The notes under the pieces are model-generated. The model had not been told where the DNA came from and did not search any database. It saw only the letters and a list, made by a program, of their open reading frames with translations. From positions 186,001 to 250,000 of the forward strand of contig NZ_RKMB01000005.1 of assembly GCF_003797765.1 (NCBI RefSeq): DNA of 64,000 nucleotides, in the 5' to 3' direction. The translations under genes were made by a program, and so were the position numbers. Source of the DNA: Ramlibacter sp. WS9. GTDB taxonomy: Bacteria; Pseudomonadota; Gammaproteobacteria; Burkholderiales; Burkholderiaceae_C. This document shows, piece by piece, positions 1 to 64,000 of the stretch; positions within the stretch are counted from its first letter, which is position 1, and the number at the start of each line of letters is the position of its first letter.

Positions 1-1187
1 GGACCTTCCAGTATTCCCCTGAAATGTTTTCGGGCACCGAGCTCGCGTTCTCCAAGCGCGTGGTCGATGCGGTGACCGAGGTCTGGCAACCGACGCCCGA
101 GCGAAAGTGCATCGTCAACCTGCCGTCGACGGTGGAGCATTCCACGCCGAACATCTTTGCCGACATGATCGAGTGGATGCACCGCAACCTGGCGCGGCGC
201 GACGCCATCGTGCTGTCCGTCCACCCGCACAACGACCGCGGCACAGGCACCGCCGCCGGCGAATTCGCCGTGATGGCCGGTGCCGACCGCCTTGAAGGCT
301 GCCTGTTCGGCAATGGCGAGCGCACCGGCAACCTCGACCTGGTGAACGTCGCGCTGAACCTCTATTCGCAAGGCGTGGACCCGGGCCTGGACTTCTCCGA
401 CATCGACGAGATCCGCCGCACTGCCGAGCACTGCACCCAACTGCCCGTCCACCCGCGCCACCCCTATGCGGGGGACCTGGTCTACACCTCGTTCTCGGGC
501 TCGCACCAGGACGCGATCAAGAAGGCCTTCGCCGCGCGCAATGACGGCGACATCTGGGACATGCCTTACCTGCCACTCGACCCCAAAGACCTGGGCCGCA
601 GCTACGAGGCCGTGATTCGCGTCAACAGCCAATCGGGCAAGGGCGGCATTTCATACCTTCTCGAAAGCGAATTCGGCCTGGAGTTGCCGCGCCGCCTGCA
701 GATCGAGTTCAGCCAGGTCGTGCAGACCGTGATGGACGCCTCCGGCAAGGAGCTGACGGCGCAAGACCTCTTCGAGCTGTTCGAGCGCGAGTACGGTATT
801 CGCAGCATCCCGTCGCCGCAGCACCAGGTACTGGAAGAGGCCAAGGGCATGGCCGGCAACCGGGTCCGGCTCGCGGCCGAGGTGGAAGTGTCGGGCAAGA
901 AGGTCAGCATCCAGGGCGCCGGCAACGGCCCGATCGACGCTTTCGTGGAGGCGCTGGCTGCGGCTTGCGGCGAAACCATCCGCGTCCTCGACTACCATGA
1001 GCATGCGATCGGCTCGGGCGCCAATGCCCAGGCCGTGGCCTACCTCGAACTGCGCGTCGGCGACCGCACGCTGTTCGGCGTGGGCATGGATTCGAATATC
1101 GTGTCGGCTTCGCTCAAGGCCATCGTTTCGGGCTTGCAGCGGGCCCACTCCGAACACAAGAAGGAAATCTCGTGGCAGACAAACTGA
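1..1187 (+). CDS. leuA: 2-isopropylmalate synthase, yeast-type (5' truncated by window)
   Basis: Condenses acetyl-CoA with 2-ketoisovalerate, the first committed step of leucine synthesis. The reading frame is open from the first complete codon (position 3), and the residues before the first Met (TFQYSPE) match the family motif FEYSPE, so the gene starts upstream of the window. The visible part carries the HxH-type metal-binding stretch ([13 protein letters not shown]), the GNGERTGN loop and, after about residue 265, the LeuA dimer regulatory domain ([23 protein letters not shown]). This is the long yeast-type LeuA, not the shorter type encoded directly downstream. It overlaps the next gene by 16 bp, so the two are probably co-translated. 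Substrate preference between isopropylmalate and citramalate cannot be settled from sequence. Confidence 0.93.
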
Positions 1188-2710
1188 TCATTTTCGACAC
1201 CACCTTGCGCGATGGCGAGCAATCGCCCGGCGCCTCCATGACCAAGGACGAGAAGCTGCGCATCGCGCGCCAGCTCGAGCGTCTGAAGGTGGACGTGATC
1301 GAGGCTGGCTTCGCCGCCAGTTCCAACGGTGACTTCGAAGCCGTGCAACTGATTGCCAATTCCATCCGGGAGTCGACCATCTGCTCGCTCTCGCGTGCCA
1401 ACGACCGGGACATCTCTCGCGCCGCCGAAGCCCTCAAAGGCGCCGAGCGGGCCCGCATCCACACCTTCATCGCGACGTCGCCGCTGCACATGGAGAAAAA
1501 GCTGCGGATGACGCCCGACCAGGTGCTGGAACAGGCGAAGCAGTCGGTGCGATTCGCGCGCAACCTGTGCGGCGACATCGAGTTCTCGCCGGAGGATGGC
1601 TACCGCAGCGAGATGGACTTCTTGTGCAAGGTGCTGGAGGCCGTGATCGCCGAGGGCGCCACCACCATCAACGTGCCGGACACGGTGGGTTACGCGGTGC
1701 CGGAGCTGTACGGCCAGTTCATCAAGACCCTGCGTGAGCGCGTGCCGAACTCGGACAAGGCCATCTGGTCGGTGCATTGCCACAACGACCTGGGCATGGC
1801 GGTGGCCAACTCCCTGGCGGGCGTGAAGCTGGGCGGGGCACGCCAGGTCGAATGCACGATCAATGGCCTGGGCGAGCGTGCCGGCAACTGCTCGCTGGAA
1901 GAGATCGTGATGGCCGTGAAGACCCGCAAGGACTATTTCGGGCTGGAGTTGGGCATCGATGCCAAGCACATCGTCGCGGCGAGCCGCATGGTGAGCCAGA
2001 CCACCGGCTTCGTGGTCCAGCCCAACAAGGCGGTGGTCGGCGCCAATGCCTTCGCGCACGCCAGCGGCATCCACCAGGACGGCGTGCTCAAGGCGCGAGA
2101 CACCTACGAGATCATGCGGGCCGAGGACGTGGGCTGGAGCGCCAACAAGATCGTGCTGGGCAAGCTGTCGGGCCGCAATGCCTTCAAGGCGCGCCTGCAG
2201 GAGCTGGGCGTGCAGTTGGAGAGCGAGGCCGACGTCAACACGGCATTCAACCGCTTCAAGGAACTGGCCGACCGCAAGAGCGAGATCTTCGATGAGGACA
2301 TCCTGGCCCTGGTCAGCGACGAAAGCGTGACCCACGAGCAGGAGCAATACCACTTCATTTCCCTCAAGCAGCACAGCGAAACCGGCGAGCGGCCCCACGC
2401 GTCCATCGTCTTTACGGTCGAAGGCAAGGAAGTGCGGGGCGAGTCGGACGGCAACGGCCCGGTGGACGCGTCCCTCAAGGCCATCGAAAGCCACGTGAAG
2501 AGCGGAGCCGAAATGGTGCTGTATTCGGTCAACGCCATCAGTGGGTCGACCGAAAGCCAGGGGGAGGTGACCGTGCGGCTCCAGAACTCGGGGCGGGTCG
2601 TCAACGGCGTGGGCGCCGACCCGGACATCGTGGTGGCGTCGGCGAAGGCTTATCTGAGCGCCCTGAACAAGTTACAGAGTAAAGCTGATCGGGTGGCCGC
2701 ACAGGGCTGA
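1172..2710 (+). CDS. leuA: 2-isopropylmalate synthase, bacterial type
   Basis: Second, complete 2-isopropylmalate synthase (512 aa, normal length). The N-terminal TIM barrel starts with the hallmark [15 protein letters not shown]; a central [14 protein letters not shown] metal site and [14 protein letters not shown] follow; the C-terminal regulatory domain has [24 protein letters not shown]. The start is GTG at 1172 with AAGGA eleven bases upstream inside the end of the previous leuA (16-bp overlap). Two synthases of different subfamilies in tandem suggests one may be less leucine-sensitive or serve a different acceptor; that is inference. No terminator is obvious directly after the stop. Confidence 0.96.
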
Positions 2711-2720
2711 GCCGTTTCCC

Positions 2721-2777
2721 TATAATTAGTGCAAGGAATTAGGAAAGTTACATAAGTCATTGATCTTGCGTAACTTT
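2721..2777 (+). promoter_or_regulatory. Candidate promoter and 8-bp dyad upstream of the PBP7 gene
   Basis: A perfect -10 hexamer TATAAT (2721-2726) lies just after leuA, without a good -35 at normal spacing. Downstream, AAAGTTAC (2744-2751) is repeated inverted as GTAACTTT (2770-2777) across an 18-base loop and is followed by a short T run. It could be a regulator site or a weak leader hairpin. Another possible promoter is TTGCGT-N17-TAAACT (2766-2794). None is strong. Confidence 0.35.
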
Positions 2778-2827
2778 TTCTTCCGCCGTAAACTTCGAAT
2801 CTGGTTGTAGCGTTTAAAGGGTCACTG

Positions 2828-3883
2828 ATGCACGGCAAAGTCTTGTTGGCGATGAAAAAGACCACCCTGAACCGCATTTTTCATTCCGTGGCCCTGGCCG
2901 CCCTGGTCATCGGGCTGGCCCCCGTCGCCGCCGACGCCGCGCCGCGCAAGGGCACCACAGCCGCCAAGAAAAGCCAGACTGCCGGCAAGCGTGTCATGCG
3001 CTCCTTCGCCGCCGGCAAACGTGCTTCCGTGATCCGCGTCGCCCAGGTGCCGGCCCGCCCCTCTTACGGCCAGATCGCCGGCCTGCACTCGGTGCAAGAC
3101 CAGCTCGACCTGAAGTCCAGCGTGGCCCTGGTGATCGACCAGGAAACCCGCGAAGTGCTGTTTTCCAAGAACGATTCGGCCGTGCTGCCGATCGCCTCGC
3201 TGACCAAGCTCATGACCGGCCTCCTGGTCAGCGAAGCCAAGCTGCCGATGGACGAGATGATCACCATCACGCAGGACGATGTCGACACCGAAAAGGGCAG
3301 CCGTTCGCGCCTGAAGGTCGGCTCCATGCTGACCCGCGGCGAATTGCTGCACCTCGCGCTGATGTCCAGCGAAAACCGCGCCGCTCACGCGCTCGGCCGC
3401 ACCTACCCGGGCGGGATGGACGCTTTCGTGTCGCTGATGAATGCCAAGGCCAAGATGCTCGGCATGAAGGACACGCGCTACGTCGAACCTACCGGCCTGT
3501 CGAGCAAGAACCAGTCGAGCGCGCATGATCTGGCCACGCTGGTCGGCTCCGCCTACAACGATCCGGTCCTGCGCGAGTTTTCCACGTCGCCCGGCCACCA
3601 GGTGGCTGTCGGCAACCGCACTTTGCAGTTCAACAACACCAACCGCCTGGTGAAGAACGCCGGCTGGGACATTGGCCTGCAGAAGACCGGATACATCTCC
3701 GAAGCGGGCCAGTGCCTGGTGATGCAGGCCAAGATCTCCGGCCGCAAACTCATCATGGTGTTCCTGGACTCGGCCGGCAAGCTCAGCCGCCTGGGCGACG
3801 CCGAGCGCGTGCGCAAGTGGGTTGAGTCGAACCCCGTGACGGCGCCTGCGGGCAGCACGGTTGTTCGGCAGGTCAACGGGTAA
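2828..3883 (+). CDS. pbpG: D-alanyl-D-alanine endopeptidase (PBP7-like, peptidase S11)
   Basis: Periplasmic serine peptidase that cuts D-Ala cross-links in peptidoglycan. An N-terminal signal sequence (Lys-rich, then a hydrophobic run ending ADAAP) is followed by a basic, low-complexity stretch and the S11 penicillin-binding fold. The three active-site motifs are visible: SxxK as SLTK (Ser about residue 124), SxN as SEN (about 181) and KTG (about 286). Length 351 aa fits PbpG/DacD-type enzymes. The ATG at 2828 has AAAGG eight bases upstream; the internal ATG at 2852 (MKKTT) would still leave a signal peptide. A strong terminator follows, so it is probably monocistronic. Confidence 0.9.
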   Translation: MHGKVLLAMKKTTLNRIFHSVALAALVIGLAPVAADAAPRKGTTAAKKSQTAGKRVMRSFAAGKRASVIRVAQVPARPSYGQIAGLHSVQDQLDLKSSVALVIDQETREVLFSKNDSAVLPIASLTKLMTGLLVSEAKLPMDEMITITQDDVDTEKGSRSRLKVGSMLTRGELLHLALMSSENRAAHALGRTYPGGMDAFVSLMNAKAKMLGMKDTRYVEPTGLSSKNQSSAHDLATLVGSAYNDPVLREFSTSPGHQVAVGNRTLQFNNTNRLVKNAGWDIGLQKTGYISEAGQCLVMQAKISGRKLIMVFLDSAGKLSRLGDAERVRKWVESNPVTAPAGSTVVRQVNG

Positions 3884-3921
3884 CCGCGTAACCGCTAAGC
3901 AACCGCTTCGCTCCAGACAAA

Positions 3922-3951
3922 ACAAGGCCCCGTTGGGGCCTTGTCCTTTTT
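3922..3951 (+). terminator. Rho-independent terminator after the PBP7 gene
   Basis: Perfect 10-bp stem ACAAGGCCCC/GGGGCCTTGT with a 3-base loop (GTT), followed by CCTTTTT. It sits 38 bp after the pbpG stop and 10 bp before the stop of the convergent IclR gene, so it may serve both directions (TTGTTTTGT lies on the other side). Confidence 0.88.
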
Positions 3952-3960
3952 GGGTTTGGG

Positions 3961-4755
3961 TTATGCCGCGCGAAGCGTCGGCGTCTTATGCCCCAGCGCC
4001 GACGAAATCTCATTGGCCGTGGTCTGCAACTTGGTCAGCCAGCCTTCGTCCAGGCGATCGGCGGGGGCGGAGATCGACAGTCCCGCGATCAGCTTGCTCT
4101 GGTCGTCGTAGATGCCGGCGGCCATGCAGCGCACGCCCAGCTCCAGTTCCTCGTTGTCGCGGGCGATGCCGTACTGGCGGGCTTTCGCCAGTTCCCGCTC
4201 CAGCAATGGCAACTGCGTGATGCTGTTCTTCGTGTGTCCCGCCAGCCCGGTGCGGGTTGCATAGGCGCGAACGCGCTGCGGGTCGTCGGCGGCCAGGAAA
4301 AGCTTGCCGGTGGAAGTGAGGTGCAGCGGGGCGCGGCCGCCGATGGCACGCACCACCTGCATGCCTGAGCGTTCGCTGTAGGCGCGCTCGATGTACACGA
4401 TCTCGTCGCCCTGGCGCATGCTGAGGTTGACGGGTTGCTGGATCAGCTTGTGCAGTTCGCGCATGGGCACCAGCGCTGCGTCACGCACATTCAGCCGGCC
4501 CTTGACCAGGTTGCCCAGTTCCAGGAGGCGCATGCCGAGCCGGTAGCTGCCGGCTTCCGGCCGATCAACGAATCGGCCGGTGGCCAGGTCATTGAGGATG
4601 CGGTGCGTCGTGGAAGGATGCAGGCCGGTCTTCTCGCTGATTTCCTTGAGCGAGACGGCATCCTCGCGCGAGGCCAGCACGTCGATCAGGGCGAACATGC
4701 GTTCGATCACCTGGATCGTCGGAGTGGCGGGCGCGCCAGTGTCGTTTTTTCTCAT
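3961..4755 (-). CDS. IclR-family transcriptional regulator
   Basis: 264-aa regulator. The N-terminal winged helix-turn-helix (residues about 14-75: IQVIERMFALIDVLA, then LKEISEKTGLHPSTTHRILNDL) precedes the IclR effector-binding GAF-like domain (RAIGGRAPLHLTSTGKLFLA, then ELELGVRCMAAGIYDD and GLSISAPADRL). It is most like regulators of aromatic or organic-acid catabolism, but no target operon is adjacent, so the ligand is unknown. It is convergent with pbpG across the terminator. ATG at 4753-4755. Confidence 0.9.
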   Translation of the reverse strand: MRKNDTGAPATPTIQVIERMFALIDVLASREDAVSLKEISEKTGLHPSTTHRILNDLATGRFVDRPEAGSYRLGMRLLELGNLVKGRLNVRDAALVPMRELHKLIQQPVNLSMRQGDEIVYIERAYSERSGMQVVRAIGGRAPLHLTSTGKLFLAADDPQRVRAYATRTGLAGHTKNSITQLPLLERELAKARQYGIARDNEELELGVRCMAAGIYDDQSKLIAGLSISAPADRLDEGWLTKLQTTANEISSALGHKTPTLRAA

Positions 4756-4833
4756 GGCACCTTACGGAATGGATTCACAGGATTTTATCATGTGAAATTT
4801 GCCCGGTGGGCAAAGAGGCAAGAGAGCGGACTT

Positions 4834-5583
4834 CTAGATGCCGTCCGCCGGAGGCGCGACCCACTGCCCATCGACCAGAACTTCGTGCGGCGTGAAGCGC
4901 GCCTTGTAGTTCATCTTGGGGCTTTGCCCGATCCAATAGCCCAGGTAGACGTGGGGCAGGCGCAGCCGCTTCGCCTGGTCGATCTGCCAGAGCACGCTGT
5001 AGGTGCCGTAACTGGCCGCCCCGTCGGGCTCGTAGAACGTGTACACGGCCGAGATGCCGTCATTGAGCACGTCCAGGATGGCCACCATGCGCAGCACGCC
5101 GGGCGAGCCGTTGGGGAGGGTCTCTCGGAACTCCACCAGTCGCGAATTGACGCGGCTTTGCAAGAGAAACTGCGTGTACTGGTCGATGCTGTCGTGGTCC
5201 ATGCCGCCGCCCGCGTGGCGGCCAGTCTGATAGCGCAGGTACAGATGGTAGTGTTCGGGCACGAAGCACAGCTTGAGTACGCGCGCCTGCAAGTTGCCGT
5301 GCCTGGTCCAGGCGCGGCGTTGGCTGCGATCGGGCTGGAACGGGTCGGCCAGTACGCGCAGCGGAACACAGGCGCGGCAACCGTCGCAGTACGGCCGGTA
5401 CGTGAACATGCCGCTGCGGCGGAAGCCGTTGGTGACCAGGTCGGAATACGCGTCGTTGTGGATCAGGTGGCTGGGCGTGGCCACTTGCGAGCGGGCCTGC
5501 CTGCCCGGCAGGTAGCTGCACGGGTACGGGGCCGTCGCATAGAACTGCAGGGTCTGTAGCGGAAGATCCTTGAGATGTGTCAC
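4834..5583 (-). CDS. bpt: Aspartate/glutamate leucyltransferase (Bpt)
   Basis: N-end-rule enzyme that transfers Leu from Leu-tRNA to proteins with N-terminal Asp or Glu, marking them for ClpSAP. 249 aa, the usual length. Family features include [15 protein letters not shown], the four-cysteine-type region [29 protein letters not shown] and [19 protein letters not shown]. The open frame runs far upstream, but the homologous N-terminus begins at [10 protein letters not shown], a GTG at 5581-5583 that overlaps the aat stop (GTGA, 4 bp). Translational coupling to aat fits the shared pathway. Confidence 0.92.
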
Positions 5584-6338
5584 GCTGGCGGCTTCGGCGG
5601 CAGGAGTCCGTTCCAGTATACGGGGTCGAACCGCCAGGGCGGTGCGGGTTTTTTTGCGTTCTGTGCGACTTGCGCCACAAATTCGGCCCTGGCGATCTCG
5701 CGCGCGCCGAGCGACGCCAGGTGCTGGGTGTTCTGCTGGCAATCGATCACGCCGATGCGATGGTGCCGGCAAAAGGCCACCAGCCCGGCCAGCGCGATCT
5801 TGGACGCATCCGGCACGCGCGTGAACATCGACTCCCCGAACACGGCCTGGCCGATACAGACGCAGTAGAGCCCGCCCACGAGCCGCCCGCCGACCCAGGC
5901 CTCGACGCTGTGCGCGTAGCCCGCGCGATGGAAAGCTTCGTACGCCTTGACCATCTGCGGCAGGATCCACGTGCCCGACTGGCCCTCCCGCGGAGACTGC
6001 GAACAGGCGCGGATCACGTCGTCGAAAGCGGAATCGACGCGCACCTCGCAACGCGGATCGGCCACGAACCGTGCGAGCGTCTTGCGCAGCGACCGGTGCA
6101 GCTTGAATTCATCGGTGAAGAGCACCATGCGCGGGTCGGTGCTCCACCACAGGATGGGTTGGCCCTCGCTGAACCAGGGAAAGATTCCGGCCGAGTACGC
6201 GCGGTGCAGGCTGTCGATGTCCAGCGCGCCGCCGGCCGCCAGCAGGCCCGGGGCAGGCTGGGCGGCATCCCACGCCCGCGCGGCATCGGGAAAAGAATCA
6301 CCGGGGTCGAGCCAGGGCAGGTTCATGGCGCCGGGCAA
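5580..6338 (-). CDS. aat: Leucyl/phenylalanyl-tRNA--protein transferase
   Basis: Adds Leu or Phe to proteins with N-terminal Lys or Arg, the other entry to the ClpSAP N-end-rule pathway. 252 aa. The family signature [26 protein letters not shown] is followed by [44 protein letters not shown] and [15 protein letters not shown]. The start at 6338 gives [10 protein letters not shown]; the ATG at 6326 (MNLPWL) is an alternative. First gene of the aat-bpt pair. Confidence 0.94.
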
Positions 6339-6404
6339 ATACTCTTGAGATCGCTGGTCACGCTGCTATTGTGGATGGAGAGTTCGTTCCTGTTGGAGGT
6401 CTCC

Positions 6405-7553
6405 ATGATTCGTTACGCACTGGCTGCGGTGATCTGCGTCTTGGGACTCGCGGGGCTCGCGGGATGTGCGAGTGCGCCGGTCGCGCCGGCCCCACTGCCC
6501 TGGCAGGACCAGGCTTTCGAATACAGCCCGGCGCTGGTGACCGTCGGGAAGAACGAACTGTTCCGGGCCGACCCGGAACTCACGGCCCTCCTGGCCAGTC
6601 CCCGGGTCCAGGAGATGACCACACCGCAGCGGCTCAAGCACCTGCTGGCGCTGATCTTCGGCGAAGACCGGCAGCGCTTCGGCTACGCCGCCGGGCATTC
6701 GACCACCGCCGCGGAAACCTGGCGCAACGGGCGCGGTGACTGCCTGTCGCTCACCGTCATGACCTATTCGGCAGCGCGCGTGCTGGGCATGGCCGTGCAG
6801 ACCCAGGAGGTGCGGGCACCGGCCGTGTTCGACCGGCGCGGCCAGCTCGACGTGGTGAATCAGCACGTCAACGTGATGTTCCTGCGAGCCCACCGCGACC
6901 TGAGGGACGCGGAGGCCCGCGACGTGGTGGTCGATTTCGACCCGGACTTCGCTTCGCGCCGTCCGGGTAGCCCGCTGACGGAAGACGGCCTGCTGGCGCG
7001 CTACTACAACAACGTCGCGGCTGAGCACCTCGGCAAGGGGCGGCGAGCCTTGGCCTATGCGCACTTCAAGGCCGCGATCGAGGCCGACCCCAGCTATGCG
7101 GCCCCTTACGGCAACCTGGCCGTGCTGTACCGCGACGCGGGCCTCTTGGCGCAAGCTGAGGAGTTGTTGCACCGCGCGATCGCGTTGGCGGACACCGCGG
7201 ACGTCCCGCTTCATACCTTGCATCAACTGCTGATGGAACAGGGCCGCACTGCCGAGGCGCAGCGTTTTGCGCGCCGAATCGAAGCCGGGCGCGCGCGCGA
7301 TCCCTATCACTGGATCGGCATGGGCCTGCGGCACCTGAACGACGGCGAGATCCGCCAGGCGATCGGCGCGCTGGAGACGGCGAAAGAACTGACCAGTGGC
7401 TTCGACGAAATCCACCGCTATCTGGCGCTGGCCTATGCCCGCAACGGCGAACCCACCAAAGCGCGGGACGAGCTGGCGCGGGTGGCTTCGATGACGGGCG
7501 ACGCGCGGCTCGTGAGCAAACTCAAGCGCAAGCTCCGGGACATGCCCCAGTGA
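6405..7553 (+). CDS. Lipoprotein with transglutaminase-like and TPR domains
   Basis: 382-aa predicted lipoprotein. The signal peptide ends in the lipobox LAGC (Cys about residue 20). A transglutaminase-like fold follows (GHSTTAAETWRNGRGDCLSLTVMTYSAARVLG, catalytic-type Cys in GDCLSL, later NQHVNVMF and VVVDFDP). At least three TPR units make up the second half (ALAYAHFKAAIEADPSYAAPYGNLAVLYRDAG, then AQAEELLHRAIAL and others). ATG at 6405 has GGAGGT four bases upstream; the frame is open far upstream but that stretch lies opposite aat. Function unknown; envelope location is inferred from the lipobox. Confidence 0.82.
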   Translation: MIRYALAAVICVLGLAGLAGCASAPVAPAPLPWQDQAFEYSPALVTVGKNELFRADPELTALLASPRVQEMTTPQRLKHLLALIFGEDRQRFGYAAGHSTTAAETWRNGRGDCLSLTVMTYSAARVLGMAVQTQEVRAPAVFDRRGQLDVVNQHVNVMFLRAHRDLRDAEARDVVVDFDPDFASRRPGSPLTEDGLLARYYNNVAAEHLGKGRRALAYAHFKAAIEADPSYAAPYGNLAVLYRDAGLLAQAEELLHRAIALADTADVPLHTLHQLLMEQGRTAEAQRFARRIEAGRARDPYHWIGMGLRHLNDGEIRQAIGALETAKELTSGFDEIHRYLALAYARNGEPTKARDELARVASMTGDARLVSKLKRKLRDMPQ

Positions 7554-7593
7554 CGACGGAACAATCATGTCTCGGGACGGGACTCGTGCCAGG

Positions 7594-8730
7594 TCACAGC
7601 CAGGCCCGCCGCCGTCTCATCGCCTCTTCTCCAACGGCATGAAGCGTATTGCGAACATGCCGAAGGCGCGCAAGCACGCGCTCACCGTTCGCCAGAGCGT
7701 TGAATCGGAGTGAGGAGTTCCCGCAGCCGAGGTCGGCAACCAGATCGACGGTTGCGCGGCGGCCGTCCCAGATCTGGGCCATGAACCCGCCGTTCGGTGA
7801 GCACGATTCGATCGCATCGATGCCATCCGTGGCGAATAGCTGCTCGGTCAGCCTGTCGACCAGCAGCGCTCCCGGTGAAAATTTCCCGTAGCCTGAGTCG
7901 AACGCGGTTTTCCAGGTGTAGGCCATGGCACCGCCGTAGAGCAGAACCTGGGCAGCGATGGCGCGACCGTTGACCTTGAGCAGGGCGACCGAGGCGCTGC
8001 GTTCGGCGGCAAGTGCAGCGATCAGCTGGCGCGCGAAGGCTGCATCGGCAACGTTGCACAGCAGTGCCGTTCCGCGAGCGCCCTTCCAGCTCGCTGCTTC
8101 CATGGCGAGGTAGACCTCGAAAGCATCCCGCGCCGCGGACTCGGAGCGATCATTCACGACCTCGACCTGGCCCAAAGTGCAAAGGCGATGCCAGTTGTGG
8201 CGCAGCTTCTTGCGCGTCGATCCGGACCTCTTCACACCGAATTCCCGTGTGACGAACGCCCGCTGGCGTTCACCCAGTTCCACGATCCGCGCGTTGCGTG
8301 CGACCAATGACTTCACGATGGCTGCGTACGAATCCGAAGACGCATCGAGGCAACGAAGGCGCAGTAGCTTGGGCAGATGCGGGTTCTGATCGATCGCATC
8401 GAGAAACGCCGCGGCGGCGTCATCCATGAAATCCGGATCGATCACAGGGTTCGAGAGGAAGGCGTAGTTGTAGGGCGGAGTCGCCAGGAACGCCGGCCCC
8501 AGTGGAGCGACGCGGACATCCTGAAGTGCCCAAAGTCCGACGAGGCGAGGCGCCTGCGCATCCCGCAGCCAGGCCAGCAGCACGTGCATGTTCGCGAAGT
8601 GTGTGGAACAAACAACCCTGAGCGCGATTGGATCCATGAACACGTTGCCGGCAGACCGCCCGCTGAGCGCGGCCCACTGCCCCGCCAGGTCCAATTCAGG
8701 TGTGCCGAAGTTGACGTCGATGCGATGCAT
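7594..8730 (-). CDS. FemAB/CelD-like GNAT acyltransferase
   Basis: 378-aa protein of the BioF2/CelD GNAT group (Acetyltransf_6 type). The acyltransferase core is at residues about 160-330: VKRSGSTRKKLRHNWHRL, EVYLAMEAASWKGARGTAL, then VALLKVNGRAIAAQVLLYGGAMAYTWKTAFDSGYGKFSPGALLVDRL. Such proteins often occur in polysaccharide loci and are thought to acylate sugars or carrier-bound intermediates; the substrate here is unknown. Last gene of a minus-strand run, 3 bp after the FAD-GNAT fusion, whose C-terminal half is a relative. Confidence 0.75.
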   Translation of the reverse strand: MHRIDVNFGTPELDLAGQWAALSGRSAGNVFMDPIALRVVCSTHFANMHVLLAWLRDAQAPRLVGLWALQDVRVAPLGPAFLATPPYNYAFLSNPVIDPDFMDDAAAAFLDAIDQNPHLPKLLRLRCLDASSDSYAAIVKSLVARNARIVELGERQRAFVTREFGVKRSGSTRKKLRHNWHRLCTLGQVEVVNDRSESAARDAFEVYLAMEAASWKGARGTALLCNVADAAFARQLIAALAAERSASVALLKVNGRAIAAQVLLYGGAMAYTWKTAFDSGYGKFSPGALLVDRLTEQLFATDGIDAIESCSPNGGFMAQIWDGRRATVDLVADLGCGNSSLRFNALANGERVLARLRHVRNTLHAVGEEAMRRRRAWL

Positions 8731-8733
8731 GAG

Positions 8734-11106
8734 TCACCCGCGGTGGCGCGCCGATGCATTCCGCAGCGTGACGGCGATGCGACCCATCGCGCGGCGAGCC
8801 GATGACAGTCCCTCCATGTACACATGATGGATGCGCTCGTTTTGTTTCAGGCGAAGACGCAAAGCGATCGCGAACACCACGGCACGAATGGCAACGCGCG
8901 CCATCAGTCCACTGGGCAAGCCGACGACTTCGTGCAGCGGTTCGAAGCTGTCGGCCAACTCGACCTTGTATCGCTCGTTGCCGCCTAGGAACTCGACCCG
9001 CCGCACGCCCTCCGACGAGGCGTCTGCGATGGCTTGCAGCAGCGTGACCTGCCCCGGCGAAAATCGCGCCAGCTCGGGATCGAACGCGAGGCGATGAACG
9101 TACATGGTCTTGCCCATGACGAACCAATAGTGGAACGCGACCGGTCGCCCGTCGAGGCGAAGCGTCAGTATCCGGGCCGCGCCCTGCGCGGCCAGTGCGC
9201 GTGCGGCGTCGCGGTGGAAATTGTGCCGCTCGGCCAAGCCGAAGGTCGAGCCGTCGGGGCGGCCTTGCCAGCGCAGCGCGTGGATTTCGAACGCGTGCTC
9301 CAGTTCGGCCGCAACCTCGTCGGGCGTGCGCGCCGTCGTCCAGCCGACGACGCCGAGCGTCGCCAGCTGCCGCAACCGGCGGCGATGGAGATTGCGCTTC
9401 TTGGACGAGATGCGGGCGTCGTAGACCGCGGCCCAGCCGTTGGGCATCCGCAGCACCGGCGCGTCGACCCGCGGCAGGACCGTGAGATCACCTTGCGCCG
9501 CAAGCCGCGACAGCACGCCCCCACTCGGTGCCCCGAACACGTCCAGGTAGTCGAACGGCAGCCGTGAAACACGGTCCAGCAGTGCGCGGGCTATTGACCC
9601 ATCATCGTCGCGCTCGACCAGGAAGTCGCCCAGCGCGCTCTCATGGCCGCCCAGCAGACGGCAGACCCGCAGGCCGCGGTGCCTGCGGATGAACATCGGC
9701 GCCACACCGACCATCGTGGACCCCCTTGTGGCGGTCACCACCGCCAGCGTGGCCCCTGCACCAAAGTGCCGCCACCATGCTGTTACCCATTCATGCAGCA
9801 GGAACGGGCTGGGACGCTTGGCCGCAAGCACAAGGCGGTTCCAGTTGGGTCCCAGAGCACCGAGGCCATCGGCGTCGGAGACGACGGCCAGCGTCAGGTC
9901 ATCGTGCGTTCCGGCGGCCGCTGTTGCGCTTTTTTGTGGTTCTGCGCGGGTCGCACCCAGCCGGGGTCGGTGTGCCAGTGTTTTCCTGGCTGTACCGGCC
10001 GCCAGCCGGACGAGAAAGCGCGCCCATCGATTGGCGCGCCAGGGCAGGCCTTCATCGGTCGAAATCGAGCGGAGACTGAACGCCGCCTTGAAGGAACGGT
10101 GGTCGCAGGCGATCTTGACCGGATCGGAATAGAAGGACGCGAGCTTCCGGGTGCCCATGCCTTCCGACGCCATCCAGAGGGGGACGTGGACGTTGCACAG
10201 CCGCTCCACATCGGTCAGAACCTTGTCGGCGCCGGTGCCGGCGGCAGGGCAGGAAGTGGCGAATGCGTCGCCGACCAGCACGATGCCGGGCTGAAGAAAC
10301 CCTTGCGTGACATAAAGGTCCGCGGGCCGAATCTTGACTGGGCCGGCAACTTGCGCGCGGCCAATGCATTTCCCCAGCCGCGGCATGACCGAGAGCAACG
10401 CCGGCAGGGGCTGTTCGCGCATGTCTCGCAGCCACGGATCGCCGATGTCCCGATAGACCATGAGATTGCCGTGCATGGCCGGACCGATCGGGAACAGGGT
10501 GAGGTACGCGAGGCGGTCCGCAGCACGTTCCGGGTAATAGGTGAGAGCGCGGAAGTCAAAGCTTGCCCGTCCCACTGGCGTCAAGTCGAATGCGAGCGTG
10601 ATGGAATGGCACTTGCTGACGTCTACGCGCGTCATTCCGAGCGTCTGACGCAAGCCGCTGTTGAGGCCGTTCGCGATGATGACCAGCCGCGCGGAAATTG
10701 AATCGCCGCTCGCAAGGGTCACCAGTTGAAGGTCGGGACTGTTCGCGATCGCCTGGACTTTCCCGCAGATGAATGTCGTGCCTTTCGGGATGGTGGCACG
10801 TACCGTGTTGACCAGGGTGTCGTAGAGGATGCCGTGCTGGTCGCCGGGGCGTTTCTCGACAACGCGGCCGAAGCGCGCAACCCAGCATTCGCCGTCGAAT
10901 GTCGCGGCCGGCAGAACCAGCTCGGCGAGGCCTGTCCGCCGCAAGATTGCGACCTGTCCCGCGTCAAGCTTCTCACAGCGAAGATCGGGTGGGTAGACCG
11001 CGTGCGGATCGACCAGGACGACATCGAATCCGGCCCGCCCCAGCATTGCCGTGGCCGTCGAGCCAGCAAGCCCGCCGCCGACGACCACGATGTCGGTGTT
11101 GCGCAT
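8734..11106 (-). CDS. FAD-dependent oxidoreductase fused to a GNAT acyltransferase
   Basis: 790-aa two-domain protein in one uninterrupted frame. Residues about 1-390 form a PHBH/halogenase-like flavoprotein: dinucleotide motif VVGGGLAGSTATAMLGRAG at the N-terminus, then GDAFATSCPAAGTGADKVL, the family GD motif that contacts FAD ribose. A polar Ala/Thr-rich linker (about 395-425) leads to a CelD/BioF2-like GNAT domain (about 430-770: KKRNLHRRRLRQLA, HALRWQGRPDGSTFG, RLDGRPVAFHYWFVMGKTMYVHRLAFDPELARFSPG). The true start is ATG at 11104-11106 (MRNTDIVV); upstream in-frame sequence overlaps the ATP-grasp gene. Probably modifies a sugar or lipid precursor of the exopolysaccharide; substrate unknown. 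Confidence 0.78.
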   Translation of the reverse strand: MRNTDIVVVGGGLAGSTATAMLGRAGFDVVLVDPHAVYPPDLRCEKLDAGQVAILRRTGLAELVLPAATFDGECWVARFGRVVEKRPGDQHGILYDTLVNTVRATIPKGTTFICGKVQAIANSPDLQLVTLASGDSISARLVIIANGLNSGLRQTLGMTRVDVSKCHSITLAFDLTPVGRASFDFRALTYYPERAADRLAYLTLFPIGPAMHGNLMVYRDIGDPWLRDMREQPLPALLSVMPRLGKCIGRAQVAGPVKIRPADLYVTQGFLQPGIVLVGDAFATSCPAAGTGADKVLTDVERLCNVHVPLWMASEGMGTRKLASFYSDPVKIACDHRSFKAAFSLRSISTDEGLPWRANRWARFLVRLAAGTARKTLAHRPRLGATRAEPQKSATAAAGTHDDLTLAVVSDADGLGALGPNWNRLVLAAKRPSPFLLHEWVTAWWRHFGAGATLAVVTATRGSTMVGVAPMFIRRHRGLRVCRLLGGHESALGDFLVERDDDGSIARALLDRVSRLPFDYLDVFGAPSGGVLSRLAAQGDLTVLPRVDAPVLRMPNGWAAVYDARISSKKRNLHRRRLRQLATLGVVGWTTARTPDEVAAELEHAFEIHALRWQGRPDGSTFGLAERHNFHRDAARALAAQGAARILTLRLDGRPVAFHYWFVMGKTMYVHRLAFDPELARFSPGQVTLLQAIADASSEGVRRVEFLGGNERYKVELADSFEPLHEVVGLPSGLMARVAIRAVVFAIALRLRLKQNERIHHVYMEGLSSARRAMGRIAVTLRNASARHRG

Positions 11107-11114
11107 GGCTTGCC

Positions 11115-12338
11115 CTAATGGCGAATTCCCGCCCCGGCACCCAAGGCGCCTGGACGTTTGCCGCGCCGATACAGCATCCGGGCAAAGGTTGCGGGAAGGT
11201 CGACGATGCCGGGAAGCGGGTCTGTCCAGCTGAGGCACGCAAATCTGCGAACGCGAGCCCATGTCGCTGCATAGCCGAGGATCGCCCTCGGGCGAAGCCG
11301 GCCGGATTGCGCGGCCGCGACCAGGTCGCGGGCCACGAAAATCCAGGCCACGCCTTCGCGTACATCCGCCTTCGGAACCGGCCGGTTGGACGCCACGCAG
11401 GAGATGGCCGCCCCAAAGTCGATGCCTGCCGCCCCGGCAAGCCCAAGCCAGTTCCAGGGCCGTGGGTTCACGTCCAGCAGCTTCAGGATGCCGTCGCGCG
11501 GGTCGTGCTTGAACTCCGCTTCGACAAGCCCGTGATGACGGATCGACCGCAGGAAGGTTTCGGCCGCGGCGGCAGCTTCCGGGAGATGGGCGGTCACCAC
11601 GTACGTCGACGTGCTGCCGAATTCGACGGGGTACTGACGCAGGCGGCGGGCCGTGAGACTCACGACCGGCTCCCCGGAGTCCCACAGCCCCGCATAGGAC
11701 TGCTGATGCTCCCCGTCGCCTGGAATCATCTGCTGCGCGATCACGTGTTCGGCACCAACGAGTTCACAGGCGGTCTTGTAGCGTTCCTTGAAGCCGTCGC
11801 GGTCGTCCACCCGCCAGCCCCTGTCCGCAGTGAGGCGGTTCTCGCGCAAGCGCATGCTGGGCTTCAGCACGAGGGGAAACTGCAGCTCCTTGAGGTTCGG
11901 GTCGTCAAACGAAGCGTGTGCGTAGACGCGCGGCACGCCCAGCCCGAGGTCCTTCGCGCGCTGGTACGCGAGCGCCTTGTCGCACGCCCAGCGCAGATGC
12001 TCCCAATCCGAAGTCATCACGACGAAGAGGGAGGAGAGACGCTCATGAGCCTGCGACACCAGTCGGACCTCAGGGTCGGCTGAGGGGATGAGAATGCTGC
12101 CGGCCAGAGCGTTCGCGCGTGCAATGCCTTCGAGCTCATCGATTGCCTGCGGGTGGTTGGCGCCGCCCCAATGGATGACCTTCTGCACAGCGCTGGAGAA
12201 AGATGCGCATCGGGTCTCGTCCGCGACCAGCCAAACCTGAAAGCCTGCGCGTTTGAGGGACCGCGCCAATGCCAACGTTCCATAAGCGCCGCCCAGCAAT
12301 ACGACTCGGCGTGCATCGACTGAGGTCCTGCGGTCCAT
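11115..12338 (-). CDS. ATP-grasp enzyme of the exopolysaccharide locus
   Basis: 407 aa. The N-terminal Rossmann-like pre-ATP-grasp domain (VVLLGGAYGTLALARSLKRAGFQVWLVAD) is followed by an ATP-grasp fold: FPLVLKPSMRLRENRL, AEHVIAQQMIPGDGEHQQSYAG and the Mg-binding C-terminal motif VEAEFKHDPRDGILKLLDVNPRPWNW. These enzymes join a carboxylate to an amine through an acyl phosphate. A link to amino-acid decoration of the polysaccharide is inference from the neighbours. It is the first gene of the minus-strand run (gap 8 bp to the next) and has a copy of the shared 42-bp element 30 bp upstream of its start. Confidence 0.78.
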   Translation of the reverse strand: MDRRTSVDARRVVLLGGAYGTLALARSLKRAGFQVWLVADETRCASFSSAVQKVIHWGGANHPQAIDELEGIARANALAGSILIPSADPEVRLVSQAHERLSSLFVVMTSDWEHLRWACDKALAYQRAKDLGLGVPRVYAHASFDDPNLKELQFPLVLKPSMRLRENRLTADRGWRVDDRDGFKERYKTACELVGAEHVIAQQMIPGDGEHQQSYAGLWDSGEPVVSLTARRLRQYPVEFGSTSTYVVTAHLPEAAAAAETFLRSIRHHGLVEAEFKHDPRDGILKLLDVNPRPWNWLGLAGAAGIDFGAAISCVASNRPVPKADVREGVAWIFVARDLVAAAQSGRLRPRAILGYAATWARVRRFACLSWTDPLPGIVDLPATFARMLYRRGKRPGALGAGAGIRH

Positions 12339-12368
12339 GCGCCTATTTCAGCGCAGCGACGCGTGCGG

Positions 12369-12410
12369 CGCATGGGATAGGCGCACCACATCGCATAGCT
12401 GGAATGTCCT
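12369..12410 (-). promoter_or_regulatory. Shared 42-bp element, copy A (upstream of the ATP-grasp gene)
   Basis: Read on the minus strand it begins AGGACATTCC and ends CCCATGCG. It aligns without gaps to copies at 14353-14394 (28 of 42 identical) and 22704-22745 (32 of 42). Positions invariant in all three are AGGACA (1-6), T8, CTAT (13-16), GGT (24-26), C31, T34 and CCATGCG (36-42). It ends 30 bp before the start codon at 12338. Confidence 0.75.
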
Positions 12411-12793
12411 CTCATTGAGGCACGGCAGTCCGGCCACCGAGCTGCGACATGGGGGCGAACCTCATCCGTTACGTAACCTTTTGTGGCCCGCCATGCGCAC
12501 GCGCGAACATTGCTGCTGAGGTACCTGTCACGGCTGTCGTGACTCAACAATAGTGAGCGTGGGTTTATGGATGCGTGTACAGCACCCCCCGTGCACTATT
12601 TAACGACGTAGCGTAACTCGACAGTAACGCGCCTTACTTGTGCGTGTGGATGAGCTATCCAATCCCGGTCACATTCGGGCCACTGCTGAGGTGGACGCAA
12701 ATTCTTGTGGCATCGATGGCAGGGCAACCGATGGCTACCCACCGGACTCGCTGGGGTAGCTCCCCTCTCCACCACCTTTCAATCTACACTCAA
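12411..12793. other. Intergenic region between divergent EPS units, with several dyads
   Basis: Together with copy A this is the longest gene-free stretch (12339-12793). It holds a perfect 10-bp palindrome GTTACGTAAC (12468-12477), a dyad GTCACG-N5-CGTGAC (12527-12543) and GCTACCC-N13-GGGTAGC (12734-12760). A + strand promoter for the beta-helix lipoprotein must lie here, but no convincing -35/-10 pair was seen. It is noticeably AT-richer than the flanking genes around 12580-12720. Confidence 0.5.
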
Positions 12794-14305
12794 ATGCATA
12801 GAAGTACCTTGCTGATCTCTCTTCCCATCATTTGCGCGGCCGCTCTGAGCGGCTGCGGCGGCGGCGGCTCAGAGGAGTCGGTGGACGCCACGGCCGTCGC
12901 TGTCGAAACCGAGAGCGTCACAGCCGGCGTGCCGAGCAGCCCATCGGATGCAGAGAGTCCGATGAAAAGAAGAGTGGTCTGGCCAGCACCAGCACCAGCA
13001 CCAGCACCAGCACCAGCACCAGCACCAGCACCAGCACCAGCACCAGCACCGGCACCGGCACCCGCACCCGCACCCGCCCCGGCGCCCGCGCCAGCAACCG
13101 TACCGGTCTATACGGACGGCACGGCACGCGTCAATGCGCTGCTCGCGGCCAGCCTGAATGCGACGATCCCTTCCGGCGTCTACATGATCAGCGGGGAGCT
13201 GGCCGTGCGCAACGGGCAGGTCATCGCGCCGGCAGCCGGTGCACAGGTCACCTTCAAGGCAGCCACGGCCTACACCGGCCGCTTCATCACCTCGGTGGAC
13301 AAAAGCTTTACCGTGCGGGGGATCACCTTTGACGGCAACTATGCCAACCGGTTCAGCCTCGAGGGCAACGATGTCGCGAACTTGATGAACATTTCCGGCG
13401 GTACCAACGTCACGCTGGAGAACAACACGTTCCAGTACGCCCCGGCCCAGGCCATCTGGACCTACCGCAGCCCGTCGATTCAGATCCGCGGCAACACCTT
13501 CCTGGAGGCTTGGCAGCCCATCCGCATGGATGCGAACAACCTGACCGCCGGCGTGATCGAGAACAACACGTTCAAGAACACCACGGCGTACAAGTCGATC
13601 CAGCACATCACTGCCGTCAACGCGACGAACCTTGTCGTGCGCGGCAACACGATGGAGGGTGCCGGTGTCTTGCCCGCCTCGAGTCACGGCTACGAGGGTA
13701 CATGGGGCAACGCCATCTACATCTTCAACAGCACGGGCTACGTGGTGGAGAACAACACGGTGGGGAGGAACTACTGGTCCTCCCTCGTGGTGGGCCAGAA
13801 CAGCACCAACGTCACTGTTCGGAACAACTCGTTCACCGGGGGAACGTTGGGCAACGGGGGCCTGCAATCGGCCTGGATCGAGCAGGTTGGCGCCAACACG
13901 ATCAACTTCACTGGCAACACGCTCATGGGCGGTCTGTCCGTGGGCGATACCGGTGGCGATTACCTGACTATCACCAACAACATCATCACGGTGCCGCCAG
14001 GTGGAACCGGAATCGACTGCAACTACGCCTTCAAGCACGGCACGATCAGCGGCAACACCATCAAGGCGTTGAACGCGACCAAGCCTGACATGGGCATCTA
14101 CCTGTGGCAAAAGGACGACCCGAGCACGAACATCCAGCTGTTGAACAACGCCATCAGTGGCTTCAACAAGGGGGTCGCCGTGAACAACCTCGGAGGCGCT
14201 GGCACGGTGTACGGCATTCACCTCAGCGGCAATACCTTCGCCAGCAACAACGCCAACGTCTGGGTGCCCAGCACGATCAAGCTGAACACGCCGCTCGGCC
14301 AGTGA
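12794..14305 (+). CDS. Beta-helix lipoprotein with a (Pro-Ala)19 stalk
   Basis: 503 aa. A lipoprotein signal ends ALSGC (Cys 21) and a Gly-rich tether follows. Residues 64-101 are nineteen Pro-Ala dipeptides, then a right-handed parallel beta-helix: many Asn-rich turns such as FTVRGITFDGNY, VTLENNTFQYAPAQ, IQIRGNTFLEA, VVRGNTMEGAG, YVVENNTVGRNYW and VTVRNNSFTGG, each one rung. This architecture is typical of polysaccharide lyases, epimerases and carbohydrate-binding proteins; no catalytic residue can be assigned. Likely outer-membrane anchored and acting on the exopolysaccharide made by the neighbours. ATG 12794 is chosen for the signal peptide; it lacks a clear ribosome site, and the frame is open to 12638. 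Confidence 0.75.
   Translation: MHRSTLLISLPIICAAALSGCGGGGSEESVDATAVAVETESVTAGVPSSPSDAESPMKRRVVWPAPAPAPAPAPAPAPAPAPAPAPAPAPAPAPAPAPAPATVPVYTDGTARVNALLAASLNATIPSGVYMISGELAVRNGQVIAPAAGAQVTFKAATAYTGRFITSVDKSFTVRGITFDGNYANRFSLEGNDVANLMNISGGTNVTLENNTFQYAPAQAIWTYRSPSIQIRGNTFLEAWQPIRMDANNLTAGVIENNTFKNTTAYKSIQHITAVNATNLVVRGNTMEGAGVLPASSHGYEGTWGNAIYIFNSTGYVVENNTVGRNYWSSLVVGQNSTNVTVRNNSFTGGTLGNGGLQSAWIEQVGANTINFTGNTLMGGLSVGDTGGDYLTITNNIITVPPGGTGIDCNYAFKHGTISGNTIKALNATKPDMGIYLWQKDDPSTNIQLLNNAISGFNKGVAVNNLGGAGTVYGIHLSGNTFASNNANVWVPSTIKLNTPLGQ
12983..13096 (+). repeat. Hexanucleotide tandem repeat encoding (Pro-Ala)19
   Basis: Eleven perfect copies of CCAGCA (12983-13048) are followed by eight diverged copies using CCG, CCC, GCC and GCG codons. 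A 6-base unit keeps frame, so copy-number change would lengthen or shorten the stalk without breaking the gene. The perfect block at one end suggests recent expansion. Confidence 0.95.
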
Positions 14306-14352
14306 TGTAACAGGACGCGGCGCTGCCTGGACCTTCCAGGTAGTGCCGCGCC

Positions 14353-14394
14353 AGGACAATTTGCCTATCCAGTTCGGTGCAGCACTCCCATGCG
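14353..14394 (+). promoter_or_regulatory. Shared 42-bp element, copy C (upstream of the deacetylase-flippase gene)
   Basis: Same element as copies A and B, here on the plus strand: begins AGGACAATTT, contains GCCTATC and CGGT, ends CCCATGCG. 28 of 42 positions match copy A and 27 match copy B. The ATG at 14390, the upstream end of the long open frame, is inside the conserved 3' block and is therefore unlikely to be the real start. Confidence 0.72.
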
Positions 14395-14416
14395 GGTGCT
14401 CGGGAGCCACGTCAAT

Positions 14417-16804
14417 ATGGACGGCGTGGACATTTGCGAGACTCGCATGCAACTCCCCCGACAGGCAGGCCTGGACAGGATCAGTTTCCCTTCAGGGGCT
14501 GGCGGCAGGGTGGGCACGTTCATGCTCAGCTTCGACTGCGAAGGCAAGTGGGGCCTGACCGACTGCCTCACCGAGCGCCACCAGCAGCTCTACACGACGT
14601 CCAACCTCGAAGCGATCTACTGGCGGCTCACGTCGCTTCTGCGGAAGTACGGCATCGATGCCACGTTCGCATTCACTGCGGCGTTTTCCCTGACCGCTGA
14701 GCGTTTCGACCGGCTGCGGCCGGAAATGGAGGAACTCAGGACTCGAGCGCAACCGTGGATCGGTCGTGCACTGGCCGCCATAGAAAAAGACAAGGGGCAA
14801 GGCTGGTTCGGGCCGTACTGTTTCGACATGGTGCGTGAGCCAGGTTGCCACGAGATCGCTTCTCATGGCTTTTCGCATCTGCCGTGGCGAGCTTCCTATG
14901 CCACCCGGGCCGCGCTGGATGCCGAGCTGGCCATGTGCCGCAGGGTCCCGGCCTTCAGCGACGGCTCCGTCAGCACATTCGTGTTCCCCCGCAACCAGGT
15001 TGCTCACCAGGACCTGCTGGCGGAACATGGATTTACCGCATACCGCGAAAAGCGAACCTTCAGCAGTCGGGCGGCCAATTTAGCCAGTGAGTTCAACCTG
15101 CTGTCGCCGAGCGAAGACTTCAACTGGAACGAAAACTGGAACGACAAGATTCCGATCGCGCTCCCAGCTGGCCGCTTCCTGAACTGGAGGCATGGGCTCA
15201 GGCGAAGCGTTCCGGCGGCCGTTACCGTTCGTCGCTGGCAAAACATGCTCCGGGACGCGGCGAGTGGCGGCGGCATCGTTCACGCGTGGACACACCCCGA
15301 AAACTTCGTCGACGGGCATGACATGTTCCAGATGCTCGAGGAGATTCTCCGTTTCGTCGCCGACGAGCGCGAGGCGGGGCGCCTGCACGTGCTGACGAAC
15401 ACGCAGTTCGTGGCGAGGACCGAACGGTTGCCGTCGCTGCAGCCTGTCTCCTTCAGCCCATCACCCGACCCATGCGTGGCCCATGCCTCGCATACCGAAG
15501 CACCTGCGCCTGTGACATCTGCGCCTGCGACACGTGCGCCCGTGAGCGCCGTCGCGCAATCAGCGCACTGGGAAGTCTCGGAGGTAGCGCTCAGCCAGAC
15601 CATTTTCGCGGCGATGCAGGTCTATATCCCCTGGCTTGCGGCGTCGAAGGCGCCTCTGGCCGACCTCGCGACGCTCGCCCTGGCGCAATCGATCGTCTGG
15701 CCGCTCGCGATGATCGCGCAATTGCAGTTGCGCACCATCTATGTGGTCCAGGGCGAGAGGTCTCTGCTCCCGCTCTTCGTGCAGCTGCGGCTGGCCGGAT
15801 GCGTGTTCCTCGTCGCTTGCGCAGCGATCGCCACCGGCATGCTCCACTCCGGTCCTCTTCTGCTCTCTCTGGCCGTGGCGCTGGCGCTCATCAAGTGCGT
15901 GGAAAACGTGGCAGACATCATGCACGGCGAACTGCAGCGAGCGATGGAGGTGAGCCGCGGTGCGCGATCCCAGACCTATCGGTGCGCGATCTTCATCAGC
16001 GTATACACCGTCGGCATGGTGTCCGGCGGGCAACTCTTGCTCTCGCTCGTCGCCGCCGCAGCGGCAATGGCCGCTTGGGTTGTGGTGGTCGACATGCGGC
16101 CCCGCAGGTTCTGGCGCGATCTCCTGACCCAGGGCGGCAATCTGGATCAGGTAGGCCCGACGCTCAAGGCCGGTCTTTCCCTCTCGACGGCCCTGGCGTT
16201 CTCGTCGCTTTCCGTGATGGTCGGGCGTTGGGCTGCCGTGCGGGCGGGTGACACGGAGGTGCTGGCGGCAACCGCCCTGGCCGGGACCATGGCAAGTATC
16301 GTCGCCGTCGTGCTGGTCGCGACGCAGCAGTATTCTTTCACGCCGGCGCGGGCGCAACTCGACGCCGGGGGCATGCCGGCCTTCCGGGCCTGGTGCAGGG
16401 CCGTCACGTGGCGGCTGCACGTGGCGTTCGCAGGCCTCACGCTGGCCTGGGTTGCTGCCGCTGTTCTGGTGTATTACTTCGGTCTGCCTGTGCCTGGCCA
16501 TCACCTCGGCATCGGACTGCAACATACCGTTGTCGTGCTCGCAGGGTGTTTCCTGGCGGGGGGATGGCTGAGCGTGCTCTGCTTCGCGGACATATTGCTG
16601 CAGTACCTGATGCGGCGCCATGGAACCATCCTCTTCATTGCCATGATGCAGGTGGCTGCGGCCGCTGCGGCGAGCATGCTGCTGTACCCGTTGATGGGAT
16701 GGATCGCCATCGGTATCGCCGAGCTTGTTCGCGGGCTCACGTTCATCGTCGCCGTCAGATACACCTCCCGGCTGCTGGAAGCCGATGGCGGAGCCAGCAC
16801 CTAG
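14417..16804 (+). CDS. Polysaccharide deacetylase fused to a flippase-like membrane domain
   Basis: About 795 aa in a single frame. The N-terminal third is a NodB-type polysaccharide deacetylase: MLSFDCEGKWGL (metal-binding Asp region), GIDATFAFTAAF, HEIASHGFSHLPW (HxxxxH-type metal histidines), STFVFPRNQ and GGIVHAWTHPEN. A Pro/Ala/Thr linker (APAPVTSAPATRAPVS) joins it to about 400 residues with some ten hydrophobic segments resembling Wzx/MATE-type exporters (AAMQVYIPWLA, then LATLALAQSIVWPLAMIAQ and others). The start is uncertain: ATG 14417 has GGGAG ten bases upstream, ATG 14447 and 14522 are alternatives, and ATG 14390 lies within the conserved element. The fusion suggests coupling of lipid-linked glycan deacetylation with its translocation; this is inference. 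A GT4 gene follows 26 bp downstream. Confidence 0.75.
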   Translation: MDGVDICETRMQLPRQAGLDRISFPSGAGGRVGTFMLSFDCEGKWGLTDCLTERHQQLYTTSNLEAIYWRLTSLLRKYGIDATFAFTAAFSLTAERFDRLRPEMEELRTRAQPWIGRALAAIEKDKGQGWFGPYCFDMVREPGCHEIASHGFSHLPWRASYATRAALDAELAMCRRVPAFSDGSVSTFVFPRNQVAHQDLLAEHGFTAYREKRTFSSRAANLASEFNLLSPSEDFNWNENWNDKIPIALPAGRFLNWRHGLRRSVPAAVTVRRWQNMLRDAASGGGIVHAWTHPENFVDGHDMFQMLEEILRFVADEREAGRLHVLTNTQFVARTERLPSLQPVSFSPSPDPCVAHASHTEAPAPVTSAPATRAPVSAVAQSAHWEVSEVALSQTIFAAMQVYIPWLAASKAPLADLATLALAQSIVWPLAMIAQLQLRTIYVVQGERSLLPLFVQLRLAGCVFLVACAAIATGMLHSGPLLLSLAVALALIKCVENVADIMHGELQRAMEVSRGARSQTYRCAIFISVYTVGMVSGGQLLLSLVAAAAAMAAWVVVVDMRPRRFWRDLLTQGGNLDQVGPTLKAGLSLSTALAFSSLSVMVGRWAAVRAGDTEVLAATALAGTMASIVAVVLVATQQYSFTPARAQLDAGGMPAFRAWCRAVTWRLHVAFAGLTLAWVAAAVLVYYFGLPVPGHHLGIGLQHTVVVLAGCFLAGGWLSVLCFADILLQYLMRRHGTILFIAMMQVAAAAAASMLLYPLMGWIAIGIAELVRGLTFIVAVRYTSRLLEADGGAST

Positions 16805-16830
16805 CGGCGCGGACAGGCACTGGAGCTCAG

Positions 16831-17946
16831 ATGCGCGTCGTTCTCGTCATCACCAAGGGTGAACTCGGAGGGGCCCAGACGCATGTCGCCGAACTTTGCG
16901 GGGCGCTTCGCCATCGCTGCGACTTCCTCGTGCTGATCGGCGGAGGCGGGCGGTCGCCCCTGGGTGATGCGCTGACCTCGATGAACATACGCGTCGAATC
17001 CATTCCGGGGCTCAGCAATGCGGTCTCGGTGCGTTCGCTGCTCGCCAGCGTGCACCAGATCGCGGACCATGCCAAGTCCTGGCGTGCCGACGTGATCCAC
17101 GTCCACAGTGCCGTGGCAGCGGCCGTCGGCCGCATGGCCGGCTGGCTTGCAGCCATTCCTGTCGTCTACACGGTGCACGGTTTCGCGTTCAAGCCGCAGG
17201 TCCCACGGGTTCGCCGGCTTTGTGCTTTTACTGGAGAACGGGTCCTGGCACCCTTCAGCAGCCATGTCATCTGCGTCTCGCACGCCGAACGGGAGCTCGC
17301 AATGAAGCTGGGGATGCCAGAGGCGCGGGTCAGCGTGATCTCCAACGGTGTTTCCGACAGCGCCCTGCGTGCACAGCCGTCGAGCTTGCCGGCAACGCTG
17401 ATCATGGTCGCCCGTATGGCCGCTCCGAAGCGACACGATCTGCTGTTGCAGGCCCTGAGTGTCCTGCAGGCACGCGGCATGGCCCCGCCCCAGACAGTGC
17501 TGGCCGGTGGTGGGCCGCTGCTGGCGAAATGGCGCGAAGCAGCCACGGCGTTCGGCCTGTCCTGCGTGAGCTTCTGCGGTGATATCTCCGATGTCGATGC
17601 CAGGCTCGCTCAATGCCAGGTGTTCGTCCTGCTGTCCGATCACGAGGGCCAACCGATTTCGGTGATCGAAGCCATGCGAGCCGGCCTGCCCATCGTCGCC
17701 AGTGACCTTCCGGGAATTCGCGCCCAGATCACGCCCGGGGTAGAGGGCCTCCTCACCAGCCATGAGCCTGAAGCGATCGCGGACGCCGTGGAGCGGATGG
17801 TCTCCGATCCGCTTCTGAGGGCGCGCCTGGGAGCCGCGGCACGGCGCAGGTTCGAAAGCGAGTTCAGTGCCGCCTGCATGGCAGAGCAGGTCGAACAGGT
17901 CTATGGCCGATCGGCGAGGAAGGCAAGTCTGCTGCTTCAGGGATGA
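16831..17946 (+). CDS. Glycosyltransferase family 4 (GT-B)
   Basis: 371 aa. N-terminal GT-B half with KGELGGAQTHVAELCGAL and IHVHSAVAAAVGR; C-terminal half with LIMVARMAAPKRHDLLLQAL (nucleotide-sugar-binding start), FVLLSDHEGQPISVIEAMRAGLPIVASDLPGIR (the EX7E motif region) and a DGLL-like VEGLLTS. Transfers a sugar from a nucleotide donor to the lipid-linked repeat unit, cytoplasmic face. ATG 16831 has TGGAG five bases upstream. The 3' end overlaps the convergent initiating-transferase gene by 10 bp. Confidence 0.88.
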   Translation: MRVVLVITKGELGGAQTHVAELCGALRHRCDFLVLIGGGGRSPLGDALTSMNIRVESIPGLSNAVSVRSLLASVHQIADHAKSWRADVIHVHSAVAAAVGRMAGWLAAIPVVYTVHGFAFKPQVPRVRRLCAFTGERVLAPFSSHVICVSHAERELAMKLGMPEARVSVISNGVSDSALRAQPSSLPATLIMVARMAAPKRHDLLLQALSVLQARGMAPPQTVLAGGGPLLAKWREAATAFGLSCVSFCGDISDVDARLAQCQVFVLLSDHEGQPISVIEAMRAGLPIVASDLPGIRAQITPGVEGLLTSHEPEAIADAVERMVSDPLLRARLGAAARRRFESEFSAACMAEQVEQVYGRSARKASLLLQG

Positions 17947-20375
17947 TGTTTGGCGAATCTCACGGGCGCGCGCGGGACCGGTGCGCGGCGCGGGCTATCG
18001 GGACTCGAGCGGCGGTTGAACGAAAACACACAGACAGCAAGGATGATCCAGAAGTGGCGCCAGTGCAGCGTGTCGACGACGGCTGCGTTCACCAGCGCGC
18101 CCGCCAGAAGCGCGAATGCGCATATGAAGGCTGGGTGCAACCGGCGTCCGCCCATGCATTCCTGCAGTGCGTGTGCAGCCAGCAGAAGCAGGAAGACCGA
18201 GAAAAGAGTCAGAGCGACGGGGCCGTTCTCGGCCCAGATGCGCACGTAGGTATTGTGCGGATCCCACCCCGCGAGATAGTGGACTACCTCTCCCGGTCCG
18301 ACACCGGCGGGGTAGCGCAAGCCCAATTCGATGGCCTCTTGCGCATTTGCAAAGCGATAGGTGTCGTACTCCTGAAGCTGCATGCGGCTGCTGTAGAGGT
18401 CGAACGCATCCTGGTCATGGTCGATCAGCAGACCCGCGGCAGGGATTGCCACGGCTGCAGCGAGCAGTGCCGCGCACGCGAGCATTGCCTTTTGCCGTAC
18501 GCTGGAGAAAGCCCCGTACATGGCCAGGACGATGGCCAGGTTGGCCCACGCCGCGCGAGAGGCGGTGGCGATGACCCCCGCCGCGCAAATGACGGCGAAC
18601 AGGACGAACAGGACGGTTTTCGCGCCGCGTCGACGTCCGGCTGCTTCAAGAAAGATCACTATCGCCGGGATGAGGTACGGCCCGAAGACGTTCGGATCCT
18701 TGAAGAAGATCCTCGGCCTGCCTTCCGATTGCAGCATGTCCGCCATCGGGGCGATTGCAGGGTGCAGCATGATGATTGCGAGTGCAGCGCAGACCAGTGC
18801 GGCGCCGGCATAGCCCGCAAGGAAGGCGGAAAACCTGACATCTCCTTGCCCGTGGAGCTGGCCCAGGTGGAGGGCGATCATGATCAGCATCGTGGTCACT
18901 CCGGCATAGAAAGCCGAGCTGGCCGGGCTGCGCGCTTGCAGAGCGACAGGAACGAACTGCAGGATCAAGAACAGGCCCAACAGCACCAGCATCGTGGCTG
19001 TCATCGGGCCCGCCAGCCGCCACCATGGGTCTCTCATGTTCCTGGCGGCATGGACGAGCACGAGGAACAGCGCCAGAACCTCGAACGGGGCCGGCTCGAT
19101 GAACGTAATGCACGAGCTTGCGCCCAGCAGGAGATACATCAAACGCATCATCCGCGGAACGGGCTTGCCGCCGCGCAGAGGCATCGCAGGCCTCGGACGA
19201 GAGGGCCGCGCCGGCCGTGCGCTGGCCTGAGGGCGATGGGGTGTCGGCGACATTGGCGACATGGTCGTTTCAGGTTGCGGCCAAGGCCGTGCCCGAGATT
19301 GCGACGGGAACGGCAACCAGCGGAACTTCGCAAGGCGAGTATAGACACGCGAATAGCCCAGAGCGGCGAGCGCAAGGCCCGTCACCAGCATGGGAGTGTC
19401 TTGGGGAAAGACGGCGGCCCACGCAGCTGTCGTGCCTGTGTACAGCCATGCGACGGGACTGGTCATCGAGTTCTGCAGGCGTTGCGGCCAGCCGGGCAGC
19501 CGGATTCTCACCAGCCTGCGGTAGACGAGCATGTGCATGTGCACCCGGTCGGGCTGGCCTGGGCTCGAGCCGGCCCGTCGGCTTTTCCGATAGAACGAGA
19601 AGGCCACTTCGAGTACCGGGTAGGCACAGGCGAGCAGCGGACTCCACGGGGAAACCTGTGGGTTTCGCACTGCGAGCATGACCGCGGCCCAACCGACGAG
19701 GAAGCCGAGCAGGTAGGCGCCGCCGTCCCCCAGGAATATCCTGCCCGAAGGCCAGTTCACGGCGAGGAAGCCCAGCACGGACGCGGCGATCAGATAGCAC
19801 GCCCACGCGAGTTGGGTGTCACCGACCTGTGCCGCGATGAGACCCAACGCCGTCAGGATGATGACGACGACGCCGGCGGCCAGGCCGTTGAAGCCGTCAA
19901 TGATGTTGATGGCGTTGGCCAGGCCGCCGACGCAGAATGCGGTGAACATCACCGCGAAGGGCGTGAATGCGAGCAGCGTGTCCAGCGCCGCGATGCCGGT
20001 GCGTTGCAACATCGCACCGGTGAGCAGGCAGGCCAGCACGCCACTGGAGAGGGTCGCCAGCAGGCGCTCCAGCACACCGACCTTCTTCGTCAGGTCTTCC
20101 ATGAGTCCCACCGCGAAGGCGGGAATCGCCGATATGAGCATGAGTGCCAGCAGCGACGCCGTCGAACGCGGTGTGATCGCCGCGACAATCACCATTGCAA
20201 CCAGGATGGCCGACCCACCGATGCGCGGTGTCGGTGCGGTGTGGTACTTCTGCAGGCCGATGGTGCTGTCCAGCGTCATCGATCCGTGCCAGCGCTGCGT
20301 GTTGACGAGCACCAGGCTCACGCACAGGCTCGAAGCGAAGCCGACAGCCGCCGCAAGTCCGAGAGTGGAAGGCAT
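17937..20375 (-). CDS. WecA/MraY-type sugar-phosphate transferase fused to an O-antigen ligase/polymerase-like domain
   Basis: 812 aa, one frame. Residues about 1-340 are a WecA/MraY polyprenyl-phosphate glycosyl-1-phosphate transferase: TPRIGGSAI, GLMEDLTKKVGVLERL (acidic pair region), ANAINIIDGFNGLAAG and FLGDGGAYLLGFLVGW. After a Pro/Arg-rich linker (about 345-395) a second multi-span domain of about 410 aa resembles Wzy/WaaL: FKDPNVFGPYLIPAIVIFLEA, TASRAAWANLAIVL, a long periplasmic loop with YRFANAQEAIELGLRYPAGVGPG and the conserved DPHNTYVRIWAENGP. It would put initiation and polymerisation/ligation on one polypeptide. Internal Met codons in the linker could allow separate translation. 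Ligase versus polymerase cannot be told apart. Confidence 0.8.
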   Translation of the reverse strand: MPSTLGLAAAVGFASSLCVSLVLVNTQRWHGSMTLDSTIGLQKYHTAPTPRIGGSAILVAMVIVAAITPRSTASLLALMLISAIPAFAVGLMEDLTKKVGVLERLLATLSSGVLACLLTGAMLQRTGIAALDTLLAFTPFAVMFTAFCVGGLANAINIIDGFNGLAAGVVVIILTALGLIAAQVGDTQLAWACYLIAASVLGFLAVNWPSGRIFLGDGGAYLLGFLVGWAAVMLAVRNPQVSPWSPLLACAYPVLEVAFSFYRKSRRAGSSPGQPDRVHMHMLVYRRLVRIRLPGWPQRLQNSMTSPVAWLYTGTTAAWAAVFPQDTPMLVTGLALAALGYSRVYTRLAKFRWLPFPSQSRARPWPQPETTMSPMSPTPHRPQASARPARPSRPRPAMPLRGGKPVPRMMRLMYLLLGASSCITFIEPAPFEVLALFLVLVHAARNMRDPWWRLAGPMTATMLVLLGLFLILQFVPVALQARSPASSAFYAGVTTMLIMIALHLGQLHGQGDVRFSAFLAGYAGAALVCAALAIIMLHPAIAPMADMLQSEGRPRIFFKDPNVFGPYLIPAIVIFLEAAGRRRGAKTVLFVLFAVICAAGVIATASRAAWANLAIVLAMYGAFSSVRQKAMLACAALLAAAVAIPAAGLLIDHDQDAFDLYSSRMQLQEYDTYRFANAQEAIELGLRYPAGVGPGEVVHYLAGWDPHNTYVRIWAENGPVALTLFSVFLLLLAAHALQECMGGRRLHPAFICAFALLAGALVNAAVVDTLHWRHFWIILAVCVFSFNRRSSPDSPRRAPVPRAPVRFAKHHP

Positions 20376-20417
20376 CGCGCGCTTTCCGGGTCATGGAGGG
20401 TCGGTCGGAGGGTGCGG

Positions 20418-22640
20418 TCAGTGCGCACTGAGGTATTCGGAACTGCCGTAGCTGTAGATGGCGTTGCGCCGCTTGGAGCCATCCACTCCCGTGTAGATCA
20501 CCCCGTCCACTTCAATGCCGCGCTGTGAAAGGCGCTTTTCGGACTCGTGCAGTTCGCGCAGGCTGGTGACTTCCGCGCGGGCGATCAGGAACACGGCGCC
20601 TGCCCACTGGGCCAGGATCGCGGCCTCCGAGGTGGCCAGTACCGGGGGGGTGTCGAGAACGACATAGTCATAGGCCGCCGAAGCTTCGGCCAACAGGAGT
20701 TCGGCGGTACGGGTGGTCACCAGGTCCGCCGGAGTCGGCGTTGGGCTGCCTGCCGCAATGAAGTCGACGTTCGGAACCACGTTCCGGTGCACCGCATTGC
20801 CCAGACGCTTCAGGCCCATGAGCATGTCGCTCAGACCGGGAGCGGCCGGTACGCCGAAGGCGTCGTGCAAATGCCCCTTGCGCATGTCCGCATCGATGAT
20901 CAGCACCCTGCGCCCGGAGGCGGCGAGCACCGCGGCCAGGTTCATGCTGGTGAACGACTTGCCGATCCCATGAGTCGGGCCGGTGATCAGCACGATGTTG
21001 GAGCGTGCGGTGGGCATCTTGCGCTGCAGTGCCGTGCGCATGCTGCGCAAGCTTTCCACGGCTGGATCCTGGGGCGCGTGAAGGGCCAGGACGCGCGCAC
21101 CCCCGCGCGCGCCTTTTGCCGGGCGCGCGAGCAGCTTCTGGGCCTTGCTGAAAGGCACGGTGGTGAGCACGCTCATGGCCGAATGGCTCTCGATCCAGTC
21201 GGGCTCCTGCACGCCGCGGCGAACACTCTTGCGCAGCAGCGCGAACAGCACGCCGAGGACCATGCCGCCCGTTGTGCCGGCCGCAAGCAGCGCCGCAGGC
21301 ATCGGGCCGGCCGGCTCCTGCGGCGGCCATGCGGGGTCGACGACGCGTATGTTGGCAACTTTCCCGTCCTTGGCCAGCTGGATCTGTTGCGCGCTGTTGA
21401 GCAAGCTCACGTACAGGTCGGACTTGACCTTCAGTTCGCGCGACATGCCCAGCGTTTCCTGCTCTTTTGGGGGCAGCACCCTGATGCGCCGGTTGACGCT
21501 TCCCAGCTCCGCGGTGGCTGCGGTGATCTGGGCGTCCAGCGCTTGCATCCTGGGATGTTCATTCCCCAGGGCGTTGGCGGCCAGTTCGCGGCGCCTGGTC
21601 TGGAGTTCGTGCAGCGTCGTTTCCGCCCGTACCGACTGGTCGAGCGCGAGCTTGCCCTTCGCGGTAATTTCGAAGCCCGTGTTCCGGCTGCGGAAGCGAT
21701 TGAGTTTTGCCTCGGCCTGCGTGATCTCATTGCGCAGGTGTGGGAGCATGCCCTCGACGAATTCGAGCGCTCGTTCCGCTTCTGCGGTCTTGCGCTCCAG
21801 GTTTTGCCGCAGATAGGACTCGGCAATCTGGTTGACTGTCTTGGCGACCATCTCCGGGTCGCTGCCGGCCAGCCGCACGCGCAGCATGCCGGACTGCTTT
21901 CCCTGTTCCTCGATCTTGAGGCGCCGCTGCAGCTTCTCGATCACCGCGCTGCGCCCGAGCTTCTCCACCCTGAATTCGGCGCCGGAACGGCCGGCCACCG
22001 AAGCGACGAGTATCTGGCCCGTTCCCGTTCCCGTGCCGAAGTTTTCCAGCTTGCCGGGCGTGCCCTTGAGGACGAGCCGGTGAAGGGGGTCCCGCAGTTC
22101 GTAGCCGGTGGCCGTCAGGAGCACCGAGAACGGCTCTCCCTCGCGTTCGCGCGGCACGACGAATTTGGTGACCTGGATCGACTCATTGCCATGAACATAG
22201 CCGGTCGTCTCGAGAAAGCCGGGGCGGGAAGGCGCGGTCGCTCTGCGGCCCAGCCACTCGCCGATCACCGGCAGGTACCTCGGCCGTGCCGATATGTCCA
22301 GACCGAGGCGGTCCACCACGTCGAGCAGCAAGGGGCCCGAGCGCAGGATGCTGATCTCGGCCACGGCCGGCGAGCGATTCTCGAAGAGGCTGGCGGCCTC
22401 GGTGTAGGCACTGGCCATCCCCGCACTGGCGGCCTTGACTTCCTCGACCTGGACGAGGGCGGAAGCTTCGTAGGTGGGCGGCACGGCGACGATGTAGAGG
22501 AGCGCGGCGGCGATTCCGGCACACGTGATCGCCGCTATCGCCCACTTGCTGTCGCCCAAGGCGTCCATCACTTCGAGCAGGCTGCTTTCGCTTTGCCTCT
22601 CTACGTGCGCCGGTCTTACGTCCTGTTCGGAGAAATACAT
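20418..22640 (-). CDS. Wzc/GumC-type chain-length determinant with BY-kinase domain
   Basis: 740 aa inner-membrane protein controlling exopolysaccharide chain length and export. TM1 at about residues 33-55, a Wzz-type periplasmic region with coiled coil (ERKTAEAERALEFVEGMLPHLRNEITQAEAKL), TM2 near PMPAALLAAGTTGGMVLGVLFALL, then the bacterial tyrosine kinase: Walker A GPTHGIGKS, A' LIIDADMRKG, B YVVLDTPPV. The C-terminus is short with only a few tyrosines (IYSYGSSEYLSAH). ATG 22640 has GGAGG five bases upstream, so the longer open frame to 22787 is rejected. First gene of its unit; the shared 42-bp element lies 63 bp upstream. No Wza-type outer-membrane exporter is in the window. Confidence 0.88.
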   Translation of the reverse strand: MYFSEQDVRPAHVERQSESSLLEVMDALGDSKWAIAAITCAGIAAALLYIVAVPPTYEASALVQVEEVKAASAGMASAYTEAASLFENRSPAVAEISILRSGPLLLDVVDRLGLDISARPRYLPVIGEWLGRRATAPSRPGFLETTGYVHGNESIQVTKFVVPREREGEPFSVLLTATGYELRDPLHRLVLKGTPGKLENFGTGTGTGQILVASVAGRSGAEFRVEKLGRSAVIEKLQRRLKIEEQGKQSGMLRVRLAGSDPEMVAKTVNQIAESYLRQNLERKTAEAERALEFVEGMLPHLRNEITQAEAKLNRFRSRNTGFEITAKGKLALDQSVRAETTLHELQTRRRELAANALGNEHPRMQALDAQITAATAELGSVNRRIRVLPPKEQETLGMSRELKVKSDLYVSLLNSAQQIQLAKDGKVANIRVVDPAWPPQEPAGPMPAALLAAGTTGGMVLGVLFALLRKSVRRGVQEPDWIESHSAMSVLTTVPFSKAQKLLARPAKGARGGARVLALHAPQDPAVESLRSMRTALQRKMPTARSNIVLITGPTHGIGKSFTSMNLAAVLAASGRRVLIIDADMRKGHLHDAFGVPAAPGLSDMLMGLKRLGNAVHRNVVPNVDFIAAGSPTPTPADLVTTRTAELLLAEASAAYDYVVLDTPPVLATSEAAILAQWAGAVFLIARAEVTSLRELHESEKRLSQRGIEVDGVIYTGVDGSKRRNAIYSYGSSEYLSAH

Positions 22641-22703
22641 CTGAGCCTCCGCGCGGCCGCATGCGGGCCGCGTGCTCTTATTGGAACGTGCGGCGTCGCG
22701 CGC

Positions 22704-22745
22704 CGCATGGTAGGGGCATACCACTTCCGATAGGCGGAATGTCCT
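22704..22745 (-). promoter_or_regulatory. Shared 42-bp element, copy B (upstream of the BY-kinase gene)
   Basis: Minus-strand copy beginning AGGACATTCC, containing CCTATCGG and ending CCATGCG; 32 of 42 positions match copy A, 27 match copy C. It includes a dyad TGGTA-N6-TACCA and the near palindrome GGACATTCC. It ends 63 bp before the start codon at 22640. Confidence 0.75.
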
Positions 22746-22799
22746 TTCAAGCTCCCATTTGGCGTGAGTGTCGAGGTGCGCGCCCATGCTTGAGCAGGC

Positions 22800-22836
22800 A
22801 AAGAAAAACGCCCTGGGCCTTTCGGCGCAGGGCGTT
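22800..22836 (-). terminator. Terminator downstream of tRNA-Asn
   Basis: On the minus strand a 9-bp stem AACGCCCTG/CAGGGCGTT with a 12-base loop is followed by TTTCTTT. It lies 13 bases beyond the CCA end of the tRNA. Confidence 0.85.
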
Positions 22837-22849
22837 GATTCGATTTTAT

Positions 22850-22925
22850 TGGCTCCTCGACCTGGGCTCGAACCAGGGACCTACGGATTAACAGTCCGGC
22901 GCTCTACCAACTGAGCTATCGAGGA
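22850..22925 (-). tRNA. tRNA-Asn (GTT)
   Basis: 76-nt tRNA including an encoded CCA (22852-22850). The acceptor stem TCCTCGA pairs with TCGAGGA; D-arm GCTCAGTTGGTAGAGC; anticodon loop with GTT flanked by T and A; T-arm with GGTTCGAGCCC; discriminator G. Confidence 0.97.
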
Positions 22926-22935
22926 ACAGCCTCGA

Positions 22936-22964
22936 ATTATAGCGTTATTTTTTGCCGATCCTAA
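22936..22964 (-). promoter_or_regulatory. Promoter of tRNA-Asn
   Basis: Perfect -10 TATAAT (22936-22941 read on the minus strand), 10 bases before the mature 5' end, with TTAGGA as a weak -35 at 17-bp spacing (22959-22964). The -35 overlaps the stop codon of the TonB-dependent receptor gene. Confidence 0.6.
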
Positions 22965-25084
22965 AGTGCGGCCGTAACCGACACGCGAACCGTGCGCGCC
23001 GCGCCCGGATACAGGTAGATGTGGCCGAAACTGGTGGGGGATTCCTTCCAATAGCGCTTATCCGCGAGGTTGTCGATGCCAAGCGTCCACGTGGTCGCCG
23101 TGCTGCCGATCTGCCGCTCGTAGCGCAGGGCCGCGTCGAAGCGCGTCCATGCGGGCAGCATGACCGATTCGTCGGGGAGCACTGCGCGGCGGCCTTCGTG
23201 CGAGGCCTGGCCTTGCAGCGTGAGGCCCGGCACGGCGGCCACGCGATACGCGACAGCTGCGCGCAAGATCTGGCTCGGCACGTTGACCGGACGCTTGCCG
23301 TTGATCGCGGCATTGACGGTGCTGCCCTGGCGCTTGGCGTCGATCAGTGTCAACCCGCCGTCCAGGGTCCAGGGCCCGGTTTGCGTGCCCGCGGAAAGCT
23401 CCAGGCCGCGGTGGTGAGCATCGCCATCGGCTTGGCGAACGCAGGTGCCGGATTCCCCGCAAACACCGATGTCGCCGGCCACCGGCCGAACGATGTCGAA
23501 CAGCGCGGCGTTCCAGCGCAGATGCTGTAGCTCACCCTTCAGCCCGATTTCCGTCTGGCGGCTCTTCAACGCAGGCAACGGACGGCCTGCGTTGCTGTAC
23601 TTCAGATTGGCGGGTGCGACCTCCGACTCCATGCCTTGCCCGTGGCTCGCGTACGCGGTGACGGTGGGTGAGAGCTTGTAGCTGGCTGCAATCCACGGAG
23701 TGGTCAGGTGCTGATCGTAGGAGATGGGGTCGGCCCCATTGGTCAGCACGCTTTCACGGCGCAGGCGCGTATGCCGCACGCCGAGCCACGTGGTGAAGCG
23801 GTCATTCCAGTGGATGGCGTCTTGCGCCGAGAACTCGAGCGAACGCTCATCGCGGTTGGTGCTCGGGAACCCAGTCGGGTCTTCGCCCACGATCGCAGTG
23901 CCGTCGATGTTGCCGGTGCCCACCCAGTTGAAGGCTTGAGGCTGCACGCGGTTACGCACCTTGCTTGAAAGGAGGCCGAATGAAAGGTCGTGCGCCACTG
24001 AGCCGGTTGTGACCTTGCCCTTGAGGTTTAACAAAGCAGCACTTTGCCGACGCTTCTCGTTCTCGCTGCGGAAGTCGTAGAAGTCGAAGGTGCCGTCCGA
24101 ACAATAGCGGTCGTAATTTCCCTCTGCGCCGCAGCCAAACGGGAACGCGGTGTAGTCGTCGTTCTTCAGGCGCTGCGTCCCAAGTTGCGCGGTCCAGCGC
24201 CAGTCGGCGCCCAAGCCCTGACTGAAGCGCAGCGTGCCGGTGAGTGCATCGAACACCGATGGCTTCACCCACGACTGGTTGTTGAGGTTCAGGCGCGGGT
24301 CCATGGGCGGAGGCAGTGCGTTGCCCAGTAAGCTGAGGCCCACCTGGCTGGCTTGGGTCTTGTGGCTCCATTCGACCTCTGCTTCCAGCACGGAGTCGCG
24401 GCTGATGCGCCAATCCGTCGCCAGCGCCATCAGGCTGCGTTCGCCGTCGATGTTTCGCACCAGCGGCCGCAGCCTCTCGTGCGCGACGTTCAGGCGGTAG
24501 CCGAACGCTCGGTCGGCACCAAAGCGTCCGCCCAGGTCCGCTGCGGCCAAGACACTGGACCGGCTGCTCAGCTCGAGCTTCACTTCACGCAGGTCCTGTT
24601 CCGTCGGGCGCTTCACCACGTAGTTGACCAGGCCGCCCGGCGCACTCGTGCCGGCCTGGATGCCGCTCGTGCCCTTGAGAATCTCGACGCGTTCCTTGTT
24701 GTCCAGCGGGATCGTCGTCTCGGCGCTGATGGGCAGCCCTTCGCGGCGGAAGTTGAAACGGTTGTCGAGTGTGAAGCCGCGGATGGAGATGAAATCCCAG
24801 TAGCCTGGCGCGTTGTAGGCGTCGGTGACGGACGCGTCGAACTGCGTGAGGTCGGCCAGGCGCCGGGCGCCGGAGGCCTCGATCTGCTTGCGGCCGATGA
24901 TGGTCGCGGACACCGGGACATCCTTCAGAGGGACGTCACCGAAGCCCGTGATATCCGCGGCCGGTGCTTCGGAGCGGCCGGTGATGACGACCGGCTTGAG
25001 GCTGGTCTCCTGGGCCTGGGCCGCGGCGGCCAGCAACAGGGCGGTCACCGCAAGGGCGGTATTCGATTTCGAAAAGAGTGCCAT
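22961..25084 (-). CDS. TonB-dependent outer-membrane receptor under TPP riboswitch control
   Basis: 707 aa. The signal peptide ends AAQAQE. The plug domain (DVPVSATIIGRKQIEASGARRLADLTQFDASV, then GFTLDNRFNFRREGLPI and EILKGTSGIQAGTSAPGGLVNYVVKRP) and a 22-strand-type barrel ending in an aromatic-rich terminus (YLYPGAARTVRVSVTAAL) are FhuA/siderophore-receptor like. However, a TPP riboswitch sits directly upstream, so the likely cargo is thiamin or a thiamin precursor; that rests on regulation, not on ligand residues. ATG 25084 (MALFSK) has GAAGGA seven bases upstream; an in-frame TTG at 25099 is less likely. Followed by tRNA-Asn on the same strand. Confidence 0.88.
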   Translation of the reverse strand: MALFSKSNTALAVTALLLAAAAQAQETSLKPVVITGRSEAPAADITGFGDVPLKDVPVSATIIGRKQIEASGARRLADLTQFDASVTDAYNAPGYWDFISIRGFTLDNRFNFRREGLPISAETTIPLDNKERVEILKGTSGIQAGTSAPGGLVNYVVKRPTEQDLREVKLELSSRSSVLAAADLGGRFGADRAFGYRLNVAHERLRPLVRNIDGERSLMALATDWRISRDSVLEAEVEWSHKTQASQVGLSLLGNALPPPMDPRLNLNNQSWVKPSVFDALTGTLRFSQGLGADWRWTAQLGTQRLKNDDYTAFPFGCGAEGNYDRYCSDGTFDFYDFRSENEKRRQSAALLNLKGKVTTGSVAHDLSFGLLSSKVRNRVQPQAFNWVGTGNIDGTAIVGEDPTGFPSTNRDERSLEFSAQDAIHWNDRFTTWLGVRHTRLRRESVLTNGADPISYDQHLTTPWIAASYKLSPTVTAYASHGQGMESEVAPANLKYSNAGRPLPALKSRQTEIGLKGELQHLRWNAALFDIVRPVAGDIGVCGESGTCVRQADGDAHHRGLELSAGTQTGPWTLDGGLTLIDAKRQGSTVNAAINGKRPVNVPSQILRAAVAYRVAAVPGLTLQGQASHEGRRAVLPDESVMLPAWTRFDAALRYERQIGSTATTWTLGIDNLADKRYWKESPTSFGHIYLYPGAARTVRVSVTAAL

Positions 25085-25168
25085 GACGTTTTCCTTCAAC
25101 GCAATGGCAGGTCGGCTTGCTTTGGCGTCGATGCGCCCGGAGAGAAGGAGAGGGCGCCGCCGGTGAGC

Positions 25169-25256
25169 TTGCTTCCCTGCGCGAGGATTACCTCAATCAG
25201 GTTCAAAGGGACTTTCTCAGTCAACGCCACTTGCGCAGCGCCGACACCCCTAGCGA
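25169..25256 (-). ncRNA. TPP riboswitch (THI element)
   Basis: Minus-strand leader of the TonB receptor gene. Diagnostic blocks in order: TAGGGGTGTC (P1/P2 start), CTGAGA followed by AAGTCCC (25220-25211), GAACCTGAT (25205-25197), GGTAATCC and the closing GCAGGGAAGC (25180-25171). Between the aptamer and the ATG a GCGCCC-N13-GGGCGC stem (about 25130-25155) may be part of the expression platform. No U-run follows it, which would favour control of translation over termination. Confidence 0.9.
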
Positions 25257-25265
25257 AAGCGGATT

Positions 25266-26369
25266 TTAATCGAAGACCGGCGACTCGACGCCCAGCACCT
25301 TGTGCAGCTTCGGACTGGTCGTCGTGTACTGCAGGTGAATCTTGCCCTTCTCGGGAAAGATGATGGGCGCGGCGGCGAAGGCGGCCAGGGCGCACTCATG
25401 GAAGCCCGAGAGGATCAGCTTCTTCTTGCCCGGGTAGGTGTTGATGTCGCCCACGGCAAAGATGCCCGGGGTGTTGGTGGCGAACTTCTCCGTGTCCACC
25501 TTCACCTGCTTGCGTTCGATGTCCAGGCCCCATTCGGCGATCGGCCCGAGCTTGGGCGACAGACCGAAGAACACCAGCAGCACATCCAGCGGCACGACGC
25601 GCGTCACGGCGTCCGAGCCCGTGACCTTCACGCCGGTGAGCTTGCCGTCCTTCTCTTCATAGCCGGTGATCTGGCCGACGATGAACTGCATCTCGTACGC
25701 ATCGCACAGCTCCTTCATCTTGGCCACCGAAGCGGGCGCGGCCTTGAAGCCGTCGCGGCGGTGGATCAGGATGACGCTCTCGGCCTTGTTCACGCCTTCA
25801 GCCGCGAAATTCAACGACCAGTCGAGCGCGGAATCGCCGCCACCGACGATGACCAGGTTCTTGCCGGCGAATTCGGCCGGGTTCTTGACGCGGTAGTGGA
25901 GCTGCGTGCCGTCGAACTTGTCCAGGCCATCGACCTTCAGCGTGCGCGGCTGGAAGGCGCCTACGCCGGCGGCGATGAAGATGGTCTTGGTGAGGAAACG
26001 CGTGCCCTTCGACGTCTCGACGTAAAAGCGCCCGTCGTCCTGCCGCTGCACGGTCGTCACTTCCTGGCCGAAGTGGAACGTGGCGCCGAACGGCTGGATC
26101 TGCTTCAGCAGGTTGTCCGTCAACTCCTGGCCGGTGCACACGGGCACGGCGGGAATGTCGTAGATCGGCTTGTCGGGGTACAGCTCCACGCACTGGCCGC
26201 CCGGATAGGCGAGCGAGTCGATCACGTGAGCCTTGATCTCCAGCAGGCCGAGTTCGAACACCTGGAACAGGCCGACCGGCCCAGCGCCGACGATCACCGC
26301 ATCGGTTTCGATGGGGCCGTCGTGGGCGGCTGCGGTCTTGACCACTTCTTGATTGAGTTGCGGTTCCAT
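25266..26369 (-). CDS. Ferredoxin/flavodoxin--NADP+ reductase (thioredoxin-reductase-like type)
   Basis: 367-aa flavoprotein: FAD motif [18 protein letters not shown] near residue 25, [20 protein letters not shown] characteristic of the TrxR-like FNR class, a second dinucleotide fold [13 protein letters not shown] for NADPH, and a C-terminal FAD contact [24 protein letters not shown]. It lacks the CxxC of thioredoxin reductase. It lies 6 bp after the ferredoxin gene at the end of the sulfate-assimilation run, so it probably passes NADPH electrons through that ferredoxin to the sulfite reductase. Confidence 0.88.
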
Positions 26370-26375
26370 CGCCCT

Positions 26376-26705
26376 TTAGCGGACCAGCTCTTTGAGCTTC
26401 TCCGTCTTGTCCTTCCATTCCTCGGCGTCTTCGAGCGCCGGCTTGCGCTTGGTGATGCTCTTCCAGCCGGCCTGCTGAGACAGCTCGACGTTGAGCTTGA
26501 TGAAGTTCATCTGGTCCGGCGGCACATCCTCTTCGGCGTAGATGGCGTTGACCGGGCACTCGGGGATGCAGACCGCGCAGTCGATGCACTCGTCCGGGTC
26601 GATCACCAGCATATTCGGGCCTTCGCGGAAGCAATCGACGGGACAGACGTCCACGCAGTCGGTGTACTTGCAGCGGATACAGGATTCGGTGACGACGTGA
26701 GTCAT
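26376..26705 (-). CDS. fdxA: Ferredoxin, 7Fe-8S type (FdxA)
   Basis: 109 aa. The first cluster region [18 protein letters not shown] has the spacing of a [3Fe-4S]/[4Fe-4S] ferredoxin; the second, [16 protein letters not shown], holds the CxxCxxCxxxCP set. The C-terminal extension ([27 protein letters not shown]) is typical of Azotobacter-type FdxA in betaproteobacteria. 6 bp upstream of the reductase gene and 64 bp after cysN. A paralogue is encoded at 45652-45981. Confidence 0.92.
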
Positions 26706-26769
26706 TTTGGAATTGCTTAGCGAAAGAGGGGGAAACCCTGATTTTAGGGCTTCGCGGAAGAAGGCCCTG

Positions 26770-28062
26770 TCACCTGACCAGCACAGCCCCTGAGGTCTTG
26801 TGGCTGGCCGTGTCTACCAGCACCAGAGAACCGAGGATGCGCGAGCGCGCGTACGGCAGTGTGGCCAGCGGTTCCTGCAAGGCCAGGTCGATGTGGCCGA
26901 TGGAGTTGGGCTCCAGTTGCGTCGCGTCGGCCTCGGCCAACGTGTTGACGTCGAGCTTGTGGACGATGCGCTTGACCTTGGCCTTGACCCAGCGATGGCC
27001 ATGCAGCGCCCAATAGACGCGGCCCGCCACCAGCGGTTCATCGTCCATCCAGGCGATGGTTGCCGAGATGTCGCGCGACGGCTCCGCGGCGCCGGGCGCC
27101 AGGAGCCAGTCGCCGCGCGATACGTCGACTTCGCGGTCCAGCACGATGCCGGCGCTGTGGCCGGCGGGCACGTTCTTGGGCTCCCGCACGTGGTTCAGCA
27201 CCTGGGCCACCGTGGCGGTCTGGCCGCTGGGCAGCACCTTGATCTGCTGGCCCGGCTCGATCGAACCGGTGGCGACGCGGCCCCAAAAAACGCGGCGTCC
27301 TTGACTTGTGTCAGAGGAAGACGAAAATTTTTCCACCCACTGGACCGGGAAGGCAAAGGCCTCATCGGTCTCGGCGGCCACTACGTCCAGCTTTTCGAGC
27401 AATTGCAGCAACGACAGGCCCTGATAGCCGCACCAGCCGGGCTGCGCCTCGACCACGTTGTGGCCCTTGAGCGCGGAGATCGGAACGATGGCGCGCGCGG
27501 CGATGCCGGCGGCTTCGGTGAACGCCTGCAGCGCGCCGCTGATGTTATTGAAGGCGACCGTCGGATCTTCCACGGCGTCGAGCTTGTTCACCGCGAACAC
27601 GATGGACGGCACGCGCAGCAGGTTCACCAGCAGGGAATGGCGGCGCGTTTGCGGCAGCAGTTCCATCTTCGGGTCTTGCCATTGCAGCTTGGTCGCGTCG
27701 ACCAGCACGACGGCGGCGTCGGCACTCGAAGCGGCCGTGACCATGTTGCGGGTGTATTGCTCATGCCCCGGCGCGTCGCCGATGATGAATTTGCGCGTCG
27801 GCGTGGCGAAGTAGCGGTAGGCGACGTCGATGGTGATGCCTTGCTCGCGCTCGGCGGACAGGCCGTCGGTGAGTAGCGCCAGGTCGGTCTCGCCGGAGCG
27901 TTGAACACCGGCCAGCTGGTCTTGCAGCACGGCCTTGCTGTCCACCAGCAGACGTCCGATCAACGTGCTCTTGCCGTCGTCCACCGACCCGCAGGTGATG
28001 AACTTCAGCGCGGAGACGTGGTCGTGCAATGTTGCCGTATCAGGAGTTGAAAGCGCACTCAT
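26770..28062 (-). CDS. cysN: Sulfate adenylyltransferase subunit 1 (GTPase)
   Basis: 430 aa. With CysD it makes adenylyl-sulfate from sulfate and ATP, driven by GTP hydrolysis. EF-Tu-like G domain: G1 [26 protein letters not shown]3 [12 protein letters not shown]4 NKLD; two beta-barrel domains follow. Only the GTPase is present: there is no C-terminal CysC kinase fusion. The start at 28062 overlaps the cysD stop by one base (TGATG). The long upstream open frame lies across cysD and is rejected. Confidence 0.95.
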
Positions 28063-28994
28063 CAGAAATACCCGTCCTTCTTGCGCTTCTCCATGGAAGC
28101 GTCGGATGTCTTGTCGTCCATGCGGGTGGCGCCGCGTTCGCTGACTTCGACCGTCAGCGTCTCGACCACCACTTCGGCGGCGTTGGCCGCCGGGCTGTCC
28201 ACCGGGCAGGTGCAGGTGATGTCGCCCACGGTGCGGAAGCGCACGGTGCGGGTCACGACTTCTTCGCCTTCGCGCGGCGGGGTAAGTTCCGTCACCGGCA
28301 CCAGCAGGCCCTTGCGTTCGATCACCTGACGCTGGTGCGCGTAGTAGATGGAGGGCAGGGCGATGTTCTCGCGCTCGATGTACTGCCACACGTCCAGCTC
28401 GGTCCAGTTGGAGATGGGGAACACGCGGAAGTGCTCGCCGGGCGCCAGGCGCGTGTTGAACAGCGTCCACAGTTCCGGGCGCTGCGCCTTGGGCTGCCAT
28501 TGGCCGAAGCTGTCGCGATGCGAGAAGATGCGCTCCTTGGCGCGGGCCTTCTCTTCGTCGCGGCGCGCGCCGCCGATCAGCGCGTCGAAGCGGAACTCTT
28601 CGATGGCTTCCAGCAGCGTCACAGACTGGTGCACGTTGCGCGACTCGCCCGGGTGGGCCAGGCGCACCGTGCCGCGCTTCATCGAATCCTCGACGTTGCG
28701 CACGATCAGCTCGGCGCCCAGCTCCTTGGCGCGAAAGTCGCGGAAGTCGGTCACTTCCGGGAAGTTGTGGCCCGTGTCGATCATCAGCAGCGGATACGGG
28801 ATCCGGCCTGCGCCGAAAGCTTTTTCTGCGCACTTGAGCAGGACGAGCGAGTCCTTGCCGCCGGAGAACAGCAGCGTCGGGCGCTCGAAAGTGGCGGCGA
28901 CTTCGCGCAGGATGAAGATGGTCTCTTCTTCCAGGGCGTCAAGGTGCTTGTTGCTCAGCTTGCCGAGCAATTGGGGTTCGGTACGGGCGTTCAT
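28062..28994 (-). CDS. cysD: Sulfate adenylyltransferase subunit 2
   Basis: 310 aa, the catalytic ATP-sulfurylase subunit. PP-loop motif LLFSGGKDSLVLLKCAEKAF near residue 45, then DTGHNFPEVTDFRD, the LIGGARRDEEKARAKERIFSHRD block, FPISNWTELDVWQYIERENI and RTVRFRTVGDITCTCPVDSPA. Follows cysH by 3 bp and overlaps cysN. Confidence 0.96.
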   Translation of the reverse strand: MNARTEPQLLGKLSNKHLDALEEETIFILREVAATFERPTLLFSGGKDSLVLLKCAEKAFGAGRIPYPLLMIDTGHNFPEVTDFRDFRAKELGAELIVRNVEDSMKRGTVRLAHPGESRNVHQSVTLLEAIEEFRFDALIGGARRDEEKARAKERIFSHRDSFGQWQPKAQRPELWTLFNTRLAPGEHFRVFPISNWTELDVWQYIERENIALPSIYYAHQRQVIERKGLLVPVTELTPPREGEEVVTRTVRFRTVGDITCTCPVDSPAANAAEVVVETLTVEVSERGATRMDDKTSDASMEKRKKDGYF

Positions 28995-28997
28995 AGG

Positions 28998-29636
28998 TCA
29001 GTGCTCGATGTGCAATCCGCATTCGCGGTTGTCTTCAGCCTTGGTCGGGTCGAAGTAGTCGAAGTTGTTCGGCAGCCCATGTGCCTGGCAGTAGGCATGG
29101 AGATCCCTGGACGTCCAGTGGAGCAGCGGGGCGACCTTGATCAGGCCATCCGGATTGATGGACACGGGTTCCATCTGTGCCCGAACGGCGGTGTCCGTGG
29201 CGCGCAGCGCGGTGAACCAGACCTGCGGCGCCGTTTCCCGGAGGGCGCGCGCGAACGGCTCCAGCTTGACCTCTATCGTGAAGGCCTCGTGGCGCGGATC
29301 GTCGAGCGTCGGCATCGCGCCTTCGAGCGCTTCCCGGTGCGCGCGGGATCGCAGAGGCAGGTAGGTACGCAGGTTCAGCGACAGCTGCCGCGTCACCTCG
29401 TCCGCGAAGCGGTAGGTGGCCTCGGTGTTGTAGCCGTTGTCCATCCAGACCACAGGCACGTCAGGCTTCACCTGCGTGACCATGTGAAGGATGACGGCTT
29501 CGAACGGCCGGAAGTTCGTGGTGACGATCGCGGACTTGCCCAGGCCCAGGGCCCAAGCCACCAAGCCTTGTGCGTCGCGGCCGAGCTCGGCGTTGACTTT
29601 GGCGAGATCGATGTTCATGTCGAGGCTTTCAAGCAT
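28998..29636 (-). CDS. cysH: Phosphoadenylyl/adenylyl-sulfate reductase
   Basis: 212 aa. PP-loop-like adenine nucleotide fold (KSAIVTTNFRPFEAVILHMV, VVWMDNGYNTEATYRFADEV), VWFTALRATDTAVRA and the terminal catalytic motif ECGLH. The two Cys pairs that hold the [4Fe-4S] cluster in APS-specific reductases are absent: the only Cys residues are in DLHAYCQ and ECGLH, so it looks like the cluster-free, PAPS-type enzyme although no cysC is nearby. The start at 29636 overlaps the end of the DUF934 gene by 8 bp; ATG 29618 (MNIDLAK) is an alternative. Confidence 0.9.
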   Translation of the reverse strand: MLESLDMNIDLAKVNAELGRDAQGLVAWALGLGKSAIVTTNFRPFEAVILHMVTQVKPDVPVVWMDNGYNTEATYRFADEVTRQLSLNLRTYLPLRSRAHREALEGAMPTLDDPRHEAFTIEVKLEPFARALRETAPQVWFTALRATDTAVRAQMEPVSINPDGLIKVAPLLHWTSRDLHAYCQAHGLPNNFDYFDPTKAEDNRECGLHIEH

Positions 29637-30012
29637 GGGCGAACCTCGGTGCGGTTTTCACGGCATCGCCTTGGTAGAACGCCGCGTAGCGCTCGAACTG
29701 GCGCTTGGCGTCGTTCATGTCCTGGTCCTCGCGCAGCACGGCGCTGGAAAAGCCCGTGCGTTCCAGCTGCACGAGCTGGTCAATCAACACCTCGCCTGTT
29801 GCGCGAATGTCGCCGGCAAAGCCCAAGCGGCGGCGCAGCAGGAAGGCCTGGCTGAAGGCACGGCCGTCAGCGAATTTCGGGAAGTTCAGTTCGATGCGCT
29901 CAACACCGTCCAGGGACAGCTCGCGCGGATCCGAGTCGTTGGCCAGCTGCAGGACCTTCGAGTCCACGGACACCAGCACTTGTTCGGCCGGGGAGATCAG
30001 GTTCAGTTTCAT
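29629..30012 (-). CDS. DUF934 protein of the sulfite-reduction operon
   Basis: 127 aa. Matches the COG3749/DUF934 family seen beside cysI in proteobacteria: VERIELNFPKFADGRAFSQAFLLRRRLGFAGDIRATGEVLIDQLVQLERTGFSSAVLREDQD. It has no obvious cofactor site. It is thought to assist assimilatory sulfite reduction, mainly because it is always found there. 11 bp after cysI, 8 bp overlap with cysH. Confidence 0.85.
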   Translation of the reverse strand: MKLNLISPAEQVLVSVDSKVLQLANDSDPRELSLDGVERIELNFPKFADGRAFSQAFLLRRRLGFAGDIRATGEVLIDQLVQLERTGFSSAVLREDQDMNDAKRQFERYAAFYQGDAVKTAPRFAHA

Positions 30013-30023
30013 GGTTGTCAATT

Positions 30024-31853
30024 TCAAGCTGCCTGCTTTTCGGCGAAACGCGCGCTGTTGGCTGCGGCCTTGAACGGCTCGATGCCGACACGGCGCAGCG
30101 TGTCGATGAAGGTCTCGGCCTTGTCGCCGGTGGTCTGGCGCTGCTGGCGATACGTGTCCAGCACGGCTTCGATCACTTCCGGCACTTCGGCCGCGGAGAA
30201 CGACGGGCCGACCACCTTGCCGGGCGTGGGCGCGCCGGACAGGAGCGAACCGTCCGAACCGCCGAGCGTGACCTGGTACCACTCCTTGCCGTCCTTGTCG
30301 ACGCCCAGGATGCCGATGTGGCCGCTGTGGTGATGGCCGCAGGAGTTGATGCAACCGCTGATGTGCAGGTCGATCTCACCGATGTCGTGCAGCTCGTCCA
30401 GATCCTGGTAGCGCTGCGTGATCGCTTCGGCGATCGGCAGCGAGCGCGCATTGGCCAGGTCGCAGAAATCGCCGCCGGGGCAGGCGATCATGTCCGTCAG
30501 CAGGCGGATGTTGGCTTTGGCTAGGCCGGCTTTGCGGGCGGCGTGCCACAGCTCGGGCAGGTCGTCCTGGTGGACCCAGGGCAAAAGCAGATTCTGGTCG
30601 TGCGTGACACGGGATTCACCGGCCGAGAAGCGCTCGGCCAATTCGGCCGCGACGTCCAGTTGGGCGCCGGTCGCGTCGCCGGGGGCCTGGCCCAGGCGCT
30701 TGAACGACAGCGTCACGGCGCGCAGTTCCGGGTTCTTGTGTTCGGCCACGTTCTGCTGCAGCCAGCGGTCGTATTCCGGATCGGCCTCGGCGCCCGCACG
30801 CATGATGTCGTGCACCTTGGCTTCGGCGCCCTTGCGATCGCGCTTGAGTGCGGGCGGTACGAAGGAAGCCGCCACCCGGTCCAGCTCGGCCTGCGTGATC
30901 GTGTGCGGCGCGCCGTCCACTTCCACGATTTGCTTGTACTCGGCTTCCACCTCGTCGATGTAGCGCTGGCCTTCGGCCTTCACCAGGATCTTGATGCGCG
31001 CCTTGTACATGTTGTCGCGGCGGCCCCAGCGGTTGTACACGCGCACGACGGCTTCGAGGTAGTTGAGGATTTCGGCCCAGGGCAGGAACTCGCGGATCAC
31101 CGTGGCGATGACCGGCGTGCGGCCCATACCGCCGCCGACCAGCACGCGGAAGCCCAGCTCGCCCGCTTCGTTCTTGACCAGGTGCAGGCCGACGTCATGC
31201 CAGAAGGTCGCGGCGCGGTCTTCGGCGGCGCCGGTGACGGCGATCTTGAACTTGCGCGGCAGGAAGGCGAACTCGGGATGCAGCGTGCTCCACTGGCGCA
31301 TGATTTCGCAGTAAGGGCGCGGATCGGCGATCTCGTCCACCGCGATGCCGGCGCGCTCGTCGCTGGTGATGTTGCGGATGCAGTTGCCGCTGGTCTGGAT
31401 GCCGTGCATGTTGACGCTGGCCAGCAGGTCCATCACATCGGCGCTCTTGACGAGGGGAATCCAGTTGAACTGGACGTTCTGGCGCGTGGTGAAGTGGCCG
31501 TAGCCCACCTTCAGTTGCGAGCGCACCGAGCCGCCGCCGTAGCTGGGGGGCAGGGCGACCGGCCCGAGCGTGTCCTGCTTTTCCTGGGCGTGCTGGAGGA
31601 GTTCGGCGGTGGGCTGGTCGTACTCGCGCGCGATGGTGGCCAACGCGCGCAGCTGCACGCTGGAGAGCTCACCATAGGGCACGGCGATGCGCAGCATCGG
31701 GGCATAACGCTGGATGTACCAGCCGTTCTGCAGGCGCAGCGGCTTGAACTCGTCGCCGCTCAGCTTGCCGGCCAGGTGGCGTTCCAGCTGGTCGCGGTAC
31801 TGCGCGGCGCGGTTGTGGACGAACTGTTTGTCGAAATCGGTGTACTGGTACAT
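30024..31853 (-). CDS. cysI: Sulfite reductase hemoprotein (nitrite/sulfite reductase family)
   Basis: 609 aa. Two nitrite/sulfite-reductase half-domain repeats. The siroheme-[4Fe-4S] ligands appear as CPGGDFCDLANARS followed by SGCINSCGHHHSGHIG; the substrate and siroheme contacts include TTRQNVQFNWI and SGNCIRNITSDERAG. No CysJ flavoprotein is encoded in the operon, so electrons probably come from the ferredoxin and reductase at its end. ATG 31853; 20 bp after the TauE gene. Confidence 0.93.
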   Translation of the reverse strand: MYQYTDFDKQFVHNRAAQYRDQLERHLAGKLSGDEFKPLRLQNGWYIQRYAPMLRIAVPYGELSSVQLRALATIAREYDQPTAELLQHAQEKQDTLGPVALPPSYGGGSVRSQLKVGYGHFTTRQNVQFNWIPLVKSADVMDLLASVNMHGIQTSGNCIRNITSDERAGIAVDEIADPRPYCEIMRQWSTLHPEFAFLPRKFKIAVTGAAEDRAATFWHDVGLHLVKNEAGELGFRVLVGGGMGRTPVIATVIREFLPWAEILNYLEAVVRVYNRWGRRDNMYKARIKILVKAEGQRYIDEVEAEYKQIVEVDGAPHTITQAELDRVAASFVPPALKRDRKGAEAKVHDIMRAGAEADPEYDRWLQQNVAEHKNPELRAVTLSFKRLGQAPGDATGAQLDVAAELAERFSAGESRVTHDQNLLLPWVHQDDLPELWHAARKAGLAKANIRLLTDMIACPGGDFCDLANARSLPIAEAITQRYQDLDELHDIGEIDLHISGCINSCGHHHSGHIGILGVDKDGKEWYQVTLGGSDGSLLSGAPTPGKVVGPSFSAAEVPEVIEAVLDTYRQQRQTTGDKAETFIDTLRRVGIEPFKAAANSARFAEKQAA

Positions 31854-31873
31854 GTTCTAGTTCTCTCTCTTCT

Positions 31874-32665
31874 TCAGATCGAAATCAGGCGGGCGCCGGC
31901 ATAGGCCAGCAACAGCGACAGCAGGGAGCGGATCACCCGGTCCGGGGCATGGCGCACCAGGCGCGAACCGAGCCAGATGCCCGGCAGGGAGCCGATCAGC
32001 AGCGTGCCCAGCAGCGGCCAATTGACCGAACCGATGGACGCGTGGCCCAGGCCGGCGACCAGCGTCAGCGGCACGGCATAGGCAATGTCGGCCGCGATGA
32101 TGCGCGGCAAGGGCAGCGCCGGATACAGCAGCATCAACACGGTGACGCCGATCGCACCGGCGCCCACCGAGGTCAGCGAGACCAGTGTGCCGATGGCAGC
32201 ACCGAACAACACCGGCTGCACCCAGTGGCGTGGGCGGATGGCCTGCGCGATCTGCTCGGCGTCGATTTCGCGCGGGATGCTCTTGCCTTTGATTGCCTTG
32301 TAGAGTGTCGCGGCTGCTGTTAGCAGCAGTGCGGCGCCCAGCGTGGTGGTCATGACGGACTGCACAGCCGGGTTGGCCGGCCCCAGGCGGTGCAGGACGA
32401 AAATGGTGACGAGCGCCGCCGGAATGCTGCCGGCGGACAGCAGCGCTACCACGGGCCAGTCGATATGGCGCGAGCGTGCCAGGCCGACCGCGCCGCCGAA
32501 TTTGGTCGCGGCAGCGAACAGCAGGTCGGTGCCGATGGCGAGGTACGGCTTGATGCCAAACCCGAAGATCAGGATGGGCGTCATCAGGGAACCGCCGCCG
32601 ACCCCCGTGAGGCCGACGACCAGGCCTACGAAGAATCCGGCGAAGACAAAGGCGAAGTCGTGCAT
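31874..32665 (-). CDS. TauE/SafE-family sulfite/sulfonate exporter-like permease
   Basis: 263 aa with about eight hydrophobic segments in two halves. N-terminal FAGFFVGLVVGLTGVGGGSLMTPILIFGFGIKPYLAIGTDLLFA is the family signature (G-V-G-G-G-S and the GTDL block), repeated more weakly in the second half (LVSLTSVGAGAIGVTVLMLLYPALPLPRIIAADIAYAVPLT). Members move sulfite, sulfoacetate or related anions across the inner membrane. As first gene of the cys operon it may balance sulfite or take part in sulfate uptake; direction unknown. Confidence 0.85.
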   Translation of the reverse strand: MHDFAFVFAGFFVGLVVGLTGVGGGSLMTPILIFGFGIKPYLAIGTDLLFAAATKFGGAVGLARSRHIDWPVVALLSAGSIPAALVTIFVLHRLGPANPAVQSVMTTTLGAALLLTAAATLYKAIKGKSIPREIDAEQIAQAIRPRHWVQPVLFGAAIGTLVSLTSVGAGAIGVTVLMLLYPALPLPRIIAADIAYAVPLTLVAGLGHASIGSVNWPLLGTLLIGSLPGIWLGSRLVRHAPDRVIRSLLSLLLAYAGARLISI

Positions 32666-32699
32666 GGGCGCGACTCTAAGAGACAGCCTTATGGGAACA

Positions 32700-32741
32700 A
32701 ACTATTTTTTAGTTCGCGCGATATGCGGATAAGCTTATGCG
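32700..32741. promoter_or_regulatory. Control region of the cys operon with shared 17-bp motif
   Basis: GCGGATAAGCTTATGCG (32725-32741) is almost identical to a 17-mer at 38976-38992 before the sulfate-binding protein gene (15 of 17), and is itself nearly palindromic around AAGCTT. Next to it lies a dyad AACTA-N5-TAGTT (32700-32714). Both sit 35-76 bp upstream of the first gene of the cys operon. A LysR-type CysB site is the natural guess. Confidence 0.6.
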
Positions 32742-32795
32742 CCAGTGCTGGTGCGGCTTTTCGGGGGGATAAAAGCAAATTCCGGATAAGGGGGT

Positions 32796-32825
32796 TTGGG
32801 CCCGTGGGCGGCAGCCCGCCATAAT
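32796..32825 (+). promoter_or_regulatory. Candidate sigma70 promoter of the receiver-domain gene
   Basis: TTGGGC (32796-32801) and CATAAT (32820-32825) with an 18-bp spacer, 35 bp before the ATG at 32861. The spacer holds a small GGCGG/CCGCC hairpin. Confidence 0.4.
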
Positions 32826-32860
32826 GCGGTGCGTCCTGCCAGCTCATCTTGAAAAGCCAA

Positions 32861-33604
32861 ATGGCCCAGAGGGTTTTCGTCAAAGTCATCGGGTTCACCG
32901 ACGTGGAACGCCACGCGCTGAATACCGTGTTCCGGCTGTCGGAGCAGCGCGAAACCATCTATTCGCTGTGGTTGGCCGACAACCCCGAACCGCCCCAACT
33001 GGCGTTGATCGACGGCCAAAGCTTCGAGGCCCACGTCGAACTCGAAACGCCCAGGAACCACAAGCTCAAGCTGATCTGGGTCGGCGCGGTGGCGCCCGCC
33101 GAGGCGTGGCGCACCTTTCACCGGCCCATCTCCTGGCCCGAAGTCGTCAACGCCATGGACCAGCTCTTCGCGCCGTCCGACCCGCTGGACTTCGACCTCG
33201 GCCGCGACAGCGGGATGGCGGACACGTTGCCGCCCGACCTGCCGCCCGTCAAGCGCGCGCTGATCGCCAGCGCCGACCGTGACGTTCGCCTGTACATGCG
33301 CGCCCGGCTGTCGCTGGCCGACCTGACGCAGGCCGACGAAGCCGAAACAGGCGCGCAGGCGTTGGAGCTGACGCGCGCGCATGCGTACGCCGTGGCGCTG
33401 GTTGACCTGTCGCTCCCCGACGTGGACGGCTGGGCTTTCGTGAAAGAACTCGGCGAGGCCAAGCCCGGTATCGAGCACCTTATTCTGACCAAGGCGCAAC
33501 CCTCATTTCCGGAGCAGATCCGCGCGTGGCTGCGCGGGGCCAAGGGGTTGTTCGGCACGCGGCCGGATCCGGGGAAGCTGCAGGCTCTGCTAGAGCGGGT
33601 TTAA
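32861..33604 (+). CDS. Response-regulator receiver-domain protein of unknown output
   Basis: 247 aa. The second half (about residues 128-247) is a CheY-like receiver: VKRALIASADRDVRLYMRARLSLADL, then a phosphoacceptor-like Asp in VALVDLSLPDVDGWAFVKEL and a Lys-containing LILTKAQPS. The first half (MAQRVFVKVIGFTDVERHALNTVFRLS, later WRTFHRPISWPEVVNAMDQLF) also has an alternating pattern and may be a degenerate receiver. No DNA-binding or enzymatic output domain and no adjacent kinase. ATG 32861 follows an in-frame TTG at 32849. Confidence 0.7.
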   Translation: MAQRVFVKVIGFTDVERHALNTVFRLSEQRETIYSLWLADNPEPPQLALIDGQSFEAHVELETPRNHKLKLIWVGAVAPAEAWRTFHRPISWPEVVNAMDQLFAPSDPLDFDLGRDSGMADTLPPDLPPVKRALIASADRDVRLYMRARLSLADLTQADEAETGAQALELTRAHAYAVALVDLSLPDVDGWAFVKELGEAKPGIEHLILTKAQPSFPEQIRAWLRGAKGLFGTRPDPGKLQALLERV

Positions 33605-33634
33605 CGCCCCACGCATCGACTGTGCGGGGCTGGC

Positions 33635-34870
33635 TCAGGTCCCGACTTCACCAGCGACAGGCACAGGTTGTTCACCAACGGGCAGCACTGGTGAAAGTTC
33701 AAGCGTCTGCCCCGGCCACCAGCCCTGTTGAACACCGACCAACACTTGCCGCGTCAGACGCCCGGCCACGGGCAATGCGCACCCGGCGTTCATGAACATG
33801 TCGCGCAGCCACGGCAACAAGCGCAAGTCAGACTGGAACAACGGCGTCAACCAGCGGCTGGCCTGCCCGTAGAAGTGCAGGTGGCGCCGCCGCAGCTGGG
33901 TGTAGCGCTCCAGGGCTTGCGGCACCGAGTCGGCCCGGTCGACGCAATCGCGCAACGCCACCGCGTCCAGCAGCGCGAGGTTGGTACCCTGGCCGAGTTG
34001 CGGGCTGGTGGCGTGGGCGGCGTCGCCAACGACGACCGCGCGGTCCGTGTGATAGCTCGGCATCACGGTATCGTGGTAGCGGGCCCAGGTCAGTTGATCG
34101 AGCGAAGTGATCTGGTCCAACAGCGGGCCGCACGCCGGGTTCAGCGCCAGCAGCTCACGCTTGAACGCATCGAGCCCGGCCTCGCGCCACGCAGCGTAGC
34201 GGCTCGCGTGCAAGCTCCAGAACAGGCTGACGACGGGCACATCGCGCCCCGGCGCGACGCCCGTCGGCATGATGCCGAGCATCTGGTTTGCGCCTCGGTA
34301 CCACTGCCAGAGGGTCGAACCGTGTTCCCGCTTGGGATCGTCCAGCACAGCCCACACTGCGCCCCAGGGATAGATGCGATCGCTGCAGGCCAGCCTGGTC
34401 TGCTGGCGCAGCGTCGATCGACTGCCATCGGCGATGACCACCAGGTCGTGCTTGTCCTGGAGTGCCTGCAGCTCGCGCACCTCGTGGCCTGTCACCACTT
34501 TCACGCCGCAGCTGTGGGCCAGCTTCCACAAGCTGTCGAACAGCACGCCGCGGTGCAAGCCCACGCCGAACGATCCGGGCTGCCATTTGTCGTAGCGCAC
34601 GTTCACCACCGGCCAGCGCCTGCGCGTAACGCCGAACAGGTGATCGATGCGGTCGCCCCGGCGCAGCACCTCCTGGTCGATGCCCAGCATGCGCATGGCG
34701 GCCAGGCCGCTCGGCTGCACCAGGATGCCGGCGCCTATCGATTGCGGCGTCTCGAACTTTTCAAAGATGGTGACGCGGTGCCCGGACCGGGCCAGCAAGG
34801 CAGCTGCGGAAAGGCCGGCAAAGCCGGCGCCGGCAACCGCGACGTCAAGTGTTCGCAAGGGGCGGGACAT
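33635..34870 (-). CDS. FAD-dependent aromatic-type monooxygenase (class A)
   Basis: 411 aa flavoprotein monooxygenase: VAVAGAGFAGLSAAALLARSGHRVTIFEKF at the N-terminus, DLVVIADGSRSTLRQQ (DG motif) and AVVVGDAAHATSPQLGQGTNLALLDAVAL (GD motif). UbiH/salicylate-hydroxylase-like. Third gene of the DCC-SDR-monooxygenase run; its start overlaps the SDR gene by 26 bp. Substrate unknown. Confidence 0.83.
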   Translation of the reverse strand: MSRPLRTLDVAVAGAGFAGLSAAALLARSGHRVTIFEKFETPQSIGAGILVQPSGLAAMRMLGIDQEVLRRGDRIDHLFGVTRRRWPVVNVRYDKWQPGSFGVGLHRGVLFDSLWKLAHSCGVKVVTGHEVRELQALQDKHDLVVIADGSRSTLRQQTRLACSDRIYPWGAVWAVLDDPKREHGSTLWQWYRGANQMLGIMPTGVAPGRDVPVVSLFWSLHASRYAAWREAGLDAFKRELLALNPACGPLLDQITSLDQLTWARYHDTVMPSYHTDRAVVVGDAAHATSPQLGQGTNLALLDAVALRDCVDRADSVPQALERYTQLRRRHLHFYGQASRWLTPLFQSDLRLLPWLRDMFMNAGCALPVAGRLTRQVLVGVQQGWWPGQTLELSPVLPVGEQPVPVAGEVGT

Positions 34871-35762
34871 CCGCCGATGCTAACAAGCCCGCGTCGGGCG
34901 CTGGTTCGCCCGCCGGCAGCAGTGGCAGCGGGTCGCGCCCCAGCCAACGGCGCACCTCGTTGCCTGCTTGCGGGACGGAGCCCGCCTGCAACATGCGCAT
35001 GGTGTCGATGCTGAACACTTTCTGCGGAACGATGCGTGCCAGCCGCGCCGTGAGTTTCATCAGCCACCACGGCACAGGCATCCACAGGGGCGCGCCCTTG
35101 TTCTGCGCAGTGCGGTAGCTGGCGAGCATTTCGCGGTACGTCATTGCACGCGGGCCCGCCAGTTCGATAACACGCCGCAGCGCCTTTGGATGTTCGGCGA
35201 TGCGCGCCACGCACTGCGCGACGTCCGTCGCCTGTATCGGCTGGACCCTACTTTCGCCGGGATGAAAGACGCCCGGCAGCGCGATCACCGGTTGGCGTGC
35301 CAGCCAGCGAAACAGGCGCGTGCTCGGACAGGCGGGGTCGACCAGCAGGCCCGGGCGCACGATCGCGAAGTCGACCGGACCGCTCTCGTAGGCCTGCTCG
35401 GCCGCCAACTTGCTGGCCATGTATTCGCCCGCGATGCCGGTGCCCGCGCCCAGGGCCGAGACGTGCACGATGCGTGCGACCCGCTCCGCGGCGCAGGCGG
35501 CCGCGAGCGCTTGGGCAGCCCGCCGGTGCACGACATCCCACGTGTTGCCGTCGCGCTCGATCAGGATGCCGACCGCGTTGACCACCACGTCCGCGCCGCG
35601 AACGACGGTGCGCAGATTCGCCGCGTCCAGGTCGAAGCGGAAGTCCACGGGCAGTTCGGCGTCCCTGCGCCCGGCGCGCAGAACCCGGTGACCGCGCGCG
35701 GCCAGCTCCTTCACGATGGCGCGGCCGAGCAGGCCGGTCGAACCGAAGACGACGACTTTCAT
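34845..35762 (-). CDS. NAD(P)-binding SDR/NmrA-type oxidoreductase
   Basis: 305 aa. Extended SDR with MKVVVFGSTGLLGRAIVKELAARGHRV (Rossmann motif), DADVVVNAVGIL-like stretch and YMASKLAAEQA (YxxxK). Similar to the NDUFA9-like atypical SDRs (RPGLLVDP, GVFHPGESRVQPIQATDVAQC). The start ATG at 35760-35762 overlaps the DCC gene stop (ATGA); a longer open frame upstream runs through that gene and is rejected. Role unknown; together with the DCC protein and monooxygenase it forms a three-gene redox unit. Confidence 0.78.
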   Translation of the reverse strand: MKVVVFGSTGLLGRAIVKELAARGHRVLRAGRRDAELPVDFRFDLDAANLRTVVRGADVVVNAVGILIERDGNTWDVVHRRAAQALAAACAAERVARIVHVSALGAGTGIAGEYMASKLAAEQAYESGPVDFAIVRPGLLVDPACPSTRLFRWLARQPVIALPGVFHPGESRVQPIQATDVAQCVARIAEHPKALRRVIELAGPRAMTYREMLASYRTAQNKGAPLWMPVPWWLMKLTARLARIVPQKVFSIDTMRMLQAGSVPQAGNEVRRWLGRDPLPLLPAGEPAPDAGLLASADVPPLANT

Positions 35763-36229
35763 GATGCTGTCCTTTCGTTGGTGGATTCGCAGACATCGCC
35801 GGCGCATGCGCCGGCTGTGCGCCGGGCCGCCTGCGCGGCGGCCATGCGTGCCAGCAAGGGCTGCAGCAGCGCCGAGACCTTGTAGCGATTGCGCGCGAAC
35901 ACTGCATAGGCACGTTCGGCAATCGAGCTCACCCCGGGCAAGGCCGTGGGTGCGAACAGCAAGCCCCATCCCACAGCGCCGTAAGCCAGCCGGAACACCT
36001 CGACACCGACGACCAGCGTGCCGTCGGGCCGCACCGCGTGAATCAGGCGTTGCATGTCCTCGACCTTCGCACCGTATTTCGCAGCGTCGAAGCCGGGGAG
36101 GGCGATGTCCACGAACGCCAGCCGCCGTAAACCATCCAGCTGTGCAAGCCGGTCCATCTCGAGCCGGCAAATGGGACACGCGCCGTCGTACAGCAAGGTG
36201 AGTGGGTAGTCGTTTCGGGATTGCTTCAT
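35759..36229 (-). CDS. DCC-family thiol-disulfide oxidoreductase (DUF393)
   Basis: 156 aa. N-terminal LLYDGACPICRLEMDRL carries the DxxCxxC hallmark of the DCC family, then FVDIALPGFDAAKYG and a helical stretch VFRLAYGAVGWGLLF. Members are small thioredoxin-like proteins of unknown partner. First gene of the unit controlled by the operator at 36258-36275. Confidence 0.82.
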   Translation of the reverse strand: MKQSRNDYPLTLLYDGACPICRLEMDRLAQLDGLRRLAFVDIALPGFDAAKYGAKVEDMQRLIHAVRPDGTLVVGVEVFRLAYGAVGWGLLFAPTALPGVSSIAERAYAVFARNRYKVSALLQPLLARMAAAQAARRTAGACAGDVCESTNERTAS

Positions 36230-36257
36230 GGCTATGATTAAATCGATAAGACAGTAA

Positions 36258-36275
36258 TTTCAGTCAATACAGAAA
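36258..36275. promoter_or_regulatory. Operator copy 1, upstream of the DCC-SDR-monooxygenase unit
   Basis: TTTCAGTCAATACAGAAA is an 18-bp imperfect palindrome that matches the operator at 36905-36922 in 15 of 18 positions. On the minus strand it contains TTGACT, a plausible -35, with TTTAAT at 19-bp spacing as -10. It lies 28 bp before the DCC start. Confidence 0.65.
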
Positions 36276-36297
36276 TGATCGAGCAAAAAAAGGGGCG

Positions 36298-36879
36298 TTA
36301 CGGCCCGATCACCGCGCCCACCTCGTTCACGGGCGGCGCGTCGGTGCCGCCGGTCGTTTGACCGCGGATCAGTTTCTGGATCTTGGCGCCGAGTTTCAGC
36401 ACCTTGGTGAGGGTTTCGGTGTCGAGCCGGAGCATCTCGTCGCTCCACGCCGACAACGACTCGAGCATCACGAGCATCTCCTTGATCCGTGCCGCTCGCT
36501 CCAAACCGTCCACCATCAGCTCCGGGCTGTTGAGAAGGTCCTTCAGCACGTCGATCGTCGGTTCGATCTCCCGCTCTTTCCGCTCGCGCACGATCGTGCG
36601 GGTGAGCTCCCAGATGTCCGTGCTGGCCTCGAAGTGGTCCCGCCTGTCGCCCAGCACATGCACCATCTTCACCAGGTTCCAGGCCTGGAGTTCGCGGATC
36701 GAATTGCTCACGTTGCTTCGCGCGACCGCCAGCGTTTCGGCAATCTCGTCGGCCGGCAGCGGCTTGCCGCTGAGATAGAGCAGGGCATGGATCTGCGCGA
36801 CCGTGCGATTGACGCCCCATCGGGTGCCCATTTCGCCCCAGTGGAGGATGAATTTCTGGGAGGTGGCGCTGAGTTCCAT
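36298..36879 (-). CDS. GbsR/MarR-type transcriptional regulator
   Basis: 193 aa. The N-terminal winged helix (WGVNRTVAQIHALLYLSGKPLPADEIAETLAVARSNVSNSIRELQAWNLVKMVHVLGDRRDHFE) is the GbsR signature; a long helical dimerisation segment follows (KEREIEPTIDVLKDLL, ARIKEMLVMLESLSAW). It probably represses itself and the downstream DCC-SDR-monooxygenase unit through the two matching palindromes. The promoter places transcription start at or next to the ATG, and there is no ribosome site, so the mRNA is likely leaderless. Confidence 0.85.
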   Translation of the reverse strand: MELSATSQKFILHWGEMGTRWGVNRTVAQIHALLYLSGKPLPADEIAETLAVARSNVSNSIRELQAWNLVKMVHVLGDRRDHFEASTDIWELTRTIVRERKEREIEPTIDVLKDLLNSPELMVDGLERAARIKEMLVMLESLSAWSDEMLRLDTETLTKVLKLGAKIQKLIRGQTTGGTDAPPVNEVGAVIGP

Positions 36880-36885
36880 GACCGA

Positions 36886-36922
36886 AGATTAGATCTGCCA
36901 GTTATTTCTGTCAAGACAGAAT
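36886..36922 (-). promoter_or_regulatory. Promoter and operator copy 2 of the GbsR-type gene
   Basis: Minus-strand TTGACA (36909-36914) and TAATCT (36886-36891) with a 17-bp spacer. The -35 is embedded in TTTCTGTCAAGACAGAAT (36905-36922), whose core TTCTGTC-AA-GACAGAA is a perfect palindrome. Only six bases separate the -10 from the ATG at 36879. Confidence 0.75.
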
Positions 36923-38679
36923 TATTGGTGCGCCCGTTTCACGTCCAGCGCCTGTCCGAGCTTGCGGTCCAGCGGCAATGGCTCATCGTGCAGTTGCGCA
37001 GCCAGCAGCTCCGCGCACAGCACCGAAAAGGTCAGCCCGCGCGACCCCATCGCTGTGCTGACCCACAGGCCGGGTTGCACTTCGCCGAGCAACGGACGCC
37101 GGTCGGCGGAGGCGCAACGCACGCCGGTCCAGGCGCGCAGTTCGGTGCTCGCGAATGTTGGTGCGAGTTCCTGCGCAGCGGCGGGCAACAGGTCGTGCAG
37201 GCGCTGCGAATTGGCCTGGTGATCTGCTTCGCGCACGGCAAGGTCCTGGTCATCGCGGTCAAAAGTTGAGCCGCAGAACCAGGCGGCCCGCCCGGCAATC
37301 GGCACGTGCGGAATGAAATGCCCGTTGCCGTTGACCGCAAACAGCGGCAGTGATTCGCCCGCTTCATGGGCCCACGACACTTGCCCGCGGATCGGTTGCA
37401 GCGGCAGCGGGATGGGCAGCAGTCTTGCGCCGGCGTGCGCCGCGGCGATCACGACCAGATCGGCTGACGCAATGCTCTCGCCTTGCGCACCCAGCACTTG
37501 CCAGCCTTCACCCGAGCGGACGACCTGTTCGACAGCTGTGCTCGCACGCCACCTGATGCCTGGCTGGGCCAGCCACGCGCGCACCAGCGCCGCCGGCTTG
37601 ATCCAGCCCGCCTGCTCATGCCAGTAGGCGTGGGTCGAGGGGGCGAGTTTTGCGGCGGAAACTTGCACGCCATCGGCGTCTCGGGTCCACGGTTGCCATG
37701 CTTCCTGTGCATCGGCCGCAGGCGCATCCGCCCCCGGCCGATGCTCGAGCACGCCCGTCAGGCACCAATCCTCGCCGTCGCGCAGCAGGGCGCGCGCCTG
37801 CTGGAGCGTGGCGCGGACTCCGCATCGGGTGAGGCGCGACAACAGGCTGTCGTCCGGCGAAAAGTGCGGCGCGATCATCCCCACCGGCAGGCCCGAGGCG
37901 CCGGCTGCGGGCTCCGCGGCGCCGTCCAGAACCGTGACTTGCCAACCTCTTCGCGCGAGGCTCGCGGCGGCGGACGCACCCGCAAGGCCCGCACCGATGA
38001 CGACGCAGTGCCCTGGCTCCACCACGTTGCGCGGCCGCTGGCCCTTGGGCTCCCATGCCGGCGCAAAGACGGCTTCGATGCCAAGCCGCTCAGGCAGCGT
38101 GCGTTCGGCCTGCTTCACCGAAAAGCCGCACTGCGCGAGATTGCGGAGCAAGTCGCCGTCTGCTCGTGAAGCCGCGAGCGCCGTGCCGCGCCGGCAGTGC
38201 CGGACGATGCCTTTGAGCGCGTGCAAGTCCAACGCCGCACCACTGTCCTTGGAGTCGGCACCACCCAGGAAAACGGAATCCGCGTGGAAAGGCTGCTGGC
38301 GCAGCCCGTCGCGCACGTCGCCGACAAACAGGGTGAGCAGCACGCGGCCTTGCTCGAAAACCAACCGATGCGTGCCCGGCGTCAAGCCGAACCACTGCGC
38401 GGCGAGTTCCTGGGCCATACCCACCAGGTCGGGATACAGCGCCGTTTCCCGTACGAGGTCGGCAGCGGGCACGGCCTGCACCCCGGCAGAGACGAAGTGC
38501 AGGATGCGCGGCCGCGCCGGATCGTCCTTCCACGCGCGCCATGCCGCCAGGAAATTCAGCCCCAGGCCGAAGCTGGTCTCCAGGATCCGCCAATGCGGCT
38601 GCCCCGCCCACGCTTGCGGCAAGCCGCAGCCGTGCAGGAACAGGTGGCGGGCTTGCTCGAGCCCGCCCGGCCCGGACAT
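36922..38679 (-). CDS. mnmC: MnmC: tRNA U34 modification protein with degenerate MnmD half
   Basis: 585 aa. The C-terminal FAD domain (MnmC1 oxidase; CVVIGAGLAGASAAASLARRGW, GMIAPHFSPDDSLLSR, ending LPLDRKLGQALDVKRAHQ) removes the carboxymethyl group of cmnm5s2U34. The N-terminal methyltransferase half retains LETSFGLGLNFLAAW but lacks the usual first 30 or so residues, and the catalytic LDGFxPxxNPxxW motif is replaced by FLGGADSKDSGAALD. The oxidase is probably intact, the methyltransferase doubtful. The start overlaps the yggX stop by one base, which supports this short N-terminus. Confidence 0.85.
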   Translation of the reverse strand: MSGPGGLEQARHLFLHGCGLPQAWAGQPHWRILETSFGLGLNFLAAWRAWKDDPARPRILHFVSAGVQAVPAADLVRETALYPDLVGMAQELAAQWFGLTPGTHRLVFEQGRVLLTLFVGDVRDGLRQQPFHADSVFLGGADSKDSGAALDLHALKGIVRHCRRGTALAASRADGDLLRNLAQCGFSVKQAERTLPERLGIEAVFAPAWEPKGQRPRNVVEPGHCVVIGAGLAGASAAASLARRGWQVTVLDGAAEPAAGASGLPVGMIAPHFSPDDSLLSRLTRCGVRATLQQARALLRDGEDWCLTGVLEHRPGADAPAADAQEAWQPWTRDADGVQVSAAKLAPSTHAYWHEQAGWIKPAALVRAWLAQPGIRWRASTAVEQVVRSGEGWQVLGAQGESIASADLVVIAAAHAGARLLPIPLPLQPIRGQVSWAHEAGESLPLFAVNGNGHFIPHVPIAGRAAWFCGSTFDRDDQDLAVREADHQANSQRLHDLLPAAAQELAPTFASTELRAWTGVRCASADRRPLLGEVQPGLWVSTAMGSRGLTFSVLCAELLAAQLHDEPLPLDRKLGQALDVKRAHQ

Positions 38680-38951
38680 TACGGGGCGGGGGGCACGTAG
38701 CCCTGGGCCACGTCGGCGCCGCTGCCGAAGAAATGGTTTTCCATCTGCCGCGCGAGGTACTGCCGCGCCCGCGCATCGGCCAGGTTCAGCCGGTTTTCAT
38801 TGACCAGCATGGTCTGCTGCTTGAGCCATGCGGCCCAGGCTTCCTTGCTGACGCTCTCATAAATGCGCTTGCCGAGTTCGCCGGGGTAGGGCGGCAAGTC
38901 GAGGCCTTCGGCTTCCTTGCCGAGCTTGATGCAATTGACGGTACGAGCCAT
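38679..38951 (-). CDS. yggX: Fe(2+)-trafficking protein YggX
   Basis: 90 aa, normal length. [32 protein letters not shown] with the single conserved Cys, then [38 protein letters not shown]. Protects Fe-S enzymes from oxidation. TAATG overlap with mnmC. Its start lies 24 bp from the shared 17-bp motif. Confidence 0.95.
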
Positions 38952-38975
38952 GGGGACGCCTCTTTGGATGGTTTC

Positions 38976-38992
38976 GCGAATAAGCTTGTGCG
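38976..38992. promoter_or_regulatory. Shared 17-bp motif upstream of the sulfate-binding protein gene
   Basis: GCGAATAAGCTTGTGCG matches GCGGATAAGCTTATGCG at 32725-32741 in 15 of 17 positions. It is 90 bp before the sulfate-binding protein start and 24 bp before yggX on the other strand. GCGAATAA is also repeated directly within 38976-38997. Confidence 0.6.
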
Positions 38993-39082
38993 AATAAACA
39001 AGTGAAAACTCAGTCGTTCCAGTTTCGGGACCGGGCTCCCAGAATCGGCTCTGTCGATTACCAGAACCCGAAAGAAACTGTC

Positions 39083-40108
39083 ATGACCCTTCGCCGCGAC
39101 TTTATCAAGATTCCCCTGGCCGCTGCCGTGGCCGGCGCGTTGTCCCTGGCCGCGCTGCCTTCATTGGCCCAGCAACCGGTGACGCTGCTCAACGTTTCCT
39201 ACGACCCGACGCGCGAGTTGTACGTCGAGTTCAACAAGGCGTTTGCCACCCACTGGAAGGCCAAGACCGGACAGGACGTGGCCACCAAGCAGTCGCACGG
39301 CGGCTCGGGCAAGCAGGCCCGTTCGGTCATCGACGGCCTCGACGCCGATGTGGTGACGCTGGCGCTGGCCGGCGACATCGATGCGCTGGCCAACAACGGC
39401 GGCTGGCTGGCGAAGGACTGGCAGAAGCGCCTGCCGCACAACTCCTCCCCCTACACCTCGACCATCGTCCTCGTGGTGCGCCAGGGCAATCCGAAGGGCA
39501 TCAAGGACTGGGACGACCTGGTCAAGCCCGGCATCAGCGTGATCACGCCGAACCCAAAGACCTCGGGCGGTGCGCGCTGGAATTATCTCGCGGCATGGGA
39601 ATTCGCCAAGCGCAAGTACGGTGGAGAGGCAAAGGCCAAGGAATTCGTCGGCAAGCTCTACTCGAACGTGCCGGTGCTGGACACGGGTGCTCGCGGCTCG
39701 TCCATCACCTTTGCCCAGCGCAACCAGGGAGACGTGTTCATCTCCTGGGAGAACGAGGCCTACCTGCTGGAGAAGGAATTCGGCAGCAAGGTCGACGTGG
39801 TCTACCCGTCGATCTCCATCCTGGCGGAGCCGCCCGTCGCCGTGGTCGACAAGAACGTGGACCGCAAGGGCACGCGCGCCGCGGCCGAGGAGTACTTGAA
39901 GTTCCTCTACACCGAAGAGGGCCAGGACATCGCGGGCAAGAATTTCTATCGTCCCGCCGTTTCGGCGAAAGCACAGGCCAAGTACGCGAAGCAGTTTCCG
40001 AAGCTGAACCTGTTCACCATCGAGCAGGCGTTCGGCGGGTGGGGCAAGGCGGACAAGGAGCACTTCGCGGACGGCGGCAGCTTCGACCAGATTTACACCC
40101 GCAAATAG
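39083..40108 (+). CDS. sbp: Sulfate/thiosulfate ABC transporter periplasmic binding protein
   Basis: 341 aa. The signal peptide starts [11 protein letters not shown], with a twin-arginine-like RRDFIK, and ends SLAQQ. The mature part is Sbp/CysP-like: [68 protein letters not shown] and [15 protein letters not shown]. It captures periplasmic sulfate. The expected permease and ATPase genes do not follow; a convergent yeiH-type gene lies 91 bp downstream. The ATG at 39083 is chosen for its signal peptide over an in-frame GTG at 39002. Confidence 0.92.
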
Positions 40109-40116
40109 GAGATGCC

Positions 40117-40410
40117 ATGCGCACGCCTTCGCTGCACGACCGCATTCTTGACGTATTGGGGCTCACGGCCGCGGCCTGGGGTGTCGAAATGCGTGAGGGT
40201 CAATGCATGCGCCAGGCGACCGCGACCAGCACGACAGCGCCGATCCAGGCCGTGGTGCCCAGCATCAGCGCGGCTTGGCGCCAGCCTGCCCGGGCGATTG
40301 CCGCGAATGAGGTCTTCATGCCCAGGGCCGCGACGCCCATCAACAGGCAGGCATTCGACAGGTCGTTCAAGGAGGACTGGACGCGTGGCGACAGGCCCAC
40401 TGTCGACTGA
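40117..40410 (+). CDS. Small ORF of uncertain status after the sulfate-binding gene
   Basis: 97 codons starting MRTPSLHDRILDVLG, with AGGAG five bases upstream of the ATG and 8 bp after the sbp stop. Only the first 28 codons are free; the rest lies antisense to the yeiH-type gene. It may be a genuine small protein or the stump of a former downstream gene truncated by rearrangement. I do not recognise it. Confidence 0.3.
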   Translation: MRTPSLHDRILDVLGLTAAAWGVEMREGQCMRQATATSTTAPIQAVVPSISAAWRQPARAIAANEVFMPRAATPINRQAFDRSFKEDWTRGDRPTVD

Positions 40411-41240
40411 AAGAGGGCCAGCAGCAGGAACAGGATGAGAAAGCTCGGCACAAGCGGCGGCAGCTCGCCGCTGCCTTGCGCTTCATCCCTGTCATGCTTG
40501 TTCCGGAAGGCACAGACCACACCCGCGACGACCGCGGCCAGCAAGGCGACGCGGGACAGCTTGACGATCGCGGCAGTGTTGCCGGCCTCCGGGCCCAAGG
40601 TGTAGCCCGCCACCACCACCTGCGCCACGTCATGGATGGTTGCGCCCAGGAACAGGCCGGCTGCCGTGGGGGACAGCCCCAGATGCTGGGCCACCAGCGG
40701 ATACACCAGCATCGCCAAAGTGGAAAGCAGCGTCGCGAGAACGACCACGGCCAGTGTGTCGCGCTCGAGCGCTTTGTCTTTGGGCAGCACGGCCGCGATC
40801 GCCAGCGCCGCCGACGCGCCGCAGATCGCGGTGGCGCCGCCCGCCAGCACGCCCATCTGCGTGGAAAGGCCCAACCGTTTGGCCAGCGCGAGGCCGCACA
40901 GCAAGGTTGTCGCGACGGCGGTGATCACGATCAACGCACTCGGCCAGCCCAACGCCGCGATCTCCGCCGCCGTGATGCGCGCGCCCAGCAAGCCCACGCC
41001 CAGGCGCAGGACAACGCGCACGCAAAAGACTACGCCCGGTGCGGTGCGGATTTCCTCGCTCAGGTAGTGGAGCGCCGTGCCGACGAGCAGCGCACACAAC
41101 ATCGGCGGCGCGCCGGTCTGCGCGGCCGCGTAGCCGGCGGCCAGGGCGATCACCACGCAGGTGGTGAAGCCGGGAAGCGCCGCGATGAGCTGCTGCTGGC
41201 TCCAGCCGGCGCGCATGAAGCGCAGCATCAGGGCGCGCAT
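40200..41240 (-). CDS. YeiH/UPF0324-family putative sulfate/sulfite exporter
   Basis: 346 aa with about ten membrane segments. Family features include LCALLVGTALHYLSEEIRTAPGVVFCVRVVLRLGVGLLGARIT, the GGATAICGASAALAIAAVLP motif, TLAVVVLATLLSTLAMLVYP and TIHDVAQVVVAGYTLG. Relatives export sulfite or sulfate released during sulfonate breakdown. It lies 9 bp after the reductase gene, so it looks like the last gene of the eleven-gene operon beginning with the GntR regulator. Confidence 0.87.
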   Translation of the reverse strand: MRALMLRFMRAGWSQQQLIAALPGFTTCVVIALAAGYAAAQTGAPPMLCALLVGTALHYLSEEIRTAPGVVFCVRVVLRLGVGLLGARITAAEIAALGWPSALIVITAVATTLLCGLALAKRLGLSTQMGVLAGGATAICGASAALAIAAVLPKDKALERDTLAVVVLATLLSTLAMLVYPLVAQHLGLSPTAAGLFLGATIHDVAQVVVAGYTLGPEAGNTAAIVKLSRVALLAAVVAGVVCAFRNKHDRDEAQGSGELPPLVPSFLILFLLLALFQSTVGLSPRVQSSLNDLSNACLLMGVAALGMKTSFAAIARAGWRQAALMLGTTAWIGAVVLVAVAWRMH

Positions 41241-41249
41241 GGCGTCGGC

Positions 41250-42023
41250 CTATTTGTCCACGAACGCGCGTTCGATGACGTAGTGGCCGGGGTGGCTCAT
41301 GTTGCCCTCGGCGAGCCCGAGCTTGTCGAGCAGGGCACGCGTGTCCTTGAGCATGCCGGGGCTGCCGCACAGCATGAAGCGGTCGCGCGTGGCGTCCAGG
41401 GGCGGCAGGCCGAGGTCGTGGCACAGCTTGCCGGTCTCCAGCAGCGTGGGAATGCGCCCCTGGTGCCGGAACGATTCGCGTGTGACCGTCGGGTAGTACA
41501 GCAATTGCCTCGAGACCTGCTCGCCGAAGAATTCGTTCTTCGGCAGCTCGTGGGTGATGAGCTGGTCGTAAGCCAGTTCGCTCACCTGGCGGCAGCCGTG
41601 GACCAGCACCACTTTGTCGAAGCGCTCGTAGACCTCCGGGTCGCGGATCGCGCTCATGAAAGGGGCAAGTCCGGTGCCCGTGGCCAGGAGCCAGAGCGTG
41701 CCGCCCGGCAGCAGGTTCTGCAGCAGCAGCGTGCCCGAGGCCTTGCGCCCGACCACGACGGTGTCGCCGGGCCGCACGTGCTGCAGGCGCGAGGTGAGGG
41801 GCCCGTCCTGCACCTTGATGCTGAGGAATTCCAGCGTTTCCTCGTAGTGCGGGCTGACCATGCTGTAGGCGCGCAGGAGCGGACGCCCGTCGACCATCAG
41901 GCCGATCATGGTGAACTGCCCGCTCTGGTAGCGAAAGCCGGGGTCCCGCGTGGTGGTGAACGAGAAGAGGCGGTCGGTCCAGTGATGAACGGAAAGGACC
42001 CGCGCGTCGAACAGGTTGCTCAT
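41250..42023 (-). CDS. fpr: Ferredoxin--NADP+ reductase (plant/bacterial FNR fold)
   Basis: 257 aa. FAD site RAYSMVSPHYEETLEFLSIKV (RxYS motif), then GTLWLLATGTGLAPFMSAIRDPEVYERFDKVVLVHGCR for NADP and a C-terminal RFMLCGSPGMLKDTRALLD and EGNMSHPGHYVIERAFVDK. Unlike the TrxR-like reductase at 25266-26369. Overlaps DUF971 by 4 bp (ATGA) and probably serves the ferredoxins of this operon. Confidence 0.93.
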   Translation of the reverse strand: MSNLFDARVLSVHHWTDRLFSFTTTRDPGFRYQSGQFTMIGLMVDGRPLLRAYSMVSPHYEETLEFLSIKVQDGPLTSRLQHVRPGDTVVVGRKASGTLLLQNLLPGGTLWLLATGTGLAPFMSAIRDPEVYERFDKVVLVHGCRQVSELAYDQLITHELPKNEFFGEQVSRQLLYYPTVTRESFRHQGRIPTLLETGKLCHDLGLPPLDATRDRFMLCGSPGMLKDTRALLDKLGLAEGNMSHPGHYVIERAFVDK

Positions 42024-42318
42024 GGTGCGGAGAGTTCGTGCAGGTACGCCCACGGGTAGATGCCGCGGTCGTGCCCATCGTTGAAGATCAGCTGCAGCCC
42101 CATGTCGCCGACCGGGCGCAGCTGGGTCACCGCGGCGTCCGCGGCGGCCACGGGAGGACGGCCGGTGCGGCGCCCGTTCTCGCATGCCGCGCATTTGCAT
42201 GCGGCGCGCAACTGGGCGCCGCCCAGGTGGCCGAGCAGGCCGTCGCTCCACAGCACGTCGAGACGGCCCGACGCCGCGTGCAGCGTCACGTCCAGGGGCC
42301 AGGCGGTAGTAGCGCTCA

Positions 42319-42319
<1 letters not shown>
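42020..42319 (-). CDS. DUF971 protein
   Basis: 99 aa. The DUF971 (GBBH-like N-terminal) fold: VTLHAASGRLDVLWSDGLLGHLGGAQLRAACKCAACENGRRTGRP, with CKCAAC as a likely zinc site, then VGDMGLQLIFNDGHDRGIYPWAYLHEL. Often linked to Fe-S or redox proteins. Start overlaps the ABC ATPase stop by one base; stop overlaps the fpr start. Confidence 0.88.
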
Positions 42320-43187
<868 letters not shown>

Positions 43188-43191
<4 letters not shown>

Positions 43192-44132
43192 GTCCGTCCC
43201 CCGGTGGAGTACGCCTGCCAGGGCATGCAGATGCGCGCGACGAAGCGGATGGCGCCGCTGCACAACAGGCCTAGCACGCCGATGGTGATCATGCCCAGCG
43301 CGATCTCGGAATAGGTGATGAGCGAATACGCTTCCCAGGTGAAGTAGCCGATGCCGAACTGGCCGGAGATCATCTCGGCGGCGATCAGCGACACCCAGGC
43401 CACGCCCATGCCCACCGCGAGCCCAGTGAAGATGTGGGGCAGCGCGCCCGGCAGCACGACGTGCGCGAGCAGGCGCCGCTCCTTCGCGCCGAGCGAGCGC
43501 GCGGCCCGCAGCAGTACCGGGTCGATGGCTTCGACGCCATGCACGGTGTTCAGCAGAATCGGAAAGAACGCGCCGAGGAAAGTGATGAACACGATGCTGA
43601 CCTCGTTGCTGGGCCACAGCATGATGGACATCGGTACCCACGCAATAGCGGGAATCGGCCTGAACACCTCCATCGCCGGCATCGCGAGCTGGCGCACCAG
43701 GCGATAACGGCCGATGAGGATGCCCAGGCCCACGCCGAGCACGGTGGCCACCGCGAAGCCGAACAGGATGCGCCGCACGCTGATGCCGATGCTGGTGATG
43801 AACTTGGCCGAACGGTTGACCTCGATCACCTTGTCGAACACCTGCGCCGGCGTGGGGATGTTGTTGAAGCGGATGTAGAAGTCCAACCGGTACAGCGTCG
43901 CCAGGTGCCACAGCAGCAGCACGCTGCCGATGGACACGCCTGCGAGCAGCCAGCCGGCGAGCCGGCCTTGCAGCCACTGGGTCGCGCGCCGGGGTTGCGA
44001 AGCAACTGAAGGCGGGGGCGATTCGTTGCGTGCCTCCAGTTGCGCGCCGACCGGCAGCAGCGAAACAGTCGCGGCCGGCGCGGGCGGGATGTCCCCGGCG
44101 AAATCGGCGTCGATCAGTTGGGCTGTGCGCAT
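43188..44132 (-). CDS. ABC transporter permease (SsuC/TauC/NrtB type)
   Basis: 314 aa. Six or so membrane segments after a polar N-terminal tail, and the EAA-type cytoplasmic loop (RAARSLGAKERRLLAHVVLPGALPHIFTGLAVGMGVAWVSLIAAEMI) that docks on the ATPase. Same importer class as its ATPase; forms the channel for the substrate captured by the NosL-tailed binding protein. Gap of 3 bp to that gene. Confidence 0.92.
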
Positions 44133-44135
44133 CGG

Positions 44136-45596
44136 TCAGCGTCCCGCGGTGGCAACCGCCATCTTCGCGCCGACCAGGTTCAGTGCGTCGGTGTAGGTGA
44201 CGAACTTGCCGCCCGACTTGGCCGCATGGGCCTCGGCATCCTTCTTCAGCAGGAAGGGCGCGGCAACAGGACCTTTGGGCCCCGACTCAATCGCGTAGAA
44301 GGCCTTGTCGGCGAATACCTTGATGCCCAGTTCCTTGTCGAACACATAGGCCACCGCGACCTTCTTTTTCTCGCTCTCGTACTGGCGGATGCCGGCGAGC
44401 AGGCAGGTCGGCGAGCTCACGGGCACGATCTCACCGCCGGCCAGCCAGATCTCGCCGGCTTCCTTCGGCCGCGTCACGGCGGTCTTGCAGATCGGGTCCC
44501 TGCCGGCGATGTCGTAGTTGGCCAGCGTCTGCTTCTGCGAGTCGTAGTCCTGGCCGCGCTCCTTGAAGGCCTGGCGCACATAGCTCTCGTTGACCCAGGC
44601 GTTCATGTCGAACTCCTTCACGCGGCCCAGCTTGTTCAGCACGCCGTAGGCCGTCTTGATGGTGTCCAGCCAGCGCGGCTTGATGCTCGGGTCCAGCGTG
44701 TGGATGCCGCCCGGGCCGAGGAAGATGTAGACCACTTCCTTTTCGATCTTGGTCCACTCCTCGATCTTGGTGGCCGCGAGCTTCGGGTCCTTGCGCACCC
44801 AGTCGTTGGCTTCCATCAGTGCCTTGACGTAGGCGACCACGGCCTCCGGATACTTGTCGGCGAAGTCCTTGCGGACCACCACGCCGTGGAAGGTTGGGAT
44901 CTTGGTCTGCGCCCCGTCGAAGATCTTGCGCGCGAAGCCGCGGTAGGGCAGCAGCTCGGCGAAGGGCACGAAGTCGCCGTGGCCGTCGATCTTCTTTTCC
45001 TGCAGGTTGGTGGTGCCGACTTCCGGGCTCTGGCTCACCAGGCTCCAGAAGTCGTCCTTCCAGCCGCGCTCCTGCATGGCCTGCAGCATCATGCCGTGGG
45101 CTGCCGAGCCGAAGGGCACGGAGACGTTCTTGCCTTTCAGGTCGGCCAGTTCGTAGTACGGGCTGTCCTTGTGCACCACCACGCCGTTGCCGGCGCCGAA
45201 CGCGTTGTAGGCAATGATGGCGACGAGCTGCGTTTCATTGCCCTTGTTGCTCTGGCCGGTCGCGCCGTTCACCAGCAGCGGGTAGTCGCCCATCATGCCG
45301 ATCTGCAGCTTGTTGGCGACCATGCCGTTGGTGACGGGCGGCCCGGAGGTGAAGTTCTGCCAGTCGAGCTTCCACTCGATGTTGGCGTACTTGCCGGTCT
45401 TGGGCAAGTGCTTCTCCAGCAGCTTGAGCTCCTTGATCACGATGCCGCCGGTGGCGGTGTTAGTGGTCGTGTTCTGCGTGCCGATGCCGATCGTCACGAC
45501 CTGCTTGTCGGCTGCCTGCGCCAGGCCCGGCAGCAGGGCGAGGGCGAGGGCGAAGGCCAGGGGCGCTAACTTGGCTTGAATAAACGACGTCATCAT
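44136..45596 (-). CDS. ABC substrate-binding protein with a C-terminal NosL-like domain
   Basis: 486 aa, longer than NrtA or SsuA. The signal peptide ends LAQAAD. The NrtA/SsuA-like fold spans about residues 30-370 (VTIGIGTQNTTTNTATGGIVIKELKLLEKHL, QIGMMGDYPLLVNGA, GVVVHKDSPYYELADLKGKNVSVPFGSAAHGM). From about residue 385 the sequence follows NosL: GEIWLAGGEIVPVSSPTCLLA, VAVAYVFDKELGIKVFADKAFYAIESGPKGPVAAPF, then KKDAEAHAAKSGGKFVTYTDAL. NosL domains bind Cu(I) in nitrous-oxide reductase maturation; Cys residues in DPICKT and SPTCLL could be ligands here. GGAG sits 3 or 6 bases before the two tandem ATGs. Confidence 0.85.
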   Translation of the reverse strand: MMTSFIQAKLAPLAFALALALLPGLAQAADKQVVTIGIGTQNTTTNTATGGIVIKELKLLEKHLPKTGKYANIEWKLDWQNFTSGPPVTNGMVANKLQIGMMGDYPLLVNGATGQSNKGNETQLVAIIAYNAFGAGNGVVVHKDSPYYELADLKGKNVSVPFGSAAHGMMLQAMQERGWKDDFWSLVSQSPEVGTTNLQEKKIDGHGDFVPFAELLPYRGFARKIFDGAQTKIPTFHGVVVRKDFADKYPEAVVAYVKALMEANDWVRKDPKLAATKIEEWTKIEKEVVYIFLGPGGIHTLDPSIKPRWLDTIKTAYGVLNKLGRVKEFDMNAWVNESYVRQAFKERGQDYDSQKQTLANYDIAGRDPICKTAVTRPKEAGEIWLAGGEIVPVSSPTCLLAGIRQYESEKKKVAVAYVFDKELGIKVFADKAFYAIESGPKGPVAAPFLLKKDAEAHAAKSGGKFVTYTDALNLVGAKMAVATAGR

Positions 45597-45651
45597 GATC
45601 TCCAGGCTGGTTTCACAAATCTTCCGAAGGGCGATGCAAGTTCGGTACCAC

Positions 45652-45981
45652 TTAAGCGTTCTCGCTGAGCAGGGCGCGCTTGTCCTGGCGCTGCGCCCAG
45701 GCGTCGGCGTCCGGCAGGGGCTCGCGCGATTGGCTGATCACCGGCCACCTGGCCGAGAGCTGCGCGTTGAGCGCGATGTACTCATGCTGATCGGCGGGCA
45801 GGTCCGCTTCTTCGAGGATGGCTTCGACCGGGCATTCCGGGATGCAGACGCCGCAGTCAATGCACACGGCCGGGTCGATCACCAGGAAGTTCGGGCCTTC
45901 GTGGAAGCAATCGACCGGACAGACGGCGACGCAGTCGGTGTACTTGCATGAGATGCAGGCTTGCGTGACGACGTGGGTCAT
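45652..45981 (-). CDS. Ferredoxin, 7Fe-8S type, operon-specific copy
   Basis: 109 aa. [18 protein letters not shown] and [16 protein letters not shown] place the clusters exactly as in FdxA at 26376-26705, but the C-terminal half differs ([38 protein letters not shown]). Start ATG 45981 overlaps the HEAT gene stop by 4 bp (ATGA). A dedicated electron carrier for the AprAB-like pair is the likely role. Confidence 0.9.
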
Positions 45982-46946
45982 ACCGGCTCTCCGTTCATCT
46001 GCATGCTGGTGAGAGCGAGCTTGGCCAGCTTGCGCACGTCGGGGTCGCTGTCTTGCAGCGCGCGTTCCAGGTGCGTGATGGCGCGGGCGTCGGCGATCTC
46101 GCCCAAGGCGATGACAGCTTCCTTGCGCAAATTGCTGACGGGGTGTTGCAAAGCCTCGCACAGCGCGGGTACCGCGGGCCGGGCCTTGAGCTTGCCCAGG
46201 CTGCGCGCCGACTTGACGCGAACCTGCCAGTACTCGTCTTCCATCGCCTGCACCAGGTCCTGCACTCCGAGCGCCGAGCCGAGCTTGCCGAACGTGGTGG
46301 CCGCTTCCTCGCGGACCTGCCACGCCGGGTCGGCCAGGGCGTGGCTCAGGGCGAGATGGACGCTGACGTCGGCCGATTCCCCGGCAAACCCCAGGGCGCC
46401 GACCGCGACGCGGCGTACCTCGGCCTCTTCGTCATGCGCGGCGGCTTGCGTCAATGCGCCGATGGCTTGTGGGCGCTTGAGGTAGCCCAGCACGCCGACG
46501 GCTTCGCGGCGCACTGCCGCGTCCTTGTCTTGCAGTGCGGCCATCGCCGGCTCGAAGGCCTCGGGCACGCGCAAGGCCTTGACCGCTCGCAGTGCCGCGG
46601 CTTTCACGCCACTGTCGGCGTCGCTCAAATAGGGCAGAAGAGTGGCGGCCGAACCGGCGAGTTTCAACTCTCCCAAGGTCAGGGCGACGGCTTCGCGCAC
46701 GGCGGCATCGCTGTCCTTGAGCAGCGGGACGAGCTCACGCAGCACTTCCGGCTCTTCGAATCCTTCCAGCGCCTTGGCGGCTTCCAGCCTCACTTGCGCA
46801 TCGGGGTCGCGCAGGGCGGCTGTGAGCAGCGGCGCGACATCGTCTTCTTCATCGGTGTAGGGCAGGTCGATCACGGCGACACGGCGCACGCCGGCGTCGG
46901 GGCTGCGCAGCCGGTCGTGGATGGTGGCGGGGACGGCGATACTCAT
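45978..46946 (-). CDS. HEAT/PBS-lyase repeat protein
   Basis: 322 aa built almost wholly of about nine HEAT-like repeats of some 31 residues ([83 protein letters not shown]). No signal peptide. Such alpha-solenoids are scaffolds or chaperones; in this operon it may hold the flavoprotein and ferredoxins together or help load a cofactor. 7 bp after the AprB-like ferredoxin. Confidence 0.88.
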
Positions 46947-46953
46947 TTCGCCC

Positions 46954-47187
46954 TCACCGGACCAGGTACGGAATGTTCACGTGCACCGCGCCGGTGGGGC
47001 AGTCCTTTTCGCAGGGCATGCAGTACCAGCATTCGTCGAACTTCATGAAGGCCTTGTTCTTGACGAAGTCGATGGCGAGCACGTCGAGCGGGCAGACGTC
47101 CACGCAGACGGTGCAACCCTTGTCGGCGATGCACTTGTCCTCGTCGACCACGACAGGGGCCTGGGTTCGGGTGATGGCGATGGTCAT
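46954..47187 (-). CDS. AprB-like 2[4Fe-4S] ferredoxin subunit
   Basis: 77 aa. Two cluster motifs: CIADKGCTVCVDVCPLDVLAID and FDECWYCMPCEKDCPTGAVHVNIPYL. The ECWxCxxCxxxCPxGA block resembles AprB, the electron-transfer subunit of adenylyl-sulfate reductase. It is encoded 13 bp after the AprA-like flavoprotein, the same pairing as aprBA. The start at 47187 (MTIAITRTQ) is preferred over a longer Ser/Pro-rich extension with no homology. Confidence 0.85.
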   Translation of the reverse strand: MTIAITRTQAPVVVDEDKCIADKGCTVCVDVCPLDVLAIDFVKNKAFMKFDECWYCMPCEKDCPTGAVHVNIPYLVR

Positions 47188-47200
47188 GTGTTTTTCCTGG

Positions 47201-48931
47201 TTAGGCGGCGCGGGCGGGGGAGGCGACGCGCAGGCGCTGGTAGGCGGTCTTTTCCTGCTCGTTGAGCTCGACGACGTAAGGCTCGACGGCACGCTTGCGG
47301 AACACGGCGTTGCCGTTGGCGTCGCTGGTGACGTTGGTGTGGCAGAACCAGTTCTCGTCGTCCTTCTCGGGGTGGTCCACGCACAGGTGGTACAGGCCCC
47401 AGCGGCTCTCGGTGCGGAAGAGTGACGCGCGCGCGGCCAGCTCGGCGCAATCGCGGATCGTGTGGGCTTCCATCGCGCGCATCAGCTCGTGCGGATCCTC
47501 GGCGACCATCGACTCCAGGTCCTCGCGGATCTCGCCGAAGCGCTGCAGGCCGATCTCCATCTTGCGGGTGACCTTGGGCGGCTGCAGGTAGTCGTTGACG
47601 ATGCGGCGGGTCTTGTATTCGACCTGGAAGGGTGTCAGGCCCTCGCTGCGCGACAGCGGCGCGGCGATGCGCTCGCGCTCGGCCTGCACCTTGTTCGCGT
47701 CGATGCGCGGCGCCTCGGTGCCCGACACATAGTCCGCCGCGTTCTCGCCGCAGAACTTGCCGTAGACAAACGCGCCCAGCATGTAGTTGTGCGGAATGCT
47801 GGCGCAGTCGCCGGCCGCGTACAGGCCCGGGATCGAGCACTCGCCCTTCTCGTTGGTCCAGATGCCCGAGGCGCTGTGGCCCGAGCAGAAGCCGATCTCC
47901 GAGATGTGCATCTCGATCATGCTCTTGCGGTAGTCGGTGCCACGGCCCTCGTGGAAGCGCCCGCGGCTGGGGCGCTCGTTGGTGTGCAGGATGTGCTCGA
48001 TCTCGCTGATCGTCTCCTCGGCCAGGTGGTCCAGCTTGAGGAACACCGGGCCCTTGCCGCCTTCGAGTTCGTTGAAGAACTCCATCATCATCTGGCCGCT
48101 CCAGTAATCGCACTCGATAAAGCGCTGGCCGGCGTTGTTGGAGGTGTAGCCGCCGAACGGGCCAGTGACGTAGGCGCAGGCGGGGCCGTTGTAGTCCTTG
48201 ATCAGCGGGTTGATCTGGAAGCATTCCAGGTTGGTGAGTTCGGCGCCCGCGTGATAGGCCATCACATGCCCCTCGCCGCAGTTGGTCGGGTTTTCGTAGG
48301 TGCCGAACAGGTAGCCCGAAGCCGGTAAGCCCAGGCGCCCGGCGGCACCGGTGCAGATGACGACGGCCTTTGCCTTGATGACGTAGAAGTCGGCGGTGCG
48401 GCAGTCGAAGCCCATCACGCCGGTGATTTCGCCCGACGGCCCGGTGAGCAGACGCGTGGCAACCACGCGATTGGTGATTTCGACGCGCGCGCGTTTGAGC
48501 TGGCGGTACAGCACGCGCTTCATGTGATGGCCTTCCGGCATGGGCAGCACGTAGCTGCCCAGGTGGTGCACCTTGCGCACCGCGTAGTCGCCGGTTTCGT
48601 CCTTCTCGAACTTCACGCCCCAGCGGTCCAGCTCTTCGATCATCCCGAAGCTGTTGCTGGCGTAGGCGTACACGCCCTTCTGGTCGACGATGCCGTCGTT
48701 GGCAACGGTGATCTCCTTGGTGTACTGCTCGGGGGTGGCGTGGCCGGGGATGACGGCGTTGTTCAGGCCGTCCATGCCCATCGAGATGGCGCCGCTTCTC
48801 TTGACGTTGGCCTTGTCCAGCAGCAGCACCCGCAGCTTCGGATTTTTCTCCTTGGCCTTCACCGCGGCCATGGGCCCGCCGGTGCCACCGCCGACGACGA
48901 CGATGTCGTATTCGAGTTCGATCGTGTTCAT
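47201..48931 (-). CDS. AprA-like FAD flavoprotein (fumarate reductase/APS reductase superfamily)
   Basis: 576 aa. FAD motif YDIVVVGGGTGGPMAAVKAKEKNPKLRVLLLDKANVKRSGAISMGMDGLNN, then VICTGAAGRLGLP, NPTNCGEGHVMAYHAGAELTNLECFQINP and GLYAAGDCASIPHNYMLGAFVYGK; a C-terminal helical domain follows. The DKANxxRSGAxxxG start and the coupling to an AprB-like ferredoxin favour the APS-reductase-alpha branch over SdhA/FrdA, but the reaction is unknown. ATG 48931 has AGGAAGG six bases upstream. First structural gene of the operon, 17 bp after the GntR gene. Confidence 0.82.
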   Translation of the reverse strand: MNTIELEYDIVVVGGGTGGPMAAVKAKEKNPKLRVLLLDKANVKRSGAISMGMDGLNNAVIPGHATPEQYTKEITVANDGIVDQKGVYAYASNSFGMIEELDRWGVKFEKDETGDYAVRKVHHLGSYVLPMPEGHHMKRVLYRQLKRARVEITNRVVATRLLTGPSGEITGVMGFDCRTADFYVIKAKAVVICTGAAGRLGLPASGYLFGTYENPTNCGEGHVMAYHAGAELTNLECFQINPLIKDYNGPACAYVTGPFGGYTSNNAGQRFIECDYWSGQMMMEFFNELEGGKGPVFLKLDHLAEETISEIEHILHTNERPSRGRFHEGRGTDYRKSMIEMHISEIGFCSGHSASGIWTNEKGECSIPGLYAAGDCASIPHNYMLGAFVYGKFCGENAADYVSGTEAPRIDANKVQAERERIAAPLSRSEGLTPFQVEYKTRRIVNDYLQPPKVTRKMEIGLQRFGEIREDLESMVAEDPHELMRAMEAHTIRDCAELAARASLFRTESRWGLYHLCVDHPEKDDENWFCHTNVTSDANGNAVFRKRAVEPYVVELNEQEKTAYQRLRVASPARAA

Positions 48932-48948
48932 GCCTGCCTTCCTGGGGT

Positions 48949-49764
48949 TCAAAGAGGTTGGACGGGCACGCGGTCGACTCTTACCTTGTACTGGAACGCG
49001 TCGCCGCGGTAGTACAGGTGCTCGTAGTCGATCGGCATGCCGTCCGATGTGTGGGTGGTGCGCTCGATCACGAGCACAGGCGAGCCTTCCTCGACCTTCA
49101 GTTGCGCCGCGAGGTTTTCGTCGGCCAGCGTCGAGCCGATCTGCAGGTCGGCGTGGCCGAGCGAGAGGCCGTAGTCGTTCTCGAGAATGGCAAACACGTC
49201 GCGCGAGGCCAGATCTTCCTTGGCGAGCTTCATGCCGACGTGCGTGGGCACATAGGTGATGTCGAGCGAGATCGGCTCCCTATTCAGGAAGCGCACGCGC
49301 TGCAGTTCGGTGACTTTGGCGCGCTTGGGCAGCTTCAATTTTTCCTGCACCTGGGGCGTGGGCTTGATGTGGCGGATGGAAACGACGCGCGCGAAGGTTT
49401 CGTAGCCCATCTGCCGCATGGCTTCGCCGAAGCCCTGCAGCCGACCCAAGTCCTGGAAAGCCTTGGGCTTGGAGACGAAGGTGCCCTTGCCGTGGATGCG
49501 GAAGATCAGGCCCTCGTTCTGCAGATCATTGAGCGCCTGGCGCACCGTGATGCGGCTGACGCCGAACGCAGCCATCATTTCGCTCTCCGAAGGCATCTGT
49601 TCGTGCGGCTGGTAAGTGCCGTCGAGCACGCGAGAGCGCAGCACTTCCTTGATCTGCTCGTACAGCGGCGCGGGGGCCAGGGCCTGCAGGTCCGTCGTCG
49701 GCGTGGACGCCTGTGCGTGGGTGGCGACGGCCCTCAGGCCGCCAAAAACTCGCTTGCTGGTCAT
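48949..49764 (-). CDS. GntR-family regulator, HutC subfamily
   Basis: 271 aa. GntR winged helix (APLYEQIKEVLRSRVLDGTYQPHEQMPSESEMMAAFGVSRITVRQALNDLQNEGLIFRIHGKGTFVS) and a UTRA ligand-binding domain (FARVVSIRHIKPTPQVQEKLKLP, LQRVRFLNREPISLDITYVP, GSPVLVIERTTHTSDGMPIDYEHLYYRGDAFQYKVRV). First gene of the eleven-gene operon, so it probably senses the imported substrate or a product. A palindromic operator lies 10 bp upstream of its start. Confidence 0.92.
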   Translation of the reverse strand: MTSKRVFGGLRAVATHAQASTPTTDLQALAPAPLYEQIKEVLRSRVLDGTYQPHEQMPSESEMMAAFGVSRITVRQALNDLQNEGLIFRIHGKGTFVSKPKAFQDLGRLQGFGEAMRQMGYETFARVVSIRHIKPTPQVQEKLKLPKRAKVTELQRVRFLNREPISLDITYVPTHVGMKLAKEDLASRDVFAILENDYGLSLGHADLQIGSTLADENLAAQLKVEEGSPVLVIERTTHTSDGMPIDYEHLYYRGDAFQYKVRVDRVPVQPL

Positions 49765-49774
49765 GGCTGGGCTA

Positions 49775-49790
49775 ACTCGTTATGACAAGT
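49775..49790. promoter_or_regulatory. Palindromic operator of the GntR-led operon
   Basis: ACTCGT-TATG-ACAAGT is a 16-bp near-perfect palindrome (one mismatch per arm pair) directly before the gntR start. Wider TAACT-N10-AGTTA symmetry (49773-49792) is also present. Its position suggests repression close to the transcription start. Confidence 0.55.
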
Positions 49791-49924
49791 TATGCTGAGC
49801 AAGACGTGTGCCAGCCGAAACGAACGAGGACCGACGATTTGGACCTGGATCGGTGCGCTACTCAGCGCAGCTCGTGGATCGAATGGTGCGGGCTGAACGC
49901 TTGTGGTGCGAAGGCGCGTGAAAT

Positions 49925-49957
49925 AGAAAGGGCGCTGCTGAATATCCAGCAGCGCCC
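49925..49957 (-). terminator. Terminator of the homoserine dehydrogenase gene
   Basis: Perfect 11-bp stem GGGCGCTGCTG/CAGCAGCGCCC with a 6-base loop; read on the minus strand it is followed by TTTCTATTT. It lies 52 bp after the hom stop and separates it from the gntR operon. Confidence 0.88.
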
Positions 49958-50009
49958 TTGTTGTGTTCGCAGCAGAGCTGCTGCGTATCGGGCAGCCGCG
50001 GTCAGGCGT

Positions 50010-51317
50010 TCAGGCGACCAGGTCCTCTACCCGCAAACGAGCCGGAACACCGCGCACGGAGGGGAGGTCCGCCAGAGCGCTCACCGCGGCCGCCATGCGG
50101 CCTTCCTCGGTCGGGCGCGTGAGCAGCACCGCCTCGCTTGCGCTTGCCGTGTACTTCTCGACTTCAATGTCGTGGATGGCGAGTGCACGCAATATCTCAG
50201 GCGCGGCCGACGGCGTGGCCAGCGAAATCCGCAGGTAGTGGCGCAGGCGCAGCGACGCCATCGGGGCGATGCGCTGAGCCCCCGTCTGTTCATGGAATCC
50301 CAGCGGCGGCACGCAAGGCGGAAAACCTGAGTCGCGCGCACGCGCCAGGTCCACGAGATCGGCCACGACGGCCGATGCCGTTTCACGCGAGCCGGCGCCG
50401 GCGCCGTAGTGCATCGTCACGCCGGACGCATTGCCGTTGACGAGAATGGCGTTCATGCGGCCGTCGACATGCGCGAGCAGCGCATTCGACGGTATGAGAG
50501 CGGGATGCACGTACAGCTGCAGGCCACGGCTGCTCCTGCGGGCCACCGCCAGCAGCTTGATCGTGTAGCCCAGCCGTGCGGCGTGCTTGAAGTCGGCAGC
50601 CTGAACATGGCGGACGCCTTCCACGTGGATGTCGCCCAAGCGCGGCCCGCCGCCGAACGCGATGGCCGCGAGCAATGCCAGCTTGTGCGCGGCATCCCCG
50701 CCATCCACGTCCAGCGCCGGGTCGGCCTCGGCGTACCCCAGGGCCTGCGCGTCGGCCAGGGCTTCCTCGTAGCTGCGGCCCCGGTCGCGCATCTCCGTCA
50801 ACACGTAGTTGGAAGTGCCGTTCACGATACCGGCGAGCCATTCGATCTCGTTCGCCGCCAGCCCTTCGCGCAGGGCCTTGACGATGGGGATGCTGACGGC
50901 GACCGCGCCTTCGAAATGGACCGATACGCCGCGTTCGCGCGCCGCCCCGAAGATCTCGTCGCCGTGCAGCGCGAGCAGCGCCTTGTTGGCCGTTACGACG
51001 TGCTTGCCGTGTGCGATTGCGGCCAGCACGTGTTCCCGGGCCGCTGTGGTGCCACCGATGGCCTCCACCACGACGTCGACCGCCGGGTGCTGCACCAGGT
51101 CCCGGGCGTCGGCCAGCACTTCAATTTCCGGACTCACCGCCTCACGTGCACGGGCCGGCGTGCGGGTGGCGATCATGGCCAGCTCGATGGCGCGTCCGGC
51201 GCGGGCCGCAATGGTGGCACGATTGCCCGTGAGGACCGAGTGGGTGCCCGAGCCGACGACGCCGAAGCCGAGCAGGCCGACGCGAAGCGCGTTGCGATGG
51301 GGGGAGGGAAGCTGCAT
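50010..51317 (-). CDS. hom: Homoserine dehydrogenase
   Basis: 435 aa. Reduces aspartate semialdehyde to homoserine, the branch to Thr and Met. Rossmann motif LRVGLLGFGVVGSGTHSVL, HGKHVVTANKALLALHG, catalytic region LAGIVNGTSNYVLTEM and EALADAQALGYAEADPALDVDGGDAAHKLALL, and a C-terminal ACT domain (YLRISLATPSAAPEILRALAIHDIEVEKYTASASEAVLLT) for threonine feedback. ATG 51317 (MQLPSPHRN) is chosen; upstream in-frame sequence runs through the leader hairpin. thrC is not adjacent. Confidence 0.93.
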   Translation of the reverse strand: MQLPSPHRNALRVGLLGFGVVGSGTHSVLTGNRATIAARAGRAIELAMIATRTPARAREAVSPEIEVLADARDLVQHPAVDVVVEAIGGTTAAREHVLAAIAHGKHVVTANKALLALHGDEIFGAARERGVSVHFEGAVAVSIPIVKALREGLAANEIEWLAGIVNGTSNYVLTEMRDRGRSYEEALADAQALGYAEADPALDVDGGDAAHKLALLAAIAFGGGPRLGDIHVEGVRHVQAADFKHAARLGYTIKLLAVARRSSRGLQLYVHPALIPSNALLAHVDGRMNAILVNGNASGVTMHYGAGAGSRETASAVVADLVDLARARDSGFPPCVPPLGFHEQTGAQRIAPMASLRLRHYLRISLATPSAAPEILRALAIHDIEVEKYTASASEAVLLTRPTEEGRMAAAVSALADLPSVRGVPARLRVEDLVA

Positions 51318-51322
51318 TCTCG

Positions 51323-51358
51323 TTTTCTCCGTGGGTGGCCGTTGCGGCCCGGAGAAAA
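51323..51358 (-). promoter_or_regulatory. Leader hairpin sequestering the hom ribosome-binding site
   Basis: TTTTCTCC (51323-51330) pairs with GGAGAAAA (51351-51358) on an inner GGCCG-TTG-CGGCC stem. On the minus strand the descending arm ends at the purine-rich region just before the start codon at 51317, so the likely Shine-Dalgarno is inside or next to the stem. It could act as a translational switch; no known riboswitch class was recognised. Confidence 0.45.
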
Positions 51359-51399
51359 CATCCAACCCCGGCCGTTCTGGCGGGGTGGGGTGGGATGCG

Positions 51400-51516
51400 C
51401 TAAGAGAGGAACGCGTTCACCACCACGCCCCAGAAGGGCATGGTAATCATCGTGATCGCGGAAAGATTCATGAAGCGCACGTGGGCAGTATAGCTGCCCA
51501 CGGCGTCACTCATCAT
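51400..51516 (-). CDS. Possible 38-aa membrane peptide coupled to azoR
   Basis: [20 protein letters not shown] and a hydrophobic continuation ending VVVNAFLS. The first ATG (51514-51516) overlaps the azoR stop as ATGA, the arrangement of translational coupling, and the second half could span the membrane once. It contains a perfect hairpin GTGGGCAG-TATAG-CTGCCCAC (51481-51501). No family recognised; could be chance. Confidence 0.35.
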
Positions 51517-52163
51517 GCGGCCAGTTGCGCTTCGCCTTGGTTGGCGGCGACAGCGGTGTGGGTCTTGATCTCCACTTCGGCGCCGCCCAGCGCCTTGGCC
51601 TTGGCTTCATCGCCCATGGCGACGCCTTCGGCGCGCACGAAACGGATGTCGGTGATGCCCAGGAAACCGAACACCGTCTTCAGGTAGCTCTCCTGGTGGT
51701 CCAGGCCGGCCATCGCCGGGTTGGTGGAATACACGCCGCCGCGGGTCGACGCGATGATCACGGTCTTGCCCACAGCTAGACCCTTGGGGCCGGTGGCGGT
51801 GTAGGTAAACGTCCGGCCGGCTTGCGCGATGCGGTCGATCCAGGCCTTCAGCTGAGTCGGCACGGAGAAGTTGTACATGGGCGCGCCCACGACGATCACG
51901 TCGGCCGCCAGGAACTGCGTCACCAGCTTCTCGGAGATTTCGTTCTCACGGCGCTGCACGTCCGACAGGCCACCGGCATTGGGACCGGTGCGAAAGCCCA
52001 GCGAATCGATGTTCAGGTGGCTCGGCGCGTCCTTGGCCAGGTCGAGGTATTCGACCTTGGTATGGGGATGGGTGGCACGCCATTGGGCGACGGTGCGCTC
52101 GGTCAGTTGGCGGGAAACCGAGTTGCCGGCGAGGGGACTGGAATCGATGTGAAGCAGCTTCAT
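51513..52163 (-). CDS. azoR: FMN-dependent NADH-azoreductase
   Basis: 216 aa flavodoxin-like quinone/azo reductase: [69 protein letters not shown] and [35 protein letters not shown]. Probably a two-electron quinone reductase protecting against electrophiles. AGGAG nine bases before ATG 52163. Divergent from a LysR gene 118 bp away. Confidence 0.94.
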
Positions 52164-52254
52164 GGACGTTTTCTCCTGTTGGGGGGCCGGGTTTGGCCTT
52201 AGGGATAATTGTGGAGATTGATCCAATGTTTGATAAGTCGGCAAATTTGCGATA

Positions 52255-52278
52255 GATTGTTCTTCAAATAGGACAATC
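52255..52278. promoter_or_regulatory. Candidate LysR operator between azoR and its divergent regulator
   Basis: GATTGT-N12-ACAATC is a perfect 6-bp dyad ending 3 bp before the LysR start codon. A perfect 10-bp palindrome GCAAATTTGC lies at 52241-52250. Both fit an autoregulated LysR gene that also controls azoR. Confidence 0.5.
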
Positions 52279-52281
52279 GCC

Positions 52282-53196
52282 ATGCAAGACCTCAACGACA
52301 TGCTCTACTTTGCCGAGGTGGTGGACCGGGGTGGGTTCGCGGCGGCGGGCCGCTCCTTGGGCGTGCCCAAGTCCAAGCTGTCCCGGCGTGTCGCCGAGCT
52401 GGAAGCGCGGCTGGGCGTGCGCCTGCTGCAGCGGACCACACGCAAGCTGTCGTTGACGGAAGCCGGCGAAATCTTTCACCGCCACAGCACCGCAATGCGC
52501 GAAGAGGCAGATGCAGCCTCCGAAGCGGTTGCGCAAGTGCAGTCCGAACCGCGCGGCACGATCCGCGTCGTTTGTCCCGTCACGCTGGCGCAGACCACGG
52601 TGGGCCCGCTGATCCCGCTGTTCCTGGAGAAGCACCCGCAGGTGCGCGTCGAGATGGAGGTGAACAACCGAGTGGTCGACCTCGTGCAGGACGGCATTGA
52701 CGTCGCGTTGCGCGTGCGGCCGACGGTTGAAGACAGCGGCAGCCTGATCGTGAAGAACCTGGGCATGACGCAGGGGCTGCTCGTGGCCAGCCCCGCACAG
52801 CTCCAGCGTGAAGGGCGGCCGCAAGGTCCCGAAGACTTGTCCCAGCTCAAGACACTGGCCATGTCCGCAACGGACGGCAAGGCCTTCTGGAAGCTGGCGG
52901 GCCCGAACGGGCGCGAGCATGACTTCCCGCACCGGCCGGTCTACACGGCGGACGATCTGATGACCCTCAAGCACGCTGTGCTCAGCGGATTGGGCATCAC
53001 CGTGCTGCCCGACTACATGTGCCGGCGCGAGCTTCGGCTGGGGCAACTGGAGCAGGTGCTGCCAGGCTGGGCGCCTCGCCCGGGCGTGATCCACGCCGTG
53101 TTTCCTTCGCGCCGCGGGCTGTTGCCGGCGGTGCGGCGCTTCCTGGACTTCCTGGGTGAGCATGTCACCGGCGAGGGCCTGAACTGCCCGGAGTGA
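52282..53196 (+). CDS. LysR-family transcriptional regulator
   Basis: 304 aa. N-terminal HTH ([65 protein letters not shown]) and a periplasmic-binding-like effector domain ([55 protein letters not shown]). Of the type that controls quinone or azoreductases from a divergent position. Confidence 0.93.
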
Positions 53197-53227
53197 AAGA
53201 CTTTCGGCCCCGCGGCGACCCACTCGC

Positions 53228-53698
53228 ATGAAGCGACTTCTCATTCTCTCGTTGACGCACCTGCTGGTTCTGGCCGCAGGTGCCGCCCTGGGCATCTACC
53301 TGCTGCCGATCCTGGCTGCCCCGCCCGCGCCCGGCGCAGCGGAAGTCCAGGCGGCGTCCGCTGCGGCGAGCTTTCGCGGCGAATTCAAGCGCGAATTGAA
53401 GGGCAGCGACGCGCTGCATTGGGGGCAGGGCGCGCTCGCGGTGGGGCCGGCGAGCATCTCGCTGATGGGCCGCGTCGCACCCGGGCCGGCCTACAAGCTG
53501 TACCTGGTGCCCCAGTTCGTGGAGACGGCGGAGGACTTCAAGCGCCTCAAGGGCGCATCACTGGAGGTCGCGGACGTGAAGACCTTCGAGAACTTCATCG
53601 TGGCGCTGCCGCCGGGCACGGACCTCACGCGCTACACCACGGTGGTGATCTGGTGCGAAGCCTTTTCCCAGTTCATCACGTCGGCAAGGTACCGTTAG
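53228..53698 (+). CDS. DM13-domain membrane-anchored protein
   Basis: 156 aa. One N-terminal membrane anchor (LLILSLTHLLVLAAGAALGIYLLPIL) then a DM13 domain: FRGEFKRELKGSDALHWGQGALAVGPASISLMGRVAPGPAYKLYLVP, ETAEDFKRLKGASLEVADVKTFENFIVALPPGTDLTRYTTVVIWCEAF. DM13 is proposed to bind heme-like or redox groups; the Cys in VVIWCEAF is the family's conserved one. Overlaps the convergent ATP-grasp gene by 23 bp. Confidence 0.75.
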   Translation: MKRLLILSLTHLLVLAAGAALGIYLLPILAAPPAPGAAEVQAASAAASFRGEFKRELKGSDALHWGQGALAVGPASISLMGRVAPGPAYKLYLVPQFVETAEDFKRLKGASLEVADVKTFENFIVALPPGTDLTRYTTVVIWCEAFSQFITSARYR

Positions 53699-55580
53699 CG
53701 ACATCGCGGGCCGCGTCAGCGGGCTCCTCATTGCCGCGGCTCGGCAGGTGCGGCGAGATCATCCACAGGGCGGTCTGCAATGTGCGTTCGTCGGTTTCGG
53801 ACGATGCTGGGCCGCCCAGGGTCAACGCCGAGTCGAATCGGGCGGCCGGCAAGCCGCAGCGGACGATCTCCGTGGCTGTCATGGCGCACAGCGCGGATTC
53901 CGCGCGCGGGTTTGCAAGCAGGATTTGCGCGGCCTGGTAGCCGCCTTCCTGCGCAGCTGCGGCGAACTCGCCACCGATCCACACGCCGCCGGCCGACGAG
54001 AAGCCATGGCACCCGAGCTTGCGCGCCAACTCGCCCAGCGGACCGGCCGGCGAAGGATCCACCTCTGCGTTCAGCATCACCAGGTGGGCCGGGATGCGGC
54101 CATCGCCCCCCAACAGCGCGTCGACGATCCGGCCGGCGGTCAGGCGGTCGACTTGCGGCGCCGCGTTCACTTCGCAGATCAATGCGCCCGACTCGATCCA
54201 GGACCGCGCGGCGTCCTCGATCAACAGGTCGATCCCGGCCCAGTCCAGCCCGAGCAACTCCGCTGCGCGCACCGCCAGCCGATGGTTGTCCGGGTGGACG
54301 GAGTCCAGTTCGAGCAGCGTGGTCGAGCCCCCGGTCACCGCATTGTTGCGGCGCCGCAGGCTGACGAATTCGCCGTCGGCAATCACGCTGTCCGGCGACA
54401 GGCCCTGCTGCACCAGCATCCCGCGGGCCTCATCGTCCAGGACCAGCAACTCGTGCGGATTGGCGTGCTGCGGCGCTTCACGCGCCCGCTGCTGCACCAG
54501 TGCGACGAGCTCGGTGACCGTGCGTCCACCCTCGCCGACGACACCGCCGGGGAGCTTGCGGGTGGCCTTGACGACACGGCCGCCGTACACGGTGAACCGG
54601 TGGCCGACGCCGTCGAAATGCTTTTCGACGAGCACGGCCCGCGTATGGCGGCTGGCGGATTCGAAGGCCTGCCGCACGATCGCCTCGTCGCGCAAGTCGG
54701 CAAACACGCCGAGTCCGCCGTCGCGATCCGCGGGCTTCACCACCACCGGAAAGCCGAGCCGGTTGGCGATGCGCACGGCGTCATCCGCGCTAGCCGCCAC
54801 CTCGTGAATGGGCGCGGGCATTCCCGCCTGGTGCAGGAGCACGGCGGTCGCTGCCTTGTTGCCTGCGATCTTGACGCCGATGGACGGCGTGCGGTCGGTG
54901 ATGGAGCTGTCGAGCAGCCGTGCCGACCGGCCCGTGCCCAGGCGCCATACCCCTTCGAACACATGCCGCACCGGGATGCCCGTGTCGTAGGCGTGCTGCA
55001 CGATGTACGGGCGATTCTGGCCCTTGGGGGCAATGTGGGAAAACGCGCGCGCGAGCGCTGGGAAATCGCTCATGTCCGGTCCGCCGCGTCCTTCGGCGGC
55101 TTGGGCCGCATGGCCGCCGCGGGCGAACCAGGCGATCGTCCGTTCGACCCAGCGTAGCGCCGCGGTGCTCGCGTCGACGTGCACGAAGGGCATCGCGACG
55201 AAGAACCGCGTTGCGGACGTCGAGCCACCGGCATCGGTGCTGTCCTTGAGGCGAAAGGTCGAAGACAGCGCCATTCCGTGATGGCGCTGCAAGGCGATGG
55301 ACCAATGCACGGCCCGCCACGCCACCGCCCGGGCGTTGCCGCGCGGCGGCGCGCTGTCCGGCAACGGCGCACCGAGCGTGTGTTCCATCCACGCCTCCAG
55401 CGCATCGAGCGACGCGGCGTCCGCGCCGGTGGCCGTCACGGTGCCCCGCAGGACCGACTGAGGTATCCCGAAAGCGCAGCCCATGAGGCGCTCCCAGGCG
55501 GGCCCCGCGCTGAATACCGATGCTTGCGGTTGTGTCCCGATCGGCCGCGGCTGCGCCGGTAGAATGCCCTGCTTGTTCAT
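53676..55580 (-). CDS. Cyanophycin-synthetase-like ATP-grasp protein
   Basis: 634 aa. A family-unknown N-terminal region (about 1-200) precedes an ATP-grasp ligase related to cyanophycin synthetase and GshAB: SSITDRTPSIGVKIAGNKAATAVLLHQAGMPAP, FPVVVKPADRDGGLGVFADL, LVEKHFDGVGHRFTVYGGRVVKATRKLPGGVVGEGGRTVTELV and CEVNAAPQVD (Mg-binding Asn). The Mur-ligase half of true cyanophycin synthetase is missing. Probably makes a peptide-like bond; substrate unknown. ATG 55580 (MNKQGILP). Its start is 22 bp from the divergent methyltransferase start. Confidence 0.75.
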   Translation of the reverse strand: MNKQGILPAQPRPIGTQPQASVFSAGPAWERLMGCAFGIPQSVLRGTVTATGADAASLDALEAWMEHTLGAPLPDSAPPRGNARAVAWRAVHWSIALQRHHGMALSSTFRLKDSTDAGGSTSATRFFVAMPFVHVDASTAALRWVERTIAWFARGGHAAQAAEGRGGPDMSDFPALARAFSHIAPKGQNRPYIVQHAYDTGIPVRHVFEGVWRLGTGRSARLLDSSITDRTPSIGVKIAGNKAATAVLLHQAGMPAPIHEVAASADDAVRIANRLGFPVVVKPADRDGGLGVFADLRDEAIVRQAFESASRHTRAVLVEKHFDGVGHRFTVYGGRVVKATRKLPGGVVGEGGRTVTELVALVQQRAREAPQHANPHELLVLDDEARGMLVQQGLSPDSVIADGEFVSLRRRNNAVTGGSTTLLELDSVHPDNHRLAVRAAELLGLDWAGIDLLIEDAARSWIESGALICEVNAAPQVDRLTAGRIVDALLGGDGRIPAHLVMLNAEVDPSPAGPLGELARKLGCHGFSSAGGVWIGGEFAAAAQEGGYQAAQILLANPRAESALCAMTATEIVRCGLPAARFDSALTLGGPASSETDERTLQTALWMISPHLPSRGNEEPADAARDVANGTLPT

Positions 55581-55602
55581 GTTTGCATGGGACTTTTTCA
55601 CA

Positions 55603-56259
55603 ATGGATTCGGATTGGCTGGCGAGGATTCTAGGGCACGAAGAACTTCGCGGAATGGGGCACGGCCAGCGACTCGGCGACGCGAACATCGGCTTGGGCTG
55701 GCTCTATTACGCGCTCGTGCGCGTGGAGCGCCCGGCGCACGCGGTGTGCATCGGCTCTTGGCGCGGTTTCGTGCCGATCATCCTCGCACAGGCGCTGCGT
55801 GACAACGGCGAAGGCGGCCGGGTCACCTTCATCGATCCCTCCCTGGCCGACGACTTCTGGGCTGACCCCGAACGCACGCGCGCCTGGTTCGCCAGCTTCG
55901 GCCTCGACAACGTCGACCATCACAGGATGACCACGCAGCAGTACGCGGAGACGGTGGAGCATCGCAATGGCACATCGGTGTCGATGCTGTTCGTCGACGG
56001 TTTTCACTCCGCCGAACAGGCTCGCTTCGACCATGAGGCTTTCGCGTCGCGGCTCACTGAAGACGCTGTGGTGTTGTTCCACGACAGCATCCGGCGGAAG
56101 ACCAGCCTGATTTATGGGGAAGACAAGCCCTACGTCCATACGGTGCATGAGTACATCGACGTGCTCAAGCAGCGCTCCGACCTTCAGGTGATGGACTTCG
56201 CGCTGGATTCCGGCGTCACGCTCGTTCGCCGGCGTGCGCGAGCTGCCCAGGGGGGCTGA
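55603..56259 (+). CDS. Class I SAM-dependent methyltransferase (Methyltransf_24 type)
   Basis: 218 aa. AHAVCIGSWRGFVPIILAQAL (AdoMet motif I region), GRVTFIDPSLADDFW, MLFVDGFHSAEQARFDHEAFASRLTEDAVVLFHDS and a C-terminal GVTLVRRR. CmcI/macrocin-O-methyltransferase-like class found in glycan and antibiotic loci. ATG 55603 is preferred: the ATG at 55579 overlaps the start codon of the opposite gene. Likely methylates a sugar or small molecule; unproven. Confidence 0.7.
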   Translation: MDSDWLARILGHEELRGMGHGQRLGDANIGLGWLYYALVRVERPAHAVCIGSWRGFVPIILAQALRDNGEGGRVTFIDPSLADDFWADPERTRAWFASFGLDNVDHHRMTTQQYAETVEHRNGTSVSMLFVDGFHSAEQARFDHEAFASRLTEDAVVLFHDSIRRKTSLIYGEDKPYVHTVHEYIDVLKQRSDLQVMDFALDSGVTLVRRRARAAQGG

Positions 56260-56267
56260 CACCGCGC

Positions 56268-57287
56268 TCAGGCCGAGGCCGAGGCCGTGACCAGGCCGTC
56301 TTCGTTGCGCTGCTCGAAGTAAGCGCGAATCTCGTCCGGCAGGCCAGAGGGAACGTCTGCCCATTCCCACACGCCGGAGGCGCTGCGTTTGAGGAAGCGG
56401 CGCGGATCGAAACCGTGCCGCTCAAGAATCGTGTACCGCTCGCGATACTTGCGGTCTGCGGGATCGCCGTGCCACAGGTGGAGCAATGTTCCAGGTACCC
56501 AGGCGAGGCGGCCGTCGATCGCACGTTCGAGAGGTGCTGCGCGTTGCAGGTAATGCGAGGCCTGCGCGGCGGCGAGGCCGCACATCCGGATTTGATCGGC
56601 CGACAGCCCTGCTGCCGCATACAGGTACGCGGCGTCGCCGCCGCCGAGCACCCAGGCATCGAACAGGGGATGGTCCTCCAGCAGGCTGCGGTGCGCGGCC
56701 CACGCATGGCCGTTGCTGCCCGGATAGGCGAACGATTGGCCCTCCGGCGGCACGCCCAACATGTCCATGTTGCCGGCTGACTTGGCATCGCAGTACAAGC
56801 GTGCGGTGCTCGTCCGCCGTTTCAGGACGCCGGCGCCGCGCCACGATGCGTCCTGCAAGAGGCGCTCGATCGGCGTAGGCATGATGTGCACCACATGCTC
56901 GAACAATTGCACCAGCCGGGCGTTTTCGAGCTGCGCCAAGGCCTGCTTGGGCCATGCCGTGTTCTCGAACACGACATCGCAATCGAGCCACGCCACCTTC
57001 GTGCATTCCGCCGGAAGCCGGGCGATGCCGATGTTGAGCAGACGCTCCTTTTGCCACATCACGTCGCCGCCATCGAGCTGGATGAGGATGTCGGCGTCGC
57101 CAGGCCCAAGTTCGAAGCGGCCGTCGTGTGACCATTCGACGGTCAGCAGGGGCAGTTGCAGGTGCTGGCGGAAGAGCCGATAGTTGGCCCTGCGACGCTG
57201 GTAGCCGGCGGGGTTGTAGTAACTCGTCACGGCCCAGAACGGGCCGGCGGGCCGGCCGGGGGATGTATACGGGGGAGTCATCGCCAT
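56268..57287 (-). CDS. Glycosyltransferase-like paralogue 4 of tandem array (mosaic)
   Basis: 339 aa. Shares the array signature WAVTSYYNPAGYQRRRANYRLF, DVMWQKERLLNIGIARLP and the DxD-like VAWLDCDVVFEN expected for a GT-A sugar-nucleotide site. The middle (LQDASWRGAGVLKRRTSTARLYCDAKSAGNMDMLGVPPEGQSFAYPGSNGHAWAA) is quite unlike the other three, while the last 45 or so codons are nearly identical to the next gene, suggesting gene conversion. Start ATG 57287 or 57281. Last gene of a four-gene minus-strand run, 10 bp gap. Confidence 0.65.
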   Translation of the reverse strand: MAMTPPYTSPGRPAGPFWAVTSYYNPAGYQRRRANYRLFRQHLQLPLLTVEWSHDGRFELGPGDADILIQLDGGDVMWQKERLLNIGIARLPAECTKVAWLDCDVVFENTAWPKQALAQLENARLVQLFEHVVHIMPTPIERLLQDASWRGAGVLKRRTSTARLYCDAKSAGNMDMLGVPPEGQSFAYPGSNGHAWAAHRSLLEDHPLFDAWVLGGGDAAYLYAAAGLSADQIRMCGLAAAQASHYLQRAAPLERAIDGRLAWVPGTLLHLWHGDPADRKYRERYTILERHGFDPRRFLKRSASGVWEWADVPSGLPDEIRAYFEQRNEDGLVTASASA

Positions 57288-57297
57288 CAACGGCAAT

Positions 57298-58311
57298 TCA
57301 GGCCGAGGCCGTGACCAGGCCGTCTTCGTTGCGCTGCTCGAAGTAGGCGCGAATCTCGTCCGGCAGGCCATGGGGCACGTCTGCCCATTCCCACACTCCG
57401 GAGGCGCTGCGCTGCAGAAAACGGCGCGGATCGAACCCGTGGCGTGCGAGGATCGAATGGCGCGAGCGATAGCGGCGGTCGGCGAAATTGCCGTGCCACA
57501 GTGTGAAGGCGCGGCCGGCAACGTGTCCGATCCGGCCCCCGATCGCATTGGCGAGTTCGCGGGCGCGCGGCAGGTACTGGTCGCGATGCGGGCTCGCGAG
57601 TCCATGGTTTTCCACGACACGCTCGGGCGTGCCTGCCGCCGCATGAAAATGCGCACTGTCGCCGCCACCGACGACCCACTCGTCGAATAACGGATGACGC
57701 TCCAGGTGTTCGCGTCGCGCTGCCCATGCGAAACCTACACATGGCATCCGCTTGAAGTCGTCCGGATGCTCGGTGGCCACGGGAACGGCCGCCGCCGGCT
57801 GTCCGCTGCGCGCCGCGGCTGCATGGGCCGCAGCCGCGCCCTGGCGCTCGAATGTGACATCCGGCGCCGTGCGGCTTCCGAGCCGAGGCATCGCATCGAG
57901 CGGCGTACGGGCGAGGTAGGCGATACGGTCGAACAGCTGCACGAGCGGTGCCGCGTCGAGCGCGGCCAAGATCGCCTGGCCGAGGTCTTCCCGCTCGAAG
58001 ATCAGGTCGCAGTCCACCCACGCGACATGGGTGCACTGCGGCGGCAGCTGCGTGACGCCGACGTTCAGCAGGCGCTCCTTTTGCCACATCACGTTGCCGC
58101 CCGTGAGCTGAATCAGGATGTCGGCGTCACCGGGGCGCAACTCGAACTTGCCGGTGGGAGACCATTCGACCGTCAGCAGCGGCAGCGGCAGGCGCTCGCG
58201 GAACAGGTGGTAGTTCGCCTTGCGGCGCTCAAAGCCGGCCGGGTTGTAGTAGCTCGTGACGGCCCATAGCGGCTGGGCTGCCCGGTTGGAGGTGGATTCA
58301 GGGTGGATCAT
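57298..58311 (-). CDS. Glycosyltransferase-like paralogue 3 of tandem array
   Basis: 337 aa. LWAVTSYYNPAGFERRKANYHLFRERLPLPLLTVEWSPTG, NVMWQKERLLNVGVTQLPPQCTHVAWVDCDLIFERED with DCD as the likely metal-binding triad, then GFAWAARREHLERHPLFDEWVVGGGDSAHFHAAAGTPERVV and FTLWHGNFADRRYRSRHSILARHGFDPRRFLQRSASGVWEW. No signal peptide or membrane span, so cytoplasmic. Start ATG 58311 overlaps the upstream gene stop (ATGA). Family function unproven. Confidence 0.68.
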   Translation of the reverse strand: MIHPESTSNRAAQPLWAVTSYYNPAGFERRKANYHLFRERLPLPLLTVEWSPTGKFELRPGDADILIQLTGGNVMWQKERLLNVGVTQLPPQCTHVAWVDCDLIFEREDLGQAILAALDAAPLVQLFDRIAYLARTPLDAMPRLGSRTAPDVTFERQGAAAAHAAAARSGQPAAAVPVATEHPDDFKRMPCVGFAWAARREHLERHPLFDEWVVGGGDSAHFHAAAGTPERVVENHGLASPHRDQYLPRARELANAIGGRIGHVAGRAFTLWHGNFADRRYRSRHSILARHGFDPRRFLQRSASGVWEWADVPHGLPDEIRAYFEQRNEDGLVTASA

Positions 58312-59339
58312 CGTGACGCGGACAGTTCAGGCGAAGACGACGGGGTCGCGCCGTCTTCGTTGCGTTGGTCGAAGTACGCGCGGATCTCGTCGGGCAGGCC
58401 GTCGGGCACGTCCGCCCATTCCCAGACTCCGGACAGGCTTCGTTGCAGGAATCGATGCGGATCAAACCCGTATCGGGCGAGAATCGAGTGGCGCGAGCGG
58501 TAGCGCCGATCCTCGAGCTTCCCATGCCACAGCGTGAACACGCGGCCCGCAACGTGGTCGACCGGGCGCGTGACCGCGCCGGCAAGTTCGCGTGCGCGCA
58601 CCAGGAACTGGTCTCGAAGCGGGCCGGCGAGCGCATACCTGTCCACGACCCGCTCGGGCAAGCCTGCCGCCGCATGGAAATACGCACTGTCGCCCCCGCC
58701 GACAACCCACTCGTCGAAAAGAGGATGGCGTTCGAGGAATTCGCGGCGTGCCGCCCATGCGAAGCCGACGCTTGGTTTAGGTCTCAGGGGGTCGTTGTCT
58801 TCGATGTCCGTCGGATCGGGCGGCGGCAAGCCGGCACGCTCGGCCACCCCATGCGCGGACGCGGCGCCTTCACGCTCGAACGTGATGCACCCGTTGGCGC
58901 AGTTTCCAAGCCGTTCGAGCGCATCGAGGGACGTGGGCGCGAGGTAGGCGACACGGTCGAAGAGCTGCACCAAGGATGACGCTTCGAGCGCGGCCAGAAT
59001 CGCGTCGCTGAGGTCCTGGCGTTCGAAGACCAGATCGCAGTCGACCCAGGCGACGCGCGTGCACTGCGGCGGCAGGTGGCCGACCCCGATGTTCAGCAGG
59101 CGTTCTTTCTGCCACATCACGTCGCCGCCGCTGAGCTGGACCAGCATATCGGCGTCACCGCGGCGCAGCTCGAAATCCCCGGTGGGCGACCACTCGACCG
59201 TCAGCAGCGGCAACGGGAGGCGCTCACGAAACAGCTGGTAATTGGCCTTGCGGCGCTGGTATCCGGCGGGGTTGTAGTAGCTGGTGACAGCCCAGAGCGG
59301 CTGCTCAGTGTGGGCCAACGTGGGTTCAGGGTGCGTCAT
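58308..59339 (-). CDS. Glycosyltransferase-like paralogue 2 of tandem array
   Basis: 343 aa. Same plan as its neighbours: PLWAVTSYYNPAGYQRRKANYQLFRERLPLPLLTVEWSPTGDFELRRGDAD, CTRVAWVDCDLVFERQDLSDAIL, then an insert PPPDPTDIEDNDPLRPKPSVGFAWAARREFLERHPLFDEWVVGGGDSAYF. The start ATG 59339 (MTHPEPT) is chosen because homology begins soon after; the frame is open to 59480 across the neighbouring gene. 10 bp after the first array gene. Confidence 0.68.
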   Translation of the reverse strand: MTHPEPTLAHTEQPLWAVTSYYNPAGYQRRKANYQLFRERLPLPLLTVEWSPTGDFELRRGDADMLVQLSGGDVMWQKERLLNIGVGHLPPQCTRVAWVDCDLVFERQDLSDAILAALEASSLVQLFDRVAYLAPTSLDALERLGNCANGCITFEREGAASAHGVAERAGLPPPDPTDIEDNDPLRPKPSVGFAWAARREFLERHPLFDEWVVGGGDSAYFHAAAGLPERVVDRYALAGPLRDQFLVRARELAGAVTRPVDHVAGRVFTLWHGKLEDRRYRSRHSILARYGFDPHRFLQRSLSGVWEWADVPDGLPDEIRAYFDQRNEDGATPSSSPELSASR

Positions 59340-59349
59340 CGCGAGCGAG

Positions 59350-60351
59350 TCATCGGGGCTCGGCGGATTCCAGGCTGACACCCGGGATCGGGCCATCTTC
59401 CTTGCGCTGATGAAAATAGTCACGGATTTCGTCAGGCAGGCCGTGAGGTGCGCCCGACCACTCCCAGACGTCGGACGCACTACGCTGTAAAAAGCGTTGA
59501 GGATCGAACGCGTGTTTGGCCAGGATCGAATAGCGCGAACGGTAGCGGCGATCTTCGAGCTTGCCGTGCCACAGCGCGTAGAGGCGGCCCGGAACGTGGC
59601 CGATCCGCCCCGCTATTGCATTGGCCAGCGCGCGCGCGCGGGGCAGGAAATCGTCGCGATGCGTATCGGCGAGCACGTGATTCCTGATGACCTGCTCAGG
59701 CATGCCGGCGGCCGCGTAAAAGTACGCGCTGTCGCCGCCACCGATCACCCATTCGTCGAAAAGCGGGTGGCGCTCGAGCAATTGCCGGCGCGCCGCCCAT
59801 GCGAAGCCAACGCTGGGTTTGGTGCCCAAGTGGTCGTGATCCTGGAACGTGACGGACAGTGGCGACGGGCGGCAGGCGCGCGCAGCGGCCCCATGCGCCG
59901 ACGCCGCACCTTCGCGCTCGAACAATACGGGGCCGGTCGTGCAGTTCGCGGGCCGCGTGAGCGCATCAAGCGGCGTGGGAGCGAGGTGGGCGACTCGGTC
60001 GTAGAGCTGCACCAGCGGCGCCGTTTCGAGCGCGGCGAGGACCGCATCACCGAGATCTTCGCGCTCGAAGACCAGGTCGCAGTCCACCCAGGCGACATGC
60101 GTGCACTGCGGCGGCAGCCGGCCGACCCCGATGTTCAGCAGGCGTTCCTTCTGCCACATCACGTCGCCGCCACTGAGTTGGACCAGCATGTCGGCGTCAC
60201 CCGGGCGCAGCTCGAACTCGCCGGTGGGAGACCACTCGACGGTCAGCAGCGGCAATGGGAGGCGCTCGCGAAACAGGCGGTAATTGGCCTTGCGGCGCTG
60301 ATACCCAGCCGGGTTGTAGTAACTGGTGACAGCCCAGAGCGGACCGTTCAT
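59350..60351 (-). CDS. Glycosyltransferase-like paralogue 1 of tandem array
   Basis: 333 aa, first gene of the run. MNGPLWAVTSYYNPAGYQRRKANYRLFRERL, DMLVQLSGGDVMWQKERLLNIGVGRLPPQCTHVAWVDCDLVFERED (D90 and D92 form the DxD-like site), HPLFDEWVIGGGDSAYFYAAAGMPEQVI and LYALWHGKLEDRRYRSRYSILAKHAFDPQRFL. A -10-like TAAAAT lies on the minus strand at 60430-60435. Donor and acceptor unknown. Confidence 0.68.
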   Translation of the reverse strand: MNGPLWAVTSYYNPAGYQRRKANYRLFRERLPLPLLTVEWSPTGEFELRPGDADMLVQLSGGDVMWQKERLLNIGVGRLPPQCTHVAWVDCDLVFEREDLGDAVLAALETAPLVQLYDRVAHLAPTPLDALTRPANCTTGPVLFEREGAASAHGAAARACRPSPLSVTFQDHDHLGTKPSVGFAWAARRQLLERHPLFDEWVIGGGDSAYFYAAAGMPEQVIRNHVLADTHRDDFLPRARALANAIAGRIGHVPGRLYALWHGKLEDRRYRSRYSILAKHAFDPQRFLQRSASDVWEWSGAPHGLPDEIRDYFHQRKEDGPIPGVSLESAEPR

Positions 60352-60541
60352 TGCGCGGCTTCAGCGGCTCCTGAGCCGGTCTCGTGTGATTTCATGGAAC
60401 GCGCTTCTCAAGGTGCGTGGAGTTCACCCATTTTACCCAGCGCTCCTGCTGCGGCTGAGCAGAAAGCGCTCCGACGCCTGTGGGAAAATCCGCGATCCGC
60501 GCGGCGGCATCGCCGCGACAGCCCAAGCAAGAAAACCCGCA
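60352..60541. other. Divergent intergenic region between the GT array and the GT2 gene
   Basis: 190 bp serving two divergent starts. Minus-strand TAAAAT at 60430-60435 is the best -10 for the array; no matching -35. On the plus strand AGAAAGCGCTC and GGGAAAATCC are AT-rich patches but not a convincing promoter. Confidence 0.35.
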
Positions 60542-61318
60542 ATGCGCATCGATATCGTCACCCCGTCCCGCAGCCAGCCGCGCCAGAGCGAGTATCTGGC
60601 GCGCATGATCTCGTCCGTGGCCCAGCAGAAGGCCAACCGGCCCATCGAGTTCCGGATCCTGGTCGGGCTGGACCCCGGCGCGGCGGAGCCCGAGCTCCCC
60701 GGCGGTGCGAGTCCCATCGCGTTGCGCTTCGCGCGCGGAGGGATGGCCAGCCAGGCTGCGGCATTGAACGCGGCGTTGGCACTGGCGGACAGCGACTACA
60801 TCGCCTTCCTGGAAGACGACGATAGCTGGAGCGAAGGCTTCTGCCAGTCCGCGCTGGATGCCATGGCGCGGGTCGACGCCGACATGCACAGTTCCAACCA
60901 GGTGGTCCGCGACCAGGAGGGCAAGTACCTGGGCATCTCCGACTTTCCGACGCCGTCGAGCTGGCTCATCAAAGCCGAGGCCTGCCGCCGGGTCGGGCCG
61001 ATGGACGTGGAGTACCGGTACCACCTCGATCACGATTGGCTGGGGCGGGCCAGGGAACAGGGCCTGCGCCGCGTGCACGTGATGGAACAGACCGCGCCGC
61101 GCTCGCCGGCCCTGTTGCGGGACTTCCGACCGATTCTTGCCATCATCGCGCGGCAGGGCACTCCGCTGGTCCCGATCGACAAGCCCCTGCCGCTGGTCCA
61201 TCGCATCGAGCACGAATATTCCGGGATGATGGCGATCAGCAAGGGCGGGGCGGCGGAAGAGCGATCGCGCCTGGAAAAAACGGCTCTGAAAGCCAAGTAC
61301 GGCAGATTGCCCTTTTAA
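60542..61318 (+). CDS. Glycosyltransferase family 2 (GT-A)
   Basis: 258 aa. MRIDIVTPSRSQPRQSEYLARMISSVAQQKANRPIEFRILVGLD, ALNAALALADSDYIAFLEDDDSWSEGFCQSALDAM with EDDD as the DxD metal site, then SNQVVRDQEGKYLGI, WLIKAEACRRVGPMDVEYRYHLDHDWLGRAREQG (acceptor-side HDW). Inverting sugar transferase working with the adjacent array; sugar unknown. ATG 60542; the frame is open to 60326 but without homology. Confidence 0.8.
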   Translation: MRIDIVTPSRSQPRQSEYLARMISSVAQQKANRPIEFRILVGLDPGAAEPELPGGASPIALRFARGGMASQAAALNAALALADSDYIAFLEDDDSWSEGFCQSALDAMARVDADMHSSNQVVRDQEGKYLGISDFPTPSSWLIKAEACRRVGPMDVEYRYHLDHDWLGRAREQGLRRVHVMEQTAPRSPALLRDFRPILAIIARQGTPLVPIDKPLPLVHRIEHEYSGMMAISKGGAAEERSRLEKTALKAKYGRLPF

Positions 61319-61350
61319 CCGCGATCGCCGGCGCCGGCGGCCCTTTGCCC

Positions 61351-62064
61351 TCAAACCCCGAGATACTGCTCCAGGAGCTGCGGCTTGCTGCGCAGTTCGT
61401 CGGAAGTCCCGGCAAACACGACTTCCCCTTTTACCAGGATGACGTTGCGGTCCGTGATCTGCGTGACGTGCTTCCAGTTCTTGTCGACGATCACGCTTGA
61501 AATGCCGGATTCGCGGATCACGCCGCAGATGCGCCAGATCTCGCGCGCGATCAGCGGGGCCAGGCCTTCCGTCGCTTCGTCGAGGATCAGCACGTCGGGG
61601 TTGGTCATCAGCGCGCGGCCGATGGTGAGCATCTGCTGTTCGCCGCCGGAAAGCTGCTGGCCGCCGTGGCCCAGGCGCTCCGTGAGGCGGGGGAAGGTCT
61701 CCAGCACGCGCTCGTATGTCCAGTCGCGCTGACCCTTCGTTCCGGGCCGCGCCGCCATCTTGAGGTTTTCCACCACGCTCAGGTTGCCGAAGATGCCGCG
61801 GCCTTCGGGCACGTAGGCGATGCCGAGCTGCGCGATCTCATAGGGCGGGCGTCCTGTCATGTCACGGCCCATGATGGAGACGGTGCCGCCACGCGGCTTG
61901 ACCAGCCCCATCAGGCTCTTGAGCAGTGTGCTCTTGCCCATGCCGTTGCGGCCCATCAGCCCGATGGTTTCGCCGCGCGCGACGTTGAAGTCAACGCCGC
62001 GCAGGATGTGGCTGGCGCCGTAATAGGTCTGCAGGCCTTTGGCTTCGATGAGCATCGCGGCCAT
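61351..62064 (-). CDS. livF: Branched-chain amino-acid ABC transporter ATP-binding protein LivF
   Basis: 237 aa. GLQTYYGASHILRGVDFNVARGETIGLMGRNGMGKSTLLKSLMGL (Walker A), GIAYVPEGRGIFGNLSVVENL (LivF hallmark), LSGGEQQMLTIGRALMTNPDVLILDEATEGLAP (signature and Walker B). The start overlaps the livG stop by one base (TGATG). HAAT-family importer; urea and aromatic-acid transporters use the same class. Confidence 0.92.
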   Translation of the reverse strand: MAAMLIEAKGLQTYYGASHILRGVDFNVARGETIGLMGRNGMGKSTLLKSLMGLVKPRGGTVSIMGRDMTGRPPYEIAQLGIAYVPEGRGIFGNLSVVENLKMAARPGTKGQRDWTYERVLETFPRLTERLGHGGQQLSGGEQQMLTIGRALMTNPDVLILDEATEGLAPLIAREIWRICGVIRESGISSVIVDKNWKHVTQITDRNVILVKGEVVFAGTSDELRSKPQLLEQYLGV

Positions 62065-62822
62065 CAGTGTTCTTCCCCGAGGTAAGCGGATTGCACGTTC
62101 GCGTCGGCGCGCACTTCGGCCGGCGTGCCGCTGGCGATCACCTGGCCGTTGACCATCACGGTGAGCCGGTCGGCCAACGCGAATACGGCATCCATGTCGT
62201 GTTCCACCAGCATGATGGCGTGCAGCGGCTTGATGCGCAGCAAGAGCTGCACCATGCGCTCGGCCTCGACCGTGCCCATGCCGGCCAGCGGTTCGTCGAG
62301 CAGCAGCACATTGGGATTCGTGGCCAGCGTCATCGCGATTTCCAGCTGGCGCTGCTCGCCGTGGCTGATGGTGCCCGCGATGGCGTTCTTTCGGTTCTGC
62401 AACCCTGCCAGTTCGATGGCCTCGTTTGCGCGCTCGTTGCTTTCCTTGAAGTCCGTCGCGCGCCGCAGCCAGGCCGCTGGATGCGGAGTGCGCGATTGCG
62501 CGGCCAGGCGCACGTTTTCCCACACCGTGAAGGGCAGGAAAATGTTGGTCTTCTGGTAGCTGCGGCCCAGCCCGCCACGGGAGATCTTCTCGGGCTTCCA
62601 GCCGGTCACATCGTGGCCGCCGAGGGTGACGCGGCCTGATGTCGGTGCAATGTCGCCCGAAAGCAGATTGGTCAGCGTGGACTTGCCTGCGCCATTGGGG
62701 CCGATCACGCCATGGATGTGGCCCCGCCACAGGTCGACCGACACGTCGTTGACGGCCGCGAGGCCGCCGAACCGCTTGGTGAGATTCTGGGCGGAAAGCA
62801 GCGTTTCACTCACCGGCGCCAT
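62064..62822 (-). CDS. livG: Branched-chain amino-acid ABC transporter ATP-binding protein LivG
   Basis: 252 aa. LTKRFGGLAAVNDVSVDLWRGHIHGVIGPNGAGKSTLTNLLSG (Walker A), GLGRSYQKTNIFLPFTVWENVRLA (Q-loop), ISHGEQRQLEIAMTLATNPNVLLLDEPLAGMG and VEHDMDAVFALADRLTVM. ATG 62822 gives MAPVSETLLS; a GTG at 62813 with AAGGA nine bases upstream is an equally good start. Overlaps livM by 17 bp with the ATG. Confidence 0.92.
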   Translation of the reverse strand: MAPVSETLLSAQNLTKRFGGLAAVNDVSVDLWRGHIHGVIGPNGAGKSTLTNLLSGDIAPTSGRVTLGGHDVTGWKPEKISRGGLGRSYQKTNIFLPFTVWENVRLAAQSRTPHPAAWLRRATDFKESNERANEAIELAGLQNRKNAIAGTISHGEQRQLEIAMTLATNPNVLLLDEPLAGMGTVEAERMVQLLLRIKPLHAIMLVEHDMDAVFALADRLTVMVNGQVIASGTPAEVRADANVQSAYLGEEH

Positions 62823-63804
62823 CCTTGCGGCGCGACAGCCGCTCCACGACACCCAGCAGGCCGCGCGGCGCGAACAGCACCACCAGCACGATGAAGATGC
62901 CCATCCACAGCTGCCAGTGCTTGCCCAGGTTCACCGAACCGATGGTGGGCAGATCCTTGAAGACATGCAGCAGGTATTCGAAGGCAAAAGCGCCGACGAT
63001 CGCGCCTGCGAAATTGCCCATGCCGCCCAGGATGACCATCATGATCGCGTGCGCGCTCATGTGGAAACCCATCAGCTCCGGGTTGACGTAGCCGGTCTGC
63101 GCGGCCCACAGGTAGCCCGCGAGACCGGCGAGCGCGCCGGCCAGCGTGAACGCGGCGAGCTTGTAGCCGAAGGTGCCGTAGCCCATGGCGCGCATCCGGT
63201 GCTCGTTGACGCGGATACCGGCCAGCACCCGGCCGAACGGGCTCCAGAGCAGGCGGCGCAGGAAGACGTAGGCAGCCAGCAGCACGGCCAGCGTGAAGTA
63301 GTAGAAGACCCGTTTGTTCTCCAGGTCGAACACGCCCGCGTCGGGCTTGAAGTTGACGTAGATGCCGTCCGAGCCGCCCAGCACCTTGTTGTCGAAGAAC
63401 AGGTAGAAGACCATCTGCGCGAACGCCATGGTCACCATGATGAAGTAGATGCCATGTGTTCGGACGACGAAGAACCCGATCACCAAAGCGCCCAATCCGG
63501 AGGCGAGCACCGCCACCGGCAGCGTCCACCACAGGCTGACCGCTTCGCCGGCGGGCGTCAGGAAGGCCAGCGCATAGCCGGCGAGGCCGAAGTACGCGGC
63601 GTGGCCCAGCGACACCAGGCCCGTCACGCCCTGAAGCAGATCCAGGCTCATCGCGAAGATGGCGAGGATCATCATGCGCGCGACCATCTGCGCATAGAAG
63701 TCGGTGGAGACGAAAGGGAAGGCGAGCAGGGCGACCAGCCCCAAGCCGAGCACGATTTGCAGGCTGCGCGGCAGCACTTCGAGGTGGGCTTTGGCCGCGC
63801 TCAT
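62806..63804 (-). CDS. livM: Branched-chain amino-acid ABC transporter permease LivM
   Basis: 332 aa with eight to ten membrane segments. ILAIFAMSLDLLQGVTGLVSLGHAAYFGLAGYALA, FVVRTHGIYFIMVTMAFAQMVFYLFF, GRVLAGIRVNEHRMRAMGYGTFGYKLAAFTLAGALAGLAGYLWA and GFHMSAHAIMMVILGGMGNFAGAIVGA are typical LivM blocks. Overlaps livH by 4 bp. Confidence 0.93.
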   Translation of the reverse strand: MSAAKAHLEVLPRSLQIVLGLGLVALLAFPFVSTDFYAQMVARMMILAIFAMSLDLLQGVTGLVSLGHAAYFGLAGYALAFLTPAGEAVSLWWTLPVAVLASGLGALVIGFFVVRTHGIYFIMVTMAFAQMVFYLFFDNKVLGGSDGIYVNFKPDAGVFDLENKRVFYYFTLAVLLAAYVFLRRLLWSPFGRVLAGIRVNEHRMRAMGYGTFGYKLAAFTLAGALAGLAGYLWAAQTGYVNPELMGFHMSAHAIMMVILGGMGNFAGAIVGAFAFEYLLHVFKDLPTIGSVNLGKHWQLWMGIFIVLVVLFAPRGLLGVVERLSRRKDGAGE

Positions 63805-64000
63805 TGCTTGAACAATCCTTCAGGTTTCCAGAGCAAGACGGCAGCCATCAGCATGTAGACCAGCATGCCCGCTACCTGCGGCAGCAGCACCTTGCCAAAC
63901 GTGTCGACCAGGCCGACCAGCAAGGCCGAGATCAACGCCCCGCGGACAGAGCCGATACCGCCAATCACCACGACCACGAAGCACATGATCAACACCTGCG
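63801..64000 (-). CDS. livH: Branched-chain amino-acid ABC transporter permease LivH (5' truncated by window)
   Basis: The last 66 or so residues only: VLIMCFVVVVIGGIGSVRGALISALLVGLVDTFGKVLLPQVAG, ending KPEGLFKQ, the normal LivH C-terminus. The frame is open to the window edge, so the gene continues beyond position 64000. ATGA overlap with livM. Confidence 0.9.
   Translation of the reverse strand, partial: QVLIMCFVVVVIGGIGSVRGALISALLVGLVDTFGKVLLPQVAGMLVYMLMAAVLLWKPEGLFKQ

Follow-up and report, generated by a model that had tools for sequence, protein, structure and literature searches.

In the Wzx/Wzy pathway, initiation stands at one end and polymerisation at the other, on opposite faces of the membrane, and we know of no settled answer to whether the two steps cooperate physically. 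Phosphoglycosyl transferases of the initiator (GPT) type and Wzy/WaaL-type enzymes are normally encoded by separate genes; their encoding in a single protein is rare. In the 64,000-nucleotide stretch of Ramlibacter sp. WS9 DNA analysed here (the window), a preliminary description reported an initiator half and a polymerase or ligase half without an intervening stop at 17937-20375, which raises the question of whether one gene truly encodes both enzymes.

The coordinates proved to be exact, and the gene lies on the minus strand, which the description had not given. Read from 20375 to 17937, the frame runs without a stop through a WecA/MraY-type phosphoglycosyl transferase (PGT; PF00953), a linker and a complete Wzy/WaaL-type enzyme (PF04932). 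These were the only Pfam families found in the 812-aa product at E ≤ 0.001, both over their cut-offs, and its single frame holds the motifs NIIDGFNGLA, which starts at residue 157, FLGDGGAYLLGF, which starts at 214, and DPHNTYVRIWAENGP, whose His is residue 707. G+C was highest at the third codon position on either side of the linker; residues 361-390, inside it, departed from this pattern (0.70/0.80/0.67 by codon position), as expected because this segment is Pro-rich. On the plus strand, an ORF of 861 aa that covers this region (17943-20528) was taken as an antisense shadow of the fusion gene.

Table. Features of the fusion locus, in window coordinates.
Feature	Position	Strand	Basis or remark
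Fusion ORF, 812 aa: polytopic phosphoglycosyl transferase, linker, Wzy/WaaL-type polymerase (predicted)	17937..20375	minus	ORF and Pfam
GPT half, residues 1-350	19326..20375	minus	Pfam, structure model, conserved residues
Linker, about residues 351-407, Pro/Arg-rich	19155..19325	minus	composition and structure model
Internal ATG, residue 398, top candidate start codon for a separate Wzy product	19182..19184	minus	GAGG 19191-19194 just upstream
Wzy half, residues 408-812	17937..19154	minus	Pfam, structure model, motifs
Wzc-type chain-length regulator / tyrosine autokinase	20418..22787	minus	42 nt upstream of fusion
Glycosyltransferase (Glycos_transf_1 / Glyco_transf_4), EPS-type	16393..17946	plus	convergent with fusion
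ORF with weak polysaccharide-deacetylase match	14390..16804	plus	same cluster as fusion

The GPT half matched Glycos_transf_4 (PF00953) over residues 78-234 (E 1.2e-29, 103.8 bits against a cut-off of 27). Its structure model contains 11 long helices, counted from the model and mostly with pLDDT over 90, and E93/D94, N157, D160, D217, H279 and H281, residues that we take to have catalytic roles, were invariant in alignment A5 (25 rows; 3 of 25 relatives, L009, L017 and L018, left out). When the full-length model was compared with solved structures (Foldseek), MraY was matched (9b70, E 4.3e-9, TMt 0.68), as was DPAGT1. Fold, helix number and conserved motifs are thus those of the polytopic PGTs (WecA/WbpL/MraY; PF00953), from which the protein differs by carrying a second full enzyme (Wzy_C) and by failing the WecA equivalog model TIGR02380 (98 bits, well under the 326.05 cut-off).

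In the C-terminal half, Wzy_C (PF04932) was matched over residues 593-725 (E 3.7e-11, 43.5 bits against a cut-off of 31.7), and the motifs comprise KDPN at 559, Arg607, YDTYRF at 670, His707 within H[NSQ]X9G, which we take to be a motif of the Wzy/WaaL superfamily, and HWRH at 771. The model of this half (pLDDT 88.3, pTM 0.89) shows 12 membrane helices. Both helix counts (11 and 12) rest on the models, because a simple hydropathy scan gave only 8 + 8 membrane segments in the GPT and Wzy halves. In its WaaL-like fold of 12 helices and in H[NSQ]X9G the half agrees with the superfamily, and it belongs to a subfamily with KDPNVFG and HWRH motifs that also includes stand-alone proteins from Bacillota and Alphaproteobacteria; unlike stand-alone Wzy/WaaL proteins, it bears a GPT fused at its N-terminus. 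Of the 31 relatives prepared for alignment A4, three (L035, L052 and L056) were omitted.

Of the original wording "polymerase or ligase", the Wzy/WaaL-type assignment stood and was narrowed to Wzy. WaaL (7tpg) was the only PDB match of the Wzy-half model at E ≤ 0.001 (E 3.3e-6; in VIA, Z 24.3 over 343 residues at 4.3 A), and a search of the Wzy-half profile against PDB chains by sequence found none. This fold match and the Pfam family name (O-antigen ligase) would suit a WaaL-type ligase that moves the glycan onto lipid A core or a different acceptor. Among the cluster ORFs searched with Pfam, none gave a flippase match and no wzx was identified. The fold match cannot discriminate, however, because no Wzy structure was among the 50 VIA entries listed; moreover, the NCBIfam RfaL/WaaL ligase model NF012031 reached 15 bits against an equivalog cut-off of 277, and wzc adjoins the fusion, as in Wzx/Wzy EPS clusters. 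A ligase is therefore an improbable reading, and the adjoining wzc and EPS-type glycosyltransferase genes favour a Wzy polymerase, an activity that is predicted from this neighbourhood.

A search for the same architecture across 60 genomes of the genus recovered the fusion in 2, a separate pair in 1 and no match in 57. The second fusion, in another species (G010; assembly 76% complete, fusion on a 6.1-kb contig), has 801 aa and is 50-59% identical per half to the window protein, with homology running along both halves. In a third species (G064), GPT and wzy are adjacent, separate genes: the GPT stop TGA lies at 10704-10706 and the wzy ATG at 10720, with a Shine-Dalgarno (SD)-like energy of -5.8 kcal/mol. 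All three loci combine GPT/Wzy with a homologous glycosyltransferase and with wzc, which in G010 is truncated where the contig stops. In the Wzy tree (28 rows, restricted to hits with 300 or more aligned residues), the three form one clade (support 100/100), within which G010 + G064 was preferred (94/62) and a window-G010 clade was not rejected (p-AU 0.29); for the GPT half the window pairs with G010 at just 54/47. The second of the GPT trees was built from 15 of 29 rows, and alignment A3, in which Wzy-only rows fell on GPT columns, was set aside. The trees are compatible with one fusion event or two.

An open linker alone is not improbable: at the given base composition, the 56 stop-free codons in the window would arise by chance with P = 0.33, and the open linker of G010 with P = 0.28. 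The fusion is credible because a second fused copy exists and homology extends along both halves. A sequencing or assembly frameshift that hides the GPT stop might be suspected from the out-of-frame stops within the linkers (TGA in the window, TAA in G010), as a shifted stop would leave. However, both halves lie in one frame and the assemblies of two species would need the same type of error at the same junction; with the same fusion in G010 and adjacent separate genes in G064, such an artefact is very unlikely. The GPT-Wzy fusion is thus real, and a rare variant built from known parts.

Whether this frame yields one protein is a closer matter. Residues 354-410 contain 16 Pro, 10 Lys/Arg and a single Asp/Glu, and the linker is predicted to be disordered (pLDDT about 43) and aligns poorly with that of G010. 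The disorder and the poor alignment would also suit a continuous frame giving two proteins, the full-length chain or an N-terminal GPT together with a Wzy from an internal start, the fusion being then a passive stop loss. Indeed, the best internal start, ATG 398, is preceded by GAGG with an SD-like energy of -5.9 kcal/mol (-3.5 for the fusion's own start), beats 20 of the 22 scored window gene starts and resembles the start of the unfused G064 wzy, so two products are possible. Such a site is nevertheless unsurprising among the 8 in-frame ATG/GTG/TTG codons of the searched region (117 internal codons gave a 5% quantile of -6.2 and a 25% quantile of -4.9), and in G010 the ATG just ahead of the Wzy half (412) has no SD (0.4 kcal/mol), the sole strong site being GTG 355 at the linker start (-9.6 kcal/mol). 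We regard two products as a minority possibility. Lower still do we place a decaying or neutral by-product with one inactive half: the fusion is indeed found in only 2 of the 60 genomes, but the window protein retains the conserved residues of both halves and the identity to G010 given above.

The reading that we consider probable is that of one bifunctional inner-membrane protein, GPT plus Wzy polymerase. Its N-terminal half would be the membrane enzyme that starts the sugar chain, and its C-terminal half would join finished, flipped repeat units at the periplasmic face. With 11 GPT and 12 Wzy model helices and the usual membrane topology of the two families, the linker and the Wzy N-terminus would be cytoplasmic, which would allow each active site to face its normal side. 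The fusion most likely arose by joining of adjacent, co-oriented GPT and wzy genes, which are still separate in G064. Both halves are presumably active and the full-length chain the main product; the fusion would then enforce a 1:1 stoichiometry and a shared location of the steps of lipid-carrier uptake and release, and might couple initiator and polymerase catalytically.

To what extent is this architecture found elsewhere? Partial surveys of the order, family, class and phylum (best loci examined; order and family samples drawn evenly, with the host genus hardly sampled) gave no further GPT-Wzy fusion. Outside the genus, the stretches examined held no GPT-half match in 37 named loci, nor in 45 other Wzy-matching loci, a set in which some places are counted twice. 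Among the matches listed from a PF00953 survey of 299 genomes and the best loci of the Wzy surveys, several long frames were rejected as fusions: upstream read-through in G823 (728 aa, without Wzy) and G834 (651 aa), a different hydrophobic extension without Wzy motif in G761 and G935 (PF00953 frames of 557 and 592 aa), and no GPT-half match in the stretch examined in G795 (938 aa), G903 (787 aa) and G1378 (612 aa). In a plasmid collection, 107 records matched the fusion query, none over 80% of it, and the best 25 of them matched the GPT half only. A word search of open-licence papers found no description of a WecA/MraY-type initiator fused to Wzy.

What did recur was a gene pair. A monotopic initiator gene lay immediately 5' of a gene of this Wzy subfamily in all 29 loci that belong to other classes of the phylum (Bac_transf, PF02397, Pfam-confirmed in the 6 tested), and in 11 of 37 named loci (Alphaproteobacteria 10/12, Bacilli 1/15, other non-alphaproteobacterial 0/10); among class loci the count was 3/16. 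Initiator-then-polymerase thus recurs as neighbouring genes, although the adjacency is mainly alphaproteobacterial and does not mark the subfamily as a whole. The window shares the order of initiator and Wzy with these pairs, which are separate genes with Bac_transf initiators, but its initiator is of another class, polytopic, and the pair is fused. Counting against the bifunctional reading, a two-hybrid screen in Rhizobium with the Wzy protein PssT among the proteins screened is reported to have given interactions of the initiator PssA with four glycosyltransferases but none with PssT (PMC9860679, section 2.4).

A more specific proposal, which we put forward tentatively and hold to be rather doubtful, would make the fusion a polytopic initiator covalently tied to its own polymerase, undecaprenyl phosphate loading and undecaprenyl pyrophosphate release being united in one protein at a fixed 1:1 ratio, with the alphaproteobacterial adjacency as the unfused counterpart built on an unrelated initiator class. 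If true, the initiator would be dedicated to a single EPS pathway and carrier use localised. PMC10942596 describes bifunctional monotopic PGTs (Bi-PGTs), in which a phosphoglycosyl transferase is joined to a second functional domain; the window protein likewise joins a PGT to a further functional domain, but its initiator is polytopic, with no Bac_transf (PF02397) core, and its partner is a polymerase. Polytopic PGTs are classed as 'PGT only' in Table 1 of that paper, a listing to which the fusion would be an exception. A natural fusion, a close relative with separate genes and, in another class, a recurrent initiator-wzy pair together make cooperation between initiation and polymerisation testable.

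The preliminary description had further counted three fused pairs in this EPS locus and read them as selection for linked steps. As stated, this argument is unsupported, because the same cluster in G064 keeps GPT and wzy separate. Moreover, for the alleged FAD-GNAT pair the top FAD match spans just part of a domain, and in the alleged deacetylase-flippase pair the deacetylase match, at 20.4 bits, fell short of the 23.1-bit cut-off and the second half (15425-16801) gave no Pfam family at E ≤ 1. In G064, a gene of its own, 352 aa long, is matched by residues 42-345 of that ORF. The end of the convergent glycosyltransferase gene overlaps the end of the fusion by 10 nt, and its true start probably lies near 16.8 kb.

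The preliminary description had claimed an initiator-ligase/polymerase fusion, and its coordinates fit exactly one open reading frame (ORF), on the minus strand, whose product contains all three of the motifs that it quoted. Pfam placed both expected domains above cut-off, one in the N-terminal half, a WecA/MraY-type polytopic phosphoglycosyl transferase (PGT; this half is termed GPT), and one in the Wzy half, and the G+C content peaks at the third codon position in the same frame on both sides of the linker. A plus-strand ORF across the same bases was taken as a shadow of this gene.

Coordinates of the fusion and of other features
Feature	Position	Strand	Remarks
Fusion ORF	window 20375-17937	-	812 aa
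Linker	fusion residues 351-407
Wzy half	window 17937-19154	-	fusion residues 408-812
Glycos_transf_4 (PF00953)	fusion residues 78-234		E 1.2e-29
Wzy_C (PF04932)	fusion residues 593-725		E 3.7e-11
GPT stop (TGA), G064	L070 10704-10706
wzy start (ATG), G064	L070 10720
Apparent inversion	window 14390-22787		compared with L070 (G064) and L071 (G010)
Deacetylase-like ORF, second half	window 15425-16801	+	whole ORF 804 aa
983-aa ORF	window 8734-11685	-	FAD-binding match (partial) 197-261; GNAT 761-907
2-isopropylmalate synthase-like gene	window 1172-2710	+

Within the genus, the Wzy half matched three of 60 genomes (45 of the 60 with completeness >= 90% and contamination <= 5%). A second species, G010, carries the same fusion as a single 801-aa ORF, so the fusion is unlikely to be an isolated accident. 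The GPT halves of the two proteins are 59.0% identical and the Wzy halves 50.1%; the linkers gave no reliable alignment. In a third species, G064, GPT and wzy are separate genes, the wzy start being preceded by GAGG and AGGA. The three Wzy proteins form one clade (100/100), and the three GPTs form another (95/99) together with a GPT from G035, a genome lacking the Wzy half. In G064 and G010, wzc (the chain-length regulator gene, which in G010 runs off the contig), GPT/wzy and a glycosyltransferase gene follow each other on one strand, whereas the glycosyltransferase and deacetylase-like homologues in the window stand on the strand opposite to the fusion; the wzc-fusion block thus appears inverted relative to them. 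The second half of the deacetylase-like ORF had no Pfam match at E <= 1, and its first half corresponds in G064 to a homologous stand-alone gene of 352 aa, with a family-2 glycosyltransferase after it.

A continuous ORF may nevertheless yield two products. The linker region has eight in-frame start codons. At one of them, ATG 398, the Shine-Dalgarno-like energy is -5.9 kcal/mol, more favourable than at 20 of the 22 window gene starts scored and than at the start of the fusion itself (-3.5), and similar to that of the separate wzy of G064 (-5.8), which makes two products possible. In G010, the ATG preceding the Wzy half scored 0.4 kcal/mol, and the strongest site was GTG 355 (-9.6).

We then asked how common the fusion is. 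With a three-sequence Wzy profile, neither 399 genomes of the order (next best E 1.6e-8) nor 299 of the family (limit 1e-10) showed a strong match besides the window; G010 and G064 were absent from the profile matches in these samples. A broader 31-sequence profile (E <= 1e-15) matched 14 of 369 genomes in the class and 51 of 398 in the phylum, the window's genome counted in each. By tblastn, 46 of 73 loci matched the Wzy half (three of them repeating a place already counted), and among these the GPT half was matched in the window's own locus only; likewise, no GPT-half match was detected in 37 named-genome loci within the stretch examined, up to 8 kb per side. In the window's genome, which has four PF00953 genes (contigs C125, C33, C136 and C98), only the window's gene was in frame with a Wzy motif, by a motif pattern that missed the C98 gene (open frame of 372 aa). 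The best loci of these surveys therefore indicate that the fusion is rare, although not proved unique. At two other loci, L101 and L102, PF00953 open frames of 557 and 592 aa continue into a long hydrophobic stretch at the C-terminus, and many top-scoring matches listed in the phylum PF00953 survey lie in open frames of similar length. Outside the genus, the named-genome search ranked stand-alone Bacillota proteins (~30% identity) highest among relatives of the Wzy half; together with the family sample devoid of relatives, this suggests that the Wzy half was acquired horizontally.

Monotopic PGTs are known in fused form, as Bi-PGTs, whereas polytopic PGTs, the type found in the window, are entered as "PGT only" in Table 1 of the same paper (PMC10942596). 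Our literature search, of partial coverage, found no description of a polytopic PGT-Wzy fusion. Monotopic PGTs do adjoin wzy elsewhere. In all 29 phylum loci L120-L148 (the best besides the window's, from 29 of 50 other matching genomes, all outside the window's class), a frame with the monotopic PGT motif stops immediately 5' of a co-oriented wzy, and in none do the two share one frame. Pfam confirmed Bac_transf in all seven proteins sent, six from these loci and one from a class locus. The arrangement occurs in 3 of 16 class loci (flanks of two being cut) and in 0 of 19 weak Wzy_C control matches from the order, which are partial and thus have a shorter upstream flank. Among the 37 named-genome loci it was found in 10/12 Alphaproteobacteria, 1/15 Bacilli and 0/10 others, so the 29 phylum loci are probably alphaproteobacterial; these motif-based counts include related genomes and are non-independent. 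The pattern suggests that initiator and polymerase genes are neighbours in one class, an arrangement that would recur in the window's genus with an unrelated polytopic initiator.

The full-length AlphaFold model (mean pLDDT 73.4, pTM 0.52) shows 11 long helices in the GPT half, counted from the listed elements, with pLDDT mostly >90, and a linker at ~43; the Wzy half was poorly modelled because the alignment is thin there. Modelled alone from a 31-sequence alignment, it reached pLDDT 88.3 and pTM 0.89, with 12 membrane helices counted. A plain hydropathy scan gave only 8 + 8 segments, hence the helix counts rest on the models. In Foldseek, MraY and DPAGT1 matched the full-length model, and for the Wzy half the sole hit at E <= 0.001 was WaaL (7tpg), which also led the VIA ranking (Z 24.3) ahead of FtsW/RodA (11-14). 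A WecA-like enzyme with 11 helices and an outside N-terminus ends in the cytoplasm, where the N-termini of Wzy/WaaL proteins also lie; the Pro- and Arg-rich linker, with one acidic residue, suits this placement. The fusion would most likely load the first sugar onto undecaprenyl phosphate inside and polymerise repeat units outside, and stoichiometry and location may couple the two steps. Counting against initiator-Wzy coupling, a two-hybrid screen of the Rhizobium initiator PssA, in which the Wzy protein PssT was one of several partners, was reported to show interactions with four glycosyltransferases only (PMC9860679).

Elsewhere in the window, the closest plasmid-collection records to the 2-isopropylmalate synthase-like protein are from Neisseria and Caballeronia (64-70%), which hints at a betaproteobacterial host, and the 983-aa ORF carries both a partial FAD-binding match and a GNAT domain.
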